Of a stretch of DNA of 64,000 nucleotides, positions 1-64,000 are shown one piece after another. Source of the stretch: Ignavibacteria bacterium. GTDB taxonomy: Bacteria > Bacteroidota > Ignavibacteria > Kapaibacteriales > UBA4661. Within the stretch, counting starts at the first letter, position 1. Each line of letters begins with the position of its first letter. The translations under genes were made by a program, and so were the position numbers. The notes beneath the pieces were generated by a model, which saw only the letters and a program-made list of their open reading frames with translations, was not told where the DNA came from and made no database searches. The stretch is from the NCBI GenBank assembly GCA_014654705.1, contig JACVZY010000071.1:93439-157438 (forward strand), given 5' to 3'.

Positions 1-463
1 CATGACGCTTGCTGAAAACGTTGCGCTACCGATACAAGACGCAACCACGCTTTCGGAAGAGCGCATAAGCGAAATTGTTGCTATGAAGCTCGCATCGGTC
101 GGGCTGCAAACCTTTGAGGCATTTCTGCCTGCAGAAATTTCCGGCGGCATGAAAAAACGTGCCGGCATAGCGCGTGCAATGGCGCTTGATCCCGAAATTC
201 TTTTTTTTGATGAACCCTCGGCAGGACTAGACCCCATCAGTTCGGCGGCGCTTGACAAACTTATTCGTGAACTGAATACTGCGATGGGCACGACAATGAT
301 TGTGGTAACGCACGAACTGCAAAGTATAGCCGACATTGCCGATGAAGTCATCATGCTTGATAAGTCTGCACGCGGTATTATTGCTCGCGGAACTCTAGCG
401 GAGGTCAAGGCGATAACGGATGACAAGCGAGTCTATAATTTTTTCAATCGCATTGTCGAATAA
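1..463 (+). CDS. mlaF: MlaF-type lipid transport ABC ATPase, 5' end cut by window
   Basis: ATP-binding subunit of an MCE/Mla-type phospholipid transporter, expected on the cytoplasmic face of the inner membrane. Only the C-terminal ~153 residues are here: the visible protein begins in the stretch after the Q-loop (TLAENVALP), so Walker A lies outside the window. Visible are the ABC signature SGGMKKRAGIARA, Walker B ILFFDEP followed by SAGLDP, and the switch histidine in VVTHE. The variant signature SGGMxKR is typical of the MlaF/Ttg2A subfamily. An MCE protein gene and an auxiliary lipoprotein gene follow directly, which confirms the assignment. The permease (MlaE) is probably upstream, out of view. 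Confidence 0.9.
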   Translation, partial: MTLAENVALPIQDATTLSEERISEIVAMKLASVGLQTFEAFLPAEISGGMKKRAGIARAMALDPEILFFDEPSAGLDPISSAALDKLIRELNTAMGTTMIVVTHELQSIADIADEVIMLDKSARGIIARGTLAEVKAITDDKRVYNFFNRIVE

Positions 464-548
464 TCCGCCGAAACAAGTTGCAGAGCTATTAGCGAGCGAA
501 TACAATGCTGCACTCAAAAACTCAACATTCATCACTCAACATTTTGAT

Positions 549-1562
549 ATGAGCATCCCAACACGCCGTGTCAGTAGTCCGTTTATGATTGGCGCATTTG
601 TTCTGGTCGGCTTTGCTGTGCTTGTTGTGCTAACGCTTTGGCTTGGTGCTGCGAAGTTTTTTCAAGAATACAAAGAATTCAATACCTACTTCGATACGTC
701 TGTCCAAGGCTTGGAAGCCGGTCAGCCCGTGAAGTATCAAGGTGTCCCGGTGGGTAATATCCAGCGTCTGCGGCTTGCGGAGGACGGCAAACTTATCGAG
801 GTAGCGGTGCGTATCAACAAGAATGTGGCAATTGACGACAGTATGCGCCTCAGAATTGAAATGGCAAGCATTGCCGGTTCACGGTATTTGCTGCTTTTTT
901 ATCCCGCCGACCCCGCATTACTACGGCTGCATCCCACGCTACCTTTCAAACCTGACCATCCCGTTATTCCTTCTGCGCCGTCTTCCATAGAAGAACTGCG
1001 TGTGAGCCTGAATGAGGCACTGAATAACGTATTGGCAATTGACACACGCGGTATTTCATCGGAATCTGTGCGGGCGCTGCGCTCCATTGCAAAGGCAATG
1101 GAGAATCCCGAAATTGCAGAGATTCTACATAATGTCAATCTCACCTCGAAGGGCGTGGGAAGGCTGGTGGGAGCATTCGACACATCGAAAATTGTCAATA
1201 AAGCCGGCAACGTGATGAACGATGCACAGGAAACCTCAAAAAATCTTGTTTTAATGAGCGAAACTCTTCTGCGTACCGCAGAGCAGCTTGAAAAAGTAAC
1301 AAACCGCGTTGATAAAGAAATTGACCAAATGCAAATTGCCAAGCAAACCGAAAAGGTCATTAGCCGCTACGATACAACCATGCTTGGTATTCAGAACTCA
1401 GTAACGACGCTCACACGCCGTGCGGACAACTCTGTCAGCAATCTTGCTATTCTCATTCAAGAGCTCAAAGCAACGAACCGCGATCTGCGTAAATCCTTAC
1501 GCATGATTAACGACAACCCCTCGCAGTTGCTTTTCGCCGAGCCTCCTCCGAAAGAAAAATGA
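549..1562 (+). CDS. MCE (MlaD-like) substrate-binding protein
   Basis: Periplasmic lipid-binding component of the MCE transporter, anchored by one N-terminal membrane segment (about residues 12-35, FMIGAFVLVGFAVLVVL). The MCE domain follows at about 45-125, with the family-typical YFDTSVQGLEAGQPVKYQGV and a VGNI turn. The C-terminal ~200 residues are predicted helical, as in proteins that form a channel across the periplasm. I place the start at the ATG at 549; the frame is open upstream to 420 but that part overlaps the ATPase gene and would put 43 unrelated residues before the membrane anchor. The stop overlaps the next gene by 4 bases (ATGA), indicating translational coupling. Confidence 0.88.
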   Translation: MSIPTRRVSSPFMIGAFVLVGFAVLVVLTLWLGAAKFFQEYKEFNTYFDTSVQGLEAGQPVKYQGVPVGNIQRLRLAEDGKLIEVAVRINKNVAIDDSMRLRIEMASIAGSRYLLLFYPADPALLRLHPTLPFKPDHPVIPSAPSSIEELRVSLNEALNNVLAIDTRGISSESVRALRSIAKAMENPEIAEILHNVNLTSKGVGRLVGAFDTSKIVNKAGNVMNDAQETSKNLVLMSETLLRTAEQLEKVTNRVDKEIDQMQIAKQTEKVISRYDTTMLGIQNSVTTLTRRADNSVSNLAILIQELKATNRDLRKSLRMINDNPSQLLFAEPPPKEK

Positions 1563-2251
1563 AGAAACAATTACCCATTTTGACCATGATACTACCTGCT
1601 TTCATTTGCACACCACGCTTTCTCAATGCCCTTCAACGCTTGCTTCTGAGCGCCATATTCCTTTTGCCGCTTGCTGGTGTGACCGCGTGTATTTCGCTTA
1701 AAACCGAATATCCTAAAACAACGTACTATCGTTTGGAAGACAAGCCTGTTCAGAAAGCTGCAAAATCTGTCCCAGAAGGTCTACTGGTGAAACCATTCAC
1801 CATTGACAGCGAGTTCGATACCGACCACATTATTGTCATGGCAAGTGGCACAGAAGCACAACCCCTGCAATACCATCGCTGGACGAGCGAACCGCAAGAA
1901 CTTATCACAGCAAACATTACCAATCGCTTGCAGCAAAGTAATTTTTTTGCACAAGGCGTGTTTACACCTGCGTCGTCGGTTGTGCCGGGCTTGCAGTTGG
2001 AAGGGCGCATTACAGAGTGTTTGGCGCGTGGGGCGGCACAAGAGGGTAATATAGTCAGCCTACGGATTCACTGCACCGTGCAGCGCCTCGATTCTATCGG
2101 CAGGACAAGCGTTCTTCTTCAAAAAGTGTATTCGCAAACCCTGCGCCGCGTAAATGATGGCGGAGCATCTATCGCGCCCGCTATGAGCGAGGCTGTGAGC
2201 GCCCTCGGCGACGCACTTTTGGCAGACCTTACCGCTCTTCTTGTCCGCTAA
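1559..2251 (+). CDS. ABC-type transport auxiliary lipoprotein (PqiC-like)
   Basis: Likely outer-membrane lipoprotein partner of the MCE transporter. The N-terminus has an unusually long leader with a hydrophobic run (LLLSAIFLLPLAGVTAC) ending in a lipobox, with VTAC giving the lipidated cysteine near residue 44. The mature part begins ISLKTEYPKTTYYRL, the pattern seen in ABC_trans_aux/PqiC proteins. The start codon overlaps the MCE stop, so this is the third gene of one operon (ATPase, MCE protein, lipoprotein). An internal start nearer the hydrophobic run is possible. Family assignment is by pattern and context. Confidence 0.78.
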   Translation: MKKQLPILTMILPAFICTPRFLNALQRLLLSAIFLLPLAGVTACISLKTEYPKTTYYRLEDKPVQKAAKSVPEGLLVKPFTIDSEFDTDHIIVMASGTEAQPLQYHRWTSEPQELITANITNRLQQSNFFAQGVFTPASSVVPGLQLEGRITECLARGAAQEGNIVSLRIHCTVQRLDSIGRTSVLLQKVYSQTLRRVNDGGASIAPAMSEAVSALGDALLADLTALLVR

Positions 2252-2264
2252 ACTCTTCTTCATT

Positions 2265-3593
2265 ATGTCCAACGAACTCAGTCGCAAAGCCGTTCACGTC
2301 AGCATGATTGCCTGGGCATTGCTCATAGGGCGCATCGAACCATGGATGGTGAACGGAATTTGTTTTCTGGCGCTCTTGTTCAATATCTTTTTGCTACGAC
2401 GCATTACTGCAGGAGCGCTTGAGCGCGAGCAAGAGCGTGCACAAGGCTATTCTATCGGCTTGCTGGCATATCCGGCAGTGCTGCTCCTTATTGGTCTTGT
2501 GTGGCACAAACATCAAATTATCATGGCAATTGCATGGGGCGCAATGGCATTTGGCGATGGATTTGCGAGTATTGTTGGTCGGAGCGTTCCCTCGCGTCCG
2601 CTTCCGTGGAATAGCAGCAAAACATGGTCAGGTTTTACGGGCTTTGTGTTCATTGGTTTTGTACTGACGTGGTTATTTGTCATGCTATGCTTACCGCCAA
2701 ATGTGCGTGAAGGCTTGTCCTCAGAGGCTTGGACGGGTATTATTGCGGCGGCAGTGGTAGCGGGCGCATTAGCAGAATCGCAAGAAGGCTTTGTGGATGA
2801 TAATATTGTCGTCCCACTGGCTTCAGCACTCGTCGCATGGGTGGGAATAGCAATAACGCTCCCTTTGCCGGCAATGCCGTCCCACTGGCTCTACGGCTTG
2901 CTTGCGGTAACAGCCTTTGCGCTGGCGAGCTTCGCTCTGCGGAAGATTGACCTAGCGGGTGGTATTGCAGGCTGGTTCTGTTCGTTTGCAATATTTCTGG
3001 GCGGTGGTTGGACGTGTTTGGGGCTACTGTTGGTGTTCTTTGCAGGCGGCTCGTTTGCTTCAGGTTGGGGCTTTGCAGAAAAGCACATTCTTGGCGCGGC
3101 GCAAGAAAATCATGGAACTCGCTCTGTCGTTCATGCGCTCTCGAATGCCGGTGTGGCGGCAGCTTGTGGTGTACTGGCATGGCTGCTCCCGAATGATGCA
3201 ATGCTATTCAAAATTATGCTTGCCGCTTCGCTTGCCACAGCAACTTCAGACACGTTTTCGTCCGAGTTCGGAACGCTCTACGGAAAACGCTTTCTGAACA
3301 TTCTCACGCTCAAGCCCGACACTCGCGGTGCAGATGGCGTTATTAGTCTGGAAGGTCTTGCTTTCGGATTGCTAGGAAGCGCTTTGGTGGCGGTTGTTTT
3401 CAGTCTTGGTCTTGGCTGGGGAATGTGGACAATGCTCATTCTTTGCGCTGGGCTGGCTGCAAACCTCATGGATTCTGTGCTGGGCGCAACCCTCCAGCGT
3501 CGCGGACTGATGACCAATCATTCGGTGAACTTCACGGCGACGCTTTTCGGAGCGCTCTTTGTGTTGTTCTTCTACCTTAAATTCGGGTATTGA
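2265..3593 (+). CDS. Fused polyprenol/phytol-kinase-like and DUF92 membrane protein
   Basis: Polytopic membrane protein of about 442 residues with two recognisable halves. The N-terminal half (about 1-205) resembles the dolichol/phytol kinase and CDP-diglyceride synthetase-like fold: it opens NELSRKAVHVSM and carries AFGDGFASIVGR near residue 95. The C-terminal half (about 210-442) is a DUF92 (TMEM19/VTE6-type) domain, with SFASGWGFAEK and ATSDTFSSEFGTLYGKR. In plants VTE5 (phytol kinase) and VTE6 (phytyl-phosphate kinase, DUF92) act in sequence, so a two-step isoprenoid-alcohol salvage enzyme is a reasonable inference. Start is the ATG at 2265, 13 bases after the lipoprotein stop; a TTG at 2241 is in frame but overlaps that gene. 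Confidence 0.75.
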   Translation: MSNELSRKAVHVSMIAWALLIGRIEPWMVNGICFLALLFNIFLLRRITAGALEREQERAQGYSIGLLAYPAVLLLIGLVWHKHQIIMAIAWGAMAFGDGFASIVGRSVPSRPLPWNSSKTWSGFTGFVFIGFVLTWLFVMLCLPPNVREGLSSEAWTGIIAAAVVAGALAESQEGFVDDNIVVPLASALVAWVGIAITLPLPAMPSHWLYGLLAVTAFALASFALRKIDLAGGIAGWFCSFAIFLGGGWTCLGLLLVFFAGGSFASGWGFAEKHILGAAQENHGTRSVVHALSNAGVAAACGVLAWLLPNDAMLFKIMLAASLATATSDTFSSEFGTLYGKRFLNILTLKPDTRGADGVISLEGLAFGLLGSALVAVVFSLGLGWGMWTMLILCAGLAANLMDSVLGATLQRRGLMTNHSVNFTATLFGALFVLFFYLKFGY

Positions 3594-3624
3594 TATTTTG
3601 CCTCATCTTTTCATTATTTTTCCG

Positions 3625-4749
3625 ATGATGTTTACACTTGAAGCCGAAGACCCTCATTCCAAAGCCCGCGCAGGGCGTGTTACGACCGACAGAGGTGTTA
3701 TCGAAACGCCGATTTTCATGCCCGTCGGGACGCAAGGCACAGTCAAGGCGATTGAACAGCGAGAGCTTGTCGAATTAGGGGCGCAGATTATTTTGGGCAA
3801 CACGTATCATCTGTATTTGCGTCCTTCGGAAGAAGTGTTGTCAAAAATGGGCGGCTTGCACAAATTCATGAATTGGCAAAAGCCTGTGCTGACCGATAGC
3901 GGCGGCTTTCAGATTTTTTCCCTGAAAGAGATCATGAAATTGAGCGAAGAAGGTGCGGCGTTTTCGTCGCACATTGACGGCTCCAGGCATTTTTTTTCGC
4001 CCGAGCGAGTGATGGAAATTCAGCGCTGCATCGGCTCCGATATTATGATGCTCCTAGACGAATGTACGCCGTATCCTGCCACGCATGACTACGCCAAGTC
4101 TTCGATGGAGCGCTCAATGCGCTGGGCGAAACGCTGCAAAACGGCTGTGGAAACAACCGAGCCGCGCTACGGCGCACGACAATTCGCTTTTGGGATTGGA
4201 CAAGGCAGCGTCTTTAAGGATTTGCGGCGCGAATCGCTGGAAACACTCTGCGAGATTGGCTTCGACGGCTACGCAATAGGCGGTCTGGCAGTGGGCGAGA
4301 AAGCAGAGATGATGTATGATATTGTTGATTTTTCGACGGACTTCATGCCGAAGGAGCAACCACGCTATCTGATGGGCGTTGGAACGCCGCAGAATATCTT
4401 GGAGTGCATCGAGCGCGGCGTGGATATGTTCGATTGCGTGATGCCGACGCGCAACGCCCGCAATGCACAGCTTTTCACGACCAAAGGGCGCATCAATCTT
4501 CGCAATGCCAAACACCGCTTCGATGAAACGCCGATTGATGTGGGTTTGGAGAATTATGCGAGTGCGAACTTCTCGCGGGCGTATCTACGGCACTTGTTCA
4601 TTGCTGACGAGATTTTGGCATTGCAACTGGCTTCGCAGCATAACATTGCGTTTTACCTTTGGCTCGTGCGAACGGCACGGCAGCATATTCTTGCCGGAAC
4701 ATACAGCGCATGGAAACGGGATTTTTTGAGTGAGTCCTATCCTCAGTAA
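3625..4749 (+). CDS. tgt: tRNA-guanine(34) transglycosylase, Bacteroidota type
   Basis: Swaps guanine-34 for preQ1 (later queuosine) in tRNAs with GUN anticodons. The fold is complete over ~374 residues: IFMPVGTQGTVKA, the LTDSGGFQIFSL segment with the general-base Asp, AIGGLAVGE, and FDCVMPTRNARN with the nucleophilic Asp. The zinc-binding Cys cluster that normally precedes the SRAYLxHL helix is missing: the aligned stretch IDVGLENYASANFSRAYLRH has no cysteine. Bacteroidota TGTs that I know share this feature and the ending FYLWLV. Start is ATG 3625 (or 3628); the frame is open upstream to 3559 but overlaps the previous gene. Confidence 0.95.
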   Translation: MMFTLEAEDPHSKARAGRVTTDRGVIETPIFMPVGTQGTVKAIEQRELVELGAQIILGNTYHLYLRPSEEVLSKMGGLHKFMNWQKPVLTDSGGFQIFSLKEIMKLSEEGAAFSSHIDGSRHFFSPERVMEIQRCIGSDIMMLLDECTPYPATHDYAKSSMERSMRWAKRCKTAVETTEPRYGARQFAFGIGQGSVFKDLRRESLETLCEIGFDGYAIGGLAVGEKAEMMYDIVDFSTDFMPKEQPRYLMGVGTPQNILECIERGVDMFDCVMPTRNARNAQLFTTKGRINLRNAKHRFDETPIDVGLENYASANFSRAYLRHLFIADEILALQLASQHNIAFYLWLVRTARQHILAGTYSAWKRDFLSESYPQ

Positions 4750-4766
4750 CTTTCAAATAATTTTTT

Positions 4767-5534
4767 ATGCTCGCAACCATACAAACCGAACATAATTCCT
4801 TCCAAGTGGATTTCTCGAAGCCGCTCGACATCAGTATTCCTCTGCGTTCCGGCGAGGCAAACCCGAATGCGTTTTTTATCCAACAACCCGAATTTACGCC
4901 GTTTCGGGCGGGCGGATTTGTGGGAAGTGTGGCAGAAGGCGGAGCGTGCAATTGCGAGAACCTACTGCTGAACCCGCACGGAAACGGTACGCACACGGAG
5001 TGCATCGGGCATATCACCAAAGAGTGTATCACAATTAACCAAGTGTTGAAGCGCTTTTATGCTGTTGCCGCGCTTGTTTCGTTAGAGCCGGAGCGTCTTG
5101 CAAATGGCGATGCCGCCCTCAGCGAAAAGCAGATACGTGCTGCTGTGAAGGGCTTACACACGGATGTATCGGCGCTCATCGTGCGCACACTTCCGAATCA
5201 TGCCGACAAGCCTTTCCGCCGTTATTCCGGCGCTAACCCACCCTATCTCACGCCCGAAGCCGCCGAAGCACTTGCAGTGAGCGGTGTGCGGCACCTTCTC
5301 ATTGATTTGCCCTCCGTGGACAGAGAAGAGGACGGCGGGAAGCTCTCAGCACATCATGCTTTCTGGCAATATGCCGATAATGCGGTCTTTGAGCCGCGTT
5401 TCGATGCCACCATTACCGAGATGATTTTTGTGCCGGACACCGTGCCGGATGGGGCATATTTTCTTAACTTGCAAATAGCCAGCATCGAAAGCGACGCCTC
5501 GCCGAGCAAGCCTGTTTTGTACACGATTCTTTAA
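4767..5534 (+). CDS. Cyclase-family (kynurenine formamidase-like) metal hydrolase
   Basis: Probable metal-dependent amidase or lactonase of the cyclase/KynB superfamily, cytoplasmic, ~255 residues. The metal-binding signature is near residue 70 as HGNGTHTECIGH, against the family consensus HxGTHxDxPxH: the histidines are kept, while Asp is replaced by Glu and Pro by Gly. The start DISIPLRSGEANPNAF is typical of the family. A late SAHHAFWQYADN segment supplies a second histidine cluster. It lies 17 bases after tgt. The substrate cannot be told from sequence; no other tryptophan-degradation gene is nearby, so a kynurenine role is not supported. Confidence 0.75.
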   Translation: MLATIQTEHNSFQVDFSKPLDISIPLRSGEANPNAFFIQQPEFTPFRAGGFVGSVAEGGACNCENLLLNPHGNGTHTECIGHITKECITINQVLKRFYAVAALVSLEPERLANGDAALSEKQIRAAVKGLHTDVSALIVRTLPNHADKPFRRYSGANPPYLTPEAAEALAVSGVRHLLIDLPSVDREEDGGKLSAHHAFWQYADNAVFEPRFDATITEMIFVPDTVPDGAYFLNLQIASIESDASPSKPVLYTIL

Positions 5535-5554
5535 CCTTTTGTGGGACAAACGCC

Positions 5555-6343
5555 ATGAGTTTCTTAACACGCCAACTCAGCACTGCCGCGCTTCAGCGCG
5601 AAAAGCTCAAGGACTACCGTAATATCGTCGTCATTCAGGTTACGGTCATTACGATTTTGATGACGATGGAGGATTTGCTGGCGGGAATAGGTTTTGTCGA
5701 TATCCAGAAGTGGGTTTATACGCTGTTCATTGCTTTTGCGGGCTTTTATTTGCTGCTACTTTGGGATATGATGCGAAATTTTACGAGCAATATGCTCATT
5801 GTGCGCGGCTCGCTGGCATGGCTCATGGTTTTATTTGTGCTGGGTGCAATGGGAGAGAATCCGTTTCAGCGGTTACTTCCCAACCCGCGTCCGTTCTACA
5901 TCTTTATCCACACTTCCCTGACAATTATTCAAGGCTACGTTATTTCGCTATCCATCCGTGATATTTTTGCCCGTGGCGGCGTAACAAGTGATAAACTCTG
6001 GGGTTCGGCGTGTGTTTATCTGATGATTGGCTTTGTTTTCGGTGATATTTTCGACTTGCTCAATCTTCTCAATCCCGGGACGTTTGGTGTGGAAATTCCG
6101 GTTGGTTTTGCGAGTTATTTGGGCGGTGTGTATTTTAGTTATGCCACGCTGGGCGGCGTAGATGCGGGCTACGATAATATGTCTCGCCTTGTTCGCAATG
6201 TCTCGGTGATTGAGTCGTTATTTGGTAACTTGTATCTGGTGTTTTTGATTGGGCGAATTTTGGGATTACCGACAGGCACTCCGCCGGAAGAAACACCGAA
6301 ACCAACGCCGCCGCGACAAAAAGATGTTAGTCCTTACGAATAA
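5555..6343 (+). CDS. Ion-channel-like membrane protein with aberrant selectivity filter
   Basis: Integral membrane protein of 262 residues with about six hydrophobic segments. The last third resembles bacterial two-TM pore domains (Ion_trans_2): a helix FGDIFDLLNLL, a pore-loop-like YFSYATLGG, and a final helix SVIESLFGNLYLVFLIGRIL, close to the usual pattern SLAVLEAVxGQLYLAILIARL. The TxGYGD potassium filter is absent; the aligned residues read GVDAGYD. So it may be a channel with different selectivity or a non-conducting relative. The C-terminus is a short Pro/Thr-rich tail. It follows the cyclase-family gene by 20 bases and may be co-transcribed. Confidence 0.55.
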   Translation: MSFLTRQLSTAALQREKLKDYRNIVVIQVTVITILMTMEDLLAGIGFVDIQKWVYTLFIAFAGFYLLLLWDMMRNFTSNMLIVRGSLAWLMVLFVLGAMGENPFQRLLPNPRPFYIFIHTSLTIIQGYVISLSIRDIFARGGVTSDKLWGSACVYLMIGFVFGDIFDLLNLLNPGTFGVEIPVGFASYLGGVYFSYATLGGVDAGYDNMSRLVRNVSVIESLFGNLYLVFLIGRILGLPTGTPPEETPKPTPPRQKDVSPYE

Positions 6344-6388
6344 ATATTCTGCTTATCACCCCCCGTGCAAGCGATAGTTTAGGATATT

Positions 6389-7276
6389 ATGGAAGCCTCA
6401 TCACATCAAGCCTCAAAGCATACTTTACCCGAACAGACTGTCATAACTGCCGCCGATGGTTATGAGCTGGCAGCAAGTGTATATGCGCCTTTGGTGCCGA
6501 ATCGCCATGTCATTTTGCTCAATTCCGGCACAGGTGTCAAACGCGGCTATTATCACAAGTTCGCATCATTTCTTGCTAGCAAAGGCTTTACGGTTGTTAC
6601 ATACGACTATCGTGGTATCGGCGATTCTTTGCGGGTTGCCATTCAAGATTTTGATACAAGCATCAGTGAATGGGGCGAAAAGGATTGTGTTGCGGCTTTA
6701 GACTGGGTTCACGAGCGATTTCCAGAGAAAAGGCTTACGGTTGTCGGGCACAGCGCGGGCGGAAAGATTCCGGGCTTTGCTCACAACAACGTCTATATTT
6801 CATCGCTGGTGACAGTTGCCGTGCCGAACAGCTATTGGGGCTTGTGGCATTGGTGGGGGCGGCGTGGTTACTTTCTTTTCGTGCAGTTTATTATGCCCGC
6901 ATTGTCCCATTTGCTATCCTATTTCCCATCACGTTTTTTTGGCTTGGGAGAAAATTATCCCAAAGGTGTTGCGCTTGAATGGTCGCGGTGGAGCCGTCGC
7001 CGAGCATATTTACTGCATCCGAAACGCGGTCATTTCCCGAATTATTTCGATGAATTTCGCGGTGATATTCTAGCGCTCAGTTTTACTGACGACATAGTAG
7101 CCACAGGTGCAGCAGCAGAAGCATTTATGCGCTTTTATGCAAATGCCGAGAACCACACGCACTGGCACATCAATCCGAAAGAGCATGGCATTGAATCCAT
7201 TGGGCACTCCGGATATTTTCGAGAAGCGTGCCTTTCGCTTTGGAAACAGCTTGCTGAATGGATTGAGGCGCACTAA
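6389..7276 (+). CDS. Alpha/beta hydrolase (COG4757-like)
   Basis: Predicted serine hydrolase of 295 residues. Visible elements are the strand VILLNSGTGVKRGYYHKF (oxyanion region), TYDYRGIGDS, the nucleophile elbow GHSAGG near residue 120, an acidic residue candidate in SFTDDIVATG, and late histidines in WHINPKEHGIESIGHSGYF. The region between has a large Trp/Arg-rich lid (LWHWWGRRGYFLF) as in the COG4757 group. No signal peptide. An AGGA element lies just before the ATG at 6389. The substrate is unknown. Confidence 0.8.
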   Translation: MEASSHQASKHTLPEQTVITAADGYELAASVYAPLVPNRHVILLNSGTGVKRGYYHKFASFLASKGFTVVTYDYRGIGDSLRVAIQDFDTSISEWGEKDCVAALDWVHERFPEKRLTVVGHSAGGKIPGFAHNNVYISSLVTVAVPNSYWGLWHWWGRRGYFLFVQFIMPALSHLLSYFPSRFFGLGENYPKGVALEWSRWSRRRAYLLHPKRGHFPNYFDEFRGDILALSFTDDIVATGAAAEAFMRFYANAENHTHWHINPKEHGIESIGHSGYFREACLSLWKQLAEWIEAH

Positions 7277-7443
7277 GTGATCTCCGCAGACGAACATCTC
7301 ACATGGTTATGGCAACTCATTCAACCTTTCTTTTTGCCAAGGAGTCTCAAAAGAGTCTCACGTGTAATTTGCATATCACGCAGAACTTCACGATTTTTGT
7401 AGTCTTGATTGTCTTTCCGTTTCACAAAGGAGCATTTTTCGTA

Positions 7444-9582
7444 ATGAACGCAACCACCATGATGTACCGTCGCAACCGTCCGTTGTTTTTTGCCTTTTCT
7501 CTTCTGTGTGCCTTGGGTATGGCTACAGTTTCTTTTTCTACAAGCGCACAACCCGTAGCTGGGAAGCAAACAAGTGGAAAACCGATAAGCGGAAAGCAGG
7601 TAGATGGCAACACCGTCTTAGCAAAAGTTGGCTCAGAAACCATAACCTATAAAATACTGGAAGATGCTTATCGCAAAAATGTGAATAACAAAACGCTGAT
7701 TTTGTCGAATGTTTCAGCCGACAGCGTTCGTGACTTTTTGAACTTATACGTCAATTACCGCTTAAAGGTCTTAGATGCAAAAGCGCGAGGTCTTGACCAA
7801 AAACCTGAAATAGTACAAGATATTCGCCAGAATCGTAGTGCGCTAACGGCTCCGTACCTCTTCGAGCGGGCGATTGTGAACCCGCGTGTGGACACTTCGC
7901 TCGCACGACGAAAGTTCCAGTTTAAGGTAGGACTTATCTTTACCAAAATTCTTAGCAATGATACAACTCAGGCATACAAGCGCACCTTGTCAATGCTGGA
8001 AGCGCTTAAGAAAGGTGCAGATTTTACGAAGATGGCGAAAGATTCCAGTGATGATGAGTATTTCCGCAACGTCGGTGGCGAAATGCCACTTATTACAAGC
8101 GATCGCGTTCTGCGTGATATTGAGAATGCCGCTTTTACCATGAAAGTCGGCGACCTCTATCCCAAGCCAATTCGCTCCAACCTTGCTGTTTCGGGCTATT
8201 ACATTCTCAAATTGCTTGCAATGGAGCCACGTGTAGCGGTGCGTGGGCGCTATATTCTCGTCAAGCCACCTACCCGCCAAAGTAACGTACCAATGCCGAC
8301 AAGCCCACAAGACTCAATAACTGCTGTTAAGCACGCTGATAGCGTTCTTGGTCTCATCAAAGGCGGTCTGGATTTTGCTGAGGCTGCGAAAAAGTTTTCC
8401 GAAGATGCCTACGCTCAATATGGCGGGATTTTCCCAAGCTATTACACCGAGACAACTGGGTACTTGAACGGTTTGCGGACACGATTCCCTGAAGAAGTAG
8501 AAAAATGGCTCTTTGCAAAGGGTCGTGCTAATGGGGACGTTTCAGGTGTGATTCCTACGTTCAATGGGATGTATATCATTCGCCGTGATTCCTCCAAAAT
8601 TGGCGGTGATGACCGTGAAGAAATCAAGCGTTTCTATAAGCGAGTTCACTTTGAAGCAGATAAAAAAGTGTTTTTTGACTCCGTGAAAAAAGCACGAAAA
8701 TTTACGCTCAACTCAAAAACGTTTGATGCGTTTCTCGCTGCCGTTGACACAACTCGTCCCGCCTTCGATAGCGCACAGAAAGCGAAGTTAAGCCCGAAAT
8801 TACTCAAAGAAACAGTTTGTAAATTTAACGGTTTTACGCTTTCGGTGAATGGTTTTGCAGATTCTCTGCTTATACGTCCTGATTTGCGTGGTTTCTCGCT
8901 AACACGTCAGGGCGCATCGCAGGCGCTTGATAAAATTATCGAAGCTGCTCTTACTGACGCTCTGACGCGCACGCTGGAATCGGACTTCCCGGAATTTTCC
9001 GCATTGATGAAAGAATTTCAAGAGGGTATTCTTATTTTCCGTATTGAAGAGCAGGAAATTTGGAGTAAAATGAAGTTCGACACAGCCCGCGCCCGCGCTT
9101 ACCACGAGCCAATAAAAGAAAAATTCAAGACCCAAGAATTATTCGATTTTTCTGAGATTTGGGTAGCTTCCGATTCGCTTGCACAAGCATTGTATAAGCG
9201 GTTGCAGGCATCCGGCAACCGCCCTTCACTTTTTGATTCGCTTGCCTCAGAATATACCGAACGCGCAGGATACAAAGAGCGCAAAGGCAAGTGGGATCAG
9301 ATGGCGGCAAGTGATTACACGATTCCAGCTGAACTCAAAAAGCGCGGTTCCAAGATTGGTGATATTTTACCTCCCTTCAAGTTTCAAGGCGCAATGAGTA
9401 TTGTCCGCATGAATGCACGGATTCCCATTCGGCAAAAAACCTTTGAGGAGGCTATCCCCGACTTTGCGGCACAGTTTCAAGACACCGTTCAAAAAGAACT
9501 TACCCAGAAATGGCTCGACAGCTTGCGCGTCAAGCACACAGTCGTTATTGAGCAAGAGACGTTTACATCAATTTGGAAATAA
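7444..9582 (+). CDS. Periplasmic PpiC-type peptidyl-prolyl isomerase/chaperone, large
   Basis: Exported foldase of the parvulin/SurA class, probably assisting outer-membrane and secreted proteins. I choose the ATG at 7444, because it has an AAAGGAG ribosome site 11 bases upstream and a clear signal peptide (LFFAFSLLCALGMATVSFSTSAQ); the frame is open to 7303 but the added 47 residues look spurious. Two PpiC-like domains lie at about 155-255 (with ...GADFTKMAKDSSDD) and 265-385 (GGLDFAEAAKKFSEDAYAQYGG). A third, degenerate copy is likely near 560-700 (SLASEYTERAGYKERKGKW). At 712 residues it is much longer than SurA. A second PpiC gene follows after 13 bases. Confidence 0.85.
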   Translation: MNATTMMYRRNRPLFFAFSLLCALGMATVSFSTSAQPVAGKQTSGKPISGKQVDGNTVLAKVGSETITYKILEDAYRKNVNNKTLILSNVSADSVRDFLNLYVNYRLKVLDAKARGLDQKPEIVQDIRQNRSALTAPYLFERAIVNPRVDTSLARRKFQFKVGLIFTKILSNDTTQAYKRTLSMLEALKKGADFTKMAKDSSDDEYFRNVGGEMPLITSDRVLRDIENAAFTMKVGDLYPKPIRSNLAVSGYYILKLLAMEPRVAVRGRYILVKPPTRQSNVPMPTSPQDSITAVKHADSVLGLIKGGLDFAEAAKKFSEDAYAQYGGIFPSYYTETTGYLNGLRTRFPEEVEKWLFAKGRANGDVSGVIPTFNGMYIIRRDSSKIGGDDREEIKRFYKRVHFEADKKVFFDSVKKARKFTLNSKTFDAFLAAVDTTRPAFDSAQKAKLSPKLLKETVCKFNGFTLSVNGFADSLLIRPDLRGFSLTRQGASQALDKIIEAALTDALTRTLESDFPEFSALMKEFQEGILIFRIEEQEIWSKMKFDTARARAYHEPIKEKFKTQELFDFSEIWVASDSLAQALYKRLQASGNRPSLFDSLASEYTERAGYKERKGKWDQMAASDYTIPAELKKRGSKIGDILPPFKFQGAMSIVRMNARIPIRQKTFEEAIPDFAAQFQDTVQKELTQKWLDSLRVKHTVVIEQETFTSIWK

Positions 9583-9595
9583 CTAACCAGAAATA

Positions 9596-10939
9596 ATGAC
9601 TATGAATTCACGTTTTGTTGCTTTTCTATTTACGGCAATCGTTCTTGTTAGCCCAATTCTGACGGCGAACAAAGCGTCCGCACAGGGCATGGGCAATATC
9701 AAATCCGGCGAGCCAATGGACAAAATCGTTGCCATCGTCGGTAACGAAATTATTTTGCAATCCGAAGTAGTCGGTCATCTTATGATGAGTGCAATGCAAG
9801 AACGCCGCACGAACGCTCGCCCCGACGACCCGGTGCTGCTCAGGCGTTCACTGGACGTGCTTATCAACGAAAAACTCATCGTTACAAAAGCAATTGAGGA
9901 TAGTTTGACGGCTTCGGAGGATGAAATCACCGAACGCATGGACTACCAAATCCAAGCAATGATGCAGCAAATGGGTTCGGAGCGGCGCATTGAAGAAGTG
10001 TACGGAATGTCTATGGCAAAAATTCGCCGTGACTTCCGTGACGAAATCCGCAAGCAACTTCTTACTGAGCGTCTTTCGCAGCAGAAGTTTGCGGCAATGA
10101 AAGTTTCATCCAAAGAAGTACAGGATTTTTTCAAGCAATATAAGGATTCCATTCCTCCTGTGCCGCCCCAATTCGAGATTTATCATATTGTTAAAAATGT
10201 AGAACCTTCGCCGGAAGCAAAAGACAAAACACTTGCGTTGGCAAAAAAAATACGTGATTCTCTTGTTGCCGGTGGCGATTTTGCCACGTTTGCGCGACGC
10301 TACAGTAATGACCCTGGTTCGGCTGCATCGGGCGGAGACTTAGGGTTCGTAGAGCGCGGCAAGTTTATTGCCGAATTTGAAAAAACTGCATACGCTCTTC
10401 AAATTGGCGAAATTTCGCAGCCCGTAGAAACGCCGTTCGGTTTTCACGTCATTCAGCTTCTCGACAAACGCGAAACCGCTGTAAAGACGCGCCACATCTT
10501 GCTCAAACTTGGTCAGACCGACGACGACGCTACACGCACGAAGAAATTTCTTGACTCGCTCAGAATGAGGGTCGCAAAGGGTGAATCCTTTGAAGACCTC
10601 GCCAAGCAATACTCCGACGATACCGATACGAAAGCTTTCGGTGGGCTGCTCGGGCGTATGGAGACCACAAAACTTCCGGCTGATTTGCGTGAAAAGATTG
10701 AGAAACTCAAAGACGGCGAAATCACAGAAGCGCTCACGTATAGCGCTCCGGGCAGCACCAAAAGTGGTTTCAACATTGTATTTCGCAAAAAATATATTCC
10801 CGAGCACAAAATTACGTTTGATGATGACTACAAACGCCTTGAGCAAATGACCACAATGCAAAAACGCGCAAAAGTTTATGATGACTGGATGAAGGAACTG
10901 CGCAAAAGCATTTATTGGGAAGTCAAAGGCAAACTGTAA
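9596..10939 (+). CDS. surA: SurA-like periplasmic peptidyl-prolyl isomerase
   Basis: Periplasmic chaperone for outer-membrane proteins. A signal peptide (FVAFLFTAIVLVSPILTANKASAQ) is followed by the SurA N-terminal domain, with MDKIVAIVGNEIILQSEV around residues 41-60 and helical segments up to ~180. Two parvulin domains follow: about 190-290 (FARRYSNDPGSAASGGDLGF, ...PFGFHVIQLLDKR) and 298-400 (ARRHILLK-like HILLKLGQ, DLAKQYSDDTDTKAFGGLLG). Length (447) fits SurA. It is in one unit with the larger PpiC gene before it. A strong hairpin lies 100 bases after its stop. Confidence 0.88.
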   Translation: MTMNSRFVAFLFTAIVLVSPILTANKASAQGMGNIKSGEPMDKIVAIVGNEIILQSEVVGHLMMSAMQERRTNARPDDPVLLRRSLDVLINEKLIVTKAIEDSLTASEDEITERMDYQIQAMMQQMGSERRIEEVYGMSMAKIRRDFRDEIRKQLLTERLSQQKFAAMKVSSKEVQDFFKQYKDSIPPVPPQFEIYHIVKNVEPSPEAKDKTLALAKKIRDSLVAGGDFATFARRYSNDPGSAASGGDLGFVERGKFIAEFEKTAYALQIGEISQPVETPFGFHVIQLLDKRETAVKTRHILLKLGQTDDDATRTKKFLDSLRMRVAKGESFEDLAKQYSDDTDTKAFGGLLGRMETTKLPADLREKIEKLKDGEITEALTYSAPGSTKSGFNIVFRKKYIPEHKITFDDDYKRLEQMTTMQKRAKVYDDWMKELRKSIYWEVKGKL

Positions 10940-10982
10940 GAAGACGTTGGCATAAAACATTCTGCGAAGTATAAAGAACACG

Positions 10983-11012
10983 TTTGCACAGTCAATAATT
11001 TGTGTAAATTTG
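10983..11012 (+). promoter_or_regulatory. Candidate Bacteroidota-type promoter for kup
   Basis: TTTG at 10983-10986 and TAAATTTG at 11005-11012 with an 18-base gap match the Bacteroidota primary sigma consensus (TTTG, 17-23 bases, TAnnTTTG). Transcription would begin near 11019, so the perfect hairpin at 11040-11072 would fall in the kup leader. Match by eye only. Confidence 0.45.
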
Positions 11013-11039
11013 TTCCGCTTATTCTTCCAGTACACTAGC

Positions 11040-11072
11040 AATGCGCCGCACAGAACGTCTGTGCGGCGCATT
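11040..11072 (+). terminator. Perfect 14-bp inverted repeat between surA and kup
   Basis: Arms 11040-11053 (AATGCGCCGCACAG) and 11059-11072 are exactly complementary around a 5-base loop (AACGT), followed by ATTTCTC. The GC-rich stem suits an intrinsic terminator for the chaperone operon. A candidate promoter upstream of it raises the alternative of a hairpin in the kup leader. Confidence 0.65.
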
Positions 11073-11111
11073 ATTTCTCACTGCACCAGCAATTTCTTTT
11101 GCAAATCCGCT

Positions 11112-13055
11112 ATGGGCAATCACTCCCATCATCAAAAACTTAGCCTTGCCGGGCTGCTAATCACTGTCGGGATTATCTACGGCGACATCGGCACATCACC
11201 GCTCTATGTACTCAAGGCTATTGTTGGCACGCGCCCTATCACAGAAGACCTAATTTTAGGTGGCTTATCTTGTGTTTTCTGGACGCTGACTCTTCAGACA
11301 ACGATTAAGTACGTTCTCATTACCCTTCGTGCGGATAACAATGGAGAGGGTGGTATTTTCTCGCTCTTTACACTTGTGCGGCGGCGCGGAAAATGGCTTG
11401 TAGCACCCGCAATGCTGGGTGGCGCGTCCCTGATTGCTGACGGTATTATTACGCCGCCAATTTCAGTCGCATCGGCAATTGAGGGCTTACGCATTATTGA
11501 CCCTGCGCTGCCCACCGTTGGTATTGCAATGGCAATTATCACAGCGCTTTTTATCGTACAGCAATTTGGTACCGCAAAGATTGGTCAGGCGTTTGGTCCT
11601 ATCATGGTGTTATGGTTTGGGATGCTTGCCACGCTAGGTATCGCCAATATTGGTGCATATCCGGCAGTTATCAAAGCGTTCAACCCATATTATGCGTATC
11701 ACTTATTGACTGCTTTCCCGCAAGGATTCTGGATTTTAGGCGCTGTATTCCTTTGCACCACCGGTGCGGAAGCTCTCTACTCCGACCTTGGGCACTGCGG
11801 GCGACCTAATATTCAAATGTCATGGGGATTTGTCAAAACAGCACTTATTCTCAATTACATGGGGCAAGGCGCATGGTTGCTTTCAAGCGGCATGAAGACG
11901 CTTGGCAATATCAATCCGTTTTACGGTATGATGCCATCATGGTTCTTGCCTATCGGTATCGGCATTGCCACTGCCGCCGCAATTATTGCCTCACAAGCAC
12001 TTATCACAGGCTCTTTTACGCTCTTTAGCGAGGCAATCAAGCTGCACCTCTGGCCCCGCCTTGCGATTCGCTACCCCTCGGAATCACGGGGACAAATGTA
12101 TATCCCCACGGCGAATTGGTTGCTGTGGGCAGGCTGTATGTTCATCATGTGGCATTTTCAAGAGTCTAGTCATATGGAGGCTGCATATGGCATCGCTATC
12201 ACACTCGCAATGCTATCCACAACTATTCTCTTGGCACAATACCTCCGGCGTATGGAATACTCTACGGGCGTTGTGCTGGGCATTGTCGCTGTTTTTAGTT
12301 CTATCGAACTGGGGTTTTTGATTGCGAATATGAGTAAGCTACACGAAGGTGGCTGGATAACGCTTGTGATCTCATTTGTGCTGGCAATGGTGATGGTGAT
12401 TTGGTTCAATGCCCGTATTATTCTTGCCCGTTTTGCGCATAGTGTTCGTATTGAGGATTATCTTTCGGCATTGCGCGACCTCGCCGAAGACCGCGAAGTA
12501 CCGAAGTATTCAACGCACCTTGTCTATCTCAACAAGGTTTCATATCCACATCAAGTTGACCGCAGTATCATTTATTCCGTCTTAGAAAAACAACCCAAGA
12601 GAGCTGATATTTACTGGCTTCTGCATATCGAAACGACAGATAGCCCCTACACGATGGAGTACGAGGTGGAGCATCTTGTTCCCGATGCCGTCATTCGTCT
12701 GACGTTTTATCTGGGCTTCCGTGTGCCGCTTCACATCAATGCGTTTTTCCGACAAGTGGTCTGCGACCTTGAGAAAAACGATGAAGTAGATACCTCCAGT
12801 CGCTACATCTCGCTCAAGAACAACCAAATTACGGGTGACTTCCGCTTTGTGGTGTTTGAAGAATATCTTTCCGATGAGTACGACCGCCTGACGGTGCTTC
12901 AGCGCCTTATCGTCGAAGCATACATTTTTCTCAAGCGCTTTAGTCTTTCAATTGTCAATGAATTTGAACTGGATTTGAGTTCGGTAACAGTGGAGAAAGT
13001 TCCAATTTCGACGCACTCGCACCAATACCTGAAGTTGAAACGTATAGAAGATTAA
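11112..13055 (+). CDS. kup: Kup-family low-affinity potassium uptake protein
   Basis: Proton-coupled K+ importer of the KUP/HAK/KT family, inner membrane. The signature GIIYGDIGTSPLYVLKAIVG is near residue 20, and the remaining hallmarks follow: NGEGGIFSL, a GGASLIADGIITPPISV segment, TTGAEALYSDLGHCGRPNIQ, and about 12 membrane spans up to residue ~435. The C-terminal ~210 residues are cytoplasmic and soluble. Start is the ATG at 11112 (MGNHSHHQKLS); the frame is open back to 11010 but that part runs through the hairpin at 11040-11072. Length (647) is normal for the family. Confidence 0.95.
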   Translation: MGNHSHHQKLSLAGLLITVGIIYGDIGTSPLYVLKAIVGTRPITEDLILGGLSCVFWTLTLQTTIKYVLITLRADNNGEGGIFSLFTLVRRRGKWLVAPAMLGGASLIADGIITPPISVASAIEGLRIIDPALPTVGIAMAIITALFIVQQFGTAKIGQAFGPIMVLWFGMLATLGIANIGAYPAVIKAFNPYYAYHLLTAFPQGFWILGAVFLCTTGAEALYSDLGHCGRPNIQMSWGFVKTALILNYMGQGAWLLSSGMKTLGNINPFYGMMPSWFLPIGIGIATAAAIIASQALITGSFTLFSEAIKLHLWPRLAIRYPSESRGQMYIPTANWLLWAGCMFIMWHFQESSHMEAAYGIAITLAMLSTTILLAQYLRRMEYSTGVVLGIVAVFSSIELGFLIANMSKLHEGGWITLVISFVLAMVMVIWFNARIILARFAHSVRIEDYLSALRDLAEDREVPKYSTHLVYLNKVSYPHQVDRSIIYSVLEKQPKRADIYWLLHIETTDSPYTMEYEVEHLVPDAVIRLTFYLGFRVPLHINAFFRQVVCDLEKNDEVDTSSRYISLKNNQITGDFRFVVFEEYLSDEYDRLTVLQRLIVEAYIFLKRFSLSIVNEFELDLSSVTVEKVPISTHSHQYLKLKRIED

Positions 13056-13093
13056 CATTTTCTGACGGCGGAAGCGAGAAAAACAAGGCTTGT

Positions 13094-13468
13094 ATGGCAA
13101 AGCAGCGTTTGACACCTGATGAGTATTATCAAGCTATTCAAGAGCCTCACAAAAGCATTGCTCTGGAAGCAAGGAAATTACTCCGTGATACGGAACCGGA
13201 TGTGATCGAGGAGATCAAGTTTGGTGTACCCTTCTACTCGCGTCAGGGAATGGTTTGCTACATGAATATCAACAAAAGCGGCGTAACGGTCGGCTTTATC
13301 TGTGGAACGCAGATGTCGGATACATTCGGACTATTTTCGGGAAAAAACCTTAAAATGGTGCGTCATATTACACTGCCAAGCGTAGATTTTATTCATGAAA
13401 ACTATGACAAAATCACAAATTACGTTATTGAAGCGCTTGTAATTAACGATTCTAAAGCGAAAAAATAA
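13094..13468 (+). CDS. DUF1801 domain protein
   Basis: Small cytoplasmic protein of 124 residues with the DUF1801 pattern: LTPDEYYQAIQEPHKSIALEARKLL, IEEIKFGVPFYSRQGMVCYM, and a closing HITLPSVDFI segment. The family (YdhG/YdeI-related) is small and of uncertain biochemical role. It sits 38 bases after kup and 15 bases before thyX, on the same strand, so co-transcription with thyX is plausible. It ends in a basic tail (SKAKK). Confidence 0.75.
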   Translation: MAKQRLTPDEYYQAIQEPHKSIALEARKLLRDTEPDVIEEIKFGVPFYSRQGMVCYMNINKSGVTVGFICGTQMSDTFGLFSGKNLKMVRHITLPSVDFIHENYDKITNYVIEALVINDSKAKK

Positions 13469-13483
13469 TTCTGATAGGAAACA

Positions 13484-14362
13484 ATGACCGATACAGTATC
13501 AACCGGAACAGCAACCGAGCCGCAACTACCCGAAGGCAATGTCATTACGTGCTTGGATAAAGGATTTGTGCGCCTTGTGGACTATATGGGTTCAGACGCA
13601 GCTATCGTACAAGCGGCGAGGGTTTCTTACGGTGCCGGCACAAAAAAAGTGAGTGAAGACAGGGGATTGATTCGGTATCTCATGCGCCATGCCCATACAA
13701 CGCCGTTTGAGATGGTCGAATTCAAATTCCACGTGAAGCTCCCGATTTTCGTAGCGCGTCAATGGATTCGCCACCGCACGGCGAATGTGAACGAGTATAG
13801 CGGGCGCTATTCGGTCATGCCCGATGAATTTTATGTGCCGGATGCCGCACAGATTCGTCCCCAAAGCGCCACCAACAAGCAAGGACGAGCTGAAGAAACA
13901 TTTTCTGACACGGAAGCATCATCAATACAAGCGCTCTTGCAGGACGGGCAACAGCGGGCATACAATGATTACGAAAAACTGCTCGGCGATAATTTTGCCC
14001 GTGAACTGGCTCGTATCAACCTTCCGGTGTCGCAGTACACAGAGTGGTATTGGAAGATTGATTTGCATAATCTGTTTCATTTCTTGCGACTCCGCATAGA
14101 TGCTCATGCGCAATACGAAATCCGCGTCTATGCCGATGCAATGGCACAGATGGTACGCGAAATTGTCCCGATGGCATTTGAAGCATTTGAAGATTACACC
14201 TTAAACGCCGTTCGCCTTACAAAACCTGAGATTCAAGCAATGAAGCGCCTTCTGGCAACGACCAACACCACACTTCTGACCGATGAAGTGCTTTCAGAAT
14301 GTGGTTTGTCCAAACGCGAAATGGAAGAATTTCGTGGTAAATTGCGTACAATACAACCTTGA
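13484..14362 (+). CDS. thyX: Flavin-dependent thymidylate synthase ThyX
   Basis: Makes dTMP from dUMP using methylene-tetrahydrofolate and FAD/NADPH. The ThyX motif RHRx7S is complete as RHRTANVNEYS near residue 97, preceded by PIFVARQWI. The insert PQSATNKQGRAEE after the motif is of the kind found in longer ThyX proteins, and a QYTEWYWKIDLHNLFHFLRLR segment carries the dUMP-binding arginines. Length is 292. AGGA lies just upstream of the ATG. No ThyA is seen in this window. Confidence 0.95.
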   Translation: MTDTVSTGTATEPQLPEGNVITCLDKGFVRLVDYMGSDAAIVQAARVSYGAGTKKVSEDRGLIRYLMRHAHTTPFEMVEFKFHVKLPIFVARQWIRHRTANVNEYSGRYSVMPDEFYVPDAAQIRPQSATNKQGRAEETFSDTEASSIQALLQDGQQRAYNDYEKLLGDNFARELARINLPVSQYTEWYWKIDLHNLFHFLRLRIDAHAQYEIRVYADAMAQMVREIVPMAFEAFEDYTLNAVRLTKPEIQAMKRLLATTNTTLLTDEVLSECGLSKREMEEFRGKLRTIQP

Positions 14363-14422
14363 AAATCGGTAGCTCTGAATTTTGTTATGTACGATTTATT
14401 TGCACTCTAGCCATTCTACTCT

Positions 14423-15133
14423 ATGCTCACGCAAGCCATTCAAGACTATCTGAAAGCGATATACAAACTCAGCGAGCATAGCAGCGGCGAGGGTGAAGGG
14501 GGCGGCAAACTTGGTGCTGTTACCACCAATGACCTTGCCCGCGAACTCAAAGTAGCGCCTGCTTCTGTCACCAATATGCTCAAGCGTTTGAGCGATATGC
14601 ACCTTGCTTCCTACACATCGTACAAAGGCGTAACACTCTCCGAGGCAGGTAGCAAAGCAGCACTGGAGATTATTCGGCATCACCGTCTCTTGGAGCTGTA
14701 CCTCAAGGAAGCGCTTGGGTACTCGTGGGACAAAGTGCATGACGAAGCGGAAACGCTAGAACACCATATTTCCGAAGAATTTGAAGACCGCATCGCAGCT
14801 ATGCTCGGTGATCCTAGCTACGACCCACATGGCGACCCAATTCCAAGTAAAAATGGAACCGTCCCGCCAACATCCACAACACCACTTGCGGCACTAGACA
14901 CTGGTATGAATGCTATTGTGTCACGTGTTTCCGATGCGAATCCGGAATTTTTACGCTACTGCGCCTCGGTTGGTATTGTGCCTCGTGTTGAAGTCCAGAT
15001 TCTCGCAAAAACGCCGTCCAGCGAGACGCTGACGCTGCGCATCGGTTCGTCTGAAGCGGCAAGAGAGCACGTCGTCGGTAGTGTGGTTGCTGAGCAGGTT
15101 TTTATTGAAAATTTCACCCCTTCCAGCACGTAA
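14423..15133 (+). CDS. DtxR/MntR-family metal-dependent repressor
   Basis: Iron- or manganese-sensing transcription regulator of 236 residues. The winged helix is at about 1-75 (AIQDYLKAIYKL, DLARELKVAPASVTNMLKRL), interrupted by a Gly/Glu-rich stretch (GEGEGGGKLGAV). The dimerisation and metal domain follows with HHRLLELYLKEALGYSWDKVHDEAETLEHHIS, typical of the family. Residues ~165-236 form the SH3/FeoA-like C-terminal domain. No metal transporter gene is adjacent, so its target is not evident. Iron versus manganese cannot be decided by eye. Confidence 0.88.
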   Translation: MLTQAIQDYLKAIYKLSEHSSGEGEGGGKLGAVTTNDLARELKVAPASVTNMLKRLSDMHLASYTSYKGVTLSEAGSKAALEIIRHHRLLELYLKEALGYSWDKVHDEAETLEHHISEEFEDRIAAMLGDPSYDPHGDPIPSKNGTVPPTSTTPLAALDTGMNAIVSRVSDANPEFLRYCASVGIVPRVEVQILAKTPSSETLTLRIGSSEAAREHVVGSVVAEQVFIENFTPSST

Positions 15134-15147
15134 ACAAATTCTTCTGA

Positions 15148-15801
15148 ATGGCGCTTGCCACCTTCTGTTTACACTGTTCTTCTATGGAATTTACGAAAAT
15201 GAACATTTTATCATTTTATCGTCATTTGAAAGTCATCATTGTCCGCGTACCTTTGCACTTGATACGTGGACAAGTATTTGTTCTTTGTTTAGCAGGTTTT
15301 CTTCGTTTTGGTAGTGGTATTTGCTTGAGCGTAGCGCTGACGAGTTGTTATTCCTTCACCGGCGGCTCAATTCCAGCGCATCTGAAAACGCTCAGTATCC
15401 CTCTGGCAGACGACACTAGCGGCTTTGGTAATGCACAATTGCGTGAGTCCCTCACCCAACAACTCGTGCAAGCGTTTCGCCGCGAGAATGCTTTTTCGCT
15501 CGTCCAAGAGCGCTCTGACGCGGTACTGGAAGTATCCATTACGAATATTTCCGAAAACACCGCCACCGTACAACAAAGTACGGCGCAGCAGGGCGAGGCA
15601 GAGCGCGACAAGCAAGTGATTGTGTCGGTTAAGGTGGTGTACCAAGACCTCGTGAAGCAAAAGCAAATTTGGGAGAAGCAGTTTGCTCCGCCGCAAACCT
15701 ACGCTATTGCTGCAGGTTTGCAAGGGCGCGATGCCGCAATTGAGCGGGCGCTCAAGCAGATTGCCAATGATGTGCTTTTGGCTGTGGTCTCCGGCTGGTG
15801 A
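15148..15801 (+). CDS. LptE-like LPS-assembly lipoprotein
   Basis: Probable outer-membrane lipoprotein of the LptE family, which plugs and helps assemble the LptD translocon. The lipobox is LTSC, after a hydrophobic stretch (FGSGICLSVALTSC); the mature part opens YSFTGGSIPAHLKTLSIPL, a typical opening of Bacteroidota LptE-like proteins. The leader is long (~60 residues from the first ATG); an in-frame ATG at 15199 would shorten it. It lies 14 bases after the metal regulator, but no lptD is visible. Confidence 0.7.
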   Translation: MALATFCLHCSSMEFTKMNILSFYRHLKVIIVRVPLHLIRGQVFVLCLAGFLRFGSGICLSVALTSCYSFTGGSIPAHLKTLSIPLADDTSGFGNAQLRESLTQQLVQAFRRENAFSLVQERSDAVLEVSITNISENTATVQQSTAQQGEAERDKQVIVSVKVVYQDLVKQKQIWEKQFAPPQTYAIAAGLQGRDAAIERALKQIANDVLLAVVSGW

Positions 15802-15941
15802 CGATTTGAGGACTTTACAAAACCAACTACCAAATCCCTCCTGAAGAGAAAAACCTGTGCAGCAAAGACCAGACCTTGTAAGCGTATCGTAATTCTTCGA
15901 TAATTTACCACACGCTTCAACAACAAGGTTCGCTTACCTTT

Positions 15942-17426
15942 ATGGAAACATTGATTCGCCTGATTCCCATGCACGATGCGCTCTTAGCGCTCTATTTCCT
16001 TTCCCTTTCGATTCTTTTTCTCTTTGGTTTGCAAAGTGCGGTAATGGTCTTTTTCTATGCGAAGACACGCCGTATAGAACGTATCGCTCCGCCAATGCCC
16101 GCCGAAGTCCCAATGGTTACCATCCAGTTGCCACTTTTTAATGAAATCTATGTCATTGAACGCCTTGTGGAGTCCATCTGTGCAATGGAATACCCCAAAG
16201 ACCGCATGGAAATTCAGGTACTGGACGATTCTACGGATGAAACAGTCGAAGTAGCTCGTCAGATTGTGGCTCGGTATGCGGCTCAAGGCTTTGATATCAC
16301 CCATATCCATCGCACAAACCGCTCCGGTTACAAAGCAGGAGCTCTCAAAGAGGGTCTTGCCATCGCAAAGGGCGAATTTATCGCTATCTTCGATGCAGAC
16401 TTTGTGCCGAAGCCGGAGTTCTTGCAAAAAACAATTCCGCACTTTTTTGGCGGCGAAAAAATTGGCATGGTGCAAACGCGCTGGGAACACCTCAACGAAG
16501 ACTATTCCTTCCTCACACGCGCTCAAGCACTCGCTTTGGACGGACACTTTGCCATTGAGCAGCAAGTACGCAATAAAGCAGGTTTCTTCATTAACTTCAA
16601 CGGCACTGCGGGCGTTTGGCGCAAAGAAACTATCTACGATGCCGGAAACTGGCACTACGACACCATTACCGAGGATACCGACCTTAGCTACCGTGCGCAG
16701 CTTCGCGGCTGGAATTTTATCTACCTGAACGATGTAACTTCACCTGCCGAACTTCCCGCTGAAATCAACGCATTCAAAGCACAGCAGTTCCGCTGGACAA
16801 AAGGTACAATCGAAGTAGCAAAGAAAATTCTTCCCACCGTTTGGCGCTCGGAATTACCGCTTCGCATCAAAGTACAATCTACCTTCCACCTCGCAGCAAA
16901 TATCGTTTTCCCGTTTATTATTTTGGTTGCCCTTCTGAATGTACCGCTCGTGATTATCAAAAATGTCATGCCGCAATACGGCTGGTATTTTGATTTGATG
17001 GTCATCTTTACGCTTGCATCTATCAGCACGTTCACGTTCTACACCGTAGCGCAGTACACTATTCACCGTGACGATTGGCAAAAAAGAATTTTCTTGTTCC
17101 CGCTCTTTATGGCTGGCAGTATGGGCTTGGCAATCAATAACACTCGTGCGGTACTGGAAGCAATTTTCAATAAAAAGAGTGAATTTGTACGCACACCAAA
17201 ATTCAAAGTGGAGAAGACCGGCGATAATTGGAAATCGAATAAATACAAATCCAAAAAAATTGACCCCACCGTTTTTGTTGAACTTGCTTTTGCAGCATAC
17301 TTTTTTGTTGGCATTTGCATTTCACTGTACTGTATGGAATTTGCGGCTATTCCGTTTCAAGCTATGTTCTTCTTTGGCTTTGCTGTTGTTGGCGGTTTGT
17401 CTGTTCGCCATGCACGGACACGCTAA
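15942..17426 (+). CDS. Family 2 processive-type glycosyltransferase (cellulose-synthase-like)
   Basis: Membrane glycosyltransferase of 494 residues. One N-terminal membrane segment (about 12-38) precedes the GT2 catalytic domain: VLDDSTDET (~95), FDADFVPKP (~150), TEDTDLSYR (~244) and QQFRWTKG (~281), which give the D, DxD, TED and QxxRW motifs of the CesA/CsgA-like superfamily. Three or four more membrane segments follow. The product may be a polysaccharide or a glycolipid; the short C-terminus with no PilZ domain argues against a regulated BcsA. A hairpin terminator follows. Confidence 0.82.
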   Translation: METLIRLIPMHDALLALYFLSLSILFLFGLQSAVMVFFYAKTRRIERIAPPMPAEVPMVTIQLPLFNEIYVIERLVESICAMEYPKDRMEIQVLDDSTDETVEVARQIVARYAAQGFDITHIHRTNRSGYKAGALKEGLAIAKGEFIAIFDADFVPKPEFLQKTIPHFFGGEKIGMVQTRWEHLNEDYSFLTRAQALALDGHFAIEQQVRNKAGFFINFNGTAGVWRKETIYDAGNWHYDTITEDTDLSYRAQLRGWNFIYLNDVTSPAELPAEINAFKAQQFRWTKGTIEVAKKILPTVWRSELPLRIKVQSTFHLAANIVFPFIILVALLNVPLVIIKNVMPQYGWYFDLMVIFTLASISTFTFYTVAQYTIHRDDWQKRIFLFPLFMAGSMGLAINNTRAVLEAIFNKKSEFVRTPKFKVEKTGDNWKSNKYKSKKIDPTVFVELAFAAYFFVGICISLYCMEFAAIPFQAMFFFGFAVVGGLSVRHARTR

Positions 17427-17461
17427 GAGAGTAATTTGACGCTGATTATTTTTATGGTTGT

Positions 17462-17502
17462 AATGCCCCGATTATTCGCCTCTTGCGAGTAAACGGGGCA
17501 TT
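17462..17502 (+). terminator. Intrinsic terminator after the GT2 gene
   Basis: Arms AATGCCCCG (17462-17470) and CGGGGCATT (17494-17502) pair exactly, with a smaller inner TCGC/GCGA stem in the loop, then TTCTG. It lies 35 bases after the glycosyltransferase stop and closes that transcript. Confidence 0.7.
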
Positions 17503-17660
17503 TCTGTAACGGTAGTAGTTCAGAATGTTCGCAATAATTTTCGTACTTAGGTGTCTAATTATAGTCGTTCAAAAGTTTTTTGTAACGTTTGCATCTTGTA
17601 GCGCTTTCTAGCGTATAAGACCAAGAGCGAATTATTTTCTTGACCAATCAAGGATTTTCT

Positions 17661-19028
17661 ATGGCACGAGTTGTTGTGGTATCAGTGGCAGCAGGTGGTG
17701 GTCACAAAACTGCAATGGTCTCTATTGCACGCACTCTCAAAGAACATGCCCCCACACTCGAAGTGGACTGCTTTGAAAGTACCGTCGAAAGCCTCGATGC
17801 ACTGCATCGCAATTCTTACACTTTCAACGAAGGTTTCTACGATGCACTCTACAAGGCAGGCGACCTAAAAGTTGTGCAGGACGTTTCGTCTGTGTTTCTT
17901 TCGCCGATTGTCAAAGAAGTCGCCGATGAGTTCCGCCCTATAATGCTCTCCGGCAACTACGATGCAATTATCAGCACCCATTTTGTGCAGACGTTTGCTA
18001 TGCTGAAACTCCGCGAAGAACTTGGTTCTCAGGTAAAGATACTTGCTTACATTCCGGATTTTGACGAATCCACAGTCCATTTTGCCGCTTACAAAGGTGT
18101 TCGCCCCGATGCTGCCATTGCGCAAAGCCCACGCTTCTTGGCAAAATTGCACAGACGCTTGGGTGTGCCGCGCAACGCCTTGCAGCAAGCGGGATACATT
18201 ACGCGCCCGGAGTTTACGGCTGTACGCGATATGACAAAAGAAGAGGCTGTAAGCCACGTTTCAGCGTTGCCGTTTGCAGGAGCGTCGGCAATTATGCCGG
18301 GTAAGCGTACATTCGTAGCGGCAGGCGGGTCATTTTGGGTTTCGGAAATCTATAAGGAAATTAAGCACCTCGGCGAGTCCGGCAATTTTCAATGGGAGAA
18401 TGCGCAAATCATTGTCGTCTGCGGTAATAATGAAGAGGCATATCACGATTATATGCGTCTTAAAGAAGACTTAACGGCACAAAACAGCGCCGTTTGTATT
18501 GTCCCCTTGCCATTTCTGAATGCCGAGCAGCTTGCCATAGTGTACCGTGCGTCCGATACCGTGATGCTCTCCGGCATAGCTCCGGCAACACTCTACGAGC
18601 TGATAGAAGCACAGGCAGGTCAGCCGGTCGTCCGCCGCGTCAATCCCGGTCCGGAGCGCTTCAATCTTAAATATATTCTTGACCACAATCTTGCACTCTA
18701 TTCACCGACCAGCGACGATTTTCTTTCGCTTATGACTAATTTCAGCCAGATTCCGGCGCTCGTGGATAAATACAACGACGAACACCGCATTGCTGCCGAG
18801 CGTGAGCGTACGTTCGCCCAGCGTCGTGCGAAGAGCATGGCAACATTTATTGAGAACCTTGCGACAAATAATCTTGGCGATAGATATCGTATTACACCGC
18901 GTTACAGCTTGGGTTCAACGCTCATCCGCAATTTTAGCAAAGCCGGATTTGGCAAGTCAGGCGTTGCTTCGCAGTATTTTTCTATGCTGATGAACCGCCC
19001 TGTGCCGCGCTCTCGCCGCCCCGTTTGA
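17661..19028 (+). CDS. GT28-like (MGDG synthase-type) glycosyltransferase
   Basis: Likely glycolipid synthase that transfers a sugar to diacylglycerol or a related lipid at the membrane surface, 455 residues. The N-terminus ARVVVVSVAAGGGHKTAM carries the GGGH motif of the MGDG synthase/processive diacylglycerol glucosyltransferase group, followed by STHFVQTFAML and IPDFDESTVHFAAY. The C-terminal nucleotide-sugar part has IIVVCGNNEE and the segment SGIAPATLYELIEAQAGQPVV. Start is the ATG at 17661, with AGGA nine bases upstream. Compared with plant MGDG synthases several motifs are diverged, so the acceptor lipid is uncertain. Confidence 0.72.
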   Translation: MARVVVVSVAAGGGHKTAMVSIARTLKEHAPTLEVDCFESTVESLDALHRNSYTFNEGFYDALYKAGDLKVVQDVSSVFLSPIVKEVADEFRPIMLSGNYDAIISTHFVQTFAMLKLREELGSQVKILAYIPDFDESTVHFAAYKGVRPDAAIAQSPRFLAKLHRRLGVPRNALQQAGYITRPEFTAVRDMTKEEAVSHVSALPFAGASAIMPGKRTFVAAGGSFWVSEIYKEIKHLGESGNFQWENAQIIVVCGNNEEAYHDYMRLKEDLTAQNSAVCIVPLPFLNAEQLAIVYRASDTVMLSGIAPATLYELIEAQAGQPVVRRVNPGPERFNLKYILDHNLALYSPTSDDFLSLMTNFSQIPALVDKYNDEHRIAAERERTFAQRRAKSMATFIENLATNNLGDRYRITPRYSLGSTLIRNFSKAGFGKSGVASQYFSMLMNRPVPRSRRPV

Positions 19029-19118
19029 AACTGAACTTCGCAATTTTTCCCAAAGCCGCTCTGTTGCTCACGTTCAACAAGCGGCTTTTGCTTGAACTGA
19101 TTTTCCCCTCACAACACC

Positions 19119-19805
19119 ATGCCTCAACAATCACCCCCACAGACCCAAGCAATAAAGGCTCGCAAAGAATCCATCTCCAAAAAAAAAGAGCGCTTAGGGC
19201 GCATTATTACTGAATTGCGAGGGAATTATCCCGAACCCCTCATTGCACTGAATTATGCGTCGCCTTTTGAATTGCTCATCGCCACGATGCTCTCCGCGCA
19301 ATGTACTGACGAGCGCGTGAATCAAGTAACGAACAAGCTATTTGCGAAATATCGTTCTCCAAACGATTATATTGCTGTTTCCCAAGAGGAATTGGAACAG
19401 GACGTTTTTTCGACAGGCTTTTACAAAGCAAAGGCAAAGAATATTCAAGCCTGCTGTGCGCGGTTATTGTCGGATTTCGGCGGGGAAGTGCCACAAACTC
19501 TGGATGAATTGATCTCACTGGCAGGTGTGGGGCGCAAAACGGCAAATGTTGTTTTGTCGCATTGTTTTGACACGCCGGGTGTTGTCGTGGACACACACGT
19601 TACGCGCCTTGTAAATCGTCTCGGTATCTGCGAGGGTGATGATGCCGTCAAATTGGAATTTGCTCTCATGGAACTCATGCCCAGCGCTCAGTGGCGCGAC
19701 TTTACGCACCTGATGATTATGCACGGACGGGCTATTTGCTCGGCACGGAGCAAGCCCAAATGCGGAGAATGTATCATTGCGGCGGAGTGCCCGAAAATTT
19801 TGTAA
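19119..19805 (+). CDS. nth: Endonuclease III (DNA glycosylase/AP lyase)
   Basis: Base-excision repair enzyme that removes oxidised pyrimidines and cleaves the abasic site. The helix-hairpin-helix LAGVGRKTANVV holds the catalytic Lys, and VVDTHVTRLVNRLG the catalytic Asp. The C-terminal iron-sulfur loop has four cysteines in CSARSKPKCGECIIAAEC. Spacing is C-x7-C-x2-C-x5-C, one residue longer than the usual C-x6-C. The first ~25 residues are a basic extension (KARKESISKKKERL). It converges with the OmpA-family gene with only 9 bases between stops. Confidence 0.95.
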   Translation: MPQQSPPQTQAIKARKESISKKKERLGRIITELRGNYPEPLIALNYASPFELLIATMLSAQCTDERVNQVTNKLFAKYRSPNDYIAVSQEELEQDVFSTGFYKAKAKNIQACCARLLSDFGGEVPQTLDELISLAGVGRKTANVVLSHCFDTPGVVVDTHVTRLVNRLGICEGDDAVKLEFALMELMPSAQWRDFTHLMIMHGRAICSARSKPKCGECIIAAECPKIL

Positions 19806-19814
19806 GTCTTGGTC

Positions 19815-21482
19815 TCAGCGCTGTGCCCGTTTGGAAACAGGTTGCACAACAAATCGTATCTCCACACGGCGATTCATCGCACGTGCTTCTTCAAGAGCGG
19901 AGCGTAAAAGCGGTTTGCGCTCTCCCTCGCTACGGACTTTGATTGATTCGTGAGGAACGCCTTTGCTTTTCAGAAATGTGGCAACGGCTTCAGCACGTTC
20001 GAATGCGAGAGCATCGTTCTCTTCGTTTGTGCCAAGGCTACAGGTGTGACCAATAATCTCTACGTTGACGGTCTTTGCTTCGGCTCGTAGTGCAGAGTGT
20101 GCAAATGCAAGCAGTGTCAGCACTGAGCCATATTCCGGCGTAATGAGCGCTTGCTCTTGCGCAAAACGAATAGACGAGAACGAAAGACCGGCTAGCGATT
20201 TGGAACCAAAAATAATATTCTGTTCGCGGCGCTCCAAAGGCTCTTTTGTGCGGGTGTCCACCAGTGCTGTCCATGCCGGAATAGCAGGATTACCTCGAAC
20301 GCTTGCTTGCAGAACGTACAGGCTACCCGCAGGCAGAGCCAAAGCGTATTCTTGCGTTGCGGACTCCATACTGAGTGCAGTTTCCGCAAGGGCAATAAGT
20401 GATGGTTTGATGTTGCCCGCACTATCTCGTACAGTGCCGTAAGCGGTAACTATTACTCGTGCGTCGCTGGAAAGCCCTTGCCATGAGACTTTTCCATAGT
20501 TTTTTTCCAAGTTTTTGTCAAGCATTGCTTTTCCGTGCAACAAGACTGCGCCTGTATGCCGCAATGAATCTTGGAGCAGAGCTTGATAGAGTCCTTTTTT
20601 GCCCGTGCTGTCGCTCGAAAGAAAATAGGCAGATTTGCCGTCGAGAGTGATATCAATAGAACTATCTTCTTCGCTAGAGTTGATGCTGCTCCCAAGGTTT
20701 ACGGGCGTAGTCCAATGTTGCCATGAATCATCCAAGCGCCGTGTTACAAAAAGGTCTGCCACGCCATTGCCACCAAAGCCCTCGGACGAGAAATAGAGCG
20801 TTCTGCCATCCGCAGCTAAGTGCGGCGAACCCTCGTAGGTGGGGCTGTTCAGCGTTTTGCCCAAATGGAGCGGTTCCGAGAAAACGAGTGCTGTGTCTTC
20901 GCGGAAGGAAACATACAAGTCTAAGCCCCCCAGCGATTCATTGCGCTGCAAAGCAAGGAGCAGTGTGCGGTTGTCGGGCGCAAGACGCGCGTAGTATTTT
21001 TTGGTGCGATTGTAGAAATTGCGAATCGTAATCGGCTCAGGAAATTGCCATGCCCCATTTTTGAAGCGACTGAGCGAAAAGCCTTCATTTTTTACGGGGA
21101 GTTCTTTGTCATATATCCCATACACGAGCGCGGTTCGGTCGTCGGGCGATAAAGAGCAGAGCACATCACTACCCAAAGTGTTGAGCGGAGCGCCTACATT
21201 TTGCGCTTTCGTCCAAAGACCGCTCGGAAGCAGGTCGGAGAACCAGATGTCGTCAAAATCATTTATACCGCCTGTATCGCCTGTGTAGTTTTTACGGTCG
21301 AAGTACATCCGCTTGCCGTCGCTCGTCAGCACGGGTAAAATGGTGGGTTGGTGCGCAGAAAATTCTTCCGGCAGACGTGTTTTTGTGCGCTGGGGCGGTA
21401 CTGGCGAATCTTGTGCGACCGCAGGCAGACTGAAGTGCAGAAATACGAGGAAGATGAGGCTTTTCAAATACAGTGTCGTCAT
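19815..21482 (-). CDS. OmpA-family protein with PD40 beta-propeller repeats
   Basis: Exported, cell-wall-linked protein of 555 residues. Signal peptide (LKSLIFLVFLHFSLPAVAQ), then a WD40-like (PD40) propeller at about 40-310 with repeated SPDDRTALVYG, APDNRTLLLAL, AADGRTLYFSSEGFGGNG and TLDGKSAYFLSSD blades. The C-terminal OmpA-like domain (about 440-545) has VEIIGHTCSLGTNEENDALA and NRRVEIRF, expected to bind peptidoglycan. The layout matches PorE/PG-associated OmpA proteins of Bacteroidota, some linked to type IX secretion, which this genome appears to use. It is the last gene of a minus-strand series after mnmA, separated by 93 bases. Confidence 0.85.
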   Translation of the reverse strand: MTTLYLKSLIFLVFLHFSLPAVAQDSPVPPQRTKTRLPEEFSAHQPTILPVLTSDGKRMYFDRKNYTGDTGGINDFDDIWFSDLLPSGLWTKAQNVGAPLNTLGSDVLCSLSPDDRTALVYGIYDKELPVKNEGFSLSRFKNGAWQFPEPITIRNFYNRTKKYYARLAPDNRTLLLALQRNESLGGLDLYVSFREDTALVFSEPLHLGKTLNSPTYEGSPHLAADGRTLYFSSEGFGGNGVADLFVTRRLDDSWQHWTTPVNLGSSINSSEEDSSIDITLDGKSAYFLSSDSTGKKGLYQALLQDSLRHTGAVLLHGKAMLDKNLEKNYGKVSWQGLSSDARVIVTAYGTVRDSAGNIKPSLIALAETALSMESATQEYALALPAGSLYVLQASVRGNPAIPAWTALVDTRTKEPLERREQNIIFGSKSLAGLSFSSIRFAQEQALITPEYGSVLTLLAFAHSALRAEAKTVNVEIIGHTCSLGTNEENDALAFERAEAVATFLKSKGVPHESIKVRSEGERKPLLRSALEEARAMNRRVEIRFVVQPVSKRAQR

Positions 21483-21575
21483 AATGTAAGAAAATGTTCA
21501 CCAAAGTACCAAAGCAAAGTGTCAAGAAGAAAGATTTGAATTTTGTTTTACAATTTTTACTTTGTGGCTTTTGTT

Positions 21576-22679
21576 TTACAACGCGCCGGTAATGATTCCG
21601 CCGCCGATAACATCATTACCATCGTAAAGGACCACCGATTGTCCAGGTGTAACGGCGCGGCGCGGCGCGTGGAAGCGGACGGTCAGATTGCCGTTGTCAT
21701 CAGTCTGGCAGAAAGCGTCTTCGCCACTGTCTTTGTAACGAATTTTAACCGTGCAGTCGCGTCCACCCCTCAGATGCTCATATTTCATCATATTGAGCGA
21801 ATCTGCCCGTAAGCCGCTTGTGAGCAGGTCTTCATCGCGCCCCACGACAACAGTATTGGTCTCGGCAATAACATTCAGCACATAAAGCGGCTCGTGGTGC
21901 GACACACCCAAGCCTTTGCGCTGTCCGACGGTATAATGGGCAAAACCCTGATGCTCACCAATAACCTCGCCATCAAGGACAAGTTTTCCGCCTTGCATTT
22001 TTTCGTCAAAATTTTCGACGGTATCATGCAAGAAGCGCTTGTAGTTATTATCGGCAACGAAGCAAATCTCATACGATTCCGGTTTGGAGGCAATCGAAAG
22101 CCCAAATCGTGCGGCTTCGGCGCGAGATTTTTCTTTTGTAAAGCCTGAAAGGGGAAAGAGCGTCCGCGAAAGTGATTCTTGGGTTAAGCCCCAAAGCGCG
22201 TAGGATTGGTCTTTACGGGTGTCATCGCCACGCGAGATATACCAACGCCCCGATTCGTCGGAGCGCCGCACGTAGGCGTAATGTCCCATCGAAACGTACT
22301 CCGCGCCGAGAGAATCGGCTTTCTTGAGCATTTCTTGCCATTTAATGAGACGGTTACACTTCACGCACGGGTTGGGGGTATCGCCTGACATATAACTGTC
22401 AATGAAATAATCAATAACATTTTTTTTGAACACGTCGGTAAAATCTACGGTATAATGTGGTATGCCTAGCGTCATGCAGACGCGGCGCGCGTCGTTAATG
22501 CCGTCCAGTGAGCAGCAACTGGAGTCATTGCCCACATTCCCGCCAACATCTTCGTATTTGTATGTTTTAATAGTGATACCAATAACTTCATACCCTTGCT
22601 CAACAAGCAAAGCTGCAGCGACGGAAGAATCAACGCCGCCGGACATTCCGACGAGGACACGCCTTGGATTGCGTTTCAT
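21576..22679 (-). CDS. mnmA: tRNA-specific 2-thiouridylase MnmA
   Basis: Thiolates U34 in the anticodon of Lys, Glu and Gln tRNAs. The PP-loop GMSGGVDSSVAAALL is at the N-terminus, the first catalytic Cys is in TPNPCVKCNRLIKW, and the second in SYEICFVAD. The C-terminal barrel has HYTVGQRKGLGV and PGQSVVLYDG. All parts are present and the length (367) is normal. A minus-strand TATTTTTG at 22726-22719 could be a promoter -7 element, but I see no convincing -33 partner. Confidence 0.97.
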   Translation of the reverse strand: MKRNPRRVLVGMSGGVDSSVAAALLVEQGYEVIGITIKTYKYEDVGGNVGNDSSCCSLDGINDARRVCMTLGIPHYTVDFTDVFKKNVIDYFIDSYMSGDTPNPCVKCNRLIKWQEMLKKADSLGAEYVSMGHYAYVRRSDESGRWYISRGDDTRKDQSYALWGLTQESLSRTLFPLSGFTKEKSRAEAARFGLSIASKPESYEICFVADNNYKRFLHDTVENFDEKMQGGKLVLDGEVIGEHQGFAHYTVGQRKGLGVSHHEPLYVLNVIAETNTVVVGRDEDLLTSGLRADSLNMMKYEHLRGGRDCTVKIRYKDSGEDAFCQTDDNGNLTVRFHAPRRAVTPGQSVVLYDGNDVIGGGIITGAL

Positions 22680-22792
22680 GGTGAAAAGAATACTGAAAAA
22701 TACGAACGGATAAGACTACAAAAATACGATTTTTTGGTGGATAATAAGTCTTTGTATATCAACCGCAAGAGAAAAGTCCTGATAAAGCGCAA

Positions 22793-23386
22793 TTACAAGG
22801 CACATTCACGCTTCAGTATTGCCCAAAGATTTTCGCGGGTGTCGTTGGTGATGGCAGAATAGGGGAGAATGTCAATACAACCAAAGCATAATTGGGTAAC
22901 TTCGGCGAGCTGTGCTTTTCGTTCTTCAGCAGCTGTGGGCGAGATTTTATCTTTTTTCGTGAGCACAATGACATAGCGACGAGCGGCAAGTTCCAATTCT
23001 TCAATCATGGATAAATCAAGATTAGAAGGGTCGTGGCGAATATCTACCAATTGGCAAACGAGACGTAATTGCTCACGTTCATTGAGATAGGCATGTGTCA
23101 GACCACGCCAAGCCTTGCGGTCGGACTGCGATACTTTTGCATAACCGAACCCGGGACAGTCCACCAGCATCCACTGGTGGTTCACGCCAAAGAAATTGAT
23201 TTGCTGCGTCTTGCCGGGTGTGCCGGAGACGTGCGCGAGATTCTTGCGACGGACAATACTGTTAATAAGCGATGATTTACCGACATTAGAGCGTCCAATA
23301 AATGCCACTTCCGGCAATTCAGTTGCTTGCGGAAAGTGCTCTGGTTTTGTAGCGCCGATAAGAAATTGTGCGTCGTGAATGTGCAT
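22793..23386 (-). CDS. engB: Ribosome-biogenesis GTPase YsxC/EngB
   Basis: GTPase needed for large ribosomal subunit assembly. G1 is GRSNVGKSSLIN, the switch/G2 region GTPGKTQQINFF, G3 VDCPGFGYAKVS, G4 LTKKDKIS, all typical of YsxC/YihA. Length is 197. It follows the ABC transporter on the minus strand by 38 bases and is followed by mnmA after 113 bases. Confidence 0.95.
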   Translation of the reverse strand: MHIHDAQFLIGATKPEHFPQATELPEVAFIGRSNVGKSSLINSIVRRKNLAHVSGTPGKTQQINFFGVNHQWMLVDCPGFGYAKVSQSDRKAWRGLTHAYLNEREQLRLVCQLVDIRHDPSNLDLSMIEELELAARRYVIVLTKKDKISPTAAEERKAQLAEVTQLCFGCIDILPYSAITNDTRENLWAILKRECAL

Positions 23387-23424
23387 ATTACATTGGTAAA
23401 TGATAACGAGGGCGATTTCTGAAC

Positions 23425-25311
23425 TTATACCAACTGCTCTTTGTACTGCAAGCGGTACAATTTCGCATACAAGCCATTTTTTGCGAGAAGTTCTTGGTGC
23501 GTGCCGTTTTCATGGACTTTGCCGTTGTGGAGAACGACGATATTGTCCGCCCGTTGGATAGTCGAAAGGCGGTGCGCAATCACGATAGAGGTGCGTCCTT
23601 TGAGCAGGGTTTGTATCGCCTGCTCAATTTGCTGCTCCGTTGCCGTGTCAACGCTTGAAGTTGCTTCGTCCAGAATCAAAATGTCAGGATTGGCGGCTAA
23701 TGCCCGTGCAAAAGAAATAAGCTGTTTTTGTCCGACTGAAAGCGTTGCACCGCGCTCCATAACTTGCGTGTCGTAGCCTTCGGGCAGTTTCTCAATAAAT
23801 TCTGCTGCGCCCACTGCCTCAGCCGCCGCTTGTATGCTTGCACGCGAGATACGCTCATTACCAAGCGAAATGTTTTCTGCCACAGAGCGTGAAAAGAGAA
23901 ATACGTCTTGCAGTACAATCGCCATGCGGCTTCGGAGTGTGATTTGCTTGATGTCGCGGATGCTGCGTCCGTCAATGAGAATATCACCGCCTTGAAATTC
24001 ATAAAACCGCGTCAGCAGATTCATCAGCGATGATTTACCCGCACCTGTCGCGCCGACAATAGCGAGAGTTTGTCCTTTTTTGACGGCGAACGATACATCA
24101 CAAAGCACATTCTTTGAACCGTCATAGCTGAAAGTAACATCGCGGAATTGTATGGAATCTTGGAGTGGCTGCATCGGCACAGCATCGAGGCTGTCGAGTA
24201 CAAAGGACTGCTCGTCCAAAAGTTGAAAAATGCGTTCCGACGAAGCCATTGCGCTTTGGAGCGTGTTGTATTTATCGGAAAGTTCACGAATGGGGCGAAA
24301 GAACATCTCGCCGAACATCGAGAACGCAATAACTTCACCGACGGTCATCGTTCCTTGCAGAATGTGTCCTGCCGCGTACCAAATCACGATAGCCAGCGAT
24401 ACGGTGCTCATCATCTCCACAAAGGGAAAAAAGACGGCGTAATAAAATACCTGACGAATATGCGCGGCGGTGTGTGCGGTGTTTATCTCGTCAAATTCCT
24501 TGCGTTCGCGCTCTTCTTGCGAAAAAAGCTGAATAATGTTCATACCCGAAATATACTCGTTCATAAACGAGTTCATTCGCGCAACTTGGACGCGAATATC
24601 ACGGAACTCACGGCGAACAGCTTTCCTAAAGATATTGGTACCATAGACTAGAATTGGCACTACACCTATCGTTGCAAGGGCAAGTTGCCAGTTGGTGTAG
24701 AACATCATCACGATAATCCAAAAAATCATGAAGATATTCGCCACCATCATCACCAAACCTGATGAGAACACCTCGTTCAGTACTTCTACATCGTTGGTAA
24801 CGCGAGTAACCAAGCGTCCGATTGGGGTTGTATCGTAGTAGCGCATGGAAACTTCCTGCAAGCGCCGAAAAAGGCGCATCCGCACATCCAGAATGGTTGT
24901 CTGTCCGATGCGCTGCATGAGTTTGGTGAGGGTATATTGCAAAGCACCTTGCGCTATAAGCAGTGCAATGAGAAGCAAGATGATTCCGTATAAACCACTT
25001 TGGTCTTTGGTAGCAATATACGTGTCCACCGCATATTGACTCAGTTTGGGGCGAACAGGACCAATCGCCGCGACAAGAATCGTGAGGGCGAGCACACCCA
25101 AAACAGCGTTTTTGTGGGGACGCAAAAATTCCAGTAGCCGCCGAAGCAAGCCGCCATCAATGCCTTTGGACATTGTGTCGTCGCTCGTCGTGCCGGTTTG
25201 TTGTTTTTTTGAATTTGCTTTGTTGTCGGATGTGGTTGTGGTCGGGCTTGTAGGCTTACCATTCCCGTTGGCGGCTTGTTTTGGCGCTTTTTGCGCCCCA
25301 TTGGTACTCAT
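23425..25311 (-). CDS. ABC exporter half-transporter (MsbA-like)
   Basis: Fused membrane and ATPase half-transporter, ~628 residues, expected to work as a homodimer in lipid, drug or peptide export. After a Thr/Lys/Asn-rich N-terminal tail of ~50 residues, six membrane helices span about 65-355 with VSMRYYDTTPIGRLVTRVTND. The ATPase has Walker A VGATGAGKSSLMN (~420), signature TLSVGQKQLISFARA (~525), Walker B ILILDEATSSVD and the switch His in IAHRLSTI. Start is the ATG at 25311; the frame is open 52 residues further but runs through a candidate promoter. Substrate is not determinable. Confidence 0.88.
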   Translation of the reverse strand: MSTNGAQKAPKQAANGNGKPTSPTTTTSDNKANSKKQQTGTTSDDTMSKGIDGGLLRRLLEFLRPHKNAVLGVLALTILVAAIGPVRPKLSQYAVDTYIATKDQSGLYGIILLLIALLIAQGALQYTLTKLMQRIGQTTILDVRMRLFRRLQEVSMRYYDTTPIGRLVTRVTNDVEVLNEVFSSGLVMMVANIFMIFWIIVMMFYTNWQLALATIGVVPILVYGTNIFRKAVRREFRDIRVQVARMNSFMNEYISGMNIIQLFSQEERERKEFDEINTAHTAAHIRQVFYYAVFFPFVEMMSTVSLAIVIWYAAGHILQGTMTVGEVIAFSMFGEMFFRPIRELSDKYNTLQSAMASSERIFQLLDEQSFVLDSLDAVPMQPLQDSIQFRDVTFSYDGSKNVLCDVSFAVKKGQTLAIVGATGAGKSSLMNLLTRFYEFQGGDILIDGRSIRDIKQITLRSRMAIVLQDVFLFSRSVAENISLGNERISRASIQAAAEAVGAAEFIEKLPEGYDTQVMERGATLSVGQKQLISFARALAANPDILILDEATSSVDTATEQQIEQAIQTLLKGRTSIVIAHRLSTIQRADNIVVLHNGKVHENGTHQELLAKNGLYAKLYRLQYKEQLV

Positions 25312-25697
25312 AGCGGTAGCGAGGGTGAAGAAAATTTGATGCGCGAATTTACATATTTTTTTCGGTGTGGCAAGAATGATTCCATATACCATGGCAGTAC
25401 GTCTTATTCCACAAAATGTTACCGACTTCTCCAAAAGCAGCATTGCAGCTGTACCTGATGCTCTCATTATGGTTGAGAATTATCATACAATCTGCGCTAA
25501 TCAGGTTTTTCTGCTCTTGATTTCACCAATGATTTCACTAAGTCAGTATGCTACCCTGGTGAACAAAGAATTGGATCTGATAATTTCAAAATAAAAGCGG
25601 AGCATATGGGGGTTCTCAATGCCACTTCCGTTCAAGATAATGCTCACAATACTTCAGAATGAATCTTCTGTTTGTTTTGTTTGTCAAAGGAGAGAAA
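25312..25697. other. Intergenic stretch between divergent ABC exporter and permease genes
   Basis: About 390 bases without a gene that I can support. It holds the candidate promoter of the ABC exporter at its left end. Near 25653-25668 there is a small CAGAA/TTCTG hairpin followed by a T/G-rich run (TTTGTTTTGTTTG), then the ribosome site of the short ORF that precedes the permease. Open frames across it show no recognisable protein. Confidence 0.5.
25344..25373 (-). promoter_or_regulatory. Candidate promoter of the ABC exporter/engB series
   Basis: On the minus strand TTG (25373-25371) and TAAATTCG (25351-25344) are 19 bases apart, one mismatch from the Bacteroidota TAnnTTTG element. It lies 33 bases upstream of the ABC exporter ATG at 25311, which supports that start. 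Confidence 0.4.
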
Positions 25698-25781
25698 ATG
25701 AACTATATTGAACGCCCATCTCCTCGCACGGCGCTTCAATACGCTTTCGTATGGTCGGCAGCCGTTTTTTCTAACGCCTAA
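25698..25781 (+). CDS. Short ORF with strong ribosome site before the permease
   Basis: A 27-codon frame starts MNYIERPSPRTALQ and ends FSNA, with AAAGGAG 6 bases before its ATG, the best Shine-Dalgarno match in this part of the window. Its stop is 11 bases before the permease ATG. It could be a leader peptide that couples or attenuates permease translation. A small ATACG/CGTAT hairpin lies inside the frame (25739-25752). The peptide resembles nothing I know, and it has no run of one amino acid as in classical attenuators. Whether it is translated is inference. Confidence 0.4.
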   Translation: MNYIERPSPRTALQYAFVWSAAVFSNA

Positions 25782-25792
25782 CTGTACATTGT

Positions 25793-27265
25793 ATGGCACA
25801 GCACGACCAACATCCAACGGCTTCTCAGCACGGTAAGCCGACTTCTGACCACTCCCTTATTCCCACGCTGGGGCTGTTTACGACGGTTTCGATTATTGTC
25901 GGCTCAGTCATAGGATCGGGAATTTTCATGAAGCCTGCACTCATGGCTTCTCAACTTGGTTCGCCACAGCTTTTGCTGTTGGTTTGGGTTGGTGCGGGCT
26001 TGCTGACGCTTATCGGTGCGCTTACGAATGCAGAAATTGCGAGTATGATTACAGCTACCGGCGGGCAATACATTTTTTTTCAGAAGATTTACGGAAATTT
26101 TGTAGCATATATCTACGGCTGGGCAATTTTTTCGGTAATTCAGACCGGCTCTATTGCCAGTATTGCCTACATCTTTTCGACGTACATGGAGTATTTTACC
26201 CAGCTACCACGCCTTGCACCAGAGATGGAGCAAGCAGTCGTCTTGCATTTACCATTTATCGGTAGCATTTTTCCGCTCCAAAATCTTGGTGTAAAAGTGC
26301 TGACGATGCTGCTTATCTGCTCAATGACCTACATCAACTATCTTGGCGTGCGCTTTGGAGGTTTGATTGCCGGCGTGCTCACAACAATGAAAGTGGTTGC
26401 GATGGCGCTGCTCATTTTGGCAAGTTTTGTTTTTGGCACCGGTTCGGCGGCAAATTTCGTGACCTCTGCGCCCAATGCTCCGCACGGAATGAACATTATT
26501 TTTCTGGTCGTGATGGCGACAGCCGGCGCATTCTGGACGTATGACGGATGGAACAATATCACCTATATCGCTGGTGAAGTCAAGGAGCCAAGCCGCACAA
26601 TACCGCGCGGACTGCTCCTCGGAATGTTGATTGTGATTGGCGTGTATGTCTCTATCAACTTGGCATATCTTTACATCCTGCCCGTGGAAACGATGGCAAA
26701 ATCGAAATTGGTTGCTTCGGACGTTGCAACCGCTATTTTCGGCAGCTCCGGCGGCGCCATTATCGCCGCGTGTGTGATTCTTTCGACCTTTGGAACAACC
26801 AACGGTACGATTCTCGCCAGTGCTCGTGTGTATTTCGCCATGGCACGAGAAAAAATGTTCTTTAGTTCCATCGGTAATGTCCATCCGCGCTTTCATACTC
26901 CTGCTAATGCGCTCTTTTTGCAGGCATTTTGGTCGTGCGTCCTGGTCTTGAGCGGTACCTTTGATATGCTAACCGATATGCTCATCTTTGTAACGTGGAT
27001 TTTCTACGCTTTGGGAGCATACGGAGTGTTTGTGCTGCGTAAAAAAATGCCCGATACGCCTCGTCCTTACAAGGTTTGGGGCTATCCATTTGTCCCTGCA
27101 ATTTTTGTTCTTTTTGCTGCTGTGTATGTTGTGATTACGCTTTACAACGATGTATCGGCGTATATGAACAATACCTCACCGCTCATTAACTCGGTGTTCG
27201 GATTGTTTTTGGTGGCTACCGGTTTGCCGTTTTATTACTATTTCCAACGCAAGAAACAAGCGTAG
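25793..27265 (+). CDS. APC-family amino acid permease
   Basis: Inner-membrane amino acid transporter, 490 residues, about 12-14 membrane spans. The family opening LFTTVSIIVGSVIGSGIFMKPALM is near residue 30-50, and the later segments TYDGWNNITYIAGEVKEPSRTIPRGLLLG and STFGTTNGTILASARVYFAMAREK are those of the LAT/YfnA group of APC transporters. Substrate is not decidable by eye. A short ORF with a strong ribosome site precedes it by 11 bases, and a small hairpin follows its stop. Confidence 0.88.
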   Translation: MAQHDQHPTASQHGKPTSDHSLIPTLGLFTTVSIIVGSVIGSGIFMKPALMASQLGSPQLLLLVWVGAGLLTLIGALTNAEIASMITATGGQYIFFQKIYGNFVAYIYGWAIFSVIQTGSIASIAYIFSTYMEYFTQLPRLAPEMEQAVVLHLPFIGSIFPLQNLGVKVLTMLLICSMTYINYLGVRFGGLIAGVLTTMKVVAMALLILASFVFGTGSAANFVTSAPNAPHGMNIIFLVVMATAGAFWTYDGWNNITYIAGEVKEPSRTIPRGLLLGMLIVIGVYVSINLAYLYILPVETMAKSKLVASDVATAIFGSSGGAIIAACVILSTFGTTNGTILASARVYFAMAREKMFFSSIGNVHPRFHTPANALFLQAFWSCVLVLSGTFDMLTDMLIFVTWIFYALGAYGVFVLRKKMPDTPRPYKVWGYPFVPAIFVLFAAVYVVITLYNDVSAYMNNTSPLINSVFGLFLVATGLPFYYYFQRKKQA

Positions 27266-27282
27266 CGCCTGAATATAAGGCG
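27266..27282 (+). terminator. Small hairpin after the permease gene
   Basis: CGCCT (27266-27270) pairs with AGGCG (27278-27282) around a 7-base loop, directly after the permease stop codon and followed by TTTG. The stem is short, so a terminator role is only possible. Confidence 0.3.
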
Positions 27283-27340
27283 TTTGTAGTGTATTGTTCT
27301 TGCGTATTCTATCGCTGAGTTTTTTCAGGAGAAATTCCCA

Positions 27341-29569
27341 ATGGATACGAGACCAATTTCCACTCTTACGCCCTTCCGTACTCTGGGGCAGAGATTGAAG
27401 CAGTGCTTGACGTTATGTCTTCTGCCGTTGTGCGCAAGTATCGTTCTGACTGCTTCTTCAAGCAATCCGCCGCACGTCACTTTACAACAGGAAGGTGCAT
27501 ACACCTTTCCTTACAAAAAAGCAGGATTGACCGAGCGTCAAGCTGCCGCTTATCTTCTCGACCGCTTTGCCTTTGGGGCGCGTCCGGGCGATGTGGATGC
27601 GGTTGTGCAAAAAGGGCTGGAGCGCTGGTTTGAAGAGCAGTTGCAAGGAACGCTGCCCGAACCGGAATTAAACAACCGCCTCTCAGCGCTATCAACGCTT
27701 TCTATGGCGAATGAGGAAATTGTGAAAACTTTCCCTAATCCCGGTTTTGTGCTCCGACAAGCCATTCAAGACGGTGTGATTGGAAGCGATGCCGTTAAGG
27801 GGAATAATGCTCAGGGGGCAAATAATGCCGATGGGAAGCCCTATCGAGCCGAATTGCTGAAATATGCAAAGTCCAAAGGCTACCGCCTCAAACGCGAATT
27901 GCATGGAGAAATGTATGCGGAGAAGCTCTTCCGCGCCGTGCAATCGCCCAATCAACTCCGCGAGGTGCTCACGGATTTCTGGTTCAACCATTTCAACGTC
28001 TCCATCACCGACAACCAAGCCGACCAATATGTGATGACCTACGAGCGCGATGCGATTCGTCCGAACGTTACCGGTACGTTCCGGGCGCTCTTGGGTGCGA
28101 CGGCAAAGCACCCCGCGATGCTTGCGTATTTAGATAATGCTCAATCTACCGCACCTGACGGCACACCGACAACGACATCCCTTGTGCTTGACACCATGCG
28201 GAATGCTAACGGTCTGCGCGGTGCTGTGCAGCGTCGTGTCATTGATTCCGGTCTTGCCAAAACAGCACGGCAGCGAGATTCTCTCCTTGAAAAACTTCCC
28301 TCCGAACTCCAGCCGCGCAAGGGTATCAACGAAAATTACGCCCGCGAACTTATGGAACTGCATACTTTGGGCGTAGATGGTGGATACTCACAGAAAGATG
28401 TTACCGAAGCGGCACGAGTGCTGACAGGATGGACAATTTTTCCGATGGGACCCAACGCCAACCGCTTACGAGACCGTCTTACAGAACGCCCAGAACGCTC
28501 GAAAATGCTGGGTTTCGTGCGAGAAGGTGATTTTCTTTTCCGTGCTGATGTACATGACGCTACTCCCAAGACAGTAATGGGCGAGGTCTTTCCGGCTGGT
28601 GGCGGCAAGGACGAAGGAGAGCGACTGCTTGATATGCTTGCCAAACATCCCGCCACGGCAAAATTTATCTGCGGAAAAATTGCAACACGGTTTGTTGCCG
28701 ATGCTCCGCCGGAAACACTTCTTAAACGCATGAGTACTACATTTCTTGACCGAAACGGCGACATAAAAGAAGTGCTGCGTGTGCTCGCCGCATCGGATGA
28801 GTTTTGGGGTGTTGAGCAGCCAGTAAGCCAGCCAGCGATTGTACCATCGGTGCAAACTGGTAAGCAAACGAAAAAATCAAAAATTCAAGCTACAAACAAG
28901 CAAATACCCGCCGCCCAAGCAACCAAGCCGCAAACAAATCTCCGCAGCAAAATTAAATCGCCGTTTGAGCTTGCCGTAAGTGCGCTTCGCGCTATGAATG
29001 CTGATGTGGTGCGTCCGCGCGAGGTGTTGGAGTGGATACGCAAAATTGGGCAGCCGCTCTACGCCTATCAAGCGCCGACCGGATTCCCTGACCGTGCGGA
29101 GGCGTGGATAAACACTGGTGCGCTGCTTGGGCGCATGAATTTTGGTGTTAATCTTGCCTTAGGCAGCATCGGAGGCGTGAAGTTCGACCTTGCAGCGCTC
29201 AATAGCAACCACGAACCACAATCGCTTGATGACGCGCTTGAAACGTACGCCCGACTGCTCATGCCGGAAAGGAATATAAGCGAGACACTGCGACTCTTAA
29301 AGCCTGTTCTCGCCGACCCAGCCTTTACTGAAAAAATTAACGCCGAAGCACAAAAAGCCGGTGAAATGCCGCAACCCGCACCAATGCGCCCTAATGAGCG
29401 CAAGACCACGCGCGAAGCAGAACCCATAATGGCGGATTTGGGGGAAGAATCACAAACCTATGATGTGCCATATAAGGCAAAACTTGAAAAAAGTATAGCA
29501 CTTTCCGGTAGCGCATTAGCACAGGTGGTCGGGATTATTCTAGGTTCGCCGGAATTCCAGCGCCGATAG
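27341..29569 (+). CDS. DUF1800 family exported protein
   Basis: Protein of 742 residues of the large DUF1800 family, found in many environmental bacteria, biochemical role unknown. A signal-like N-terminus (LTLCLLPLCASIVLTASSS) is followed by the family pattern: AAYLLDRFAFGARPGDVDAV, REVLTDFWFNHFNV, GINENYARELMELHTLGVDGGY and VTEAARVLTGWTI. A Lys/Gln/Pro-rich linker sits at about 500-540. AGGAG lies 9 bases before the ATG. DUF1800 genes usually have a DUF1501 gene beside them; here a NUDIX gene follows instead and no DUF1501 is seen. Confidence 0.85.
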   Translation: MDTRPISTLTPFRTLGQRLKQCLTLCLLPLCASIVLTASSSNPPHVTLQQEGAYTFPYKKAGLTERQAAAYLLDRFAFGARPGDVDAVVQKGLERWFEEQLQGTLPEPELNNRLSALSTLSMANEEIVKTFPNPGFVLRQAIQDGVIGSDAVKGNNAQGANNADGKPYRAELLKYAKSKGYRLKRELHGEMYAEKLFRAVQSPNQLREVLTDFWFNHFNVSITDNQADQYVMTYERDAIRPNVTGTFRALLGATAKHPAMLAYLDNAQSTAPDGTPTTTSLVLDTMRNANGLRGAVQRRVIDSGLAKTARQRDSLLEKLPSELQPRKGINENYARELMELHTLGVDGGYSQKDVTEAARVLTGWTIFPMGPNANRLRDRLTERPERSKMLGFVREGDFLFRADVHDATPKTVMGEVFPAGGGKDEGERLLDMLAKHPATAKFICGKIATRFVADAPPETLLKRMSTTFLDRNGDIKEVLRVLAASDEFWGVEQPVSQPAIVPSVQTGKQTKKSKIQATNKQIPAAQATKPQTNLRSKIKSPFELAVSALRAMNADVVRPREVLEWIRKIGQPLYAYQAPTGFPDRAEAWINTGALLGRMNFGVNLALGSIGGVKFDLAALNSNHEPQSLDDALETYARLLMPERNISETLRLLKPVLADPAFTEKINAEAQKAGEMPQPAPMRPNERKTTREAEPIMADLGEESQTYDVPYKAKLEKSIALSGSALAQVVGIILGSPEFQRR

Positions 29570-29686
29570 AGCGATTATGGCATTTGAGAAGAGAACCAAC
29601 TATATCTTGCTTAGTTCTTGCATAGCGTTTTGAAGAATCCTATTTTGAGGCAAAAATATGTTTCACGCTATCTCGAAATTCCGGCA

Positions 29687-30250
29687 ATGCACCGTCAACA
29701 TCTTCTTACACTTCTCAAGGACTACTCTCCGCGCAGCAACTATGAGCGAGAGACACGAGACGCTATCACTGCTTTCGTCAAGGAACATATTGATTGCTTT
29801 ATGCGTGAATTGCTCGTAGGGCACATTACAGGCTCGGCATGGGTGGTAAATAAAGCAATGACTAAAACGCTCTTGACACACCACAATAAACTTGACAAAT
29901 GGCTTCAACTGGGCGGTCATTGCGACGGTGATAGTGATGTCTTGCGCGTGGCGCTTCGGGAAGCTGTGGAGGAATCCGGTGTATATGACATTGTTCCCCA
30001 CAGCCCTGATATATTCGACCTTGATATTCATAAAATTCCCGAACGGCGCACGGAAACAGTCGTTGAGCCTGCTCATCTGCACTACGATATCCGCTTTCTA
30101 CTCATTGCTGATGAGAGTGAACCACTTGCTATTACAGCAGAATCAAAAGATTTGCAATGGGTGGAACTGGATAATGTACAGCAACTCACCAGCGAAGAAT
30201 CAATGCGGCGCATGGTAGCAAAAACCCACCAGACAAGGCATCAAGGCTGA
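29687..30250 (+). CDS. NUDIX hydrolase
   Basis: Predicted nucleoside-diphosphate-linked hydrolase, ~187 residues. The NUDIX box reads GHCDGDSDVLRVALREAVEESGV: the REAVEESG core is intact, while the first Glu of Gx5E is Ser, as in the GGHxDGDxDL subgroup. The next part, HLHYDIRFLLIAD, is typical. I use the ATG at 29687; the open frame extends to a TTG at 29618 whose extra residues I cannot support. Its last 10 bases overlap the end of the convergent DUF4249-like gene. Confidence 0.82.
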   Translation: MHRQHLLTLLKDYSPRSNYERETRDAITAFVKEHIDCFMRELLVGHITGSAWVVNKAMTKTLLTHHNKLDKWLQLGGHCDGDSDVLRVALREAVEESGVYDIVPHSPDIFDLDIHKIPERRTETVVEPAHLHYDIRFLLIADESEPLAITAESKDLQWVELDNVQQLTSEESMRRMVAKTHQTRHQG

Positions 30251-31185
30251 TTTTTGTAGAGGAATGTGCGGTGCTTGGCAATGGAAGCCGAGCCAAATAC
30301 ACCCAAGCCGCCTTCGATGCTTCCCAAACGGTAGTTGAATCGTGGATTTTGTGCCAAATTTGTCTGACGGAACCAGTTCGCCCAATGAATGTCAGGCGCA
30401 TAAATCCTGAGTTCGTGTACGCCGAACCATTTGAACGCCGTCCAGATAACGGGCGTAAGCGTTACGGCACGAATACCTGAGCGAACAGTCTCATTATAGC
30501 GTGGCAGTCGGATCTCAAAAAAACGCTCAATGCGCCGATTCTTCTCGCTTGTGGGGGGACGCAAATATGTGCCGTAACCAAGCGTATCAAGACATTCTGT
30601 TGAAAAAATGTAATCCGTGATACCAGTAATTGGTGTCCACGAGATAATAAGTGAATCCGGCGAAGGCAGTCGTGTCGTGTCTTGCGGATATTGGAGAGTA
30701 TCCTTAGGCGCACGAATCCATCGTATTTGGTCGGGAGTAGTCGTTGTGCCGCGCAGAGTCAAGCGCGTTGTGCGGTCGAGCTTGAGAAAACTTGCTTCAA
30801 ATCGGTAGGTAGTGTTTGCTTTCACCCGCACATCCGATGGTGCTTTATAGGTAAACGTTGTAGGGTCAAAAGTGAGCGCAATCGCACGGTCATTCTCGAA
30901 TATGCGGACTTCTGCATCGCGCACCGCTGCGCCTTCCAGCGTAAAAGCAGTATCAATTCTGAGCGACCGCATAAGACGAACATCTTCCATAGGCTCGCCC
31001 ACTATCAGCAAGCCTTGTACGGCATAATCTTCAATGTAGTCTTTAATTTCGGGGCTACCGAAAAAATCACCGAAGCCCGATGCCTCACAAGCAGTCAAAG
31101 CAAACGCTGCAAAAAGCAAGTTTAAGGCATTGCGGAATCTGGTACAGAGGGTGGTGCAGTCTTTAGCTTTGATACAGAATCTCAT
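30241..31185 (-). CDS. DUF4249-like lipoprotein
   Basis: Outer-membrane-type lipoprotein of 314 residues. The leader ends in the lipobox LTAC near residue 33. The body has the pattern of Bacteroidota DUF4249 proteins: IEDYAVQGLLIVGEPMEDVRL, GAAVRDAEVRIFENDRAI, YRFEASF and a late GGLGVFGSASI. In that family the gene often neighbours TonB-dependent receptors, but none is here. Its ATG abuts the stop of the RDD gene (TAAATG), so the two are co-transcribed. The assignment is by pattern and is moderately sure. Confidence 0.7.
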   Translation of the reverse strand: MRFCIKAKDCTTLCTRFRNALNLLFAAFALTACEASGFGDFFGSPEIKDYIEDYAVQGLLIVGEPMEDVRLMRSLRIDTAFTLEGAAVRDAEVRIFENDRAIALTFDPTTFTYKAPSDVRVKANTTYRFEASFLKLDRTTRLTLRGTTTTPDQIRWIRAPKDTLQYPQDTTRLPSPDSLIISWTPITGITDYIFSTECLDTLGYGTYLRPPTSEKNRRIERFFEIRLPRYNETVRSGIRAVTLTPVIWTAFKWFGVHELRIYAPDIHWANWFRQTNLAQNPRFNYRLGSIEGGLGVFGSASIAKHRTFLYKNQP

Positions 31186-31764
31186 TTACACGTCCCCCCG
31201 AAAATAGACTGCCGAATGAACTGCCATATCGTGCAGCGCCTGACGCTGCGCTCCCAGCGCAAGCAAGCATCCGCAGGTGATGAGAAAACTCAAAATAGAG
31301 CCAACGGTAGAAGTAAAAGGAATGAGCGCAAGCGCGTACATTCCGTACTTGAGCGCCCAACGCCGGAGCAGGAGCACCCGCGAGGCAGGAGTACCTTCAT
31401 CACTGCCAATAACAATCCCCATAAGACGCTTACCGGGCGAGGCATTCGTGAAGAGTTCACTGAGACTGTAAAGCAACATCACAAGATTGTTGAGCGTCGC
31501 CAGCACGAAAATCATGCCAGTGTTGATGTTGAGCGCCTGCAGCATCTCTTCTGCTTCATCATCGGAAGAATCGGTATCGCTGAAAATGCTAAACTCGGTA
31601 TCGTCATCCAGATGCAACACCCGCAAAATTGTCGTCCCAACGGTGAAAGCAAGAGTGACGGCAATAATTGCAACGATAAAATTATCTAGCAGCATTGCGG
31701 CAAAGCGCCGCCCAAAGCCGACGCGCTCGGGTTGGTCGTAGTAATTGTCAGAAAAAGTGTTCAT
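31186..31764 (-). CDS. RDD family membrane protein
   Basis: Inner-membrane protein of ~192 residues with the RDD pattern: GFGRRFAAMLLDNFI at the N-terminus (Arg and Asp of the name), then ASPGKRLMGIVI, and the closing LHDMAVHSAVY. Three or more hydrophobic segments are visible, with an acidic loop (DDDTEFSIFSDTDSSDDEAEE) between the first two. Start is the ATG at 31764; an upstream frame adds 30 poorly supported residues. Function of the family is varied and unclear. Confidence 0.82.
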   Translation of the reverse strand: MNTFSDNYYDQPERVGFGRRFAAMLLDNFIVAIIAVTLAFTVGTTILRVLHLDDDTEFSIFSDTDSSDDEAEEMLQALNINTGMIFVLATLNNLVMLLYSLSELFTNASPGKRLMGIVIGSDEGTPASRVLLLRRWALKYGMYALALIPFTSTVGSILSFLITCGCLLALGAQRQALHDMAVHSAVYFRGDV

Positions 31765-31819
31765 TGTGTACGTTGTTAAAAAAAACGAAATGGTACTTGA
31801 ATTTGAGTTTTTTCGTCGT

Positions 31820-32845
31820 TTACGGCATTTTGGCGAGAGATTCCGCATATGCACTTGCCTTCAGAAATTGCACGGCATCGTTCGTTGTCAACATTGCTTT
31901 GAGTGCTTCGTGCTTATCTGCCATGCGATTGTAGTACGCTTTGCATATTTGATAGCCAATCCAATATCCCAAATCTGCCGGTCGGTCGGTCGAGTTTGAG
32001 CCGTTGTAGAGCCATCGGCTATAATCTGTCCCGTTCATAACCGACTCAAATTCTTTCCAGAGTTCCTTTTCGCGGGGGGCGGCGAACTCGCGGACATGGT
32101 TGTTAATTGTTGCACCAGCAATAAGTTCACTGACAAAATCGGCAGCTCCTTCGTGAATACTCTGTTCCAATAATGTTCGCCCTCGCAAGACAGAAAATCG
32201 TAGAAAAGGTTGCTGCGAATGAATAAGCTCATGAGCGATAATGTATGGTAACTTGTCAAGGGTCTGGGTGACATTACGGAACCAAGGATTCTTAAAAAAA
32301 ATGTTTTTATCGAAATTCTTTGGAAGAGAATAGAATTCTGCTCCAATAAGGAGACCAGTTCTCGTCAGTGTGCCTCCGCTAGAGAATCTCCCAATGATGA
32401 AATAAATATCTGGGAACACAGCTTCGGGATATATGTTCTTAAACACAAAAAAATGTTGTCGTATCACGCTATCCATATCCAGGAGTTTTAAGGTTTGAGG
32501 TCGAATCGTATCATAGTATTTCTTGGATCGCATGATAGTTTCGGAAAAGCTCCTTCTGTTTCCAATCCTTTCTAATGCCTCAAAATCAATTAAGCCGAGT
32601 GTCGCTTTTGCAAAATATAGGCTATCAAACACTCTGATGACTGTTTGTGTATCCCCTTTCTGGATTGCCTCCTGAGCAATATCGTATGCTTTCCAAAAAT
32701 TCTCGACGTCCGTCGTAATGAATTTTGCCGCCGAAGGGTCTGATGAAGGAGGTGATGTGAAAATTTGACGGGTAATAAAACAACTCTGTAGTACAAGAGT
32801 CAATAGAGCAAGAAAGAAGCAACGATAGAGTTGCATACGATTCAT
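31820..32845 (-). CDS. HExxH metalloprotease-like lipoprotein
   Basis: Putative zinc-dependent protease of ~341 residues, lipid-anchored: a hydrophobic leader (CFFLALLTLVLQSC) ends in a lipobox. The zinc motif HELIH is in LPYIIAHELIHSQQPF, and a downstream SIHEGAADFVSELIAG gives a likely third ligand, as in gluzincin-like and DUF2268/GldB-related proteins. The late YWIGYQICKAYYN segment is also like those families. Start is the ATG at 32845 with the leader; an upstream frame adds 30 residues. The gene is visibly AT-richer than its neighbours. Its target is unknown. Confidence 0.65.
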   Translation of the reverse strand: MNRMQLYRCFFLALLTLVLQSCFITRQIFTSPPSSDPSAAKFITTDVENFWKAYDIAQEAIQKGDTQTVIRVFDSLYFAKATLGLIDFEALERIGNRRSFSETIMRSKKYYDTIRPQTLKLLDMDSVIRQHFFVFKNIYPEAVFPDIYFIIGRFSSGGTLTRTGLLIGAEFYSLPKNFDKNIFFKNPWFRNVTQTLDKLPYIIAHELIHSQQPFLRFSVLRGRTLLEQSIHEGAADFVSELIAGATINNHVREFAAPREKELWKEFESVMNGTDYSRWLYNGSNSTDRPADLGYWIGYQICKAYYNRMADKHEALKAMLTTNDAVQFLKASAYAESLAKMP

Positions 32846-32903
32846 ATGGGATTTCTGAAAAAGATACAACATTCGATAATGGTGAATTGTACTCACGAGA
32901 ATC

Positions 32904-33431
32904 TCAGGAAAAAGTTTCGTCATCGTCATTGTCATGATTAAACCGCTGGCTTGCTTCCCAGCTCTCGCCGCCGCAGGGCGTATAAGTGAGGCTTACGTGT
33001 TCGTCCAGCAATTTACAAAAATGTCCCGTTTCGTCGAAATGACGACATTTAGCACAGAGGGTATTTGCTTCTAAGATACGAGTTTGTGCCTTGAAGCGTT
33101 GGTATTGCATAAACGCCGGATAGACCACCACCAGCCATATCACAGCCAAGCCGACCATCCAGTATTCTTGCAAGTGGTACCGCTCAAAGAGGAACCACAT
33201 TACGAGCATCAATATGCCAAGTTTGATAAGGAACCATGTAATAATCGAACCGACGGTAATTTCCGGTATTGGCTCCGGCTTGTAATTCGGAAAAAGATGC
33301 GGATAAAGTTCGCGCTCGTCCAGCGATCGGTGGGGCGAACGCACAGGCGATGACGGAATGACGGGCAAATCCGTCAGTCCGCGCAACTGAAGCGTCTTAA
33401 ATCGCACCTTGTTGAGAAACCGTCGTATCAT
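32904..33431 (-). CDS. Unrecognised membrane protein with C-terminal Cys cluster
   Basis: Protein of 175 residues I do not recognise. Two adjacent hydrophobic segments lie at about 60-110 (SIITWFLIKLGILMLVMWFLF and WMVGLAVIWLVVVYPAF). The cytoplasmic or periplasmic C-terminus holds four cysteines spaced C-x2-C-x9-C-x13-C, beginning CAKCRHFDETGHFC, and an acidic tail (NDDDE). The cluster suggests zinc or iron-sulfur binding; that is inference. It stands divergent to uvrA and 58 bases before the metalloprotease lipoprotein start on the same strand. Confidence 0.6.
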   Translation of the reverse strand: MIRRFLNKVRFKTLQLRGLTDLPVIPSSPVRSPHRSLDERELYPHLFPNYKPEPIPEITVGSIITWFLIKLGILMLVMWFLFERYHLQEYWMVGLAVIWLVVVYPAFMQYQRFKAQTRILEANTLCAKCRHFDETGHFCKLLDEHVSLTYTPCGGESWEASQRFNHDNDDDETFS

Positions 33432-33449
33432 AAAAATTCACAAAATGTT

Positions 33450-33486
33450 ATTTCGTTGTTGACGAAATGCCAATTTTTTGGCATTT
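33450..33486. repeat. Two overlapping inverted repeats between divergent genes
   Basis: ATTTCGT (33450-33456) pairs with ACGAAAT (33462-33468), and AAATGCCAA (33465-33473) pairs with TTGGCATTT (33478-33486). They share bases 33465-33468, so the two hairpins cannot form together. The site lies in the 218-base region between uvrA and the Cys-cluster membrane gene and could act on either. Confidence 0.5.
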
Positions 33487-33649
33487 TACCGTACTATTTC
33501 TTTACGGCTCTTTCCGCGCTTTTTTGTGTTCATTGTATTACTCGCGCTTGCTTAATTTACACAAAAAACGCCCTTGAGACAAGGAACAATGCAAAACGCT
33601 ATAAATCTCGTACACGCACCTCTGTGCGCTCTCCACTTTTATTGCCACA

Positions 33650-36600
33650 ATGGATTTCACACAACATCATACCGATACAATTTCTGATATTTCCACGTCC
33701 GATGACGCCCTTCTCGGCGAGTTCTCGCACGTAATTGTGCGCGGTGCGAAGGAACACAACTTGAAAAATGTCAGTGTGGATATTCCCCGCGAACAACTTG
33801 TCGTTATGACGGGGCTTTCGGGTTCGGGTAAGTCCTCACTGGCATTCGATACGATTTATGCTGAAGGACAGCGCCGCTATGTAGAATCGCTTTCGCCTTA
33901 CGCACGGCAGTTCTTGGGCATGATGGAAAAGCCCGATGTGGACGCGATTGACGGTCTTTCGCCTGCCATTTCGATTGAGCAAAAAACAGTCGGCTCCAAT
34001 CCTCGCTCCACCGTCGGCACGGTCACAGAAGTATATGATTATATCAGGCTTCTCTACTCGAAAATTGGTGTTCAGCACTGTGTGGACCATCCCGAAATGA
34101 CGGTAAAAAAACAATCGTTCGACCAGATTGTCGAAAGCATCCTTGCTATTGGCGATGGTGCGCGGGTGCACGTTCTTGCGCCGATTGTGCGCGGACGCAA
34201 AGGTCACTACCGAGAGCAATTCGACCAACTCCGCAAGCAAGGTTTTACCAAAGTGCGTGTAGATGGACGATTGCAGGAAATTACCGAAGGAATGCAGCTT
34301 AGCAGGTATCAGATTCACACGATTGAAGTCGTCATAGACCGCATTGCACTTGCTTCCGACCAAGAATCACGATTGCGCGATTCCTGCGCTCTTGCCATGA
34401 AAATGGGCGAGGGAGTTCTGACGATTTTGACTGAAGAAACCTCGAAATACGAAGAGGGTAAAACCGGTGTTATTGGGCTACCAATGCGCCGCGAACTCTT
34501 TTTTAGCCAATCTAATGCCTGTCCCATTTGCCAGCGCTCCTACGAACCGCTTGCACCGAACGCTTTTTCATTCAATTCTCCCTTCGGGGCTTGTGGTTCT
34601 TGTCAGGGCTTGGGCGAGATTCGTGATTTCAATACTGCTCTTTTCATGCCGGAAAAATCTCTTTCCTTGGCGGATGGTGGTATTGCACCGCTCGGCAGAC
34701 AACGTGATACGTGGCTCTGGCGGCAGGTAGAAGCGGTTTGCAAGCACTTCGAGATTAAACTCTCCACTCCTGTCGGGAAAATTGGCGAAGACCATATGAA
34801 CATTCTCTTGCGTGGTGCCGGAACGCTGCTTTTTTCTGTGAATTATACATTCTCAAGCGGGCGCACCACTACGTACAAGCAGCGCTACACCGGTATCGTG
34901 GCGAATCTGCAAGACCAGTACGACAAAACATCGTCCGCCGCAACTCGTGCGACCATTGAACAATATATGTCCTCCATGCCTTGCCCTACCTGCCATGGCG
35001 GACGATTAAAACCGGAAAGCCTGAATGTTCGTATTGGAGGCAAAAGCATACAGGATATTAGCGAGTTGTCCATTCACGAGGCTTTGTTGCATTTTCGTAG
35101 TCTTTCGCTTACCGAGCGTGAGGAAACAATAGCGCGTTTGATATTGAAAGAAATCACCTCTCGTTTGTCCTTTTTGCAAGAAGTTGGTTTACAGTATTTG
35201 ACGCTGAACCGTGCCGCACGGACACTTTCCGGCGGCGAGGGACAGCGCATACGCCTTGCCTCGCAAATCGGCTCTCAGCTTACGGGCGTGATGTATGTGC
35301 TGGACGAACCAAGCATCGGTCTGCATCAGCACGACAATCGCAAACTCATCGGTTCGCTCAAGCGCCTGCGCGACCTTGGCAATACAGTGATTGTGGTGGA
35401 GCATGACCGTGAAATGATTGAAGAAGCAGATTTCGTGATTGACCTAGGACCTCGCGCGGGCGTACACGGCGGCACAATGATGTTTGCCGGAACGCCGCAT
35501 GAACTCCGACAGCAGCCGGATTCGCTCACAGCAGATTATCTCTCAGGACGCAGAATTATTGCCAGCGACCGCCTGCGACGCACCGGAAGCGGTAAAGAAT
35601 TGGTTCTTGAAAATGCGATTGGGAATAATTTGCAAGATGTTACGCTTCGCATTCCGCTTGAAACCTTTACCTGCATCACCGGCATGAGCGGGAGCGGCAA
35701 ATCCACACTCGTCAACGATACGCTCTATCCGATTCTGTCGCGGCACTTCTATAATTCGCTTGTTGCACCCCTGCAATACGGCAGTATTAAGGGTTTGGAG
35801 CATATTGACAAAGTAATCGAAATTGACCAATCCCCGATTGGGCGTACCCCCCGCTCCAATCCTGCCACCTACACGGGCTTATTTACGCACATCCGCGACC
35901 TGTTTGCGCAGCTTCCCGAATCAAATATTCGAGGCTACAAGCCGGGACGCTTCTCATTTAATGTTGATTCCAGCAAGGGCGGTGGGCGCTGCGAAGCCTG
36001 CGAAGGCGACGGCGTGAAGAAAATCGAAATGAATTTCCTGCCCGACGTGTACGTTCCGTGCGATGTCTGCTCCGGCAGACGCTACAACGCCGAGACGCTC
36101 CAAGTTAAGTACAAAGGCAAGTCCATCGCGGACGTACTGGAAATGACTGTTGATGAGGCGGTTGGCTTTTTTAGAGATATTCCTAAAATTGCGCGGCAAA
36201 TCAACACGTTGCAAGAAGTGGGTTTGGGGTACATCCACATCGGGCAGCAAGCCACAACGCTTTCCGGCGGCGAGGCACAGCGCGTGAAGCTGGCAACGGA
36301 ACTAGCAAAGATTTCCACCGGAAAAACGCTTTATATCTTGGATGAACCAACCACTGGTCTGCATTTTGAGGATGTGAATATTTTGCTGGAGCTCTTGCAG
36401 AAATTGGTGGAAAAGAAAAATACGGTTGTCGTTATTGAGCATAATTTAGACGTTATCAAAACTGCTGATTGGCTGATTGATTTAGGTCCTGAGGGCGGCA
36501 AGGGTGGAGGACGCATTATCGCTGAGGGCGTACCCGAAGTTGTTGCCGAGAGGCGCCTAGAAACGGGTAGCTTCACAGGACTCTATCTGCATGAAGAGTT

Positions 36601-36862
36601 AGAGCGAGATCGCAAATATGCTCAGACCGCCATTACACGCCCCGAAACGCATCGCTCTTACGAGCATTACCCAGACGAACCAAGTGCTGACGCAGATGAT
36701 ACGCCGATTAAGCCGAAGAAAGCCACCAAGCCGAAAGCAAGGACATCCGCGACTGATGGAGCAGAAACCGCAACAACAAAAACGAAGACTGCAAAAAAAG
36801 AAACCGCGAAAGCAAAAGCTGCGAAGCCCAAAGCTGCAAAGCCAAAGGCAAAAAAAATCTAA
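33650..36862 (+). CDS. uvrA: UvrA excinuclease subunit with basic C-terminal tail
   Basis: ATPase that finds damage in nucleotide excision repair and loads UvrB. Both ABC halves are present: Walker [11 protein letters not shown] (~55) and [10 protein letters not shown] (~678), zinc modules [10 protein letters not shown]...[10 protein letters not shown] (~290) and CEACEGDG...[10 protein letters not shown] (~780-806), signatures LSGGEGQR (~527) and LSGGEAQR (~871), and [10 protein letters not shown] / [10 protein letters not shown]. At 1070 residues it exceeds the usual ~940: there is an N-terminal extension of ~25 residues and a tail of about 85 residues rich in Lys, Ala, Thr and Pro ([11 protein letters not shown] at the end) that resembles histone H1-like tails. 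Confidence 0.97.
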
Positions 36863-36890
36863 CACAAGTACATAAGATTATCGGCACAAC

Positions 36891-37505
36891 GTGAACCGCA
36901 AGACTCCATATTACCCAAACATTTTCTTTTTTCTACTCTGCCTGTGTGTAAGCATTGATGCGGTGTCGAATACTCTATATGCCCTTTCTGGAGTACCCCT
37001 TCGGGCGGCGGAGACACGAGGCACAACACAAATTCAGGCAGAAGAAGAAAAAATAGAAGCGGCATTTATTTGGCAGTTTTTGCAGTTTATTGAATTTCCG
37101 AAGGTTGCAACGCAAGATGCGTTTGTGGTTGGTTTCATCGGTACAAGCCGCGTAGAGGCATTTTTTGCAGAGATTATCCGCCAAAAGCATCTTCAGGACG
37201 GGCGCACGATTGAACTGCGGCACCTGAACAGCCTCGATGAGATTGCTCGGTGTAATGTTCTTTTTGTTGCTCCGTCAGAAAATGCAAAGCTGACTCAAGT
37301 TTTAAACAAGGCACGTGGTCGTGGTATTTTGACGATTGGGCGGGACGATGAATTCTTATCCAGAGGTGGAATGATGAATTTTTACATTGAAAATACTCGC
37401 ATCCGCTTCGAGTACAACACGGAAGAAATTGTCAGTAGCAAACTGCATTTTAGTTCTCAGCTGCTCCGGCACGGGCGGCAGTATTCAAAAACAGCGAAAG
37501 AATGA
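36891..37505 (+). CDS. YfiR-like periplasmic sensor protein (DUF4154)
   Basis: Exported protein of 204 residues with the YfiR/DUF4154 pattern: AAFIWQFLQFIEFPK, FIGTSRVEAFF, and GGMMNFYIENTRIRFEYN near the end. In Pseudomonas YfiR is a periplasmic, redox-sensitive repressor of the diguanylate cyclase YfiN. Start is a GTG at 36891, 28 bases after uvrA; no ATG fits. A hydrophobic segment (IFFFLLCLCVSI) acts as signal peptide. A CHASE8-type histidine kinase follows by 32 bases, which suggests the two form a sensing pair. Confidence 0.8.
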   Translation: MNRKTPYYPNIFFFLLCLCVSIDAVSNTLYALSGVPLRAAETRGTTQIQAEEEKIEAAFIWQFLQFIEFPKVATQDAFVVGFIGTSRVEAFFAEIIRQKHLQDGRTIELRHLNSLDEIARCNVLFVAPSENAKLTQVLNKARGRGILTIGRDDEFLSRGGMMNFYIENTRIRFEYNTEEIVSSKLHFSSQLLRHGRQYSKTAKE

Positions 37506-37537
37506 ATCCTTACGGATTGTATTTCAAGGAATAGTCT

Positions 37538-39847
37538 ATGAGATGGCTTGCTAACTTATCTATACGTGCAAAACTGCTTGGTATTATCCTTCTGTGTACG
37601 GTTTCGGCACTGGCAATTGGCTTTACGCTCGTAAGCATTGCCAATGTTCGTGCGCTCAAACGAGACATGGTGCGCAGTACGGCAGTTTTAGCACAGGTCA
37701 TCGGCGACAATAATGTTGGTGCGCTGGCATTTGAAGCGCCAAATGAGGTCGAAGAGTCATTAATGAAACTATCGGGTATTGCATCGGTGCACTATGCTTG
37801 CCTTTACGATAAAGAAAACAAACTTTTTGCCGAGTATATTCGCCCAAGTCAAGCAACGAATATCAACCGCGAAGGAACACTTTCTAACGCAATTGTCTTT
37901 GACTCTGTATCGCAGGAGTTTTCCGAATTTCGCAATAACGAGCTTGTTTTGTATCGTCGTGTTTTTGAAAAGAATAATTTCTATGGAACAGTCCTGCTCA
38001 GGGTTTCCACACAAGAACTGGAGGCACGGATACAGAGTTATGGTATTACCATGACCGGTGTGGGCTTGGCAATTATTATTGCTTCGTTGCTTCTGGCGCT
38101 TTGGATGCAACGTATTATATCGGGGCGTATTATGTCGCTCTCGAATTTTATGCAGCATATTTCGCAAAAAGGTGATTTTTCTGAGCGATTTGCGCGGCGT
38201 GGCGGTGATGATGAAATTGGTGCGCTGGCAGACGGTTTCAACCAGCTTTTAGAGCAATTACGGCGGCGCGAAGAGGAGCGCGACAAAGCACGGGCAGCGC
38301 TGGAAGGCGCTCTGCGGGAGGATTTCCGCGAGACGGTGCGCAACCTGCAAAATCTTGTCATTAAGGCATATAAATCGCCAAGCGGTGAGTATTTGGTCTC
38401 GCTCTTTGAGGGTAAAATTGCCATCAATTTTGGCTTAGATACAAATGCTGTGCGCGACAAACCCCTTACAGAGATTTTCGGGCGAAAAATGCAATCTCTT
38501 TACCAACAACACTTTGATTCGGCATTTCAAGGCAAAAATGTTCGTTTTGAATCCGAAATTCATGGTGCGACGTATTTGAATTTTATAGCGCCAATTATTG
38601 ACAACGGCTTAATACGCGAGGTTGTCTGCTCTTCGGTCGATATAACGTCGCAGAAGGAGGCGGAAAACCGCTTGCGCATCAGCGAGCAGCGCTATCGGGC
38701 GCTTATTCAGGGATTGCCGGTGGGTATAGTGCAGTGCGTCAAGGATGGAAGCGGCTTGCGCTTGGAATTTGTCAACGGCGAGTTTGTCAATCTGACAGGG
38801 TACTCAATGGAAATGTTCGCTGAGATGCAGCACAGCACGCAAATCCGCCTTCCGATGCACGATGATGACCGCACAAAAGCTGAAATGGAATGGAATACGT
38901 GGTTGGAGAATGATGCCGATATTTTGCTGCACCGCTCCTACCGCCTGCGTATTGTCAAGGACAGCTCGCCACGCCGCACACCGGAGTACCGTTGGTTCGA
39001 CGACTACACAACCAAACTCCGGCTTGATTCCGGCGAAATTATTATTATTCAAGCACTGTTGGATATTGACGAGAAAAAACAATCCGAAGTACAACTGCAA
39101 ATTTCTCTTGATAAAGAGCGCCAAGTAAACGAACTGAAAACACGCTTTGTTAGTACGGTATCACACGAATTCCGAACGCCGCTTGCCGGTATGCTCCTTT
39201 CGGTTGATCTGCTCACACGCTATTTCGACCGTATTCCTGCCGAAAAGCGTTTGGATGAGTTACAAAAAATCCGACTTCGCATCAATGAACTAACGGACTT
39301 GATGAACGACTTCCTTGCTCAGAGCGAGTCGCAGTCGGCTGTCGGGCGTTTCAAGCCGACGGTGATGGATGTAGGCGACCTTTGCAAGAATCTTATTGCT
39401 GAAATGGAATTTATCGCCTCGGCAACCTCCCGCTCACGCGTACAGCGTCATATCAACGTCCGCGAGGCATATATCAACGGCGACGTAAAGCTCTTGCGCT
39501 ATATCATTCGTAATTTACTTGCCAACGCTATCAAGTATTCACCGAAGCAGTCGCCCGTAATTGTGGATGTCTATTGTGAGCCAGAGTGGGTGGTGATTTC
39601 GGTCAGTGATAATGGTATCGGTATTCCCGAAAAGGATATGGAGAAACTCTTTACACCATTCTTCCGTGCCTCGAATACAACCACTATTTCCGGTACGGGC
39701 GTTGGGCTTTCGATTGTAAAAGAATTTATCGACGTGCATGGTGGCACAATTACGGTACAATCCCGTCAAAATGAAGGCTCTATCTTCATTGTACGCCTCC
39801 CACTTATCAATAAACCCGCAAATGAACTGCAAATAGCGCTGAATTAG
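37538..39847 (+). CDS. CHASE8-HAMP-PAS sensor histidine kinase
   Basis: Membrane sensor kinase of 769 residues. TM1 at ~10-32, a periplasmic domain of YfiN/CHASE8 type (DNNVGALAFEAPNEVEESLMKLSGIASVHYACLYD-like region) at ~35-165, TM2 at ~170-190, HAMP at ~190-245 and a short coiled coil. Two PAS domains follow (about 265-375 and 385-510, the second with EYRWFDDYTTKL), then HisKA with STVSHEFRTPLAG (His near residue 542) and the ATPase with NLLANAIKYSPK, DNGIGIPEKD and GTGVGLSIVKE. No response regulator gene is adjacent. AAGGA precedes the ATG. Confidence 0.9.
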   Translation: MRWLANLSIRAKLLGIILLCTVSALAIGFTLVSIANVRALKRDMVRSTAVLAQVIGDNNVGALAFEAPNEVEESLMKLSGIASVHYACLYDKENKLFAEYIRPSQATNINREGTLSNAIVFDSVSQEFSEFRNNELVLYRRVFEKNNFYGTVLLRVSTQELEARIQSYGITMTGVGLAIIIASLLLALWMQRIISGRIMSLSNFMQHISQKGDFSERFARRGGDDEIGALADGFNQLLEQLRRREEERDKARAALEGALREDFRETVRNLQNLVIKAYKSPSGEYLVSLFEGKIAINFGLDTNAVRDKPLTEIFGRKMQSLYQQHFDSAFQGKNVRFESEIHGATYLNFIAPIIDNGLIREVVCSSVDITSQKEAENRLRISEQRYRALIQGLPVGIVQCVKDGSGLRLEFVNGEFVNLTGYSMEMFAEMQHSTQIRLPMHDDDRTKAEMEWNTWLENDADILLHRSYRLRIVKDSSPRRTPEYRWFDDYTTKLRLDSGEIIIIQALLDIDEKKQSEVQLQISLDKERQVNELKTRFVSTVSHEFRTPLAGMLLSVDLLTRYFDRIPAEKRLDELQKIRLRINELTDLMNDFLAQSESQSAVGRFKPTVMDVGDLCKNLIAEMEFIASATSRSRVQRHINVREAYINGDVKLLRYIIRNLLANAIKYSPKQSPVIVDVYCEPEWVVISVSDNGIGIPEKDMEKLFTPFFRASNTTTISGTGVGLSIVKEFIDVHGGTITVQSRQNEGSIFIVRLPLINKPANELQIALN

Positions 39848-39852
39848 CCCTT

Positions 39853-40608
39853 ATGCTACCTGATGATGACAATACCGTACTGACGGCAAAAACTCTGCTT
39901 GAGCATTTGCATACCCTTGCAAACCCGCATAATCAAGCGGGTATGGCACGATTTGGTATTAACACCCGCCAAGCACTCGGAATTTCGATACCGATACTGC
40001 GCGATATTGCCAAAAGCATAAAAGCCGAGGCAAAGAAAGGTAAACTTAATCGTCACGCACTTGCACAAGACCTATGGGAAAGCGGCATACACGAAGGGCG
40101 TTTGCTGGCAATCCTTACCGAAGACCCGAAAGTAATGACCGAAGCGCAAGTAGAATCGTGGGTACGAGATGTGGATTCGTGGGATATCTGCGACCAATTG
40201 TGCGGCAATCTTCTTTGCAAAATTCCCTTTGCGGAAAAACGCATGTTGGCGTGGTGTGCCGACGAAGCAGAATTTGTACGACGTGTGGGGATTGTGATGA
40301 TAGCACAATTTGCCGTTCATGACAAGAAAGCCGACGATGGGCGGTTTGAACCATTTTTTCCACTCTTGGAACAGTATGCCTACGACGAGCGCAATTTTGT
40401 AAAAAAAGCTGTCAATTGGTCCCTGAGGCAACTTGGCAAGCGAAGTGCCGTTCTTTTGGAACAAGCAACTGCCTGTGCTGAACGCATAAAAGCACAAGGT
40501 ACGTCCAACGCACGGTGGATAGCCGCCGATGCTCTGCGCGAATTTGCAAAACTGCCGCCGGATTACTTCACCCAGAAGAAAAGCGTACTCAAGCGGTCAA
40601 TCAAGTAG
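39853..40608 (+). CDS. AlkD-like DNA alkylation repair protein
   Basis: Predicted HEAT-repeat DNA glycosylase for alkylated bases, 251 residues. It shows the AlkD pattern: ARFGINTRQALGISIPILRDIAK near the N-terminus, WVRDVDSWDICDQLCGNL carrying the conserved Trp/Asp, and RNFVKKAVNWSLRQLGKR with a conserved Trp/Arg. Only 5 bases separate it from the kinase stop, so it is part of the same transcript, although no functional link is evident beyond DNA repair with nearby uvrA. A hairpin overlaps its stop codon. Confidence 0.88.
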   Translation: MLPDDDNTVLTAKTLLEHLHTLANPHNQAGMARFGINTRQALGISIPILRDIAKSIKAEAKKGKLNRHALAQDLWESGIHEGRLLAILTEDPKVMTEAQVESWVRDVDSWDICDQLCGNLLCKIPFAEKRMLAWCADEAEFVRRVGIVMIAQFAVHDKKADDGRFEPFFPLLEQYAYDERNFVKKAVNWSLRQLGKRSAVLLEQATACAERIKAQGTSNARWIAADALREFAKLPPDYFTQKKSVLKRSIK

Positions 40609-40627
40609 CGTGGAGATTGCTACTTGA
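40601..40627. terminator. 9-bp hairpin between convergent alkD-like and marR-like genes
   Basis: TCAAGTAGC (40601-40609) pairs exactly with GCTACTTGA (40619-40627) around a 9-base loop; the first arm contains the TAG stop of the alkD-like gene. There is no long T-run on either strand, so its terminator role is only likely from position. Confidence 0.4.
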
Positions 40628-40684
40628 CTACTAAAAACCTTCATCGCCACCAGCCACGAGATTATCCTCAACTACACACTATCG

Positions 40685-41137
40685 TCAACCACGAACTTTA
40701 TCCAGCAGCGTGTTGAGCATCACAAGCTCTTCAGGGCTTAATCGCTGCGATAGCTTGTCAAGTTTATTGATATGCTTATCCACTTCCGCCAGCAAGGTTA
40801 AGCCTTGCTCGCTAATCACGACCTCTACCGAGCGACGGTCATGGATGCAGACTTCGCGCTCCACCAAACCACTCTTGCGGAGACGCTCGACCAAGCGCGA
40901 TACATCGCTCATTTTATCCAGCATCCTCTCGCGGAGGAGCAGAAGTGAGGCAGTCTTAGGTCGTTGCCCTCGCAAGATACGTAGGATATTAAATTGCTGC
41001 TCACTGAGGTTGAAACTTTTCAGTAATTTATTATGGCGTGCTGTCAGCCAATTTCCCGTGTATATTATGTTAATAATCGCTTTTTGACCTTCGTTCCGAA
41101 AAGTCTTTTGTGTGATTTCTTCTTCCAGCGTTGGCAT
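40685..41137 (-). CDS. MarR-family transcription regulator
   Basis: Winged-helix regulator of ~150 residues: NIIYTGNWLTARHNKLLKSFNLSEQQFNILRIL, then the recognition region LLLRERMLDKMSDVSRLVERLRKSGLVERE and wing HDRRSVEVVISEQG. I prefer the ATG at 41137 over that at 41164 because a perfect palindrome at 41163-41184 would overlap the latter. That palindrome, 26 bases before the chosen ATG, is a probable autoregulatory operator. No second target gene is adjacent in divergent orientation. Relatives in Bacteroidota often regulate YceI-type or stress genes, but none is present here. Confidence 0.85.
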   Translation of the reverse strand: MPTLEEEITQKTFRNEGQKAIINIIYTGNWLTARHNKLLKSFNLSEQQFNILRILRGQRPKTASLLLLRERMLDKMSDVSRLVERLRKSGLVEREVCIHDRRSVEVVISEQGLTLLAEVDKHINKLDKLSQRLSPEELVMLNTLLDKVRG

Positions 41138-41162
41138 GGTGATAGCAGAATAGTGTTGCAAC

Positions 41163-41184
41163 ATTAAATGTTAGAACATTTAAT
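41163..41184. promoter_or_regulatory. Perfect palindromic operator before the marR-like gene
   Basis: ATTAAATGTT and AACATTTAAT are exact inverted arms of 10 bases around AG. Size and AT-rich symmetry fit a MarR dimer site. On the minus strand its right part forms TAATGTTG, close to a TAnnTTTG promoter element, so binding could block transcription. Confidence 0.7.
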
Positions 41185-41241
41185 TTGCATTTTTTTTTAC
41201 TCACTACCAACAAGAAATTTTACTCAACAAGAGAAAACTTC

Positions 41242-44064
41242 TCAATGACGAATAATCATCGACCCCTGCGCTTGCAGTCCTTCAGCTTCGATGCGATACA
41301 CATACATTCCAGCGGGAATATTGCCTGTCGGTATAATGAAGAGCTGCTCTCCTGCTGTCATAGTTGCCTCCAGAGGCGTTCCGACGCTCTGTCCCAGTGT
41401 ATTCCATAGAGTGAGTGTCACGCGAGTGCTACGCGGCAGGAAAAAGGGGATTGTTACATCCGTGCGCGAAGCCGGGTTGGGGTAGCTTTGTCCAAGCACA
41501 ATCATTGGCGATTCGGCATTAAAGCGGCGGGTTTGTGTAGGTAGATTGGTCGTAAAGAAGCCGTTGCCATGCGTTGCCACCGCCACAAAACCATCTTTTG
41601 AGCGAGCATCTATCATACGCACATCTGCCATGCCAATAGTGTTTGCACCTTCGCGCACCCAGCGTGTTGCGGAGCCGTTGAGTCGGTCGGTCGAAAAAAG
41701 TCCGCTTGATGTTCCGGCAAAGTACCATACTTTCCCGCCGGCATACACAACTTTTACCCATGCCACCGATGGACCACCACCCACGCCACTCATGGTTTCT
41801 TCAAGATTGCCCCCCACAGCCGACCATGTTTTACCGCCATCTATGGTGGAGAAAATACTTTGAACATTGTAGCTTGAAAAGACGGCAATCGCCCAATCAG
41901 CGTTGGTGGGGTCGAGTGCCACGCATGACACACGCCCGCTTGGAAAACTGCCGCCGCTCACGTTAACAAGTTTTCGTGAGGAGTCTGCTGCCGTAGGATT
42001 GTCCATACGATAGACACGCCCGCGAGACGTACCCACATAGACCACATTGGCGGGCTTTTCAGCCACTGCAACACTTGTAATAATCTCATTTGTTCCTACT
42101 GAGCCAATATTTTTCCATGCCGCTTGTAGCTGTGATGTGTTGAACGTCGTTACGTCCGGATTTCGCCACAGTGCTGTGCCGCCCGCGAGGTACATCGTTT
42201 GCTGGTTATTCGGGTCAAGCACGTACGGATTATCAAGAAAAAAGCGCTGAAAGGTGCTTGCGGAAGGACTAATCCGCACCAAATTTACTCGTCGCCCGCG
42301 CCCGTCAAACTCAAAACGATTCATGGAAGCATACTGCGACGAGGCGTAATAAAATCGACCACTATCGGCAATAGCGCAAAATGTCCCGTCTCCTAGGTTG
42401 ATAAGTTTGCCAGTAGCGTCGTTGCGAGTAACCATGCGTGTTCCATTGTCCTGCAAACCACCGATGATCGTCTCGCTATTCGCCGTAAAATGGTCAATGG
42501 CAAGAGAGTAAAACTGCGTCGTAATATAGTTTGTGTTGAGCGAAGTATAGCGCACGGGCATAGCGGTGCAGTTATCCGTGCGATAGATGCCGCCATCATT
42601 GACAACAAACATGACTTTGGGATTAGAAGGCAAAAAAGCAAAATCGTGATGGTCAGCCCACGATTGCGTGGGGGGTGTTGGAATGTCAATCTCAGTGGCA
42701 TACGAGGAAATAATGGAGGTCGTTTCGCGGTATCGGAAGTTATAGGGATTGCTATAGGCATACACACCACCGGCGATGACAAAGAGTGGGTCATCAGGCT
42801 TGACATTAAGCGCCATACAATAGCCGGTTTGCGAGGAAAAATCCTGTGGAAATGTTGTTGTGTAATCCGTCCACGAGCCACCTGATGCGCCCGCGCCATT
42901 ACCCGATAAATACATATAGCGCAATAATCCAGCTTTTACGCCGCTTGGTGTGCGCACATCGCGGAGGACGTACACCATATTGCTATCGCTTGGTGCAGTA
43001 GCCAGCACCATTCGGGCGACTTGAACGGAAGATGTTTGTCCTGCGGTCGTAGGCGGAGAAATATTTGTCCAGTTTCTGCCGTTGAGAGAGCGCCACACAC
43101 CGCTTTGCGCCGCAAATCCGGGAATTACGCCGTTAAAATCCATTTCGCTGAGTGCCGCATAGACAACGCCATTTGAGGCGATTGCCACGTCGGTATAGTA
43201 GGCGGCATTGCTCATGGTTGCGGACATATTACCGAGTACAGGTTCCCACGAATCGCCGCCGTCATTTGAACGCATGATAGCCCCCGTAATAGCGGCATAG
43301 AGAATATCCTGATTGAGCGTAGTGTTATCAATGACAATACGAATCACGGTACTCCATGGAGAAGCGATTTGAGAAGCGCGTGTCAGCAGGGTTGGTGTGG
43401 TCGCAGGCAAGCTGCGCCACGTCCGTCCGCCGTCCACTGATTTGTAAAGCCCTGTTCCGAAAAAGGAAGTATAGACTTCACCTGTGCCATAGTACCAGAC
43501 GTTGCGCTTTCCGGGACGCTTATCTTGAACAATACAGGAGATGTTGCTGCCGCCATCCGGCGTAACAACTTTGCTCCACGACGCACCGCCGTTTTCTGTC
43601 CGCCATAAGCCACCCGATACGCTGCCTGCCAGCATTACACGCTCGTTGTCGGCATCAATTGCCAGTGAGCGAGTGCGCCCGCCTGTGCCTGTGGGTCCTT
43701 TGCTTGTCCAATCAAACGCCTGCAGTATGGAGTTGTTTTTCTGTTGCCCTGCCCCTTGTTCACGCGAGGGTAGAGTGCTCGTAAAGATACGCTCTCGCAT
43801 GAGGGCATCGTGTGGTATCTGTCCCGTAGCGGGGTCGGCGAGGCGGGATAGCTCGTATTTGAGACGCTCGGATACGCTTTCCTTTTCGTCCCATTCCTCG
43901 CTAAATCTATCTTCATTGTGAACACCTTTTTCGTCGGCTGTTGCGACCAGTTCCGAATTTGATTGCGAAGAGAAGATAGGCTGCTCATCAAGCGTCCTAT
44001 ACACAAGCGCTCCGCCACAGAAAAAAACGGCGAGAGCAAGTCCAAGAATCACGAAGTATCGCAT
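41242..44064 (-). CDS. Secreted BNR/sortilin-like repeat protein, T9SS cargo
   Basis: Large exported protein of 940 residues. An N-terminal hydrophobic anchor or signal (FVILGLALAVFFCGGALVY) is followed by an acidic, charged spacer and a beta-propeller region with Asp-box/BNR repeats: TENGGASW, SVDGGRTW, SNDGGDSW and TIDGGKTW. Such Vps10/sortilin-like folds occur in Bacteroidota surface proteins. The last ~80 residues are a type A T9SS sorting domain (YPNPASRTDVTIPF, TLTLWNTLGQ, PAGMYVYRIEAEG). The function of the propeller is unknown; adhesion or glycan binding is possible. Confidence 0.85.
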   Translation of the reverse strand: MRYFVILGLALAVFFCGGALVYRTLDEQPIFSSQSNSELVATADEKGVHNEDRFSEEWDEKESVSERLKYELSRLADPATGQIPHDALMRERIFTSTLPSREQGAGQQKNNSILQAFDWTSKGPTGTGGRTRSLAIDADNERVMLAGSVSGGLWRTENGGASWSKVVTPDGGSNISCIVQDKRPGKRNVWYYGTGEVYTSFFGTGLYKSVDGGRTWRSLPATTPTLLTRASQIASPWSTVIRIVIDNTTLNQDILYAAITGAIMRSNDGGDSWEPVLGNMSATMSNAAYYTDVAIASNGVVYAALSEMDFNGVIPGFAAQSGVWRSLNGRNWTNISPPTTAGQTSSVQVARMVLATAPSDSNMVYVLRDVRTPSGVKAGLLRYMYLSGNGAGASGGSWTDYTTTFPQDFSSQTGYCMALNVKPDDPLFVIAGGVYAYSNPYNFRYRETTSIISSYATEIDIPTPPTQSWADHHDFAFLPSNPKVMFVVNDGGIYRTDNCTAMPVRYTSLNTNYITTQFYSLAIDHFTANSETIIGGLQDNGTRMVTRNDATGKLINLGDGTFCAIADSGRFYYASSQYASMNRFEFDGRGRRVNLVRISPSASTFQRFFLDNPYVLDPNNQQTMYLAGGTALWRNPDVTTFNTSQLQAAWKNIGSVGTNEIITSVAVAEKPANVVYVGTSRGRVYRMDNPTAADSSRKLVNVSGGSFPSGRVSCVALDPTNADWAIAVFSSYNVQSIFSTIDGGKTWSAVGGNLEETMSGVGGGPSVAWVKVVYAGGKVWYFAGTSSGLFSTDRLNGSATRWVREGANTIGMADVRMIDARSKDGFVAVATHGNGFFTTNLPTQTRRFNAESPMIVLGQSYPNPASRTDVTIPFFLPRSTRVTLTLWNTLGQSVGTPLEATMTAGEQLFIIPTGNIPAGMYVYRIEAEGLQAQGSMIIRH

Positions 44065-44192
44065 AGATACAAGAAAAAATTGATGAGAAGAAAAGATAAG
44101 AAGAAAAGTTGTGTAAAAATCTAAAACTTTGAGCAGATTATCAAGGCAAATTCTTACGATGGATATCTGTTTATTACCTCGCCCGATTGTGC

Positions 44193-44224
44193 TTGGTTAC
44201 AACGGTGACAGTGTTGTATGTTTG
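44193..44224 (+). promoter_or_regulatory. Candidate promoter of the dicarboxylate symporter gene
   Basis: TTG at 44193-44195 and TATGTTTG at 44217-44224 with a 21-base gap match the Bacteroidota promoter pattern. Transcription would start near 44231, 43 bases before the ATG chosen for the symporter, which argues against the longer upstream frame. Confidence 0.4.
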
Positions 44225-44273
44225 CATCAGAATCGGCGTACTTCAATCTTGCAAAATAGCTTTACACCGCATT

Positions 44274-45551
44274 ATGTTACAATCTTCTTCCGAACCATTG
44301 GCAAAACCTCAACCGTTCTATAATAACCTCACATTTCGCGTTCTTGTTGCCGTTATCATCGGTGTTGTGCTGGGAGCGTTTTTTCCCGAGACGGGCGCTG
44401 CCATGAAGCCGCTTGGTGACGTATTTATCAAAATGGTAAAAATGGTTGTAGCTCCGATTATTTTTTGTACGATTGTTACGGGTATCGCGCACGTAGGCGA
44501 TATGCGGCGTGTGGGGAAAATTGGCATAAGAGCGCTTATCTACTTTGAAATCGTAACGACGCTTGCGCTCATCATTGGCTTGGTGGTGGTAAACGTCATG
44601 CAGCCCGGAGCGGGCTTCGATGTGAACGCACTAGCGCATACAGATATTTCGCAATACACAAGTGCCGCCAAATCGCAGACGACGGTTGATTTTTTGATGA
44701 ACATTGTTCCCAAAACATTTGTGGGTGCGTTTGTGGATGGTGATTTACTGCAAGTACTCTTTGTGGCTCTGTTGTTTGCTTTTGGGTTGTCGTCGCTTGG
44801 AGAGCATGGTCGCGTTGTGCTGGAGATTTTAGAGCGAATTTCGGAAGTACTGTTTCACATTATCGGTGTCATTATGAAAGTCGCGCCGATAGGTGCTTTT
44901 GGGGCGATTGCTTTCACTATTGGCAAGTTCGGTCTTTCGGCGCTCATTCCACTTGCAAAGCTAATGTTATCGTTTTATCTGACGTGTTTTCTTTTCGTAA
45001 GTGTGGTTTTATGGGCGATTGCGCGGTGGTCTGGTTTTAGTCTTTGGAAGGTATTTCGCTACATTCGTGAAGAATTTGTGCTGGTATTGGGAACTGCCTC
45101 CTCTGAGGCGGCATTGCCACGCATCATGCAGAAATTACAACGCCTGGGTTGTAGTCGCTCTATTGTTGGATTAGTCGTTCCGACGGGATACTCATTTAAT
45201 CTCGACGGGACGTGTATTTATCTGGTCATGGGGGCAATGTTTATTGCACAGGCATACAATATTCCACTCTCACTGGGGCAGCAGCTTTCCATTTTAGCGC
45301 TACTGCTTGTTACCTCCAAGGGTGCAGCTACCGTTACCGGAGCGGGCTTCGTAACGCTTACCGCCACAATTACGGCAACAGGGATATTGCCGGTGGAAGG
45401 TATGGCGCTGCTTCTAGGGGTGAATCGTTTTATGTCGGAGGCGATGTCCACCACAAATCTGGTCGGGAATACTATTGCCACGCTTGTCATAGCCAAGAGT
45501 CAAGGGGAACTAGACGAAAGCGTAATGCTTGCAGAATTGAGCCGCTACTAA
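44274..45551 (+). CDS. Dicarboxylate/amino acid:cation symporter (DAACS family)
   Basis: Inner-membrane Na+ or H+ coupled carrier for C4-dicarboxylates or acidic amino acids, ~425 residues. Family signatures are visible: PLGDVFIKMVKMVVAPIIFCTIV, ASSEAALPRIMQKL (hairpin 1 Ser region), VVPTGYSFNLDGTCIYL, and SKGAATVTGAGFVTL plus VNRFMSEAMSTTNLVGN near the end, as in GltP/DctA. Start is the ATG at 44274; the frame is open back to 44187 but a candidate promoter lies within it. Substrate choice between Glu/Asp and dicarboxylates cannot be read by eye. Confidence 0.92.
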   Translation: MLQSSSEPLAKPQPFYNNLTFRVLVAVIIGVVLGAFFPETGAAMKPLGDVFIKMVKMVVAPIIFCTIVTGIAHVGDMRRVGKIGIRALIYFEIVTTLALIIGLVVVNVMQPGAGFDVNALAHTDISQYTSAAKSQTTVDFLMNIVPKTFVGAFVDGDLLQVLFVALLFAFGLSSLGEHGRVVLEILERISEVLFHIIGVIMKVAPIGAFGAIAFTIGKFGLSALIPLAKLMLSFYLTCFLFVSVVLWAIARWSGFSLWKVFRYIREEFVLVLGTASSEAALPRIMQKLQRLGCSRSIVGLVVPTGYSFNLDGTCIYLVMGAMFIAQAYNIPLSLGQQLSILALLLVTSKGAATVTGAGFVTLTATITATGILPVEGMALLLGVNRFMSEAMSTTNLVGNTIATLVIAKSQGELDESVMLAELSRY

Positions 45552-45724
45552 AACGAGATTTCACAAGAACTTTTTTTTCGCTAAGTTTGCACTGCTTTTT
45601 GGGTTGTACATTCATCTGTCGCAACGCCCTGCTTCGCACACCGTCAAACCTTGCCTTCTGTGCAAGAGTCTGACCGTGTATAGTTCTCGAAGCATCTTCA
45701 TTTTCACCATCGTTTTTCGCATTT

Positions 45725-47365
45725 ATGACCCTTTCCACTCGTCGTGTTTGCGGCTGCCTTATTGTGTTGGCAAGCCTTCTTTGCACGATTGTAGCGCCCA
45801 ACGCGGCGTACAGCCACAACCGATTGCCCCTCCACGAAGGGTACATTTCTGAAAATCCACTTCGTAGCTATCTTGAACATCCTGAACTTCCGCCATTTAT
45901 TGGGCTTTCCGGTATCAACGAATACGACCCTTATATCAAAGAGCGCATACTGGCAGGGATTGACGCATTCTATGCAATGCGCTATGACGTAGCAATGAGC
46001 ATATACGACGACCTTATTGCAAAATATCCTACTGACCCGACGGGCTATTTTTTTCGTTCGCAAATTTTTCTCTGGCGCTATCTTTTTGATTACAGCGAGC
46101 CGGATTTCAAAAAATTCATCGCTGCGTGCGATAAATCTATCACCGTTGCCGAAGATGCGCTCAAGGCAAACCCCGATAACAACTATGCGCGGACTATTAT
46201 CGGTGCGGTTTATGGTTTTCGGGCGGTGGCAAATTTCCGTGCGGAAAATCTCGTGAAAGCTACATTAGACGGACGCTCGTGTTACAATTACCTCAGCGAA
46301 ACGCTCAAGCGCGACCCGAAGCAATACGACGCATACTTGGGTATGGGAGTATTTCACTTCGGAATTGCCGTCATGCCAAGCAGTGTGCGGTTTGCAGCAA
46401 ACTTCGCGGGCTTGAAAGGCGACCGCGAACAGGGATTGCGCGAAGTGGGAATTGCTGCAGAAAAATCTCTTTTTTCTCGCAACGATGCGAAGGTCTTTTT
46501 GTCATTTATTGAAGTTTACTTCAACAAAGACTATGGTAAGGGCTTCAAATATTTGCAGGATTTGCTCGAAAAATATCCGAATAATATCCCCACGTTATAC
46601 ACAATGGGGAATGTTCAAACCTTTCTCAAGAAAATGACCTACGCGAATGATTTTTACGGGAAACTCATTCGTCTGGCGGACACAAATTTCCGCACCTTCA
46701 CCACACTGGCAAACTATCGCATGGGCGAGTCTTATTTCCGCCTGAACGATTTTGAAAAGTCAAAGCCCTGTTTCCAAAAATACTTCAAAGCCCGCTTTGA
46801 GCGGTCATTTCGTGGTATTGCATTTTATCGTTTGTCGCTGATTTACGAAATGACGGGGCAACGCGCTGAAGCGCTGAAAGGCTATCAAAAATGCCTTGAA
46901 GTTGCACCTTTTGAACCGGAAGACAAGTACGCTATTCGCAAAGCAAAAGAGCGCATCAAAACGCCGTTGGATGCCAACGAAATCCAGCTCATCAAGGGCG
47001 TGAATTGTGCAGAATCTTCCCGTTGGGCAGAAGTAGAGCCATTCCTGAAGCCACTTGCCGACAACAACGCACTATCTAAGGAACTTCGCGCCGAAGCCTG
47101 TTACTACATGGGCGAGGCGTATCGCGGGCAGCAACGTGCACAAGAAGCAATTCCGTACTACCTCAAAGCCGTCGAACTCCAGCCCGAGCGCGAGCGGTGG
47201 TTTATGCCGTGGAGCTATTTCCGCATTTCTGAAATTTACAACGCGCAAGGAAACCGCGAAAAATCACGTGCGTATCTTGACAAAGCCAAAGCATTCAGTG
47301 ATTACGACTTCCAAGAACCGCTTGCGTTCTTGATTGAACGAGATGTTACCTTGCTCAAATACTGA
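45725..47365 (+). CDS. Exported TPR-repeat protein
   Basis: Periplasmic or envelope protein of 546 residues with a signal peptide (CLIVLASLLCTIVAPNAAYS). The body is a run of helical repeats, with TPR-like units such as YDVAMSIYDDLIAKYPTDP, MGESYFRLNDFEKSKPCF, YEMTGQRAEALKGYQKCLEV and YRGQQRAQEAIPYYLKAVEL. The N-terminal half resembles the DUF3808/IML2-type helical repeat (tentative). No catalytic domain is visible, so a scaffold or interaction role is inferred. The SMP-30 gene starts 4 bases after its stop. Confidence 0.75.
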   Translation: MTLSTRRVCGCLIVLASLLCTIVAPNAAYSHNRLPLHEGYISENPLRSYLEHPELPPFIGLSGINEYDPYIKERILAGIDAFYAMRYDVAMSIYDDLIAKYPTDPTGYFFRSQIFLWRYLFDYSEPDFKKFIAACDKSITVAEDALKANPDNNYARTIIGAVYGFRAVANFRAENLVKATLDGRSCYNYLSETLKRDPKQYDAYLGMGVFHFGIAVMPSSVRFAANFAGLKGDREQGLREVGIAAEKSLFSRNDAKVFLSFIEVYFNKDYGKGFKYLQDLLEKYPNNIPTLYTMGNVQTFLKKMTYANDFYGKLIRLADTNFRTFTTLANYRMGESYFRLNDFEKSKPCFQKYFKARFERSFRGIAFYRLSLIYEMTGQRAEALKGYQKCLEVAPFEPEDKYAIRKAKERIKTPLDANEIQLIKGVNCAESSRWAEVEPFLKPLADNNALSKELRAEACYYMGEAYRGQQRAQEAIPYYLKAVELQPERERWFMPWSYFRISEIYNAQGNREKSRAYLDKAKAFSDYDFQEPLAFLIERDVTLLKY

Positions 47366-47369
47366 CACC

Positions 47370-48275
47370 ATGAACTATCCTCTTCTCCTTGCAGCACTCC
47401 TGCTGAGTGCTGCAAGCGCCTTCAGCCAAGCGCCAGCCACGCGCGACCTTACTGCCGAACAGCTCTTTACGCGGAACTGCGAAGGTCCCGTTGTGGATGG
47501 ACGCGGGCGTTTGTTTGTCGTAAATTTTGAACGCGACGGTACAATCGGTTTGGTCAAAACCGAAGGACTGAAAGAAGGTGGTAAGGCTGATGTGGAGCGC
47601 TACGCAACGCTTCCGCAGGGGAGCATTGGGAATAGTCTTCGCATGGGAAAGCGTGGCGAGATGTATATTGCTGATTACAAGGCTCACAATATCTTGATGC
47701 TGGACACGGCGACCAAGGAGTTTCGTGAGTTGGTTCACTCCGAGCGCTTTCATCAGCCAAATGATTTATGCCTTACCCCACAAGGCTTGCTCTTTGCCTC
47801 CGACCCAAGCTGGAAAGATTCGACGGGAAGGCTGTGGCGTATTGATGTGAGCAAGGATGGCATGACAGGTAAGGCTGTTCTGCTTGATAGCGCGATGGGA
47901 ACAAGTAATGGCGTCGCTTGCAGCCCCGATGAAACCACGCTTTATGTGAATGAAAGCCTTCAGCGCCGTATATGGGCATATCGCTTAGACAAACAAGGCA
48001 ATATCTCCCAAAAGCGCTTGTTTACGTCGTTCAATGATTTTGGATTAGACGGCATGAAATGCGATAATGCGGGAAACCTCTATGTAACGCGCTACGGAAA
48101 AGGCGTAATTGCTGTCTTTGCGCCGAATGGAAAACTTATCCGTGAAATTATACTCAAGGGAAAAGATTGCAGTAACCTGACCTTTGGCGGGAAAGACGGT
48201 AAAACCTTGTATGTAACACTGCAAGACCGCCGATGCGTAGAGACGGTGCGCGTGAAGATTGCCGGCAAACAATAA
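47370..48275 (+). CDS. SMP-30/gluconolactonase family exported protein
   Basis: Six-bladed propeller protein of ~301 residues with a signal peptide (LLLAALLLSAASAFSQ). Metal-site residues fit the family: Glu in CEGPVVDGRGRLFVVNF, Asn in GTSNGVACSPDETTLYVNES and Asp in GLDGMKCDNAGNLYVT. Activity as a lactonase is likely but the substrate is unknown. The ATG at 47370 sits 4 bases after the TPR gene stop, so the two are one transcript; an upstream frame reaches 47334 inside that gene. Confidence 0.82.
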   Translation: MNYPLLLAALLLSAASAFSQAPATRDLTAEQLFTRNCEGPVVDGRGRLFVVNFERDGTIGLVKTEGLKEGGKADVERYATLPQGSIGNSLRMGKRGEMYIADYKAHNILMLDTATKEFRELVHSERFHQPNDLCLTPQGLLFASDPSWKDSTGRLWRIDVSKDGMTGKAVLLDSAMGTSNGVACSPDETTLYVNESLQRRIWAYRLDKQGNISQKRLFTSFNDFGLDGMKCDNAGNLYVTRYGKGVIAVFAPNGKLIREIILKGKDCSNLTFGGKDGKTLYVTLQDRRCVETVRVKIAGKQ

Positions 48276-48302
48276 AGAGCAGATTTACGGCGCTGGTATT
48301 AT

Positions 48303-49046
48303 TTATGAAAATATCCGCGTAAAGCGCTGCTGGACGGCTTTGAGTCCCACTCTCCATGCCGACTTTCGGTAATCTTCCATTGCCACGACAAGCAGCACCG
48401 TTGCACCTTGTATGGTGGAAATATCGCCGTGATTAGCGTGTGCCGACGTACTGAAGAAGCTGCCCTGTGCCAAACGTTGCCCGCGCACACAAATATCTCC
48501 CGAAATGATATAACATTGCTCCGCGCCTTCGTGGCTGTGCGAAGGGAAGTTCACACCGGCATCCAGACGCATCAGAATCGTCGCATATCCACGCTCTTTA
48601 TCGGTTGCAAGGGGCTTGACGGCAATACCTTTCACGGGATGCGGCAACCACTCTCCCTCATCGCTGGAAAGTGCATAGAAATCTGCTCCTTGCGCGTCGT
48701 ACTGTGGAATAAATTCTTCATGGCGCTCGTGGTTCGCTGTGGGAGCGGCTGTAACAGATTCTGAACTGTGAAGGCGAGATAGGATACGCTCTTTGAGATT
48801 TGCAGGCGGCTCTGTGAGTGCAAGCGATGCAGGCAGCAGCTGTGCTGCCAGAGTCATCGCACGATATTCGTGGTGAATTTCAGCCGACGAAACCTGCGTG
48901 AGTTCACGACGAATGCGTTGTGCATCTTCACGCGATACCGCGCCAAGTGCTAATGAGGCTGCTTCTTCCAGCAAAACATCCGCACGAGAGTAGTCGGTGG
49001 AAGCTATGGGTGAGGTGTTAGAGGCGGAGGTATTCATAGTAAACAT
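48303..49046 (-). CDS. Anti-sigma factor with RskA-like N-terminus and ChrR-type cupin
   Basis: Likely cytoplasmic anti-sigma factor, 247 residues, controlling the ECF sigma upstream. The N-terminal ~95 residues have an RskA-like pattern (ASLALGAVSREDAQRI, YRAMTLAAQLLPASL, EPPANLKERILSRL) but no HxxxCxxC zinc motif as in ChrR, and no membrane span. The C-terminal cupin (about 140-235) has PSHSHEGAEQCYIISGDI and FFSTSAHANHGDI, which give the His/Glu/His metal set of ChrR-like cupins. Its ATG directly abuts the sigma-factor stop (TGAATG). Confidence 0.78.
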   Translation of the reverse strand: MFTMNTSASNTSPIASTDYSRADVLLEEAASLALGAVSREDAQRIRRELTQVSSAEIHHEYRAMTLAAQLLPASLALTEPPANLKERILSRLHSSESVTAAPTANHERHEEFIPQYDAQGADFYALSSDEGEWLPHPVKGIAVKPLATDKERGYATILMRLDAGVNFPSHSHEGAEQCYIISGDICVRGQRLAQGSFFSTSAHANHGDISTIQGATVLLVVAMEDYRKSAWRVGLKAVQQRFTRIFS

Positions 49047-49685
49047 TCAAAGAAGTGCAGAGTGCAAAAGTGCTGAAAGTTTAAGTAAGCCTTGTCTCAT
49101 ACGGGTTTTGATAGTACCAAGTGGTATTTTGAGGAGGTCAGCAATCTCCACTTGGGTATAGCCTTGAAAATATGCCAGTACGAGAGCATCGCGCTGTTCG
49201 GGAGGTATTTGCTCAAGCGCTTCTCGGACGCGCTCACGCTGCTCCATTGCAGTAATACTATCCAAAGGCGATAATGTGCTATCGGGAAGCATGAGAACCG
49301 TGTCGTCGTCATGCATCTCTTGTTGTCGTTCACGAAATCCTTTGGAACGAATGCGGTCAATGGCGCGGTTACGAGTCATCGTGATGAGCCACGAATACAC
49401 ATTTCCGCGCCCCGCATCGAAATTTTTTGCTTGTCGCCAAATATGCAAAAAGACCTCTTGTAATATATCTTGTGCTTCCGGTGGGTGCTTCACCACCGAA
49501 AGCACAAGACTGTATAAGAGCCGCGAATAACGGTCATAGAGCGCCTCAAAAGCTGCTTCGTCGCCTGCGGCGATACGTTGCATGAGCGCCTTTTCGTCGT
49601 CTTGTCCTTGATTGCTATATTGCTTCGCCAAAACATGCCTCTGACCGATGGGGAAAAACAAATGTATCCGAGAATGACGTATCAA
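49047..49685 (-). CDS. ECF-family RNA polymerase sigma factor
   Basis: Extracytoplasmic-function sigma factor of up to 212 residues. Region 2 is FEALYDRYSRLLYSLVLSVV...DILQEVFLHIWRQAKNF...WLITMTRNRAIDRIRSK, region 4 is EQIPPEQRDALVLAYFQGYTQVEIADLLKIPLGTIKTRMRQGL. The start is uncertain: the first in-frame start is a TTG at 49685; another TTG at 49631 has AGAGG seven bases upstream, and an ATG at 49583 would give the shortest form. It lies between a DUF2911 gene and its probable anti-sigma factor. Confidence 0.85.
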   Translation of the reverse strand: MIRHSRIHLFFPIGQRHVLAKQYSNQGQDDEKALMQRIAAGDEAAFEALYDRYSRLLYSLVLSVVKHPPEAQDILQEVFLHIWRQAKNFDAGRGNVYSWLITMTRNRAIDRIRSKGFRERQQEMHDDDTVLMLPDSTLSPLDSITAMEQRERVREALEQIPPEQRDALVLAYFQGYTQVEIADLLKIPLGTIKTRMRQGLLKLSALLHSALL

Positions 49686-49693
49686 ACAGAGTA

Positions 49694-50272
49694 TTACTGC
49701 GCTTTGATGGGAACAAATACCTTCGTTTTATCCCATGCAATGGTCAAGCCGGTTTCGGGCATGGTTTCAAATGCAAGAATAAGCCGCTCTAAGGTGCTGT
49801 CATTGCTGCCTGAGGGCACATCCACTCGCAGGACATCGCTTTTTTCATCGTAGAAAAATGCCCCCCATTGATCGGATTTACTATTGAAAATAATCGTCCA
49901 TTTGTCGGCACGGGGAATCGTGAAAAGCTGATATTTCCCAGCCGGGAGTGTTTTTCCTGCGACATTGATGGCTTTATCAAGCGAGATACTGGTTGCTTCA
50001 TTTGCACCTGTGCGCCAAACTTCGCCGTAGGGAACGAGCTTCCCGAAAATTTCACGATTTTTCTTTGCTGGCTGGCTGTAATTGATGCGGACGGTCGCTT
50101 CACCAAAACGGGCTTCGATAGTCGCTCCGGGACTTGGGCGCTTGCTTTTGTCTTGGAATGTGTTGATATAATTGAAAAACGGAGAAATATCAACGCCAAG
50201 CCCCCATAGTGATAACGGAATCAGAACAATAACCCCGATACATACCAAAAAGTACTTCAAAAACTTCTTCAT
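49694..50272 (-). CDS. DUF2911 family protein
   Basis: Membrane-anchored or exported protein of 192 residues. One N-terminal hydrophobic segment (FLVCIGVIVLIPLSLWGLG) is followed by the DUF2911 fold: ATVRINYSQPAKKNREIFGKLVPYGEVWRTGANEAT-like stretch, KTLPAGKYQLFTIPRADKWTIIFN, and a final MTIAWDK-like GLTIAWDKTKVFVPI. The family is common in Bacteroidota, function unknown. It precedes the ECF sigma/anti-sigma pair by 8 bases, so it may be the first gene of that operon and possibly a target of the sigma factor. Confidence 0.8.
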   Translation of the reverse strand: MKKFLKYFLVCIGVIVLIPLSLWGLGVDISPFFNYINTFQDKSKRPSPGATIEARFGEATVRINYSQPAKKNREIFGKLVPYGEVWRTGANEATSISLDKAINVAGKTLPAGKYQLFTIPRADKWTIIFNSKSDQWGAFFYDEKSDVLRVDVPSGSNDSTLERLILAFETMPETGLTIAWDKTKVFVPIKAQ

Positions 50273-50306
50273 GGTTCTAAAGATTTAAGTAAAAAAAACT
50301 GATACT

Positions 50307-50360
50307 CAACGCTTCAAACCGAGCATTGCGATTCTACACAATCTCAAGAATGAAGCGTTG
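50307..50360. repeat. 10-bp inverted repeat with T-run downstream of DUF3095 gene
   Basis: CAACGCTTCA (50307-50316) pairs exactly with TGAAGCGTTG (50351-50360). On the minus strand a run of eight T follows about eight bases later (50298-50291), so it may end the DUF3095 transcript, though the gap is long for an intrinsic terminator. It also lies in the leader of the DUF2911 gene. Confidence 0.35.
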
Positions 50361-50452
50361 CTTGAGGTCAGACGCACCAATGTCAAAAATAGTGCGCTTG
50401 AGAAGAAATTGCGTTACAACCAAGGGAAAGCCTGTCTGGAAGCCCTTCACAG

Positions 50453-51613
50453 CTATTGAAGTTCTTTGAGTTGTTGCTTGAGTTGTTTTGCCGCCAGAGC
50501 ATAGCCACCGTTTGCGGTGTCAATAAAGTGAATATGCGATGTTGCCGATTGCAGAAAACAAGTCATCAGTGCACGGTCAGCAATGTGAATGCCATAGACG
50601 ATTGTGCCTTCCTTACGTCGAGATTCAAAGTAGTCAACAAGATTACGTCTGTTTTCGGGCGTACAAGCAATTACCATTTTGAGCGAACCATCGAACTTCT
50701 GAATATCGGCATGAGCAATTATATCACTGCGAACTGCCTCAGCGCTTGTGCGCGGAAGAAGCCGTACAATAAGATTTTGAACGGCAAAACCAGCGTAGGC
50801 AAGCCAGTAGCGCAAGTCTTTGCGACCATGATGATTAATCCTTGCATTGCGCTCCGCCGCTTGTACGTTTGCAGTAACAGCAAGATTCTGAACCGAAAGT
50901 GGATGATGTTCTGCTTCTGAGCCGCAAATGCGCCATATTTCACGCAGAATATCTCGCAAACGTGGCTCTGTACCGTTGTTTGGTTGGTTGAGAGTTTTAA
51001 CAATAAGGCTTACGGTTTCGCCTTTTGGACTGGGAATATCTAACCAATTGCAAACAAAGCCCGAAAAATCAGCCTCTTGCTGCGGAATATAATTAGTTGG
51101 GAGTAAAAATTCCTGCCCCTGAGAAGGGCTTTTTATCAATGCTTCAGCCATCTCAAGACCGGAGCCGATGAGCATAGCCTGATACAAAGCCTCAGATACA
51201 CCCAACTTCAGTACCTTTAGTTCATGCCCAGCTTCGTTGAGCAAGGACATTGGTACAAATCCGACACGCAAATCCAAAGCGAACATCTCTTTGCATAACA
51301 TTCGAGTGCTGGCAAGTACATCTCGCGCTACGGACAGATGCGAATGATGAAGAAGCATCGTAACGCCGTCGCCGCCAAAGACAAAGGGAAAATCAAGATT
51401 GCCGAGCGCGTTAGCAACAGCCATTGCGGCAAGACCTCCGGCGGTATTGACATCTTTATACTTTCCGTTCTCAATAGCTTCTGTGGAATTGACTACATCG
51501 GTTATGACAATGTACCAGTCCTTTGGCAAAGCCTCGTATTTACGTGCCTCGCTGATAGCGAGAAAATCACCGACGGGTGTAAGATTTCGATAGAAGTCTT
51601 GACTGTCAGCCAT
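50453..51613 (-). CDS. DUF3095 cyclase-like protein
   Basis: Cytoplasmic protein of ~386 residues of the DUF3095 family. Near the N-terminus DWYIVITDVVNSTEAIENGKY and FPFVFGGDGVTMLLHH resemble the two metal-binding Asp segments of class III nucleotidyl cyclases (DxxNST and GGDG), so it may bind or cyclise a nucleotide. The rest is a family-specific region with HHPLSVQNLAVTANV. Start is the ATG at 51613 (MADSQDFYRNL); an upstream TTG adds four residues. Activity is unproven for the family. Confidence 0.75.
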   Translation of the reverse strand: MADSQDFYRNLTPVGDFLAISEARKYEALPKDWYIVITDVVNSTEAIENGKYKDVNTAGGLAAMAVANALGNLDFPFVFGGDGVTMLLHHSHLSVARDVLASTRMLCKEMFALDLRVGFVPMSLLNEAGHELKVLKLGVSEALYQAMLIGSGLEMAEALIKSPSQGQEFLLPTNYIPQQEADFSGFVCNWLDIPSPKGETVSLIVKTLNQPNNGTEPRLRDILREIWRICGSEAEHHPLSVQNLAVTANVQAAERNARINHHGRKDLRYWLAYAGFAVQNLIVRLLPRTSAEAVRSDIIAHADIQKFDGSLKMVIACTPENRRNLVDYFESRRKEGTIVYGIHIADRALMTCFLQSATSHIHFIDTANGGYALAAKQLKQQLKELQ

Positions 51614-51785
51614 GATAATTTGCAAAGCGTGTGAATGAAGTGTTTTGCAAATCTACATTAAAATTTGCCGACTATTGGTATATCAAGTGCTCAATGAATG
51701 GTTCTATAAAATTTTCACCTGTGCTGTGATGCTTCCACTTTTTAACCAATACGAAGGAAACCAACAAACGGTTTTATGGAAAAAC

Positions 51786-52973
51786 TTAAAACGCTTCGGT
51801 GAAAGAGATATATGGATATAATGTTTGTGTGGCAAAGCCATAGCCCAAATCTATCCGAAGATTAATACGCTCTTCAGGCACAAGGGCAAAACGCAAGCCC
51901 GCTCCAATGCTGTGCTTCAGCGTTGTAAAATCGAATGCTGACGGCGTAGAAGCAACATTACCCGTCGCCGCAAAAACAACACCACCAAACCGCCACCAGA
52001 TAGGAAAACGATATTCTGCTTGCACAAGTCCCAACGTTTTATCACGAAAGCGCCCACCAAAATACCCTCGTGCCATCGCAGCACCCTGAATGGTTGTACC
52101 TAAAAAGCCCATGCGAAAAAATGGAATACCGCTCGTCATAGCATCGGCGTACAGTTGAACAGCAAGGGTGTTCGCAAAGCCTTCTGCTTCTGCCGTTGAA
52201 GCGCTAAACGTCCAGTATTTACGCACATCCAGCGTCCAGCGCCACCCTTCAAAGGCACTGCCCAACAAACGCGAATAGGTTACAATGCGCATATCAACAA
52301 GCTCACCGGTGCGAGCCGAAACAGTCCTGTCTCGCCTGTCGTAATTCAACGACAAACCCAAGCCCGCAAGCAAACCGCCATTTCGTCCCACGATGGAATC
52401 CGCTCCCGTGCGCTCAAGCAAGCCCCCCATCTGACGTTCGATAACATTTTGATAATCAAAATCACAATACATACCGACATTCACACCATTTCTGATGCCC
52501 TGCCCGTTCAGACTAAACCACACACTACCAATAGCTGCAGCACGAAAAATGGTAAATGGCTCACGATTTGATTCCGGCAAATCATTGCCAACGCCATAAA
52601 AATAATCGGGATACCGTGAGACTTCAAACTGCCCGAAAAGACGGATATTTTCGCGGTTGAAATAGAGTTCTGGTAAGACACTTGCCACAAATTGATTCCG
52701 CAAAGTGTACTGCACGCCGCCAAAAATCTGGTTCAGACGACTCGTCGAGTCTCCGTCGGGCTGAGAGAAATAGTAGAGACCGCCAATGGTAAGAGAAAAT
52801 TGCGTTTCCGGCGCATAGCCCGGCACGGGCAGAACGCGCCATCCTGTGCGGTTGGTGGTGGTGGCAGTGGTGAAGGTTTCTTGTGCGAAAATCTGATAGG
52901 CTGCGAAAAAAACAGTAGCCAAATGCACGAGAAGAATAACTACACCAAAGTGCTTTAACATGAGGTTTTTCAT
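51786..52973 (-). CDS. Omp85/BamA-like outer-membrane barrel without POTRA
   Basis: Outer-membrane beta-barrel protein of 395 residues with a signal peptide (FGVVILLVHLATVFFAAYQIFAQ). The body has alternating aromatic/hydrophobic strands and ends in Phe (ISFTEAF), as barrel proteins do. The segment MARGYFGGRFRDKTLGLVQAEYRFPIWWRFGGVVF is that of the D15/BamA family, with the RGY/GRFRD loop-6 signature. No POTRA domains are seen, so it is a stand-alone barrel, not BamA itself. Function is uncertain. Confidence 0.78.
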   Translation of the reverse strand: MKNLMLKHFGVVILLVHLATVFFAAYQIFAQETFTTATTTNRTGWRVLPVPGYAPETQFSLTIGGLYYFSQPDGDSTSRLNQIFGGVQYTLRNQFVASVLPELYFNRENIRLFGQFEVSRYPDYFYGVGNDLPESNREPFTIFRAAAIGSVWFSLNGQGIRNGVNVGMYCDFDYQNVIERQMGGLLERTGADSIVGRNGGLLAGLGLSLNYDRRDRTVSARTGELVDMRIVTYSRLLGSAFEGWRWTLDVRKYWTFSASTAEAEGFANTLAVQLYADAMTSGIPFFRMGFLGTTIQGAAMARGYFGGRFRDKTLGLVQAEYRFPIWWRFGGVVFAATGNVASTPSAFDFTTLKHSIGAGLRFALVPEERINLRIDLGYGFATQTLYPYISFTEAF

Positions 52974-52986
52974 TCGATGCGACTAT

Positions 52987-54291
52987 TTATTTTGACTTGA
53001 GGAGACCAAAAAAATCCAGCGTATCCGGCACTGCCCTCCACAAGAGACGTAAAGGGAAGTGCAGCCGCGAACGGACAAAACTGAATACTAACACGCCCAG
53101 CGTAATGGTATAAATCACAAAGCCAAGCGGCGCTAAGGTTGGTAATTGTAAGTATCCGACACCGACAAGTGCCGTCAAGCCTGCCGCGACAGCCACAATA
53201 ATAAACACCAGCAAGCGTCGCATTTCCCCAAACGCCAGCAGAACAGGTAGAAGCGCCACGAAGGGCATTGCCGGAGCCGCAAAGGAAAGAAGGCGAAAAT
53301 ACCCGATAGCAGCAGCATACTTCGGCGAAAGCAGATGGGAAATCACATATTCTGCAACGTTTAACTCTGTAAGCACGACCACTGCAAGCGTTGCCGCAAG
53401 ACTAAAGGAGAGCATTTTGGAGAGCATTGCTACTAGCTCCGTTTGGCGGTCTTCATGCACAAGCCGCACCGTAGCAGGATAGACAAGGCTCGTAACGGCA
53501 CTAAATCCTTCGTCAAAAAAGCGAAACAGCGTTTTTGCTGATTGATACACACCGACGGTCGCGGTGCCAAAAAAAAATTGCAGCACTGTTACGTCAAGTT
53601 GACGGACGGTATTCCCGAGCATACTGGCTGTTCCTTGATATGCTCCGGCATGAAAAAACTCACGCTGCGTCATGTTCTTCGCACCCTTGAAGAATAGCTG
53701 CTTCCGCGTAATCCACAACGCCGTGAGGGAGCTTGCAGCCATGCCGACTGCGGCAATAGTGAACATGGCTTCAAAGGTTACTAAACGGTGTGTAGCGATC
53801 ATCCATGCGGTGAGCGAACACAGCGTCCCGATCCAGACAACGTTGATGACGAAAATTGCCCGCGCTTGCACATCGCGGATGAGATACTTTAAGCACAATG
53901 TTCGCGGAATACCCAGCAAACAAAATATCGGTAGATATGCTGCCACCGTACTTAGTCGCGGCTCACCAAGAAGCCATGCAAAGGGCAGTTGCAAAAGAAA
54001 AATGAGTGCCGACGCGCCCAGCACGATAATGATGTGCCACGTAATAGCAAAACGGTTAATACTCCCGCGTAACTCCTTGTCCGTCCCGAAAATAATGATG
54101 GATTGCAACACAAAACCATCACTCACAGCGAAGATAAAGGTCTGAAGCGCATTGCAGAGCGTGTACAAGCCCAATTCTTGAGGCGGCAGAGCGTTGTTCT
54201 GCATGATATTCACAAAACCATAGACAAGGTACAGCGCCTTGTCAGCAGCCGTCCACGATATTTTTGCGATATGGTCTTGGATACGAACCAC
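52987..54291 (-). CDS. Polysaccharide flippase (Wzx/MurJ-like superfamily)
   Basis: Multi-span membrane protein of 434 residues, about 12 hydrophobic segments, of the oligosaccharide flippase type: ELGLYTLCNALQTFIFAVSDGFVLQSI, an SMLGNTVRQLDVTVLQFFFGTATVGVYQSAKTLFRFFDEGFSAVTSLVYP-like central region, and late AAAIGYFRLLSFAAP. It probably moves a lipid-linked glycan across the inner membrane. It starts with GTG at 54291. It lies 75 bases after a GT9 gene on the same strand, supporting a cell-surface glycan role. A heptamer-repeat tract precedes it. Confidence 0.72.
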   Translation of the reverse strand: MVRIQDHIAKISWTAADKALYLVYGFVNIMQNNALPPQELGLYTLCNALQTFIFAVSDGFVLQSIIIFGTDKELRGSINRFAITWHIIIVLGASALIFLLQLPFAWLLGEPRLSTVAAYLPIFCLLGIPRTLCLKYLIRDVQARAIFVINVVWIGTLCSLTAWMIATHRLVTFEAMFTIAAVGMAASSLTALWITRKQLFFKGAKNMTQREFFHAGAYQGTASMLGNTVRQLDVTVLQFFFGTATVGVYQSAKTLFRFFDEGFSAVTSLVYPATVRLVHEDRQTELVAMLSKMLSFSLAATLAVVVLTELNVAEYVISHLLSPKYAAAIGYFRLLSFAAPAMPFVALLPVLLAFGEMRRLLVFIIVAVAAGLTALVGVGYLQLPTLAPLGFVIYTITLGVLVFSFVRSRLHFPLRLLWRAVPDTLDFFGLLKSK

Positions 54292-54301
54292 AGGGATAGG
54301 A

Positions 54302-54329
54302 AATGGCGAATGAAAAATTACGAATTACG
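54302..54329. repeat. Heptamer repeat tract (AATTACG-like) in intergenic space
   Basis: Four successive 7-base units AATGGCG, AATGAAA, AATTACG, AATTACG at 54302-54329, in the 75-base gap between the flippase start and the GT9 stop. The same motif recurs at 60151-60185. Weaker AATCAGG/AATCACG units continue downstream. Confidence 0.6.
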
Positions 54330-54366
54330 CCCGAGAAATCAAGCCTGAAGAATCAGGCGTGAGGAA

Positions 54367-55629
54367 TCACGGCGTTTGGGTAGTGTTTGGATGCACCAAA
54401 ACTGGATTACATTTGCGGGCGATTTCTGCATAGACTTCATCCACTGTAATTGTATTGAGGCAGTTCCGATGCCCGCAATTGGTCATATTCATACCGTTCG
54501 GTTTGATATGCCCCAAGACAAAACACGGGCTGCATGACAAATCCTTCCGAATGTCTGTGTGTTTGTCGGCGTTCAGCGATCGAAAACTTGCATAGTCTGT
54601 CATACCAAAAATACGCACCGTCGGCACTCCAAGCGCCATCGCAATATGCCCAACGCCGCTTTCATTGCCTACAAAAATATCGCTCTCGGCAAGTACTCGG
54701 CAGGTCGCCGCAAGGCTTTCAGTGCTGTGGTCGCCTGCACGGGGCGTAGAGACGACGGCTTTGGGAGCATCACTACTATTTGCATTGATTTCCCGTGCTA
54801 TTTCCTCCAGCAACTCGCGCTCCGATGCGTCGCCCAAAAGCGTGATTTCAGCACCATACTCATTGACAAGGCGCTTCGAGAGCGCCACAAAGCGCTGCGC
54901 TCCCCAATTCTTCCATGCCAGAAGTGGGCTGACGGCAGCGTGAATGGCAATGCGCGGCGTCATGCGAGGCGCAGAGCCAGAGATAGAGCGTGCTTTGGTC
55001 GTCATAGGCGGAGCAAAAAAGCGAAACGCCGCCTCATCGGTCGTCACGCTTGCACCTTCTGCCATTGCCAGCACAATGCGGGCGTAACGCTCGGTCTCGT
55101 GCACCTGCTCATCCGGCGTAAGAGCCGCTTGGTAATTCAAAAGCCAATCAGGACGAAACCTCGTTTTGCTGGCATTTTTAACGGCAAGTGTATGTCCGGC
55201 GCGGTGCGGGACGGTTTTGAGAAAAGGCACAAAATGCTCAATCGGTGCGGTGTAGGAACAGAAAGCACAGTCGTAGCCTTGCTTCGCAAGAAAGTGGTTC
55301 ATACTGCGACGTTCCGAGAGTGTCGCATCCTTAAATTCAAAAAAGTGCATTTCGGAAAAAAGGTCGGAGAGCTTGAGAACATGATAGGCGGCTGTGCGCT
55401 TGGAGCCGAGAAAATCAAATGAAGCGTTTGGAAAGAGTTCCTTCATTGCCCGAAGTGCCGGCAGAATCATTACTCCGTCGCCTAGCCCCAAATACCCGAA
55501 GACCAGTATCCGCCGAATGTGCAGGCGCTTTTCTTCGTTCATTGGTGCGTTGAGTTTGTGCGGACTCGGTCGAGAAAGGAGAATTTCCCCAAAAGCGACG
55601 ACGAGATTAACAAGACGTGATAGGCGCAT
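54367..55629 (-). CDS. GT9 family (heptosyltransferase-like) glycosyltransferase
   Basis: Probable LPS-core or surface-glycan glycosyltransferase of 420 residues. The GT9 pattern is clear: RRILVFGYLGLGDGVMILPALRAMKELFPNASF-like opening, IAIHAAVSPLLAWKNWGAQRFVALSKRL, and ESDIFVGNESGVGHIAMALGVPTVRIFG, with FMxLFG-type nucleotide-sugar residues. An in-frame ATG at 55542 (MNEEKRLHIRR) could be the true start; the first 29 residues are weakly hydrophobic. A late Cys-rich part (CSPCFVLGHIK, NCGHRNCLNTI) may bind metal. The acceptor is unknown. Confidence 0.8.
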   Translation of the reverse strand: MRLSRLVNLVVAFGEILLSRPSPHKLNAPMNEEKRLHIRRILVFGYLGLGDGVMILPALRAMKELFPNASFDFLGSKRTAAYHVLKLSDLFSEMHFFEFKDATLSERRSMNHFLAKQGYDCAFCSYTAPIEHFVPFLKTVPHRAGHTLAVKNASKTRFRPDWLLNYQAALTPDEQVHETERYARIVLAMAEGASVTTDEAAFRFFAPPMTTKARSISGSAPRMTPRIAIHAAVSPLLAWKNWGAQRFVALSKRLVNEYGAEITLLGDASERELLEEIAREINANSSDAPKAVVSTPRAGDHSTESLAATCRVLAESDIFVGNESGVGHIAMALGVPTVRIFGMTDYASFRSLNADKHTDIRKDLSCSPCFVLGHIKPNGMNMTNCGHRNCLNTITVDEVYAEIARKCNPVLVHPNTTQTP

Positions 55630-55654
55630 TTGTGCTTGGCTTGATTGGAGGGGT

Positions 55655-56305
55655 CTAGACGAGAAAAGGGTTTGTCCGGCGCTCTACGCCAATCCGTGTG
55701 CGCTCGCCGTGTCCGGGAAAGACGATAAAATCATCGTCCAACGGAAAAAGTTCTGTGCGAATGGCGTTCAGAAGCGTTTCGTGGTCGCCGCCCGGCAAAT
55801 CCGTTCTGCCAATGCTGCCCGCAAAAAGCGTATCGCCCACAAACGCCAGTTTTCGTGCGTGGTCTATGAAGCAGATACCGCCTTCGGTGTGTCCGGGTGT
55901 GTGGCGGACTTCGAGCACCCACGCGCCCACACTCAGCGTATCGCCACCGCGCAAATATCCGCCGTCCGCGTGGCAGGCTTCGAGCGTGAAGGGGAGCGGG
56001 AAGCCAGTGTATTTATTGGGTTCGCTCATGCGATACTCGTCGTCGGGATGCACGTAGATATGTGCCCCCGAAGCACGTTGGAGTTTTGCCGCATCGCCCG
56101 TGTGATCCCAATGCGAGTGCGTGAGCAGGATGTGGGTGATACGGACGTTCTCCTGCTTTGCGGCTTCCAGAAAATGGTCGGCGCTATCAATGGGAACGTC
56201 TATCACTGCTGCCACGCCTGCGGCGCTGTCGGAAATCATGTAGCCAAATGTCGCAACGGGACCCGATTCAACCGGAAAAATTTTGAGCGATTCATTCTGT
56301 GCCAT
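55655..56305 (-). CDS. MBL-fold metallo-hydrolase (glyoxalase II-like)
   Basis: Zinc hydrolase of 216 residues. The metal motif HxHxDH is THSHWDHTGDA; further ligands are in HTPGHTEGGICF (His), VGDTLFAGSIGRTDLPGGD (Asp) and FPGHGERTRIG (His), as in YcbL/glyoxalase II-type proteins. A C-terminal ERRTNPFL motif is also typical of that group. It lies 25 bases before the GT9 start on the same strand; a detoxification role is inferred. Confidence 0.88.
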   Translation of the reverse strand: MAQNESLKIFPVESGPVATFGYMISDSAAGVAAVIDVPIDSADHFLEAAKQENVRITHILLTHSHWDHTGDAAKLQRASGAHIYVHPDDEYRMSEPNKYTGFPLPFTLEACHADGGYLRGGDTLSVGAWVLEVRHTPGHTEGGICFIDHARKLAFVGDTLFAGSIGRTDLPGGDHETLLNAIRTELFPLDDDFIVFPGHGERTRIGVERRTNPFLV

Positions 56306-56354
56306 ACTGCTGCCATTTGCGATAGTGGTGCCGAAAAGAATAGTTTATCCCAAA

Positions 56355-57062
56355 TTACCATGAAAACGGGTGTTCTACAACCCCGTATTTACCGAGCTTG
56401 AGCGTTGTCAGGAATTTCTCGCGCACGGAGGTTTGCCCCGAAGCAGCGTTTGAGCGTGGGATATAGGTCACAATATCCACTCGCCCCAGAGATTCGTTTC
56501 GCGCTCCAAGTGCCTTAGAAAAGCCGATAAGTCGCTTTTCTTGCGGTTCAAAATCTTCTTCGGCTACGCGCCCGATGATGAAGAGCTTCGTGGGCAAAAT
56601 GTTGCTCGTAATCACGCCCGCGACGTGAGAAAGCAAGAGCGATTGCCGCTTGAGATTTTCGGGTTCTGCGCTAACAAGCGCTTGCAAGAAAAGATTTTGA
56701 AAATCTTTCAGCGACGTACAGCGCTTATAGACGGCTGTTCCGCTCACAAACATTTCGGTTATTGCTGAATCGGCTCCGATTTCGCGGGTGGCATCATCCA
56801 CGATATGCCGTGCTGTAACCGAATCCACCGGAGAAAGTACGGACGTAAACACCGTTCGCGTGGCAGGAATGGTGCGCTTTGCTACGGGTGCGCTCCGCTT
56901 GGGTGCCTGGCGGTAGAGCGCAATTAAAATTAAGCCGGTAATGCCCAGCACACCAATCAAACCATAGACGATGAGCCAGTTGCGGCGCTTTGGTGGCGGC
57001 ATCATGTCGGGTTCTTCGTACTCGGTGTTGAGTTCGGTTTGGTCGAGGTCTTGGGTGTTCAT
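56355..57062 (-). CDS. Unrecognised single-span membrane protein
   Basis: Protein of 235 residues that I do not recognise. A short acidic N-terminus (DLDQTELNTEYEEPD) and a basic PPPKRRN precede one membrane span (WLIVYGLIGVLGITGLILIAL, ~30-50), so most of the chain (about 55-235) is probably periplasmic. That part has mixed alpha/beta character, with FLQALVSAEPENLKR and KLFIIGRVAEEDF. The T9SS cargo gene ends 9 bases upstream of its start, suggesting co-transcription. Confidence 0.55.
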   Translation of the reverse strand: MNTQDLDQTELNTEYEEPDMMPPPKRRNWLIVYGLIGVLGITGLILIALYRQAPKRSAPVAKRTIPATRTVFTSVLSPVDSVTARHIVDDATREIGADSAITEMFVSGTAVYKRCTSLKDFQNLFLQALVSAEPENLKRQSLLLSHVAGVITSNILPTKLFIIGRVAEEDFEPQEKRLIGFSKALGARNESLGRVDIVTYIPRSNAASGQTSVREKFLTTLKLGKYGVVEHPFSW

Positions 57063-57071
57063 GACGTGGTG

Positions 57072-57959
57072 TTAGTTTTTGATAAGATGATGAAGAGTTC
57101 GTCTCTCAGGGCTACGAATCTCCAAAAAATATGCACCGGGCGGAAGTTGACGGCACGGTATCGTCGTCCGAAAGAGTCCGCTTGGTGCGTCTTGCTGTAA
57201 ACGAATAAGGTGCTGTCCGAGTGTATTCGTGATAGCGAGAGCAAGCGTCGCGGGGCGTTCAAGTGTGGTTTCAAGAGTAATGTCGTCGCTTGCGGGATTC
57301 GGGAATATGCGCTCTGGCACAGGCGGAATCATTTCCACGCTTGTTGGGCTTTGTGCTTGGATGGTAATTGTGGTAGATAATGGAGTTTGACAAATGCCAT
57401 CAAGAGTAAGCCGCAAAAAACCCGGCTGTTGCAGAAAAACAGTTGGGAGTGTTACGCTAACGAGCCGGTTACTCTGACGAAATGGGCGGAGAACGGTATC
57501 TCTGGTTTGGCTAATTGCAATAAATCTAGCTAGTCGTCCGCCTAGATTAAAAAAGCCTTCAAAAGTTATCTCAGTATCACGTGAGCCAGCTGGGATAAGC
57601 GTAGGCGTGACACGACCAAGCGCTGTACCAATCAAACTGCAGCCAAGAAAGGTAAAAGAAGCAGAAGATGTAGTTGTACCGATTAATTGAACAACTGTAA
57701 TCAGTCCACTCTCTGCATTAGAGCTAACAATCGCTCGTATTGTATCGCCAAAGTTATTAACCGTAAAATTTCGTATATCGACTCGACCTAAGAGCACGTT
57801 GGTAACATTCGCAAAGTTCTGCCCAATAATAGTAACGGTTTCACCTGATGAAGCGGCTGGCGGCTGAAAACGGAGAATAACAGGCTGCTGCGCCGAAAGC
57901 CGTGCAGAGAGCAGCACGACAAACACGAAAGTGAGAATGGGAGCAGAAAATTTTTGCAT
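57072..57959 (-). CDS. IPT/TIG-domain protein with T9SS sorting domain
   Basis: Exported protein of ~295 residues. A signal peptide (ILTFVFVVLLSARLSAQ) is followed by an IPT/TIG-like Ig-fold: ILRFQPPAASSGETVTIIGQNFANVTNVLLG. A Thr/Ser-rich middle follows. The last ~80 residues are a T9SS type A sorting domain (RIFPNPASDDITLE, LALAITNTLGQ, PPGAYFLEIRSPE). Start is the ATG at 57959; a GTG upstream adds 3 residues. Probably displayed on or released from the cell surface; partner unknown. Confidence 0.85.
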   Translation of the reverse strand: MQKFSAPILTFVFVVLLSARLSAQQPVILRFQPPAASSGETVTIIGQNFANVTNVLLGRVDIRNFTVNNFGDTIRAIVSSNAESGLITVVQLIGTTTSSASFTFLGCSLIGTALGRVTPTLIPAGSRDTEITFEGFFNLGGRLARFIAISQTRDTVLRPFRQSNRLVSVTLPTVFLQQPGFLRLTLDGICQTPLSTTITIQAQSPTSVEMIPPVPERIFPNPASDDITLETTLERPATLALAITNTLGQHLIRLQQDAPSGLFRTTIPCRQLPPGAYFLEIRSPERRTLHHLIKN

Positions 57960-57973
57960 AATGCGCACAGGTT

Positions 57974-58471
57974 TCAGGATGCAAGATGTAGTTTCTTCGG
58001 TCTTCCGGCTTTGCGCTCGGCTATACTATTCAAATCTATGGCTCGAATGAGATATTGCTTGCCAAATTTCCGTGCAGGCACTCGCCCTTGTTTCACGAGG
58101 AGCGCAAGGCGCTGACGGGAGATATTGATACGCTTTGCTGCTTCGGCAATAGACATTTCTAGGTTCTCGCTTACTCGCAAGCATGGACGCGGGTCGTCTT
58201 CAGGATGTTCTTTCCAATACTGTTTCGCAAATGCCGACGAATCGGGCTTACCTGCTAAAAGTGCCTCACCGCTTATATCTTCATCCAGCGCATCCCACGA
58301 AAGACTACCACCTGTTATGCTGCACTGCTTGCGTTCCTTAGGCGTAGCCAAGAGTAATCGGGGAAACCATGAATAGGGTACAGAAAGAGTTCTACCATCA
58401 TGGAAGGCAATCGTAAAGGCTCTCTCGCCAAAAGAGATAGTCTCAATTTCGGGGTCAGTAATGAGGTTCAT
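57974..58471 (-). CDS. DUF2442 domain fused to excisionase-like HTH
   Basis: Protein of ~165 residues. The N-terminal DUF2442 part has FHDGRTLSVPYSWFPRLLLATPKERKQ and WDALDEDISGEALLAG; the C-terminus (about 115-160) is an excisionase/MerR-like helix-turn-helix, MSIAEAAKRINISRQRLALLVKQGRVPARKF. DUF2442 proteins are often paired with DUF4160 as presumed toxin-antitoxin sets, but no DUF4160 gene is next to it. It may be an orphan antitoxin or a DNA-binding regulator. Start is the ATG at 58471; the upstream frame adds 12 residues. The stretch around it is AT-richer than neighbouring genes. Confidence 0.7.
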   Translation of the reverse strand: MNLITDPEIETISFGERAFTIAFHDGRTLSVPYSWFPRLLLATPKERKQCSITGGSLSWDALDEDISGEALLAGKPDSSAFAKQYWKEHPEDDPRPCLRVSENLEMSIAEAAKRINISRQRLALLVKQGRVPARKFGKQYLIRAIDLNSIAERKAGRPKKLHLAS

Positions 58472-58478
58472 GGATTTT

Positions 58479-59084
58479 CTAAAAGGTATAGCCGAGACTA
58501 AGTCCAATCACAGAAAGTGTAACATCAATACTATTACGAAATCCGAAGTAAATCAGAGGCATGAATCCTATGCGAAAGTTAAATCCGCCTTCAACTGGCT
58601 GGTAACGGTAGCCAATAGCCGTTGTCAGACCAAGAGCAGCGACTGAATAATCAGGTTTCGTTTTTGGACCAAAAAGATTAAACTGGCTGTACCGTCCGAA
58701 GGATGGTACAATTCCTAGCGCAACTTCAAGATGTCCCGGGCTACCAAAGTCATTTGTTAAGTAATTGATTATTAACGGCAAAGTAAAGAACGAATATTCT
58801 AGTGACACAATACTAAGACCAATACCGGTACGAAAACTCCAGTTATTGTGAAAACGATGATCGACATTGAGGGAAAGTATTCCACCATTTCCAAGTCCCT
58901 CCAAAAAAATTGTATTTCTCGGTCTGTTTGGGCTTTCTGCAATTAACGAATCCAATTGTGGACGCACCGTATTTTCGATCGTTCGCAACGAATCTATGCG
59001 CTCTTGAATGCGTTCGGTTGATTGTTGTGCGTTTGCTATCGTACTGAATACTAGCAGGAGAAACAAAGCGATAAGGGTTCGCAT
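58479..59084 (-). CDS. Small outer-membrane beta-barrel protein, unrecognised
   Basis: Exported protein of ~201 residues with a signal peptide (LIALFLLLVFSTIANAQ), then a short charged helix (STERIQERIDSLRTIENTV) and a barrel-like run of alternating strands: VDHRFHNNWSFRTGIGLSIVSLEYSF, YSVAALGLTTAIGYRYQ and a C-terminal LSLGYTF. The final aromatic residue fits an outer-membrane protein. No family is recognised. It starts at the ATG at 59084. The DUF2442 gene begins 7 bases after its stop. Confidence 0.6.
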   Translation of the reverse strand: MRTLIALFLLLVFSTIANAQQSTERIQERIDSLRTIENTVRPQLDSLIAESPNRPRNTIFLEGLGNGGILSLNVDHRFHNNWSFRTGIGLSIVSLEYSFFTLPLIINYLTNDFGSPGHLEVALGIVPSFGRYSQFNLFGPKTKPDYSVAALGLTTAIGYRYQPVEGGFNFRIGFMPLIYFGFRNSIDVTLSVIGLSLGYTF

Positions 59085-59136
59085 ACAAGAAAAATAATTG
59101 TTGAGCAAATAGTGGAGAACAGCATAAAATAACGTA

Positions 59137-60138
59137 TTACTCCGACGGCATCACACACCCCATCACAACAGGTTTCTCCGGCAAAAGCTGCGAAAGCGTA
59201 TCAACGCTGCTTTCGGGCGCAATCACAATAAACCCAATACCAAGATTAAAGACATGGCGCATTTCCTCATCGGCAATATTGCCTTCGCGTTGAATAAGCG
59301 CAAAGAGCGGTGGCAGTTCCCATGCCGACCAATCTATTTCCAGACGCAAGTGCTTCGGTACGACGCGCTTCGTGTTGCCCACGATGCCGCCGCCCGTGAT
59401 GTGCGACAGCCCATGCACAAGTTCATGCGAATCAGGGCGCTGCAAAATCGGCTTGATGACAGGCAAATACGACGTATGCACCGCCAAAAGCGCCTCACTA
59501 AGCGTCATGCCAAGGTCGTCGAAATATTGTGTCGGCGAGAAGCGCGGAAAGAGGACGTTGCGGGCAAGCGAATAGCCGTTGGTGTGCAAGCCGCTTGAGC
59601 GCAAGCCGAGCAGCACATCGCCTTCTTGAACACTGTCGCCACGGAGCATTTTGGATTTTTCCACGACACCGACAATCGTTCCTGCTACATCGTATTCGCC
59701 TTCGCTGTACATGGAGGGCATTTCTGCTGTTTCGCCGCCAATAAGTGCACAACCATTTTCGCGGCAAGCCGTCGCAAAGCCCGTGATAACTTGTTCTGCC
59801 GTACCAACCGCTAACTTACCCGTTGCGAAATAATCCATGAAATAGAGCGGTGATGCGCCGCAGACGAGAATATCGTTCACACAATGATTCACGAGGCATT
59901 GCCCGACAGTATCGTGTTTGCCTGTCATAAAGGCAATTTTGAGCTTTGTGCCAACGCCGTCCACACTTGAAACCAAGACGGGATGTTCGTAGTCAGGAAA
60001 CCGCGCATCGAAGCACGCTCCGAAAAGCCCGATGTCCGTCAGAACGCTCGGCGTGAAGGTGGAACGAACAAGGGGTTTGATGCGGTCAACAAGCTCTTCG
60101 CCCGCTTCAATACTTACTCCGGATGATTTATAGTCCAT
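59137..60138 (-). CDS. purM: Phosphoribosylformylglycinamidine cyclo-ligase
   Basis: Purine synthesis enzyme (AIR synthetase), 333 residues. Hallmarks are complete: DYKSSGVSIEAGEELVDRIK, LVSSVDGVGTKLKIAF, NDILVCGASPLYFMDYFATGKL, ALIGGETAEMPSMY, LRSSGLHTNGYSLAR and SHITGGGIVGNTKRV. It is a lone pur gene here; its neighbours are unrelated. A heptamer-repeat tract lies 12 bases upstream of the ATG. Confidence 0.97.
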   Translation of the reverse strand: MDYKSSGVSIEAGEELVDRIKPLVRSTFTPSVLTDIGLFGACFDARFPDYEHPVLVSSVDGVGTKLKIAFMTGKHDTVGQCLVNHCVNDILVCGASPLYFMDYFATGKLAVGTAEQVITGFATACRENGCALIGGETAEMPSMYSEGEYDVAGTIVGVVEKSKMLRGDSVQEGDVLLGLRSSGLHTNGYSLARNVLFPRFSPTQYFDDLGMTLSEALLAVHTSYLPVIKPILQRPDSHELVHGLSHITGGGIVGNTKRVVPKHLRLEIDWSAWELPPLFALIQREGNIADEEMRHVFNLGIGFIVIAPESSVDTLSQLLPEKPVVMGCVMPSE

Positions 60139-60150
60139 CGGTCAGTTGCA

Positions 60151-60185
60151 AATTACGAATGAGGAATGAGGAATTACGAATTGCG
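60151..60185. repeat. Second heptamer repeat tract upstream of purM
   Basis: Five units in a row: AATTACG, AATGAGG, AATGAGG, AATTACG, AATTGCG. It fills most of the 55-base gap between purM and the SDR gene. Same family as the tract at 54302-54329. Confidence 0.7.
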
Positions 60186-60193
60186 AAGTCAAA

Positions 60194-60916
60194 TTATACC
60201 CGAAACCACGGTAGTGTTACGCGCATGAATTTTTGGATGTAGTTATTCGGCTCTTTCACCTCGCCCGTGTAGAGTTGGAGCGTGTAATCACCAATTTCTT
60301 CGGGGGTGATGGAAGATGCTGTTTTTTCACGTGTGGCTTGACGCGTGGCAATGTCAGCAATAAAAAGCTGATAGACATTCACATTAAAAGGGCGCATCTC
60401 TGTCGCAAACGCCTCTGCCATTTTCATTTGTGCTATTCCCGCAACTGCTACAATTTCTGACTTGCGCACCGGAACAACGCCGCCCGGACCTGCCATAAAA
60501 ATGTACGTGCCAGATTTTGCTTCTTGCATGGAGGGCAGCACAGCGCGGGCAAGATAGAAATGTGGATGCAAGTTGTTGTCAATGACTTCGTGCCAATCAT
60601 CGTTGCCTAATTCGGAAAGGCTTTTACCGCTCCACCAGCCGCCGAGCGAGGCGACGCACATATCGATTTTCCCGTGTTCCTCAAGTACATTCCGCACAAA
60701 CTCTTGTGCCCCGGCGAATGTACCGATATTTGCTTGGTAGGGAATAAGATTACCCGTTGTAATATCGCTTACGTAGCCTTGCAAGCCGTCTATACGGTTC
60801 AATGTCCGCGACGGAACAATAACCGTTGCGCCTTCCTCCAAGTGCTTCCGCACAATGCCTTCGCCAATATTGCCTGCGCCTCCGGCGACAATCGTGATTT
60901 TTTTGTTGAGTTTCAT
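60194..60916 (-). CDS. SDR-family protein lacking the catalytic Ser and Tyr
   Basis: Rossmann-fold protein of 240 residues of the short-chain dehydrogenase family. The NAD(P)-binding motif is VAGGAGNIGEG, and VIDNNLHPHFYLARAVLP matches the NNAG/Asn helix region. In the active-site region the expected Ser is replaced in FMAGPGGVVP, and the YxxxK position reads IAQMK: Lys is kept, Tyr is not. So normal oxidoreductase chemistry is doubtful; a binding or regulatory role is possible. Start is the ATG at 60916, 14 bases after the DUF3109 gene. Confidence 0.78.
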   Translation of the reverse strand: MKLNKKITIVAGGAGNIGEGIVRKHLEEGATVIVPSRTLNRIDGLQGYVSDITTGNLIPYQANIGTFAGAQEFVRNVLEEHGKIDMCVASLGGWWSGKSLSELGNDDWHEVIDNNLHPHFYLARAVLPSMQEAKSGTYIFMAGPGGVVPVRKSEIVAVAGIAQMKMAEAFATEMRPFNVNVYQLFIADIATRQATREKTASSITPEEIGDYTLQLYTGEVKEPNNYIQKFMRVTLPWFRV

Positions 60917-60930
60917 GGTAGAGAGAGGTT

Positions 60931-61506
60931 TTAGTGGGACTGAGACTGTTTTCTATCCTGAACAAGAATGTTGAGTTTTCCATACCATTCCTCACCGTAG
61001 GCGCGAATAAGCGCTTCCTTGACGGTTTCGGGAATATGAACATTCTGGCGAGCGCCGTGCTCAAGTGCCGGCTTACATTCGTCAAATGTATCGTAATAGA
61101 GATAATCGCCGTGAAAATCGGTAATGCGAACGGGAAATAAATGGCACGAAAGCGGCTTTCGGAATTCGTTTTGTCCCTCGAAATATGCTTTTTCAATGGC
61201 GCATTTTGCCACATCGCCTTCGTAATACACAAACACACAATCGGCATCATCAATGCAAACCGTCGTGTACTCGCCCGGAGCGCCTTCCCACGAGCCATGC
61301 TTGGCAATTTCAGCTTTAGAACGTTCTGAAAGGTATTTCGATGCGGGCTTGATAGAGTTTTCGAGCAGAGTAATCTCTTCATCCAGCAATGGTGCTCCCT
61401 GACCACCCTTGACGGTACAGCACGCGCCCTTGCACTTGCTGAGTTCGCATAAAAATGGTGTGTTTACGATATTTTCGTCAACAAGGATATTGTCTATCAG
61501 GAACAT
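60931..61506 (-). CDS. DUF3109 family Cys-cluster protein
   Basis: Cytoplasmic protein of 191 residues of the DUF3109 family, widespread in Bacteroidota. The conserved cysteines are visible: FLCELSKCKGACCTVKGGQGAPL near the N-terminus, then CVFVYYEGDVAKCAIEKAY, and RKPLSCHLFPVRI with DECKPAL. The arrangement resembles YkgJ-type (2Fe-2S or zinc) binding proteins. Function is unknown. It lies between a MerR-family gene (9 bases upstream) and the SDR gene, in one compact minus-strand unit. Confidence 0.82.
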   Translation of the reverse strand: MFLIDNILVDENIVNTPFLCELSKCKGACCTVKGGQGAPLLDEEITLLENSIKPASKYLSERSKAEIAKHGSWEGAPGEYTTVCIDDADCVFVYYEGDVAKCAIEKAYFEGQNEFRKPLSCHLFPVRITDFHGDYLYYDTFDECKPALEHGARQNVHIPETVKEALIRAYGEEWYGKLNILVQDRKQSQSH

Positions 61507-61515
61507 AGAAGCCGC

Positions 61516-62517
61516 TTAGATAGTGGTTTCGGTAGTATCGGTGGGGGGCAGCGAGTCATTGAGTTGGGTCGGCTCCAGCAAGTGTAGAATTTGACGCAGC
61601 GCATCACGTAAGTCAAGAAGTTCAGTACGGCTGAAGATAGCAGGGGGTCTGGCTTCGGGAGCCATGTGATTGTTTGCTTCGCTGGGAAGCAATGTGCCCG
61701 TCGTCGTCGATTCCGCCATTGGAAGCGGTTGTTCTGTTAGGATTTGCTCTTGGAGAACGGTATTGCCTACGGCTTCATTGCGAGCAACTGTTTCATTTGT
61801 TTCATTACGAATAATTTCTTCGCGAGGAACAATTTCTTCATTACGAAGAGTTTCTTCACTTGCGAGCGCTACTTCGCCGTCATGCAGCGTATCCGGCACG
61901 AGCGTTGGGATGGAGAGCAGTGCGGCGTTATCTGTCGTCATCGGCGCATACCATTCTGCTTGCATTGTCCGCGAAAAAGAATGTGTCTCGCCGTTTGCAG
62001 AAGGATTGGTTGCGGCAGGCGGTGTTTCCGCTTCCATTGTAGGTGTAGGCGCTGGCTGCGGATTTATTTCGGGATGCTGGAGCAATGATGCAGCGGCAAG
62101 TCCCTCGGTTAAATCTGCAATCCCGGTTGATTCCGCAATCTTATTGAGCCCCACAATGCCGTTCGATTCTGCTGTATCATTCGCAATCTCGCCACTCACC
62201 GCACCATTGAGGGGCATTTCTGTAAAATGCCCCTCTTGAGGTTGGCTTTCCTCGGAGGGTTTCGCATCGAATTGGATAGTTTTCAGATGCTCTTTTGCGC
62301 CGTCAATAGTAAAGCGCTTTATGCGCAACAACTGCTGAATAGTGCGGATAATCTGGATGTCTTTTTCGTTGTAAATTCTATTACCGGCACGGTTCTTCTG
62401 TGGGCGCAGCTGCTCAAACTCAGTTTCCCAGTAGCGCAGGACGTACTGCTCCTCGTCAACGAGATTGCTAACCTCGCTAATGGAGTAATAGAGACGTTTT
62501 ATGCCGGTTTGTTCCAC
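61516..62517 (-). CDS. MerR-family transcription regulator with long acidic tail
   Basis: MerR-type regulator of 333 residues, starting with GTG at 62517. The HTH is at about 10-80: YYSISEVSNLVDEEQYVLRYWETEF, LRPQKNRAGNRIYNEKDIQIIRTI. The remaining ~240 residues are low-complexity, rich in Glu, Ala, Asn and Thr, with internal near-repeats (EETLRNEEIVPREEIIRNET), and have no effector domain that I recognise. Target genes are not evident. Confidence 0.82.
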   Translation of the reverse strand: MEQTGIKRLYYSISEVSNLVDEEQYVLRYWETEFEQLRPQKNRAGNRIYNEKDIQIIRTIQQLLRIKRFTIDGAKEHLKTIQFDAKPSEESQPQEGHFTEMPLNGAVSGEIANDTAESNGIVGLNKIAESTGIADLTEGLAAASLLQHPEINPQPAPTPTMEAETPPAATNPSANGETHSFSRTMQAEWYAPMTTDNAALLSIPTLVPDTLHDGEVALASEETLRNEEIVPREEIIRNETNETVARNEAVGNTVLQEQILTEQPLPMAESTTTGTLLPSEANNHMAPEARPPAIFSRTELLDLRDALRQILHLLEPTQLNDSLPPTDTTETTI

Positions 62518-62643
62518 GCTGTTTGAGAAGGACAGTACAACATCTGGTGAGTGCCATCAATACAATGGACACGGAGGAAAATACGGCTTTCGTGTGTGAA
62601 ATTCAAATTATGCACAATAACTTACACTTGCACAACAAAAGAA

Positions 62644-62673
62644 AGCCGTCGCTCAAGGTCTGATGCGACGGCT
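62644..62673 (-). terminator. Intrinsic terminator of the rpoZ-like gene
   Basis: AGCCGTCGC (62644-62652) pairs exactly with GCGACGGCT (62665-62673). On the minus strand it lies 16 bases after the omega gene stop and is followed by TTTCTTTTGTTG, a typical Rho-independent arrangement. Confidence 0.82.
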
Positions 62674-62688
62674 ATAACGAGAGCGTCT

Positions 62689-63048
62689 TTACATTGGCGG
62701 CGGAAAATCTTGCGGCATCGGCTCATCTACACGGTAGAAGAGTTTCCGCTCAAAAATTTCGCGCATTGCAATAAAGGTCGGTTTCGGAATTTTGTCGAAT
62801 TCCTTGCTAATTTGCATTTGGTCGTAGTTGCCGTATTCGGTTTCGTCTTCGAGTGGGTCAATGTGCTGCATACGAGCTTGCAGCTGTTGTTTCACATCGT
62901 CGTTGATTTGGCGGGCGCGTAAGCCCATTGCAGTAATCGCCTCGTAAATACTGCCACGGTCGGACGAATCAAGACGGATTGCCACCGGATTGACAATGTA
63001 ATCTTTCATTGTCGAATCTTTTTTAGAATGCGAGTCTCTGGATGCCAT
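62689..63048 (-). CDS. rpoZ: RNA polymerase omega subunit (Rpb6-like)
   Basis: Small subunit that helps assemble RNA polymerase, 119 residues. It has the Bacteroidota/Chlorobi omega pattern: SIYEAITAMGLRARQINDDVKQQL, a connecting DPLEDETEYGNYDQMQ, then FDKIPKPTFIAMREIFERKLFYR. Length and order match the subfamily. A clear intrinsic terminator follows it, so it is not co-transcribed with the MerR gene. Confidence 0.82.
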   Translation of the reverse strand: MASRDSHSKKDSTMKDYIVNPVAIRLDSSDRGSIYEAITAMGLRARQINDDVKQQLQARMQHIDPLEDETEYGNYDQMQISKEFDKIPKPTFIAMREIFERKLFYRVDEPMPQDFPPPM

Positions 63049-63277
63049 GCAAAAATCCTGCAGCGAAAGTGAAAAGTTATTTTTGACGAACTACGAAGAT
63101 ACGATTTATTTGGAACTTACGCAAGAATGTCTGCACGCGAGAATGAGATAAAATTTTACCCGCAGAAAACCTCGTGCTTGCAGACCACCCACGCAAAAGT
63201 ACCTCACTCATCGTTGGTTAGTTGCCGAGAAGTCCGTACATTTGTGGCGAAATTTTTTTATCATTAATAGTACGTTC

Positions 63278-63925
63278 ATGGACGCTCTCACATCACTGTT
63301 CGATATTTTTCTGCACCTCGACAAGCACCTTGGCGAATTCATCAACGCATACGGTGCAACGACTTACGCAATTCTTTTTCTTGTCGTCTTTGCCGAAACA
63401 GGCTTGGTCATCGCACCTTTTCTGCCCGGCGATTCCCTTCTTTTTGCCGCAGGAGCGCTTGCAGCCGCCACCGGTGCTATGGATCCTGTGATGCTTGTGG
63501 TGATGCTTTCGATTGCGGCAATTATTGGTGATACGGTTAATTACTCCGTCGGTAAGGTGTTGGGTCTCAAAATTCTCCAGAAATTTCCGTTTATCAAGCA
63601 GGAGCATATCACCTACACCGAGCAGTTCTATGAGCGGCACGGTGGCAAGACGATTATTCTTGCTCGCTTTTTACCAATTGTCCGCACCTTTGCGCCTTTC
63701 GTGGCGGGTATCGGGACAATGAATTACAGCCGTTTTATTCTCTATAACGTAATTGGCGGCATCACATGGGTCGTGTCATTTATTTATTTGGGATTTTTCT
63801 TCGGGAATATTCCCGTAGTGAAGCGTAATTTCTCATTCGTTATTCTTGGTATTATTTTCGTTTCAGTGTTGCCGGGCGTGATAGAGTTTGTGCGGCATAG
63901 AATGAAAAAGACGACCAATTCGTAA
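63278..63925 (+). CDS. DedA/VTT-family membrane protein
   Basis: Inner-membrane protein of ~215 residues of the DedA family, recently linked to undecaprenyl-phosphate and lipid recycling. The pattern is complete: AETGLVIAPFLPGDSLLFAAGALAA, the IIGDTVNYSVGKVLG turn, FYERHGGKTIILARFLPIVRTFAPFVAGIGTMNY and a final membrane pair. Start is the ATG at 63278; the frame is open to a TTG at 63242. It stands divergent to rpoZ. Confidence 0.9.
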   Translation: MDALTSLFDIFLHLDKHLGEFINAYGATTYAILFLVVFAETGLVIAPFLPGDSLLFAAGALAAATGAMDPVMLVVMLSIAAIIGDTVNYSVGKVLGLKILQKFPFIKQEHITYTEQFYERHGGKTIILARFLPIVRTFAPFVAGIGTMNYSRFILYNVIGGITWVVSFIYLGFFFGNIPVVKRNFSFVILGIIFVSVLPGVIEFVRHRMKKTTNS

Positions 63926-64000
63926 GTCTTGAATTCAAGATTTCCCTTTCTCTGAACTTCTTTACCTGCGAAGGCTACTTTACCTATAAAGGCTACAATG

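Follow-up and report, generated by a model that had tools for sequence, protein, structure and literature searches.

The window, the whole 64,000-nucleotide stretch of DNA from a Kapabacteria bacterium that we analysed, contains a gene for a YfiR/DUF4154 protein followed 32 bases later by a gene for a sensor histidine kinase (Table 1). The earlier note on this DNA had proposed this arrangement, with an exported YfiR protein, and the two open reading frames agree with it. The DUF4154 domain scored 116.2 bits against a Pfam gathering cut-off of 24.9, and hydropathy analysis indicated a single N-terminal hydrophobic stretch. YfiR also matched the NCBIfam model NF053591 (YfiR_like_TOL0243) over nearly its full length, at 112.4 bits, under the curated cut-off of 125. 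The pair is flanked by uvrA and a gene for DNA alkylation repair; yfiB, which encodes an OmpA/Pal-like lipoprotein, is absent at the locus.

Table 1. Features of the YfiR-kinase locus, numbered from the first base of the window.
Feature	Position	Strand	Evidence
uvrA, 28 bases upstream of YfiR gene	33650..36862	+	Pfam UvrA domains; synteny
YfiR/DUF4154 periplasmic protein, 204 aa, GTG start	36891..37505	+	ORF; Pfam DUF4154 1.7e-33 (residues 54-194); NCBIfam YfiR_like_TOL0243
YfiR N-terminal hydrophobic stretch, residues 8-26, probable signal peptide	36912..36968	+	Hydropathy
YfiR Cys121	37251..37253	+	Sole cysteine outside N-terminal hydrophobic stretch; invariant across alignments
YfiR Phe173-Glu174	37407..37412	+	Profile alignment to solved YfiR; E. 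coli YfiR alignment
Sensor histidine kinase, 769 aa, ATG start	37538..39847	+	ORF; Pfam; NCBIfam HK_near_YfiR_like
CHASE8 periplasmic sensor domain, kinase residues 41-126	37658..37915	+	Pfam 1.9e-10; predicted Cache/PDC-like fold
GALAF, kinase residues 61-65	37718..37732	+	Aligned with AAVVF of DgcN/YfiN
Kinase second transmembrane helix, residues 170-188	38045..38101	+	Hydropathy
HAMP linker, kinase residues 194-242	38117..38263	+	Pfam 8.4e-07
First PAS-like unit, kinase residues ~273-368	38354..38641	+	Predicted model and fold search; missed by Pfam
Second PAS unit, kinase residues ~397-509	38726..39064	+	Pfam PAS_8 at 384-446; predicted model
HisKA phospho-acceptor domain, kinase residues 534-598	39137..39331	+	Pfam 3.7e-11
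Phospho-acceptor His543 of kinase, inside SHEFRTPL	39164-39166	+	Sequence
HATPase_c catalytic domain, kinase residues 648-756	39479..39805	+	Pfam 3.6e-32
DNA alkylation repair protein gene, 5 bases downstream of kinase	39853..40608	+	Pfam 6e-42

Domains and motifs of the two proteins

Profile alignment placed Phe173-Glu174 of YfiR in line with Phe162-Glu163 of P. aeruginosa YfiR (residue numbers counted by hand), which form part of a proposed YfiN-binding patch (PMC4655355, PMC3375315). The redox model for P. aeruginosa YfiR rests on cysteine pairs involving Cys71, Cys110, Cys145 and Cys152 (PMC4655355). In the alignment, one of these four conserved cysteines has a counterpart here (Cys121, in line with Cys110), and the other three are absent.

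The kinase has the proposed TM-CHASE8-TM-HAMP front end. CHASE8 scored 41.3 bits (E 1.9e-10) against a gathering cut-off of 27, HAMP was also above its cut-off, and hydrophobic stretches at residues 4-34 and 170-188 flank CHASE8. The NCBIfam model NF053592 (HK_near_YfiR_like) matched residues 8-242 with 148.6 bits, under its curated cut-off of 194. Structure prediction of the periplasmic domain alone, suggested earlier as a check on whether it folds as something other than CHASE8, gave a Cache/PDC-like fold compatible with the assignment, in a modest model (mean pLDDT 65.4, 7 sequences). Together, the Pfam match and the predicted fold led us to reject a misassigned periplasmic domain. By fold, the sensor region best matched WalK extracellular domains, among them a WalK-YycH model; in neither fold search did a solved structure named CHASE8 or YfiN appear among the best 50 matches listed. 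Searching solved structures with a sequence profile of this region brought up matches that centre on TM2 and HAMP.

In alignment with E. coli DgcN, the kinase motif GALAF falls on AAVVF, which is similar but not identical and is the proposed YfiR-binding motif of DgcN/YfiN (PMC3375315). The Phe of GALAF was invariant in two alignments (11/11 sequences in A6 and 15/15 in A2). HHalign comparisons of Kapabacteria family profiles with single E. coli proteins were weak, at 28.7% and 56% probability. Also among the fold matches are sensor domains whose solved structures contain small ligands (citrate in CitA and succinate in DctB), as would be expected if CHASE8, like Cache domains, directly sensed a small molecule and YfiR were a minor modulator. 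We regard this as quite improbable: the periplasmic part showed the lowest conservation within the kinase in 7 out of 8 family comparisons (40-76% identity), which makes it ill suited to a strictly conserved ligand pocket, and GALAF and the co-evolution described below favour a protein partner.

In the output half, one PAS_8, HisKA and HATPase_c were all above Pfam cut-offs. Pfam recognised only this one PAS domain above cut-off. A predicted model of residues 246-530 contained two PAS-like units, although this model was modest (mean pLDDT 67), and its best fold matches were tandem LOV-PAS and FixL PAS proteins. The PAS-PAS-HisKA-HATPase architecture of the earlier note holds, with its first PAS-like unit coming from the modest model. 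The kinase carries HisKA and HATPase_c in place of GGDEF. We rejected an inactive kinase, as the H, N, G1 and G2 motifs, the sequence hallmarks of such kinases, seem intact by eye in the translation. The genome has 132 receiver-domain matches, none of them inside the window, which bears out the absence of an adjacent response regulator and led us to reject a cognate regulator there. With these receiver domains and only one GGDEF match, the genome is compatible with output by phosphorelay.

Conservation and co-evolution of the pair

We counted five CHASE8 matches and four DUF4154 matches in the genome, one of the latter below cut-off. Two of the four YfiR genes stand directly before a CHASE8 protein, and this adjacency is more than chance. 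The earlier note had called for a search of related genomes, and we found a kinase ortholog in all nine Kapabacteria family genomes having this YfiR ortholog, adjacent to YfiR in seven of them; in G202 and G203 the two genes are on different contigs. YfiR holds a fixed place after uvrA, its conserved neighbour in the family. This synteny is real, and we set aside a functional link with uvrA or DNA repair, for which we found no functional support. The DNA alkylation repair gene follows the kinase in 4 out of 9 family genomes, including the source genome; we regard it as a neighbour and not a component of the YfiR-kinase system. Family comparisons gave low dN for both genes, with synonymous sites saturated in most. 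No TonB-dependent receptor linked to the pair was found in the Kapabacteria family. The family carries a separate YfiR2-receptor operon.

To cover the phylum we used a sample of 198 genomes, which contained 37 YfiR (DUF4154) matches in 26 genomes. Start positions in the gene neighbourhoods, which a simple longest-ORF caller produced, are approximate, and one of the 37 loci (L113, G014:C88) was assigned by separate reading, apart from the automated neighbourhood scan. A histidine kinase was beside or fused to 22 of the 37 YfiR genes (18 adjacent and 4 fused), making kinases the commonest neighbour type found, TonB-dependent receptors aside; a TonB-dependent receptor gene lay beside 27 out of 37. 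No GGDEF protein occurred among the neighbours scanned. Conversely, 13 out of 14 matches to the NF053592 kinase sensor above 100 bits adjoin a YfiR gene. One genome (G058) has a strong sensor match (143.7 bits) yet no DUF4154 match, and the NF053592 curated cut-off was exceeded in only 1 of the 198 genomes. For 12 of the 37 YfiR genes we saw no CHASE8-type receptor or kinase directly beside. Among the adjacent kinases, three had no CHASE8 match at 1e-3 (L058, L110 and L115) and six had one below cut-off (L060, L061, L066, L106, L108 and L113).

The four fusions place YfiR on a coiled coil-like stretch, a transmembrane helix and a kinase, without CHASE8. Binding to CHASE8 is therefore not the sole mode of use of YfiR, and the fusions indicate that YfiR itself can serve as a kinase's sensor part. 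Since they leave no CHASE8 to repress, they lend weight to YfiR being a co-receptor of the kinase, activating or ligand-binding, as accessory proteins can be, and not a repressor. The WalK fold matches point the same way. WalK, which is controlled by accessory proteins and has the extracytoplasmic partner proteins YycH and YycI, resembles the kinase here in carrying a PDC/Cache-like extracellular domain; YycH and YycI are, to our knowledge, unrelated to YfiR, and the WalK-YycH/YycI system belongs to a different phylum. We consider a co-receptor role unlikely, as YfiR is a repressor of YfiN in the P. aeruginosa pair that has been studied (PMC4655355, PMC3375315).

We compared evolutionary distances over 29 YfiR-kinase pairs. 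This set comprised 28 pairs plus one from G023; it included 17 of the 18 adjacent phylum kinases (L113 was omitted) and no fusions, and for the Indioceanicola pair the catalytic core was placed by a partial match only. The distance correlation of YfiR was 0.73 with the sensor region and 0.29 with the catalytic core, the latter weaker but also significant (p 0.003). With one pair per clade (n=17, our own choice of set, 12 of the 29 being removed as near relatives), the values were 0.56 for the sensor region (Mantel p 0.0004; partial r 0.56) and 0.09 for the core (Mantel p 0.20). In the subset with a recognised H box (23 pairs, 5 of the 28 having been dropped), the sensor region gave 0.75 and the core 0.51. 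A 12-pair H-box subset gave 0.45 and 0.03, respectively; the one-per-clade value rose to 0.56 with the full set, and the all-pairs outcome was similar. YfiR and the kinase thus appear to evolve together, the sensor region more than the catalytic core.

We rejected chance adjacency, given retention in the family, occurrence across phyla and the sensor-specific co-evolution. Operon drift after uvrA would leave the kinase acting alone and YfiR acting on another CHASE8 protein, such as an MCP; this would suit G202 and G203, where YfiR remains beside uvrA with the kinase elsewhere, and the genome does have its other CHASE8 matches. We consider it very improbable, given the kinase ortholog in every family genome with this YfiR, the co-evolution over 29 pairs and kinase adjacency in distant lineages. 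The YfiR-kinase pair is real and conserved, and by analogy YfiR probably controls the kinase.

Relation to known Yfi systems and a proposed mechanism

This kind of system is already known: a kinase-output Yfi variant was published in 2012 (PMC3375315), and both partners are modelled in NCBIfam. Malone et al. described Yfi cores with histidine kinase, MCP or GGDEF-EAL outputs (PMC3375315). Together with the 22 out of 37 loci in the phylum, that description means that the pair is no oddity. As far as the accessible text of that paper goes, its modular systems share with ours a periplasmic YfiR gene, a TM-PAS/CHASE8-TM-HAMP receptor with GGDEF replaced by a histidine kinase, the lack of YfiB and conserved hydrophobic interface residues; the system here differs in its two PAS units, the lack of a nearby response regulator and the fixed place after uvrA. 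The same part of the paper does not name Kapabacteria. NF053591 (TOL_0243 family YfiR-like) and NF053592 (sensor histidine kinase, YfiR-like protein-associated) describe the same pair, with near full-length matches and the kinase encoded beside a YfiR-like gene, although the proteins here fall short of both curated cut-offs (125 and 194). In YfiBNR of P. aeruginosa and YfiR-DgcN-YfiB of E. coli, too, a CHASE8-HAMP inner-membrane receptor immediately follows a DUF4154 protein, and an AAVVF-like motif and equivalents of Phe162/Glu163 are shared, whereas their output is GGDEF and three of the four YfiR cysteines are missing here.

We think it likely that the locus encodes a sensor histidine kinase gated by YfiR, and that this is a divergent form of the modular YfiR-YfiN[PAS/HAMP] systems of Malone et al. 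The earlier note had the input unit of YfiBNR apparently driving phosphorelay, and its use with a histidine kinase is the best reading, since the genes stay paired in relatives and their products appear to evolve together; control by YfiR, including its sign, is drawn by analogy. YfiR, judging from its N-terminus and family, would be exported to the periplasm. There, a hydrophobic patch around Phe173/Glu174 may bind CHASE8 at or near GALAF, as motif alignment and co-evolution suggest. Bound YfiR would keep the receptor in one signalling state, which by analogy with YfiN is most likely the off state, and removal of YfiR by an envelope event would flip TM2-HAMP. The signal would then pass through the two PAS units to HisKA/HATPase, domains that are seen in the protein, and on to an unlinked response regulator.

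The TonB-dependent receptor gene beside most yfiR genes of the phylum sample (27/37) suggests that input comes from the outer membrane, with the receptor in the position that YfiB has in YfiBNR. A fuller scheme is possible but doubtful: binding or transport of a substrate by the TonB-dependent receptor would capture or release YfiR and so, across the envelope, switch a kinase, an MCP, a SpoIIE protein or a GGDEF-EAL protein. This relay would be split in the Kapabacteria family, one YfiR paralogue lying with the receptor and the other with the kinase after uvrA, with exchange in trans. "TonB" is absent from the main text of Malone et al. (PMC3375315). In our literature search we found no report of TonB-dependent receptor genes beside yfiR, of YfiR-kinase fusions without CHASE8, or of the Kapabacteria family arrangement (no linked receptor, the place after uvrA and the YfiR2-receptor operon).

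The pair is a clear case, in a little-studied lineage, for YfiR as a general plug-in regulator of CHASE8 receptors, beyond c-di-GMP. The by-products, receptor linkage and fusions, matter more than the pair itself, and the receptor gene beside most yfiR genes of the phylum sample is a testable candidate for the input to YfiR where YfiB is missing.

A YfiR gene followed by a CHASE8-type histidine kinase gene

The earlier note had described two adjacent open reading frames, one for a YfiR protein and one for a CHASE8-type kinase, and we found both on the + strand, 32 bases apart. The first encodes a DUF4154/YfiR protein with a hydrophobic N terminus; in the second, CHASE8, HAMP, PAS, HisKA and HATPase_c each scored above the Pfam cut-off. 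Two PAS domains had been proposed: one was recovered by Pfam, and the other appeared only as a PAS-like unit in a predicted model. This model covers residues 246-530 as two PAS-like units (mean pLDDT 67), and its best matches in a fold search were tandem-PAS proteins. The sensor region was predicted as a Cache/PDC-like alpha/beta domain flanked by two long helices, TM1 and TM2 (mean pLDDT 65.4), and its best matches among solved folds were extracellular kinase domains, such as that of WalK (4ywz_B: Z 11.2, rmsd 3.2, 130 aligned). The Cache/PDC-like fold agrees with a review that assigns CHASE8 to the CACHE-like clan (PMC8846402).

The absence of an adjacent response regulator was borne out: a profile search returned 132 receiver-domain matches for the genome, none of which falls in the window, and the kinase is therefore without a linked regulator. 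The same genome has a single GGDEF match (63.7 bits), so c-di-GMP output would be unusual there. GGDEF matches were present in 109 of the 198 genomes of the phylum sample; all 16 sampled genomes of the order, this one included, have exactly one. Further downstream in the window, a 940-aa protein matched sortilin/BNR-like and type IX secretion sorting tail profiles, each just under the Pfam cut-off.

Locations of the features discussed (L, locus; C, contig)
Feature	Location	Strand	Remark
uvrA	33650-36862	+	28 bases upstream of yfiR
yfiR	36891-37505	+	
Sensor histidine kinase gene	37538-39847	+	
DNA alkylation repair gene	39853-40608	+	5 bases downstream of kinase gene
940-aa protein	41242-44064		
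Sole GGDEF match of the window's genome	contig C3:68620-69036		in 975-aa frame
TonB-dependent receptor - YfiR - CHASE8-HAMP-MCP	L041:11806-16402, contig C95		window's own genome
YfiR-kinase fusions	L102, L103, L104, L105		
Carboxypeptidase-regulatory + TonB C-terminal + DUF4154 domains, single chain	L111:5326-6630		directly before TonB-dependent receptor gene
Another YfiR, TonB-dependent receptor, amine oxidase, CHASE8-HAMP-SpoIIE phosphatase	L158:574-7239		G206; one gene run, few genes apart

Conservation and co-evolution of the pair

A contig scan gave Candidatus Kapaibacterium and Ignavibacteria MAGs as the nearest relatives. The relatives search took in 61 genomes, and the window YfiR had a match in 12. 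Identity was at least 42% in nine of these 12, namely the window's genome, seven genomes from its genus and one from its family (G206). G205, the tenth in the family and 70% complete, gave no match to this YfiR, and its top match to the kinase-sensor profile (NCBIfam NF053592) reached 89 bits. uvrA lies upstream of yfiR in 8 out of 9 family genomes, and in the ninth (G200) the contig starts about 160 bases before yfiR. The kinase gene directly follows yfiR in seven of the nine; the gene after yfiR in G202 and G203 encodes a SpoU methylase, and a kinase ortholog (~61% identical) lies on a different contig. Such co-occurrence after separation is better evidence of a working pair than adjacency alone. 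The family kinase orthologs scored at least 137 bits against the kinase-sensor profile, except that of G203, which matched in two pieces (75 and 70 bits). Both genes had low dN, with synonymous sites saturated in most comparisons, and in 7 out of 8 family comparisons the periplasmic domain had the lowest conservation of any kinase part (40-76% identity).

yfiR stands directly behind uvrA even where the kinase gene is elsewhere, and the uvrA stop overlaps the apparent yfiR start in several family genomes (33650-37505 in the window; L145-L152). DNA repair genes occur further downstream of the family yfiR: four of the nine genomes have an alkylation repair gene there, G200 and G204 have one for a GIY-YIG/UVR nuclease, and in G202 MutS comes after SpoU.

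Across 29 YfiR-kinase pairs, YfiR distances correlated with those of kinase residues 1-190 at r 0.73 (p 0.0002) and with those of the catalytic core at r 0.29 (p 0.003). When one pair per clade was kept (17 of the 29, by our own selection), the values were 0.56 (p 0.0004) for the sensor and 0.09 (p 0.20) for the core, and the partial correlation was 0.56. If common ancestry were the only cause, YfiR should be coupled to the two kinase parts to the same degree, unless recombination exchanges catalytic cores.

Malone et al. proposed that YfiR binds AAVVF in the PAS domain of YfiN, with Phe162 of YfiR central (PMC3375315). In our alignment, AAVVF of E. coli DgcN falls on GALAF (window kinase residues 61-65), the Phe of which is invariant in 11 out of 11 aligned sequences, and Phe173 and Glu174 of the window YfiR (numbers counted by hand) align with the P. 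aeruginosa YfiR residues Phe162 and Glu163. Of the four cysteines paired in P. aeruginosa YfiR as Cys71-Cys110 and Cys145-Cys152 (PMC4655355), only Cys121, aligned with Cys110, is left in the window YfiR, and the published redox mode therefore cannot operate as such in this pair. The data thus show the two genes, their domains, their conservation and their co-evolution; binding of YfiR to the kinase, the sign of control, the signal and the involvement of a cognate regulator are inferred.

YfiR loci across the phylum

The phylum sample yielded 37 DUF4154 matches in 26 out of 198 genomes, and neighbourhoods were taken for all 37 loci. A histidine kinase was adjacent to YfiR at 18 loci and fused to it at four (22 out of 37); two of the adjacent kinases (L052 and L053) were assigned from their score against the kinase-sensor profile and from kinase motifs alone, and at L106 the kinase gene lies ahead of yfiR. 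Three further loci have a CHASE8-type receptor beside YfiR: an MCP at L041, and receptors at L056 and L112 whose contigs end before any output domain. The other 12, among them L097, L098, L099 and L114, have neither directly alongside. At L114, a frame recognized only by an ATPase-like motif lies two genes on from YfiR. We saw no GGDEF protein among the scanned YfiR neighbours of the phylum. Within the sample, 13 out of 14 kinase-sensor matches above 100 bits adjoin a YfiR gene; the exception, in G058, comes from a genome with no DUF4154 match anywhere. A periplasmic binding protein (Peripla_BP_2) gene follows the YfiR gene at L097 and L098, in two genomes of one family, and a similar-sized gene, known by size alone, does so in a third (L099); L097 carries a tandem pair of YfiR genes.

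In the four fusions (genomes G070, G051, G014 and G156), YfiR, a long coiled-coil-like stretch (judged by eye), a TM segment, HisKA and HATPase_c form a single chain. Three of them contain a PAS domain, none of the four matched CHASE8, and a TonB-dependent receptor gene lies ahead of each. Fusion of two genes is classically read as a sign that their unfused counterparts cooperate, and these cases suggest that YfiR is able to stand in for the sensor domain.

TonB-dependent receptors and alternative outputs

A TonB-dependent receptor gene was adjacent or one ORF away at 27 out of 37 YfiR loci (22 called by Pfam, five by similarity to those 22), and receptor and kinase occurred together at 20. 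Kinase-linked YfiR stood without a receptor in two cases, the window pair and L058. In eight of the nine family genomes that carry the window's YfiR, G200 being the exception, another YfiR with 20-24% identity to it directly precedes a TonB-dependent receptor gene, identified by Pfam in the window's genome and by similarity in the others. The closest CHASE8 match in the window's genome is ~27 kb from this operon; for most of the other genomes, the sequence covered around the operon was short. A speculative and less likely reading, which starts from this split arrangement, is that the receptor replaces YfiB and that the two YfiR paralogues, one with the receptor and the other with the kinase, exchange in trans. 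The single chain at L111 suggests a direct TonB-YfiR link. In the open-licence literature that we covered, we found no description of the receptor-YfiR link and nothing on DUF4154 together with a histidine kinase; the passages of PMC2837407 mention neither kinase nor TonB, and those of PMC9611778 do not bear on the link.

The window's genome itself has the same module joined to a chemotaxis-type output (L041), and SpoIIE at L158 shows that CHASE8 receptors can carry yet another type of output domain. With one phylum YfiR as the tblastn query, five plasmid records were recovered, with receptor, YfiR and CHASE8 hybrid kinase in three alphaproteobacterial records (Sphingobium indicum pSRL1, Sphingobium sp. 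TomTYG65 and Indioceanicola profundi) and receptor-YfiR-CHASE8-HAMP-GGDEF-EAL in one Pseudoalteromonas record; for the fifth, Pseudoalteromonas sp. HL-AS1, the gene table, itself incomplete, has neither a receptor nor an output gene next to yfiR. In a Nitrospinia MAG, YfiR directly follows a putative TonB-dependent receptor gene, as judged by eye. A triad with an exchangeable output is therefore present in more than one phylum. The YfiR-kinase pair is real and conserved, and is a divergent new member of known systems.
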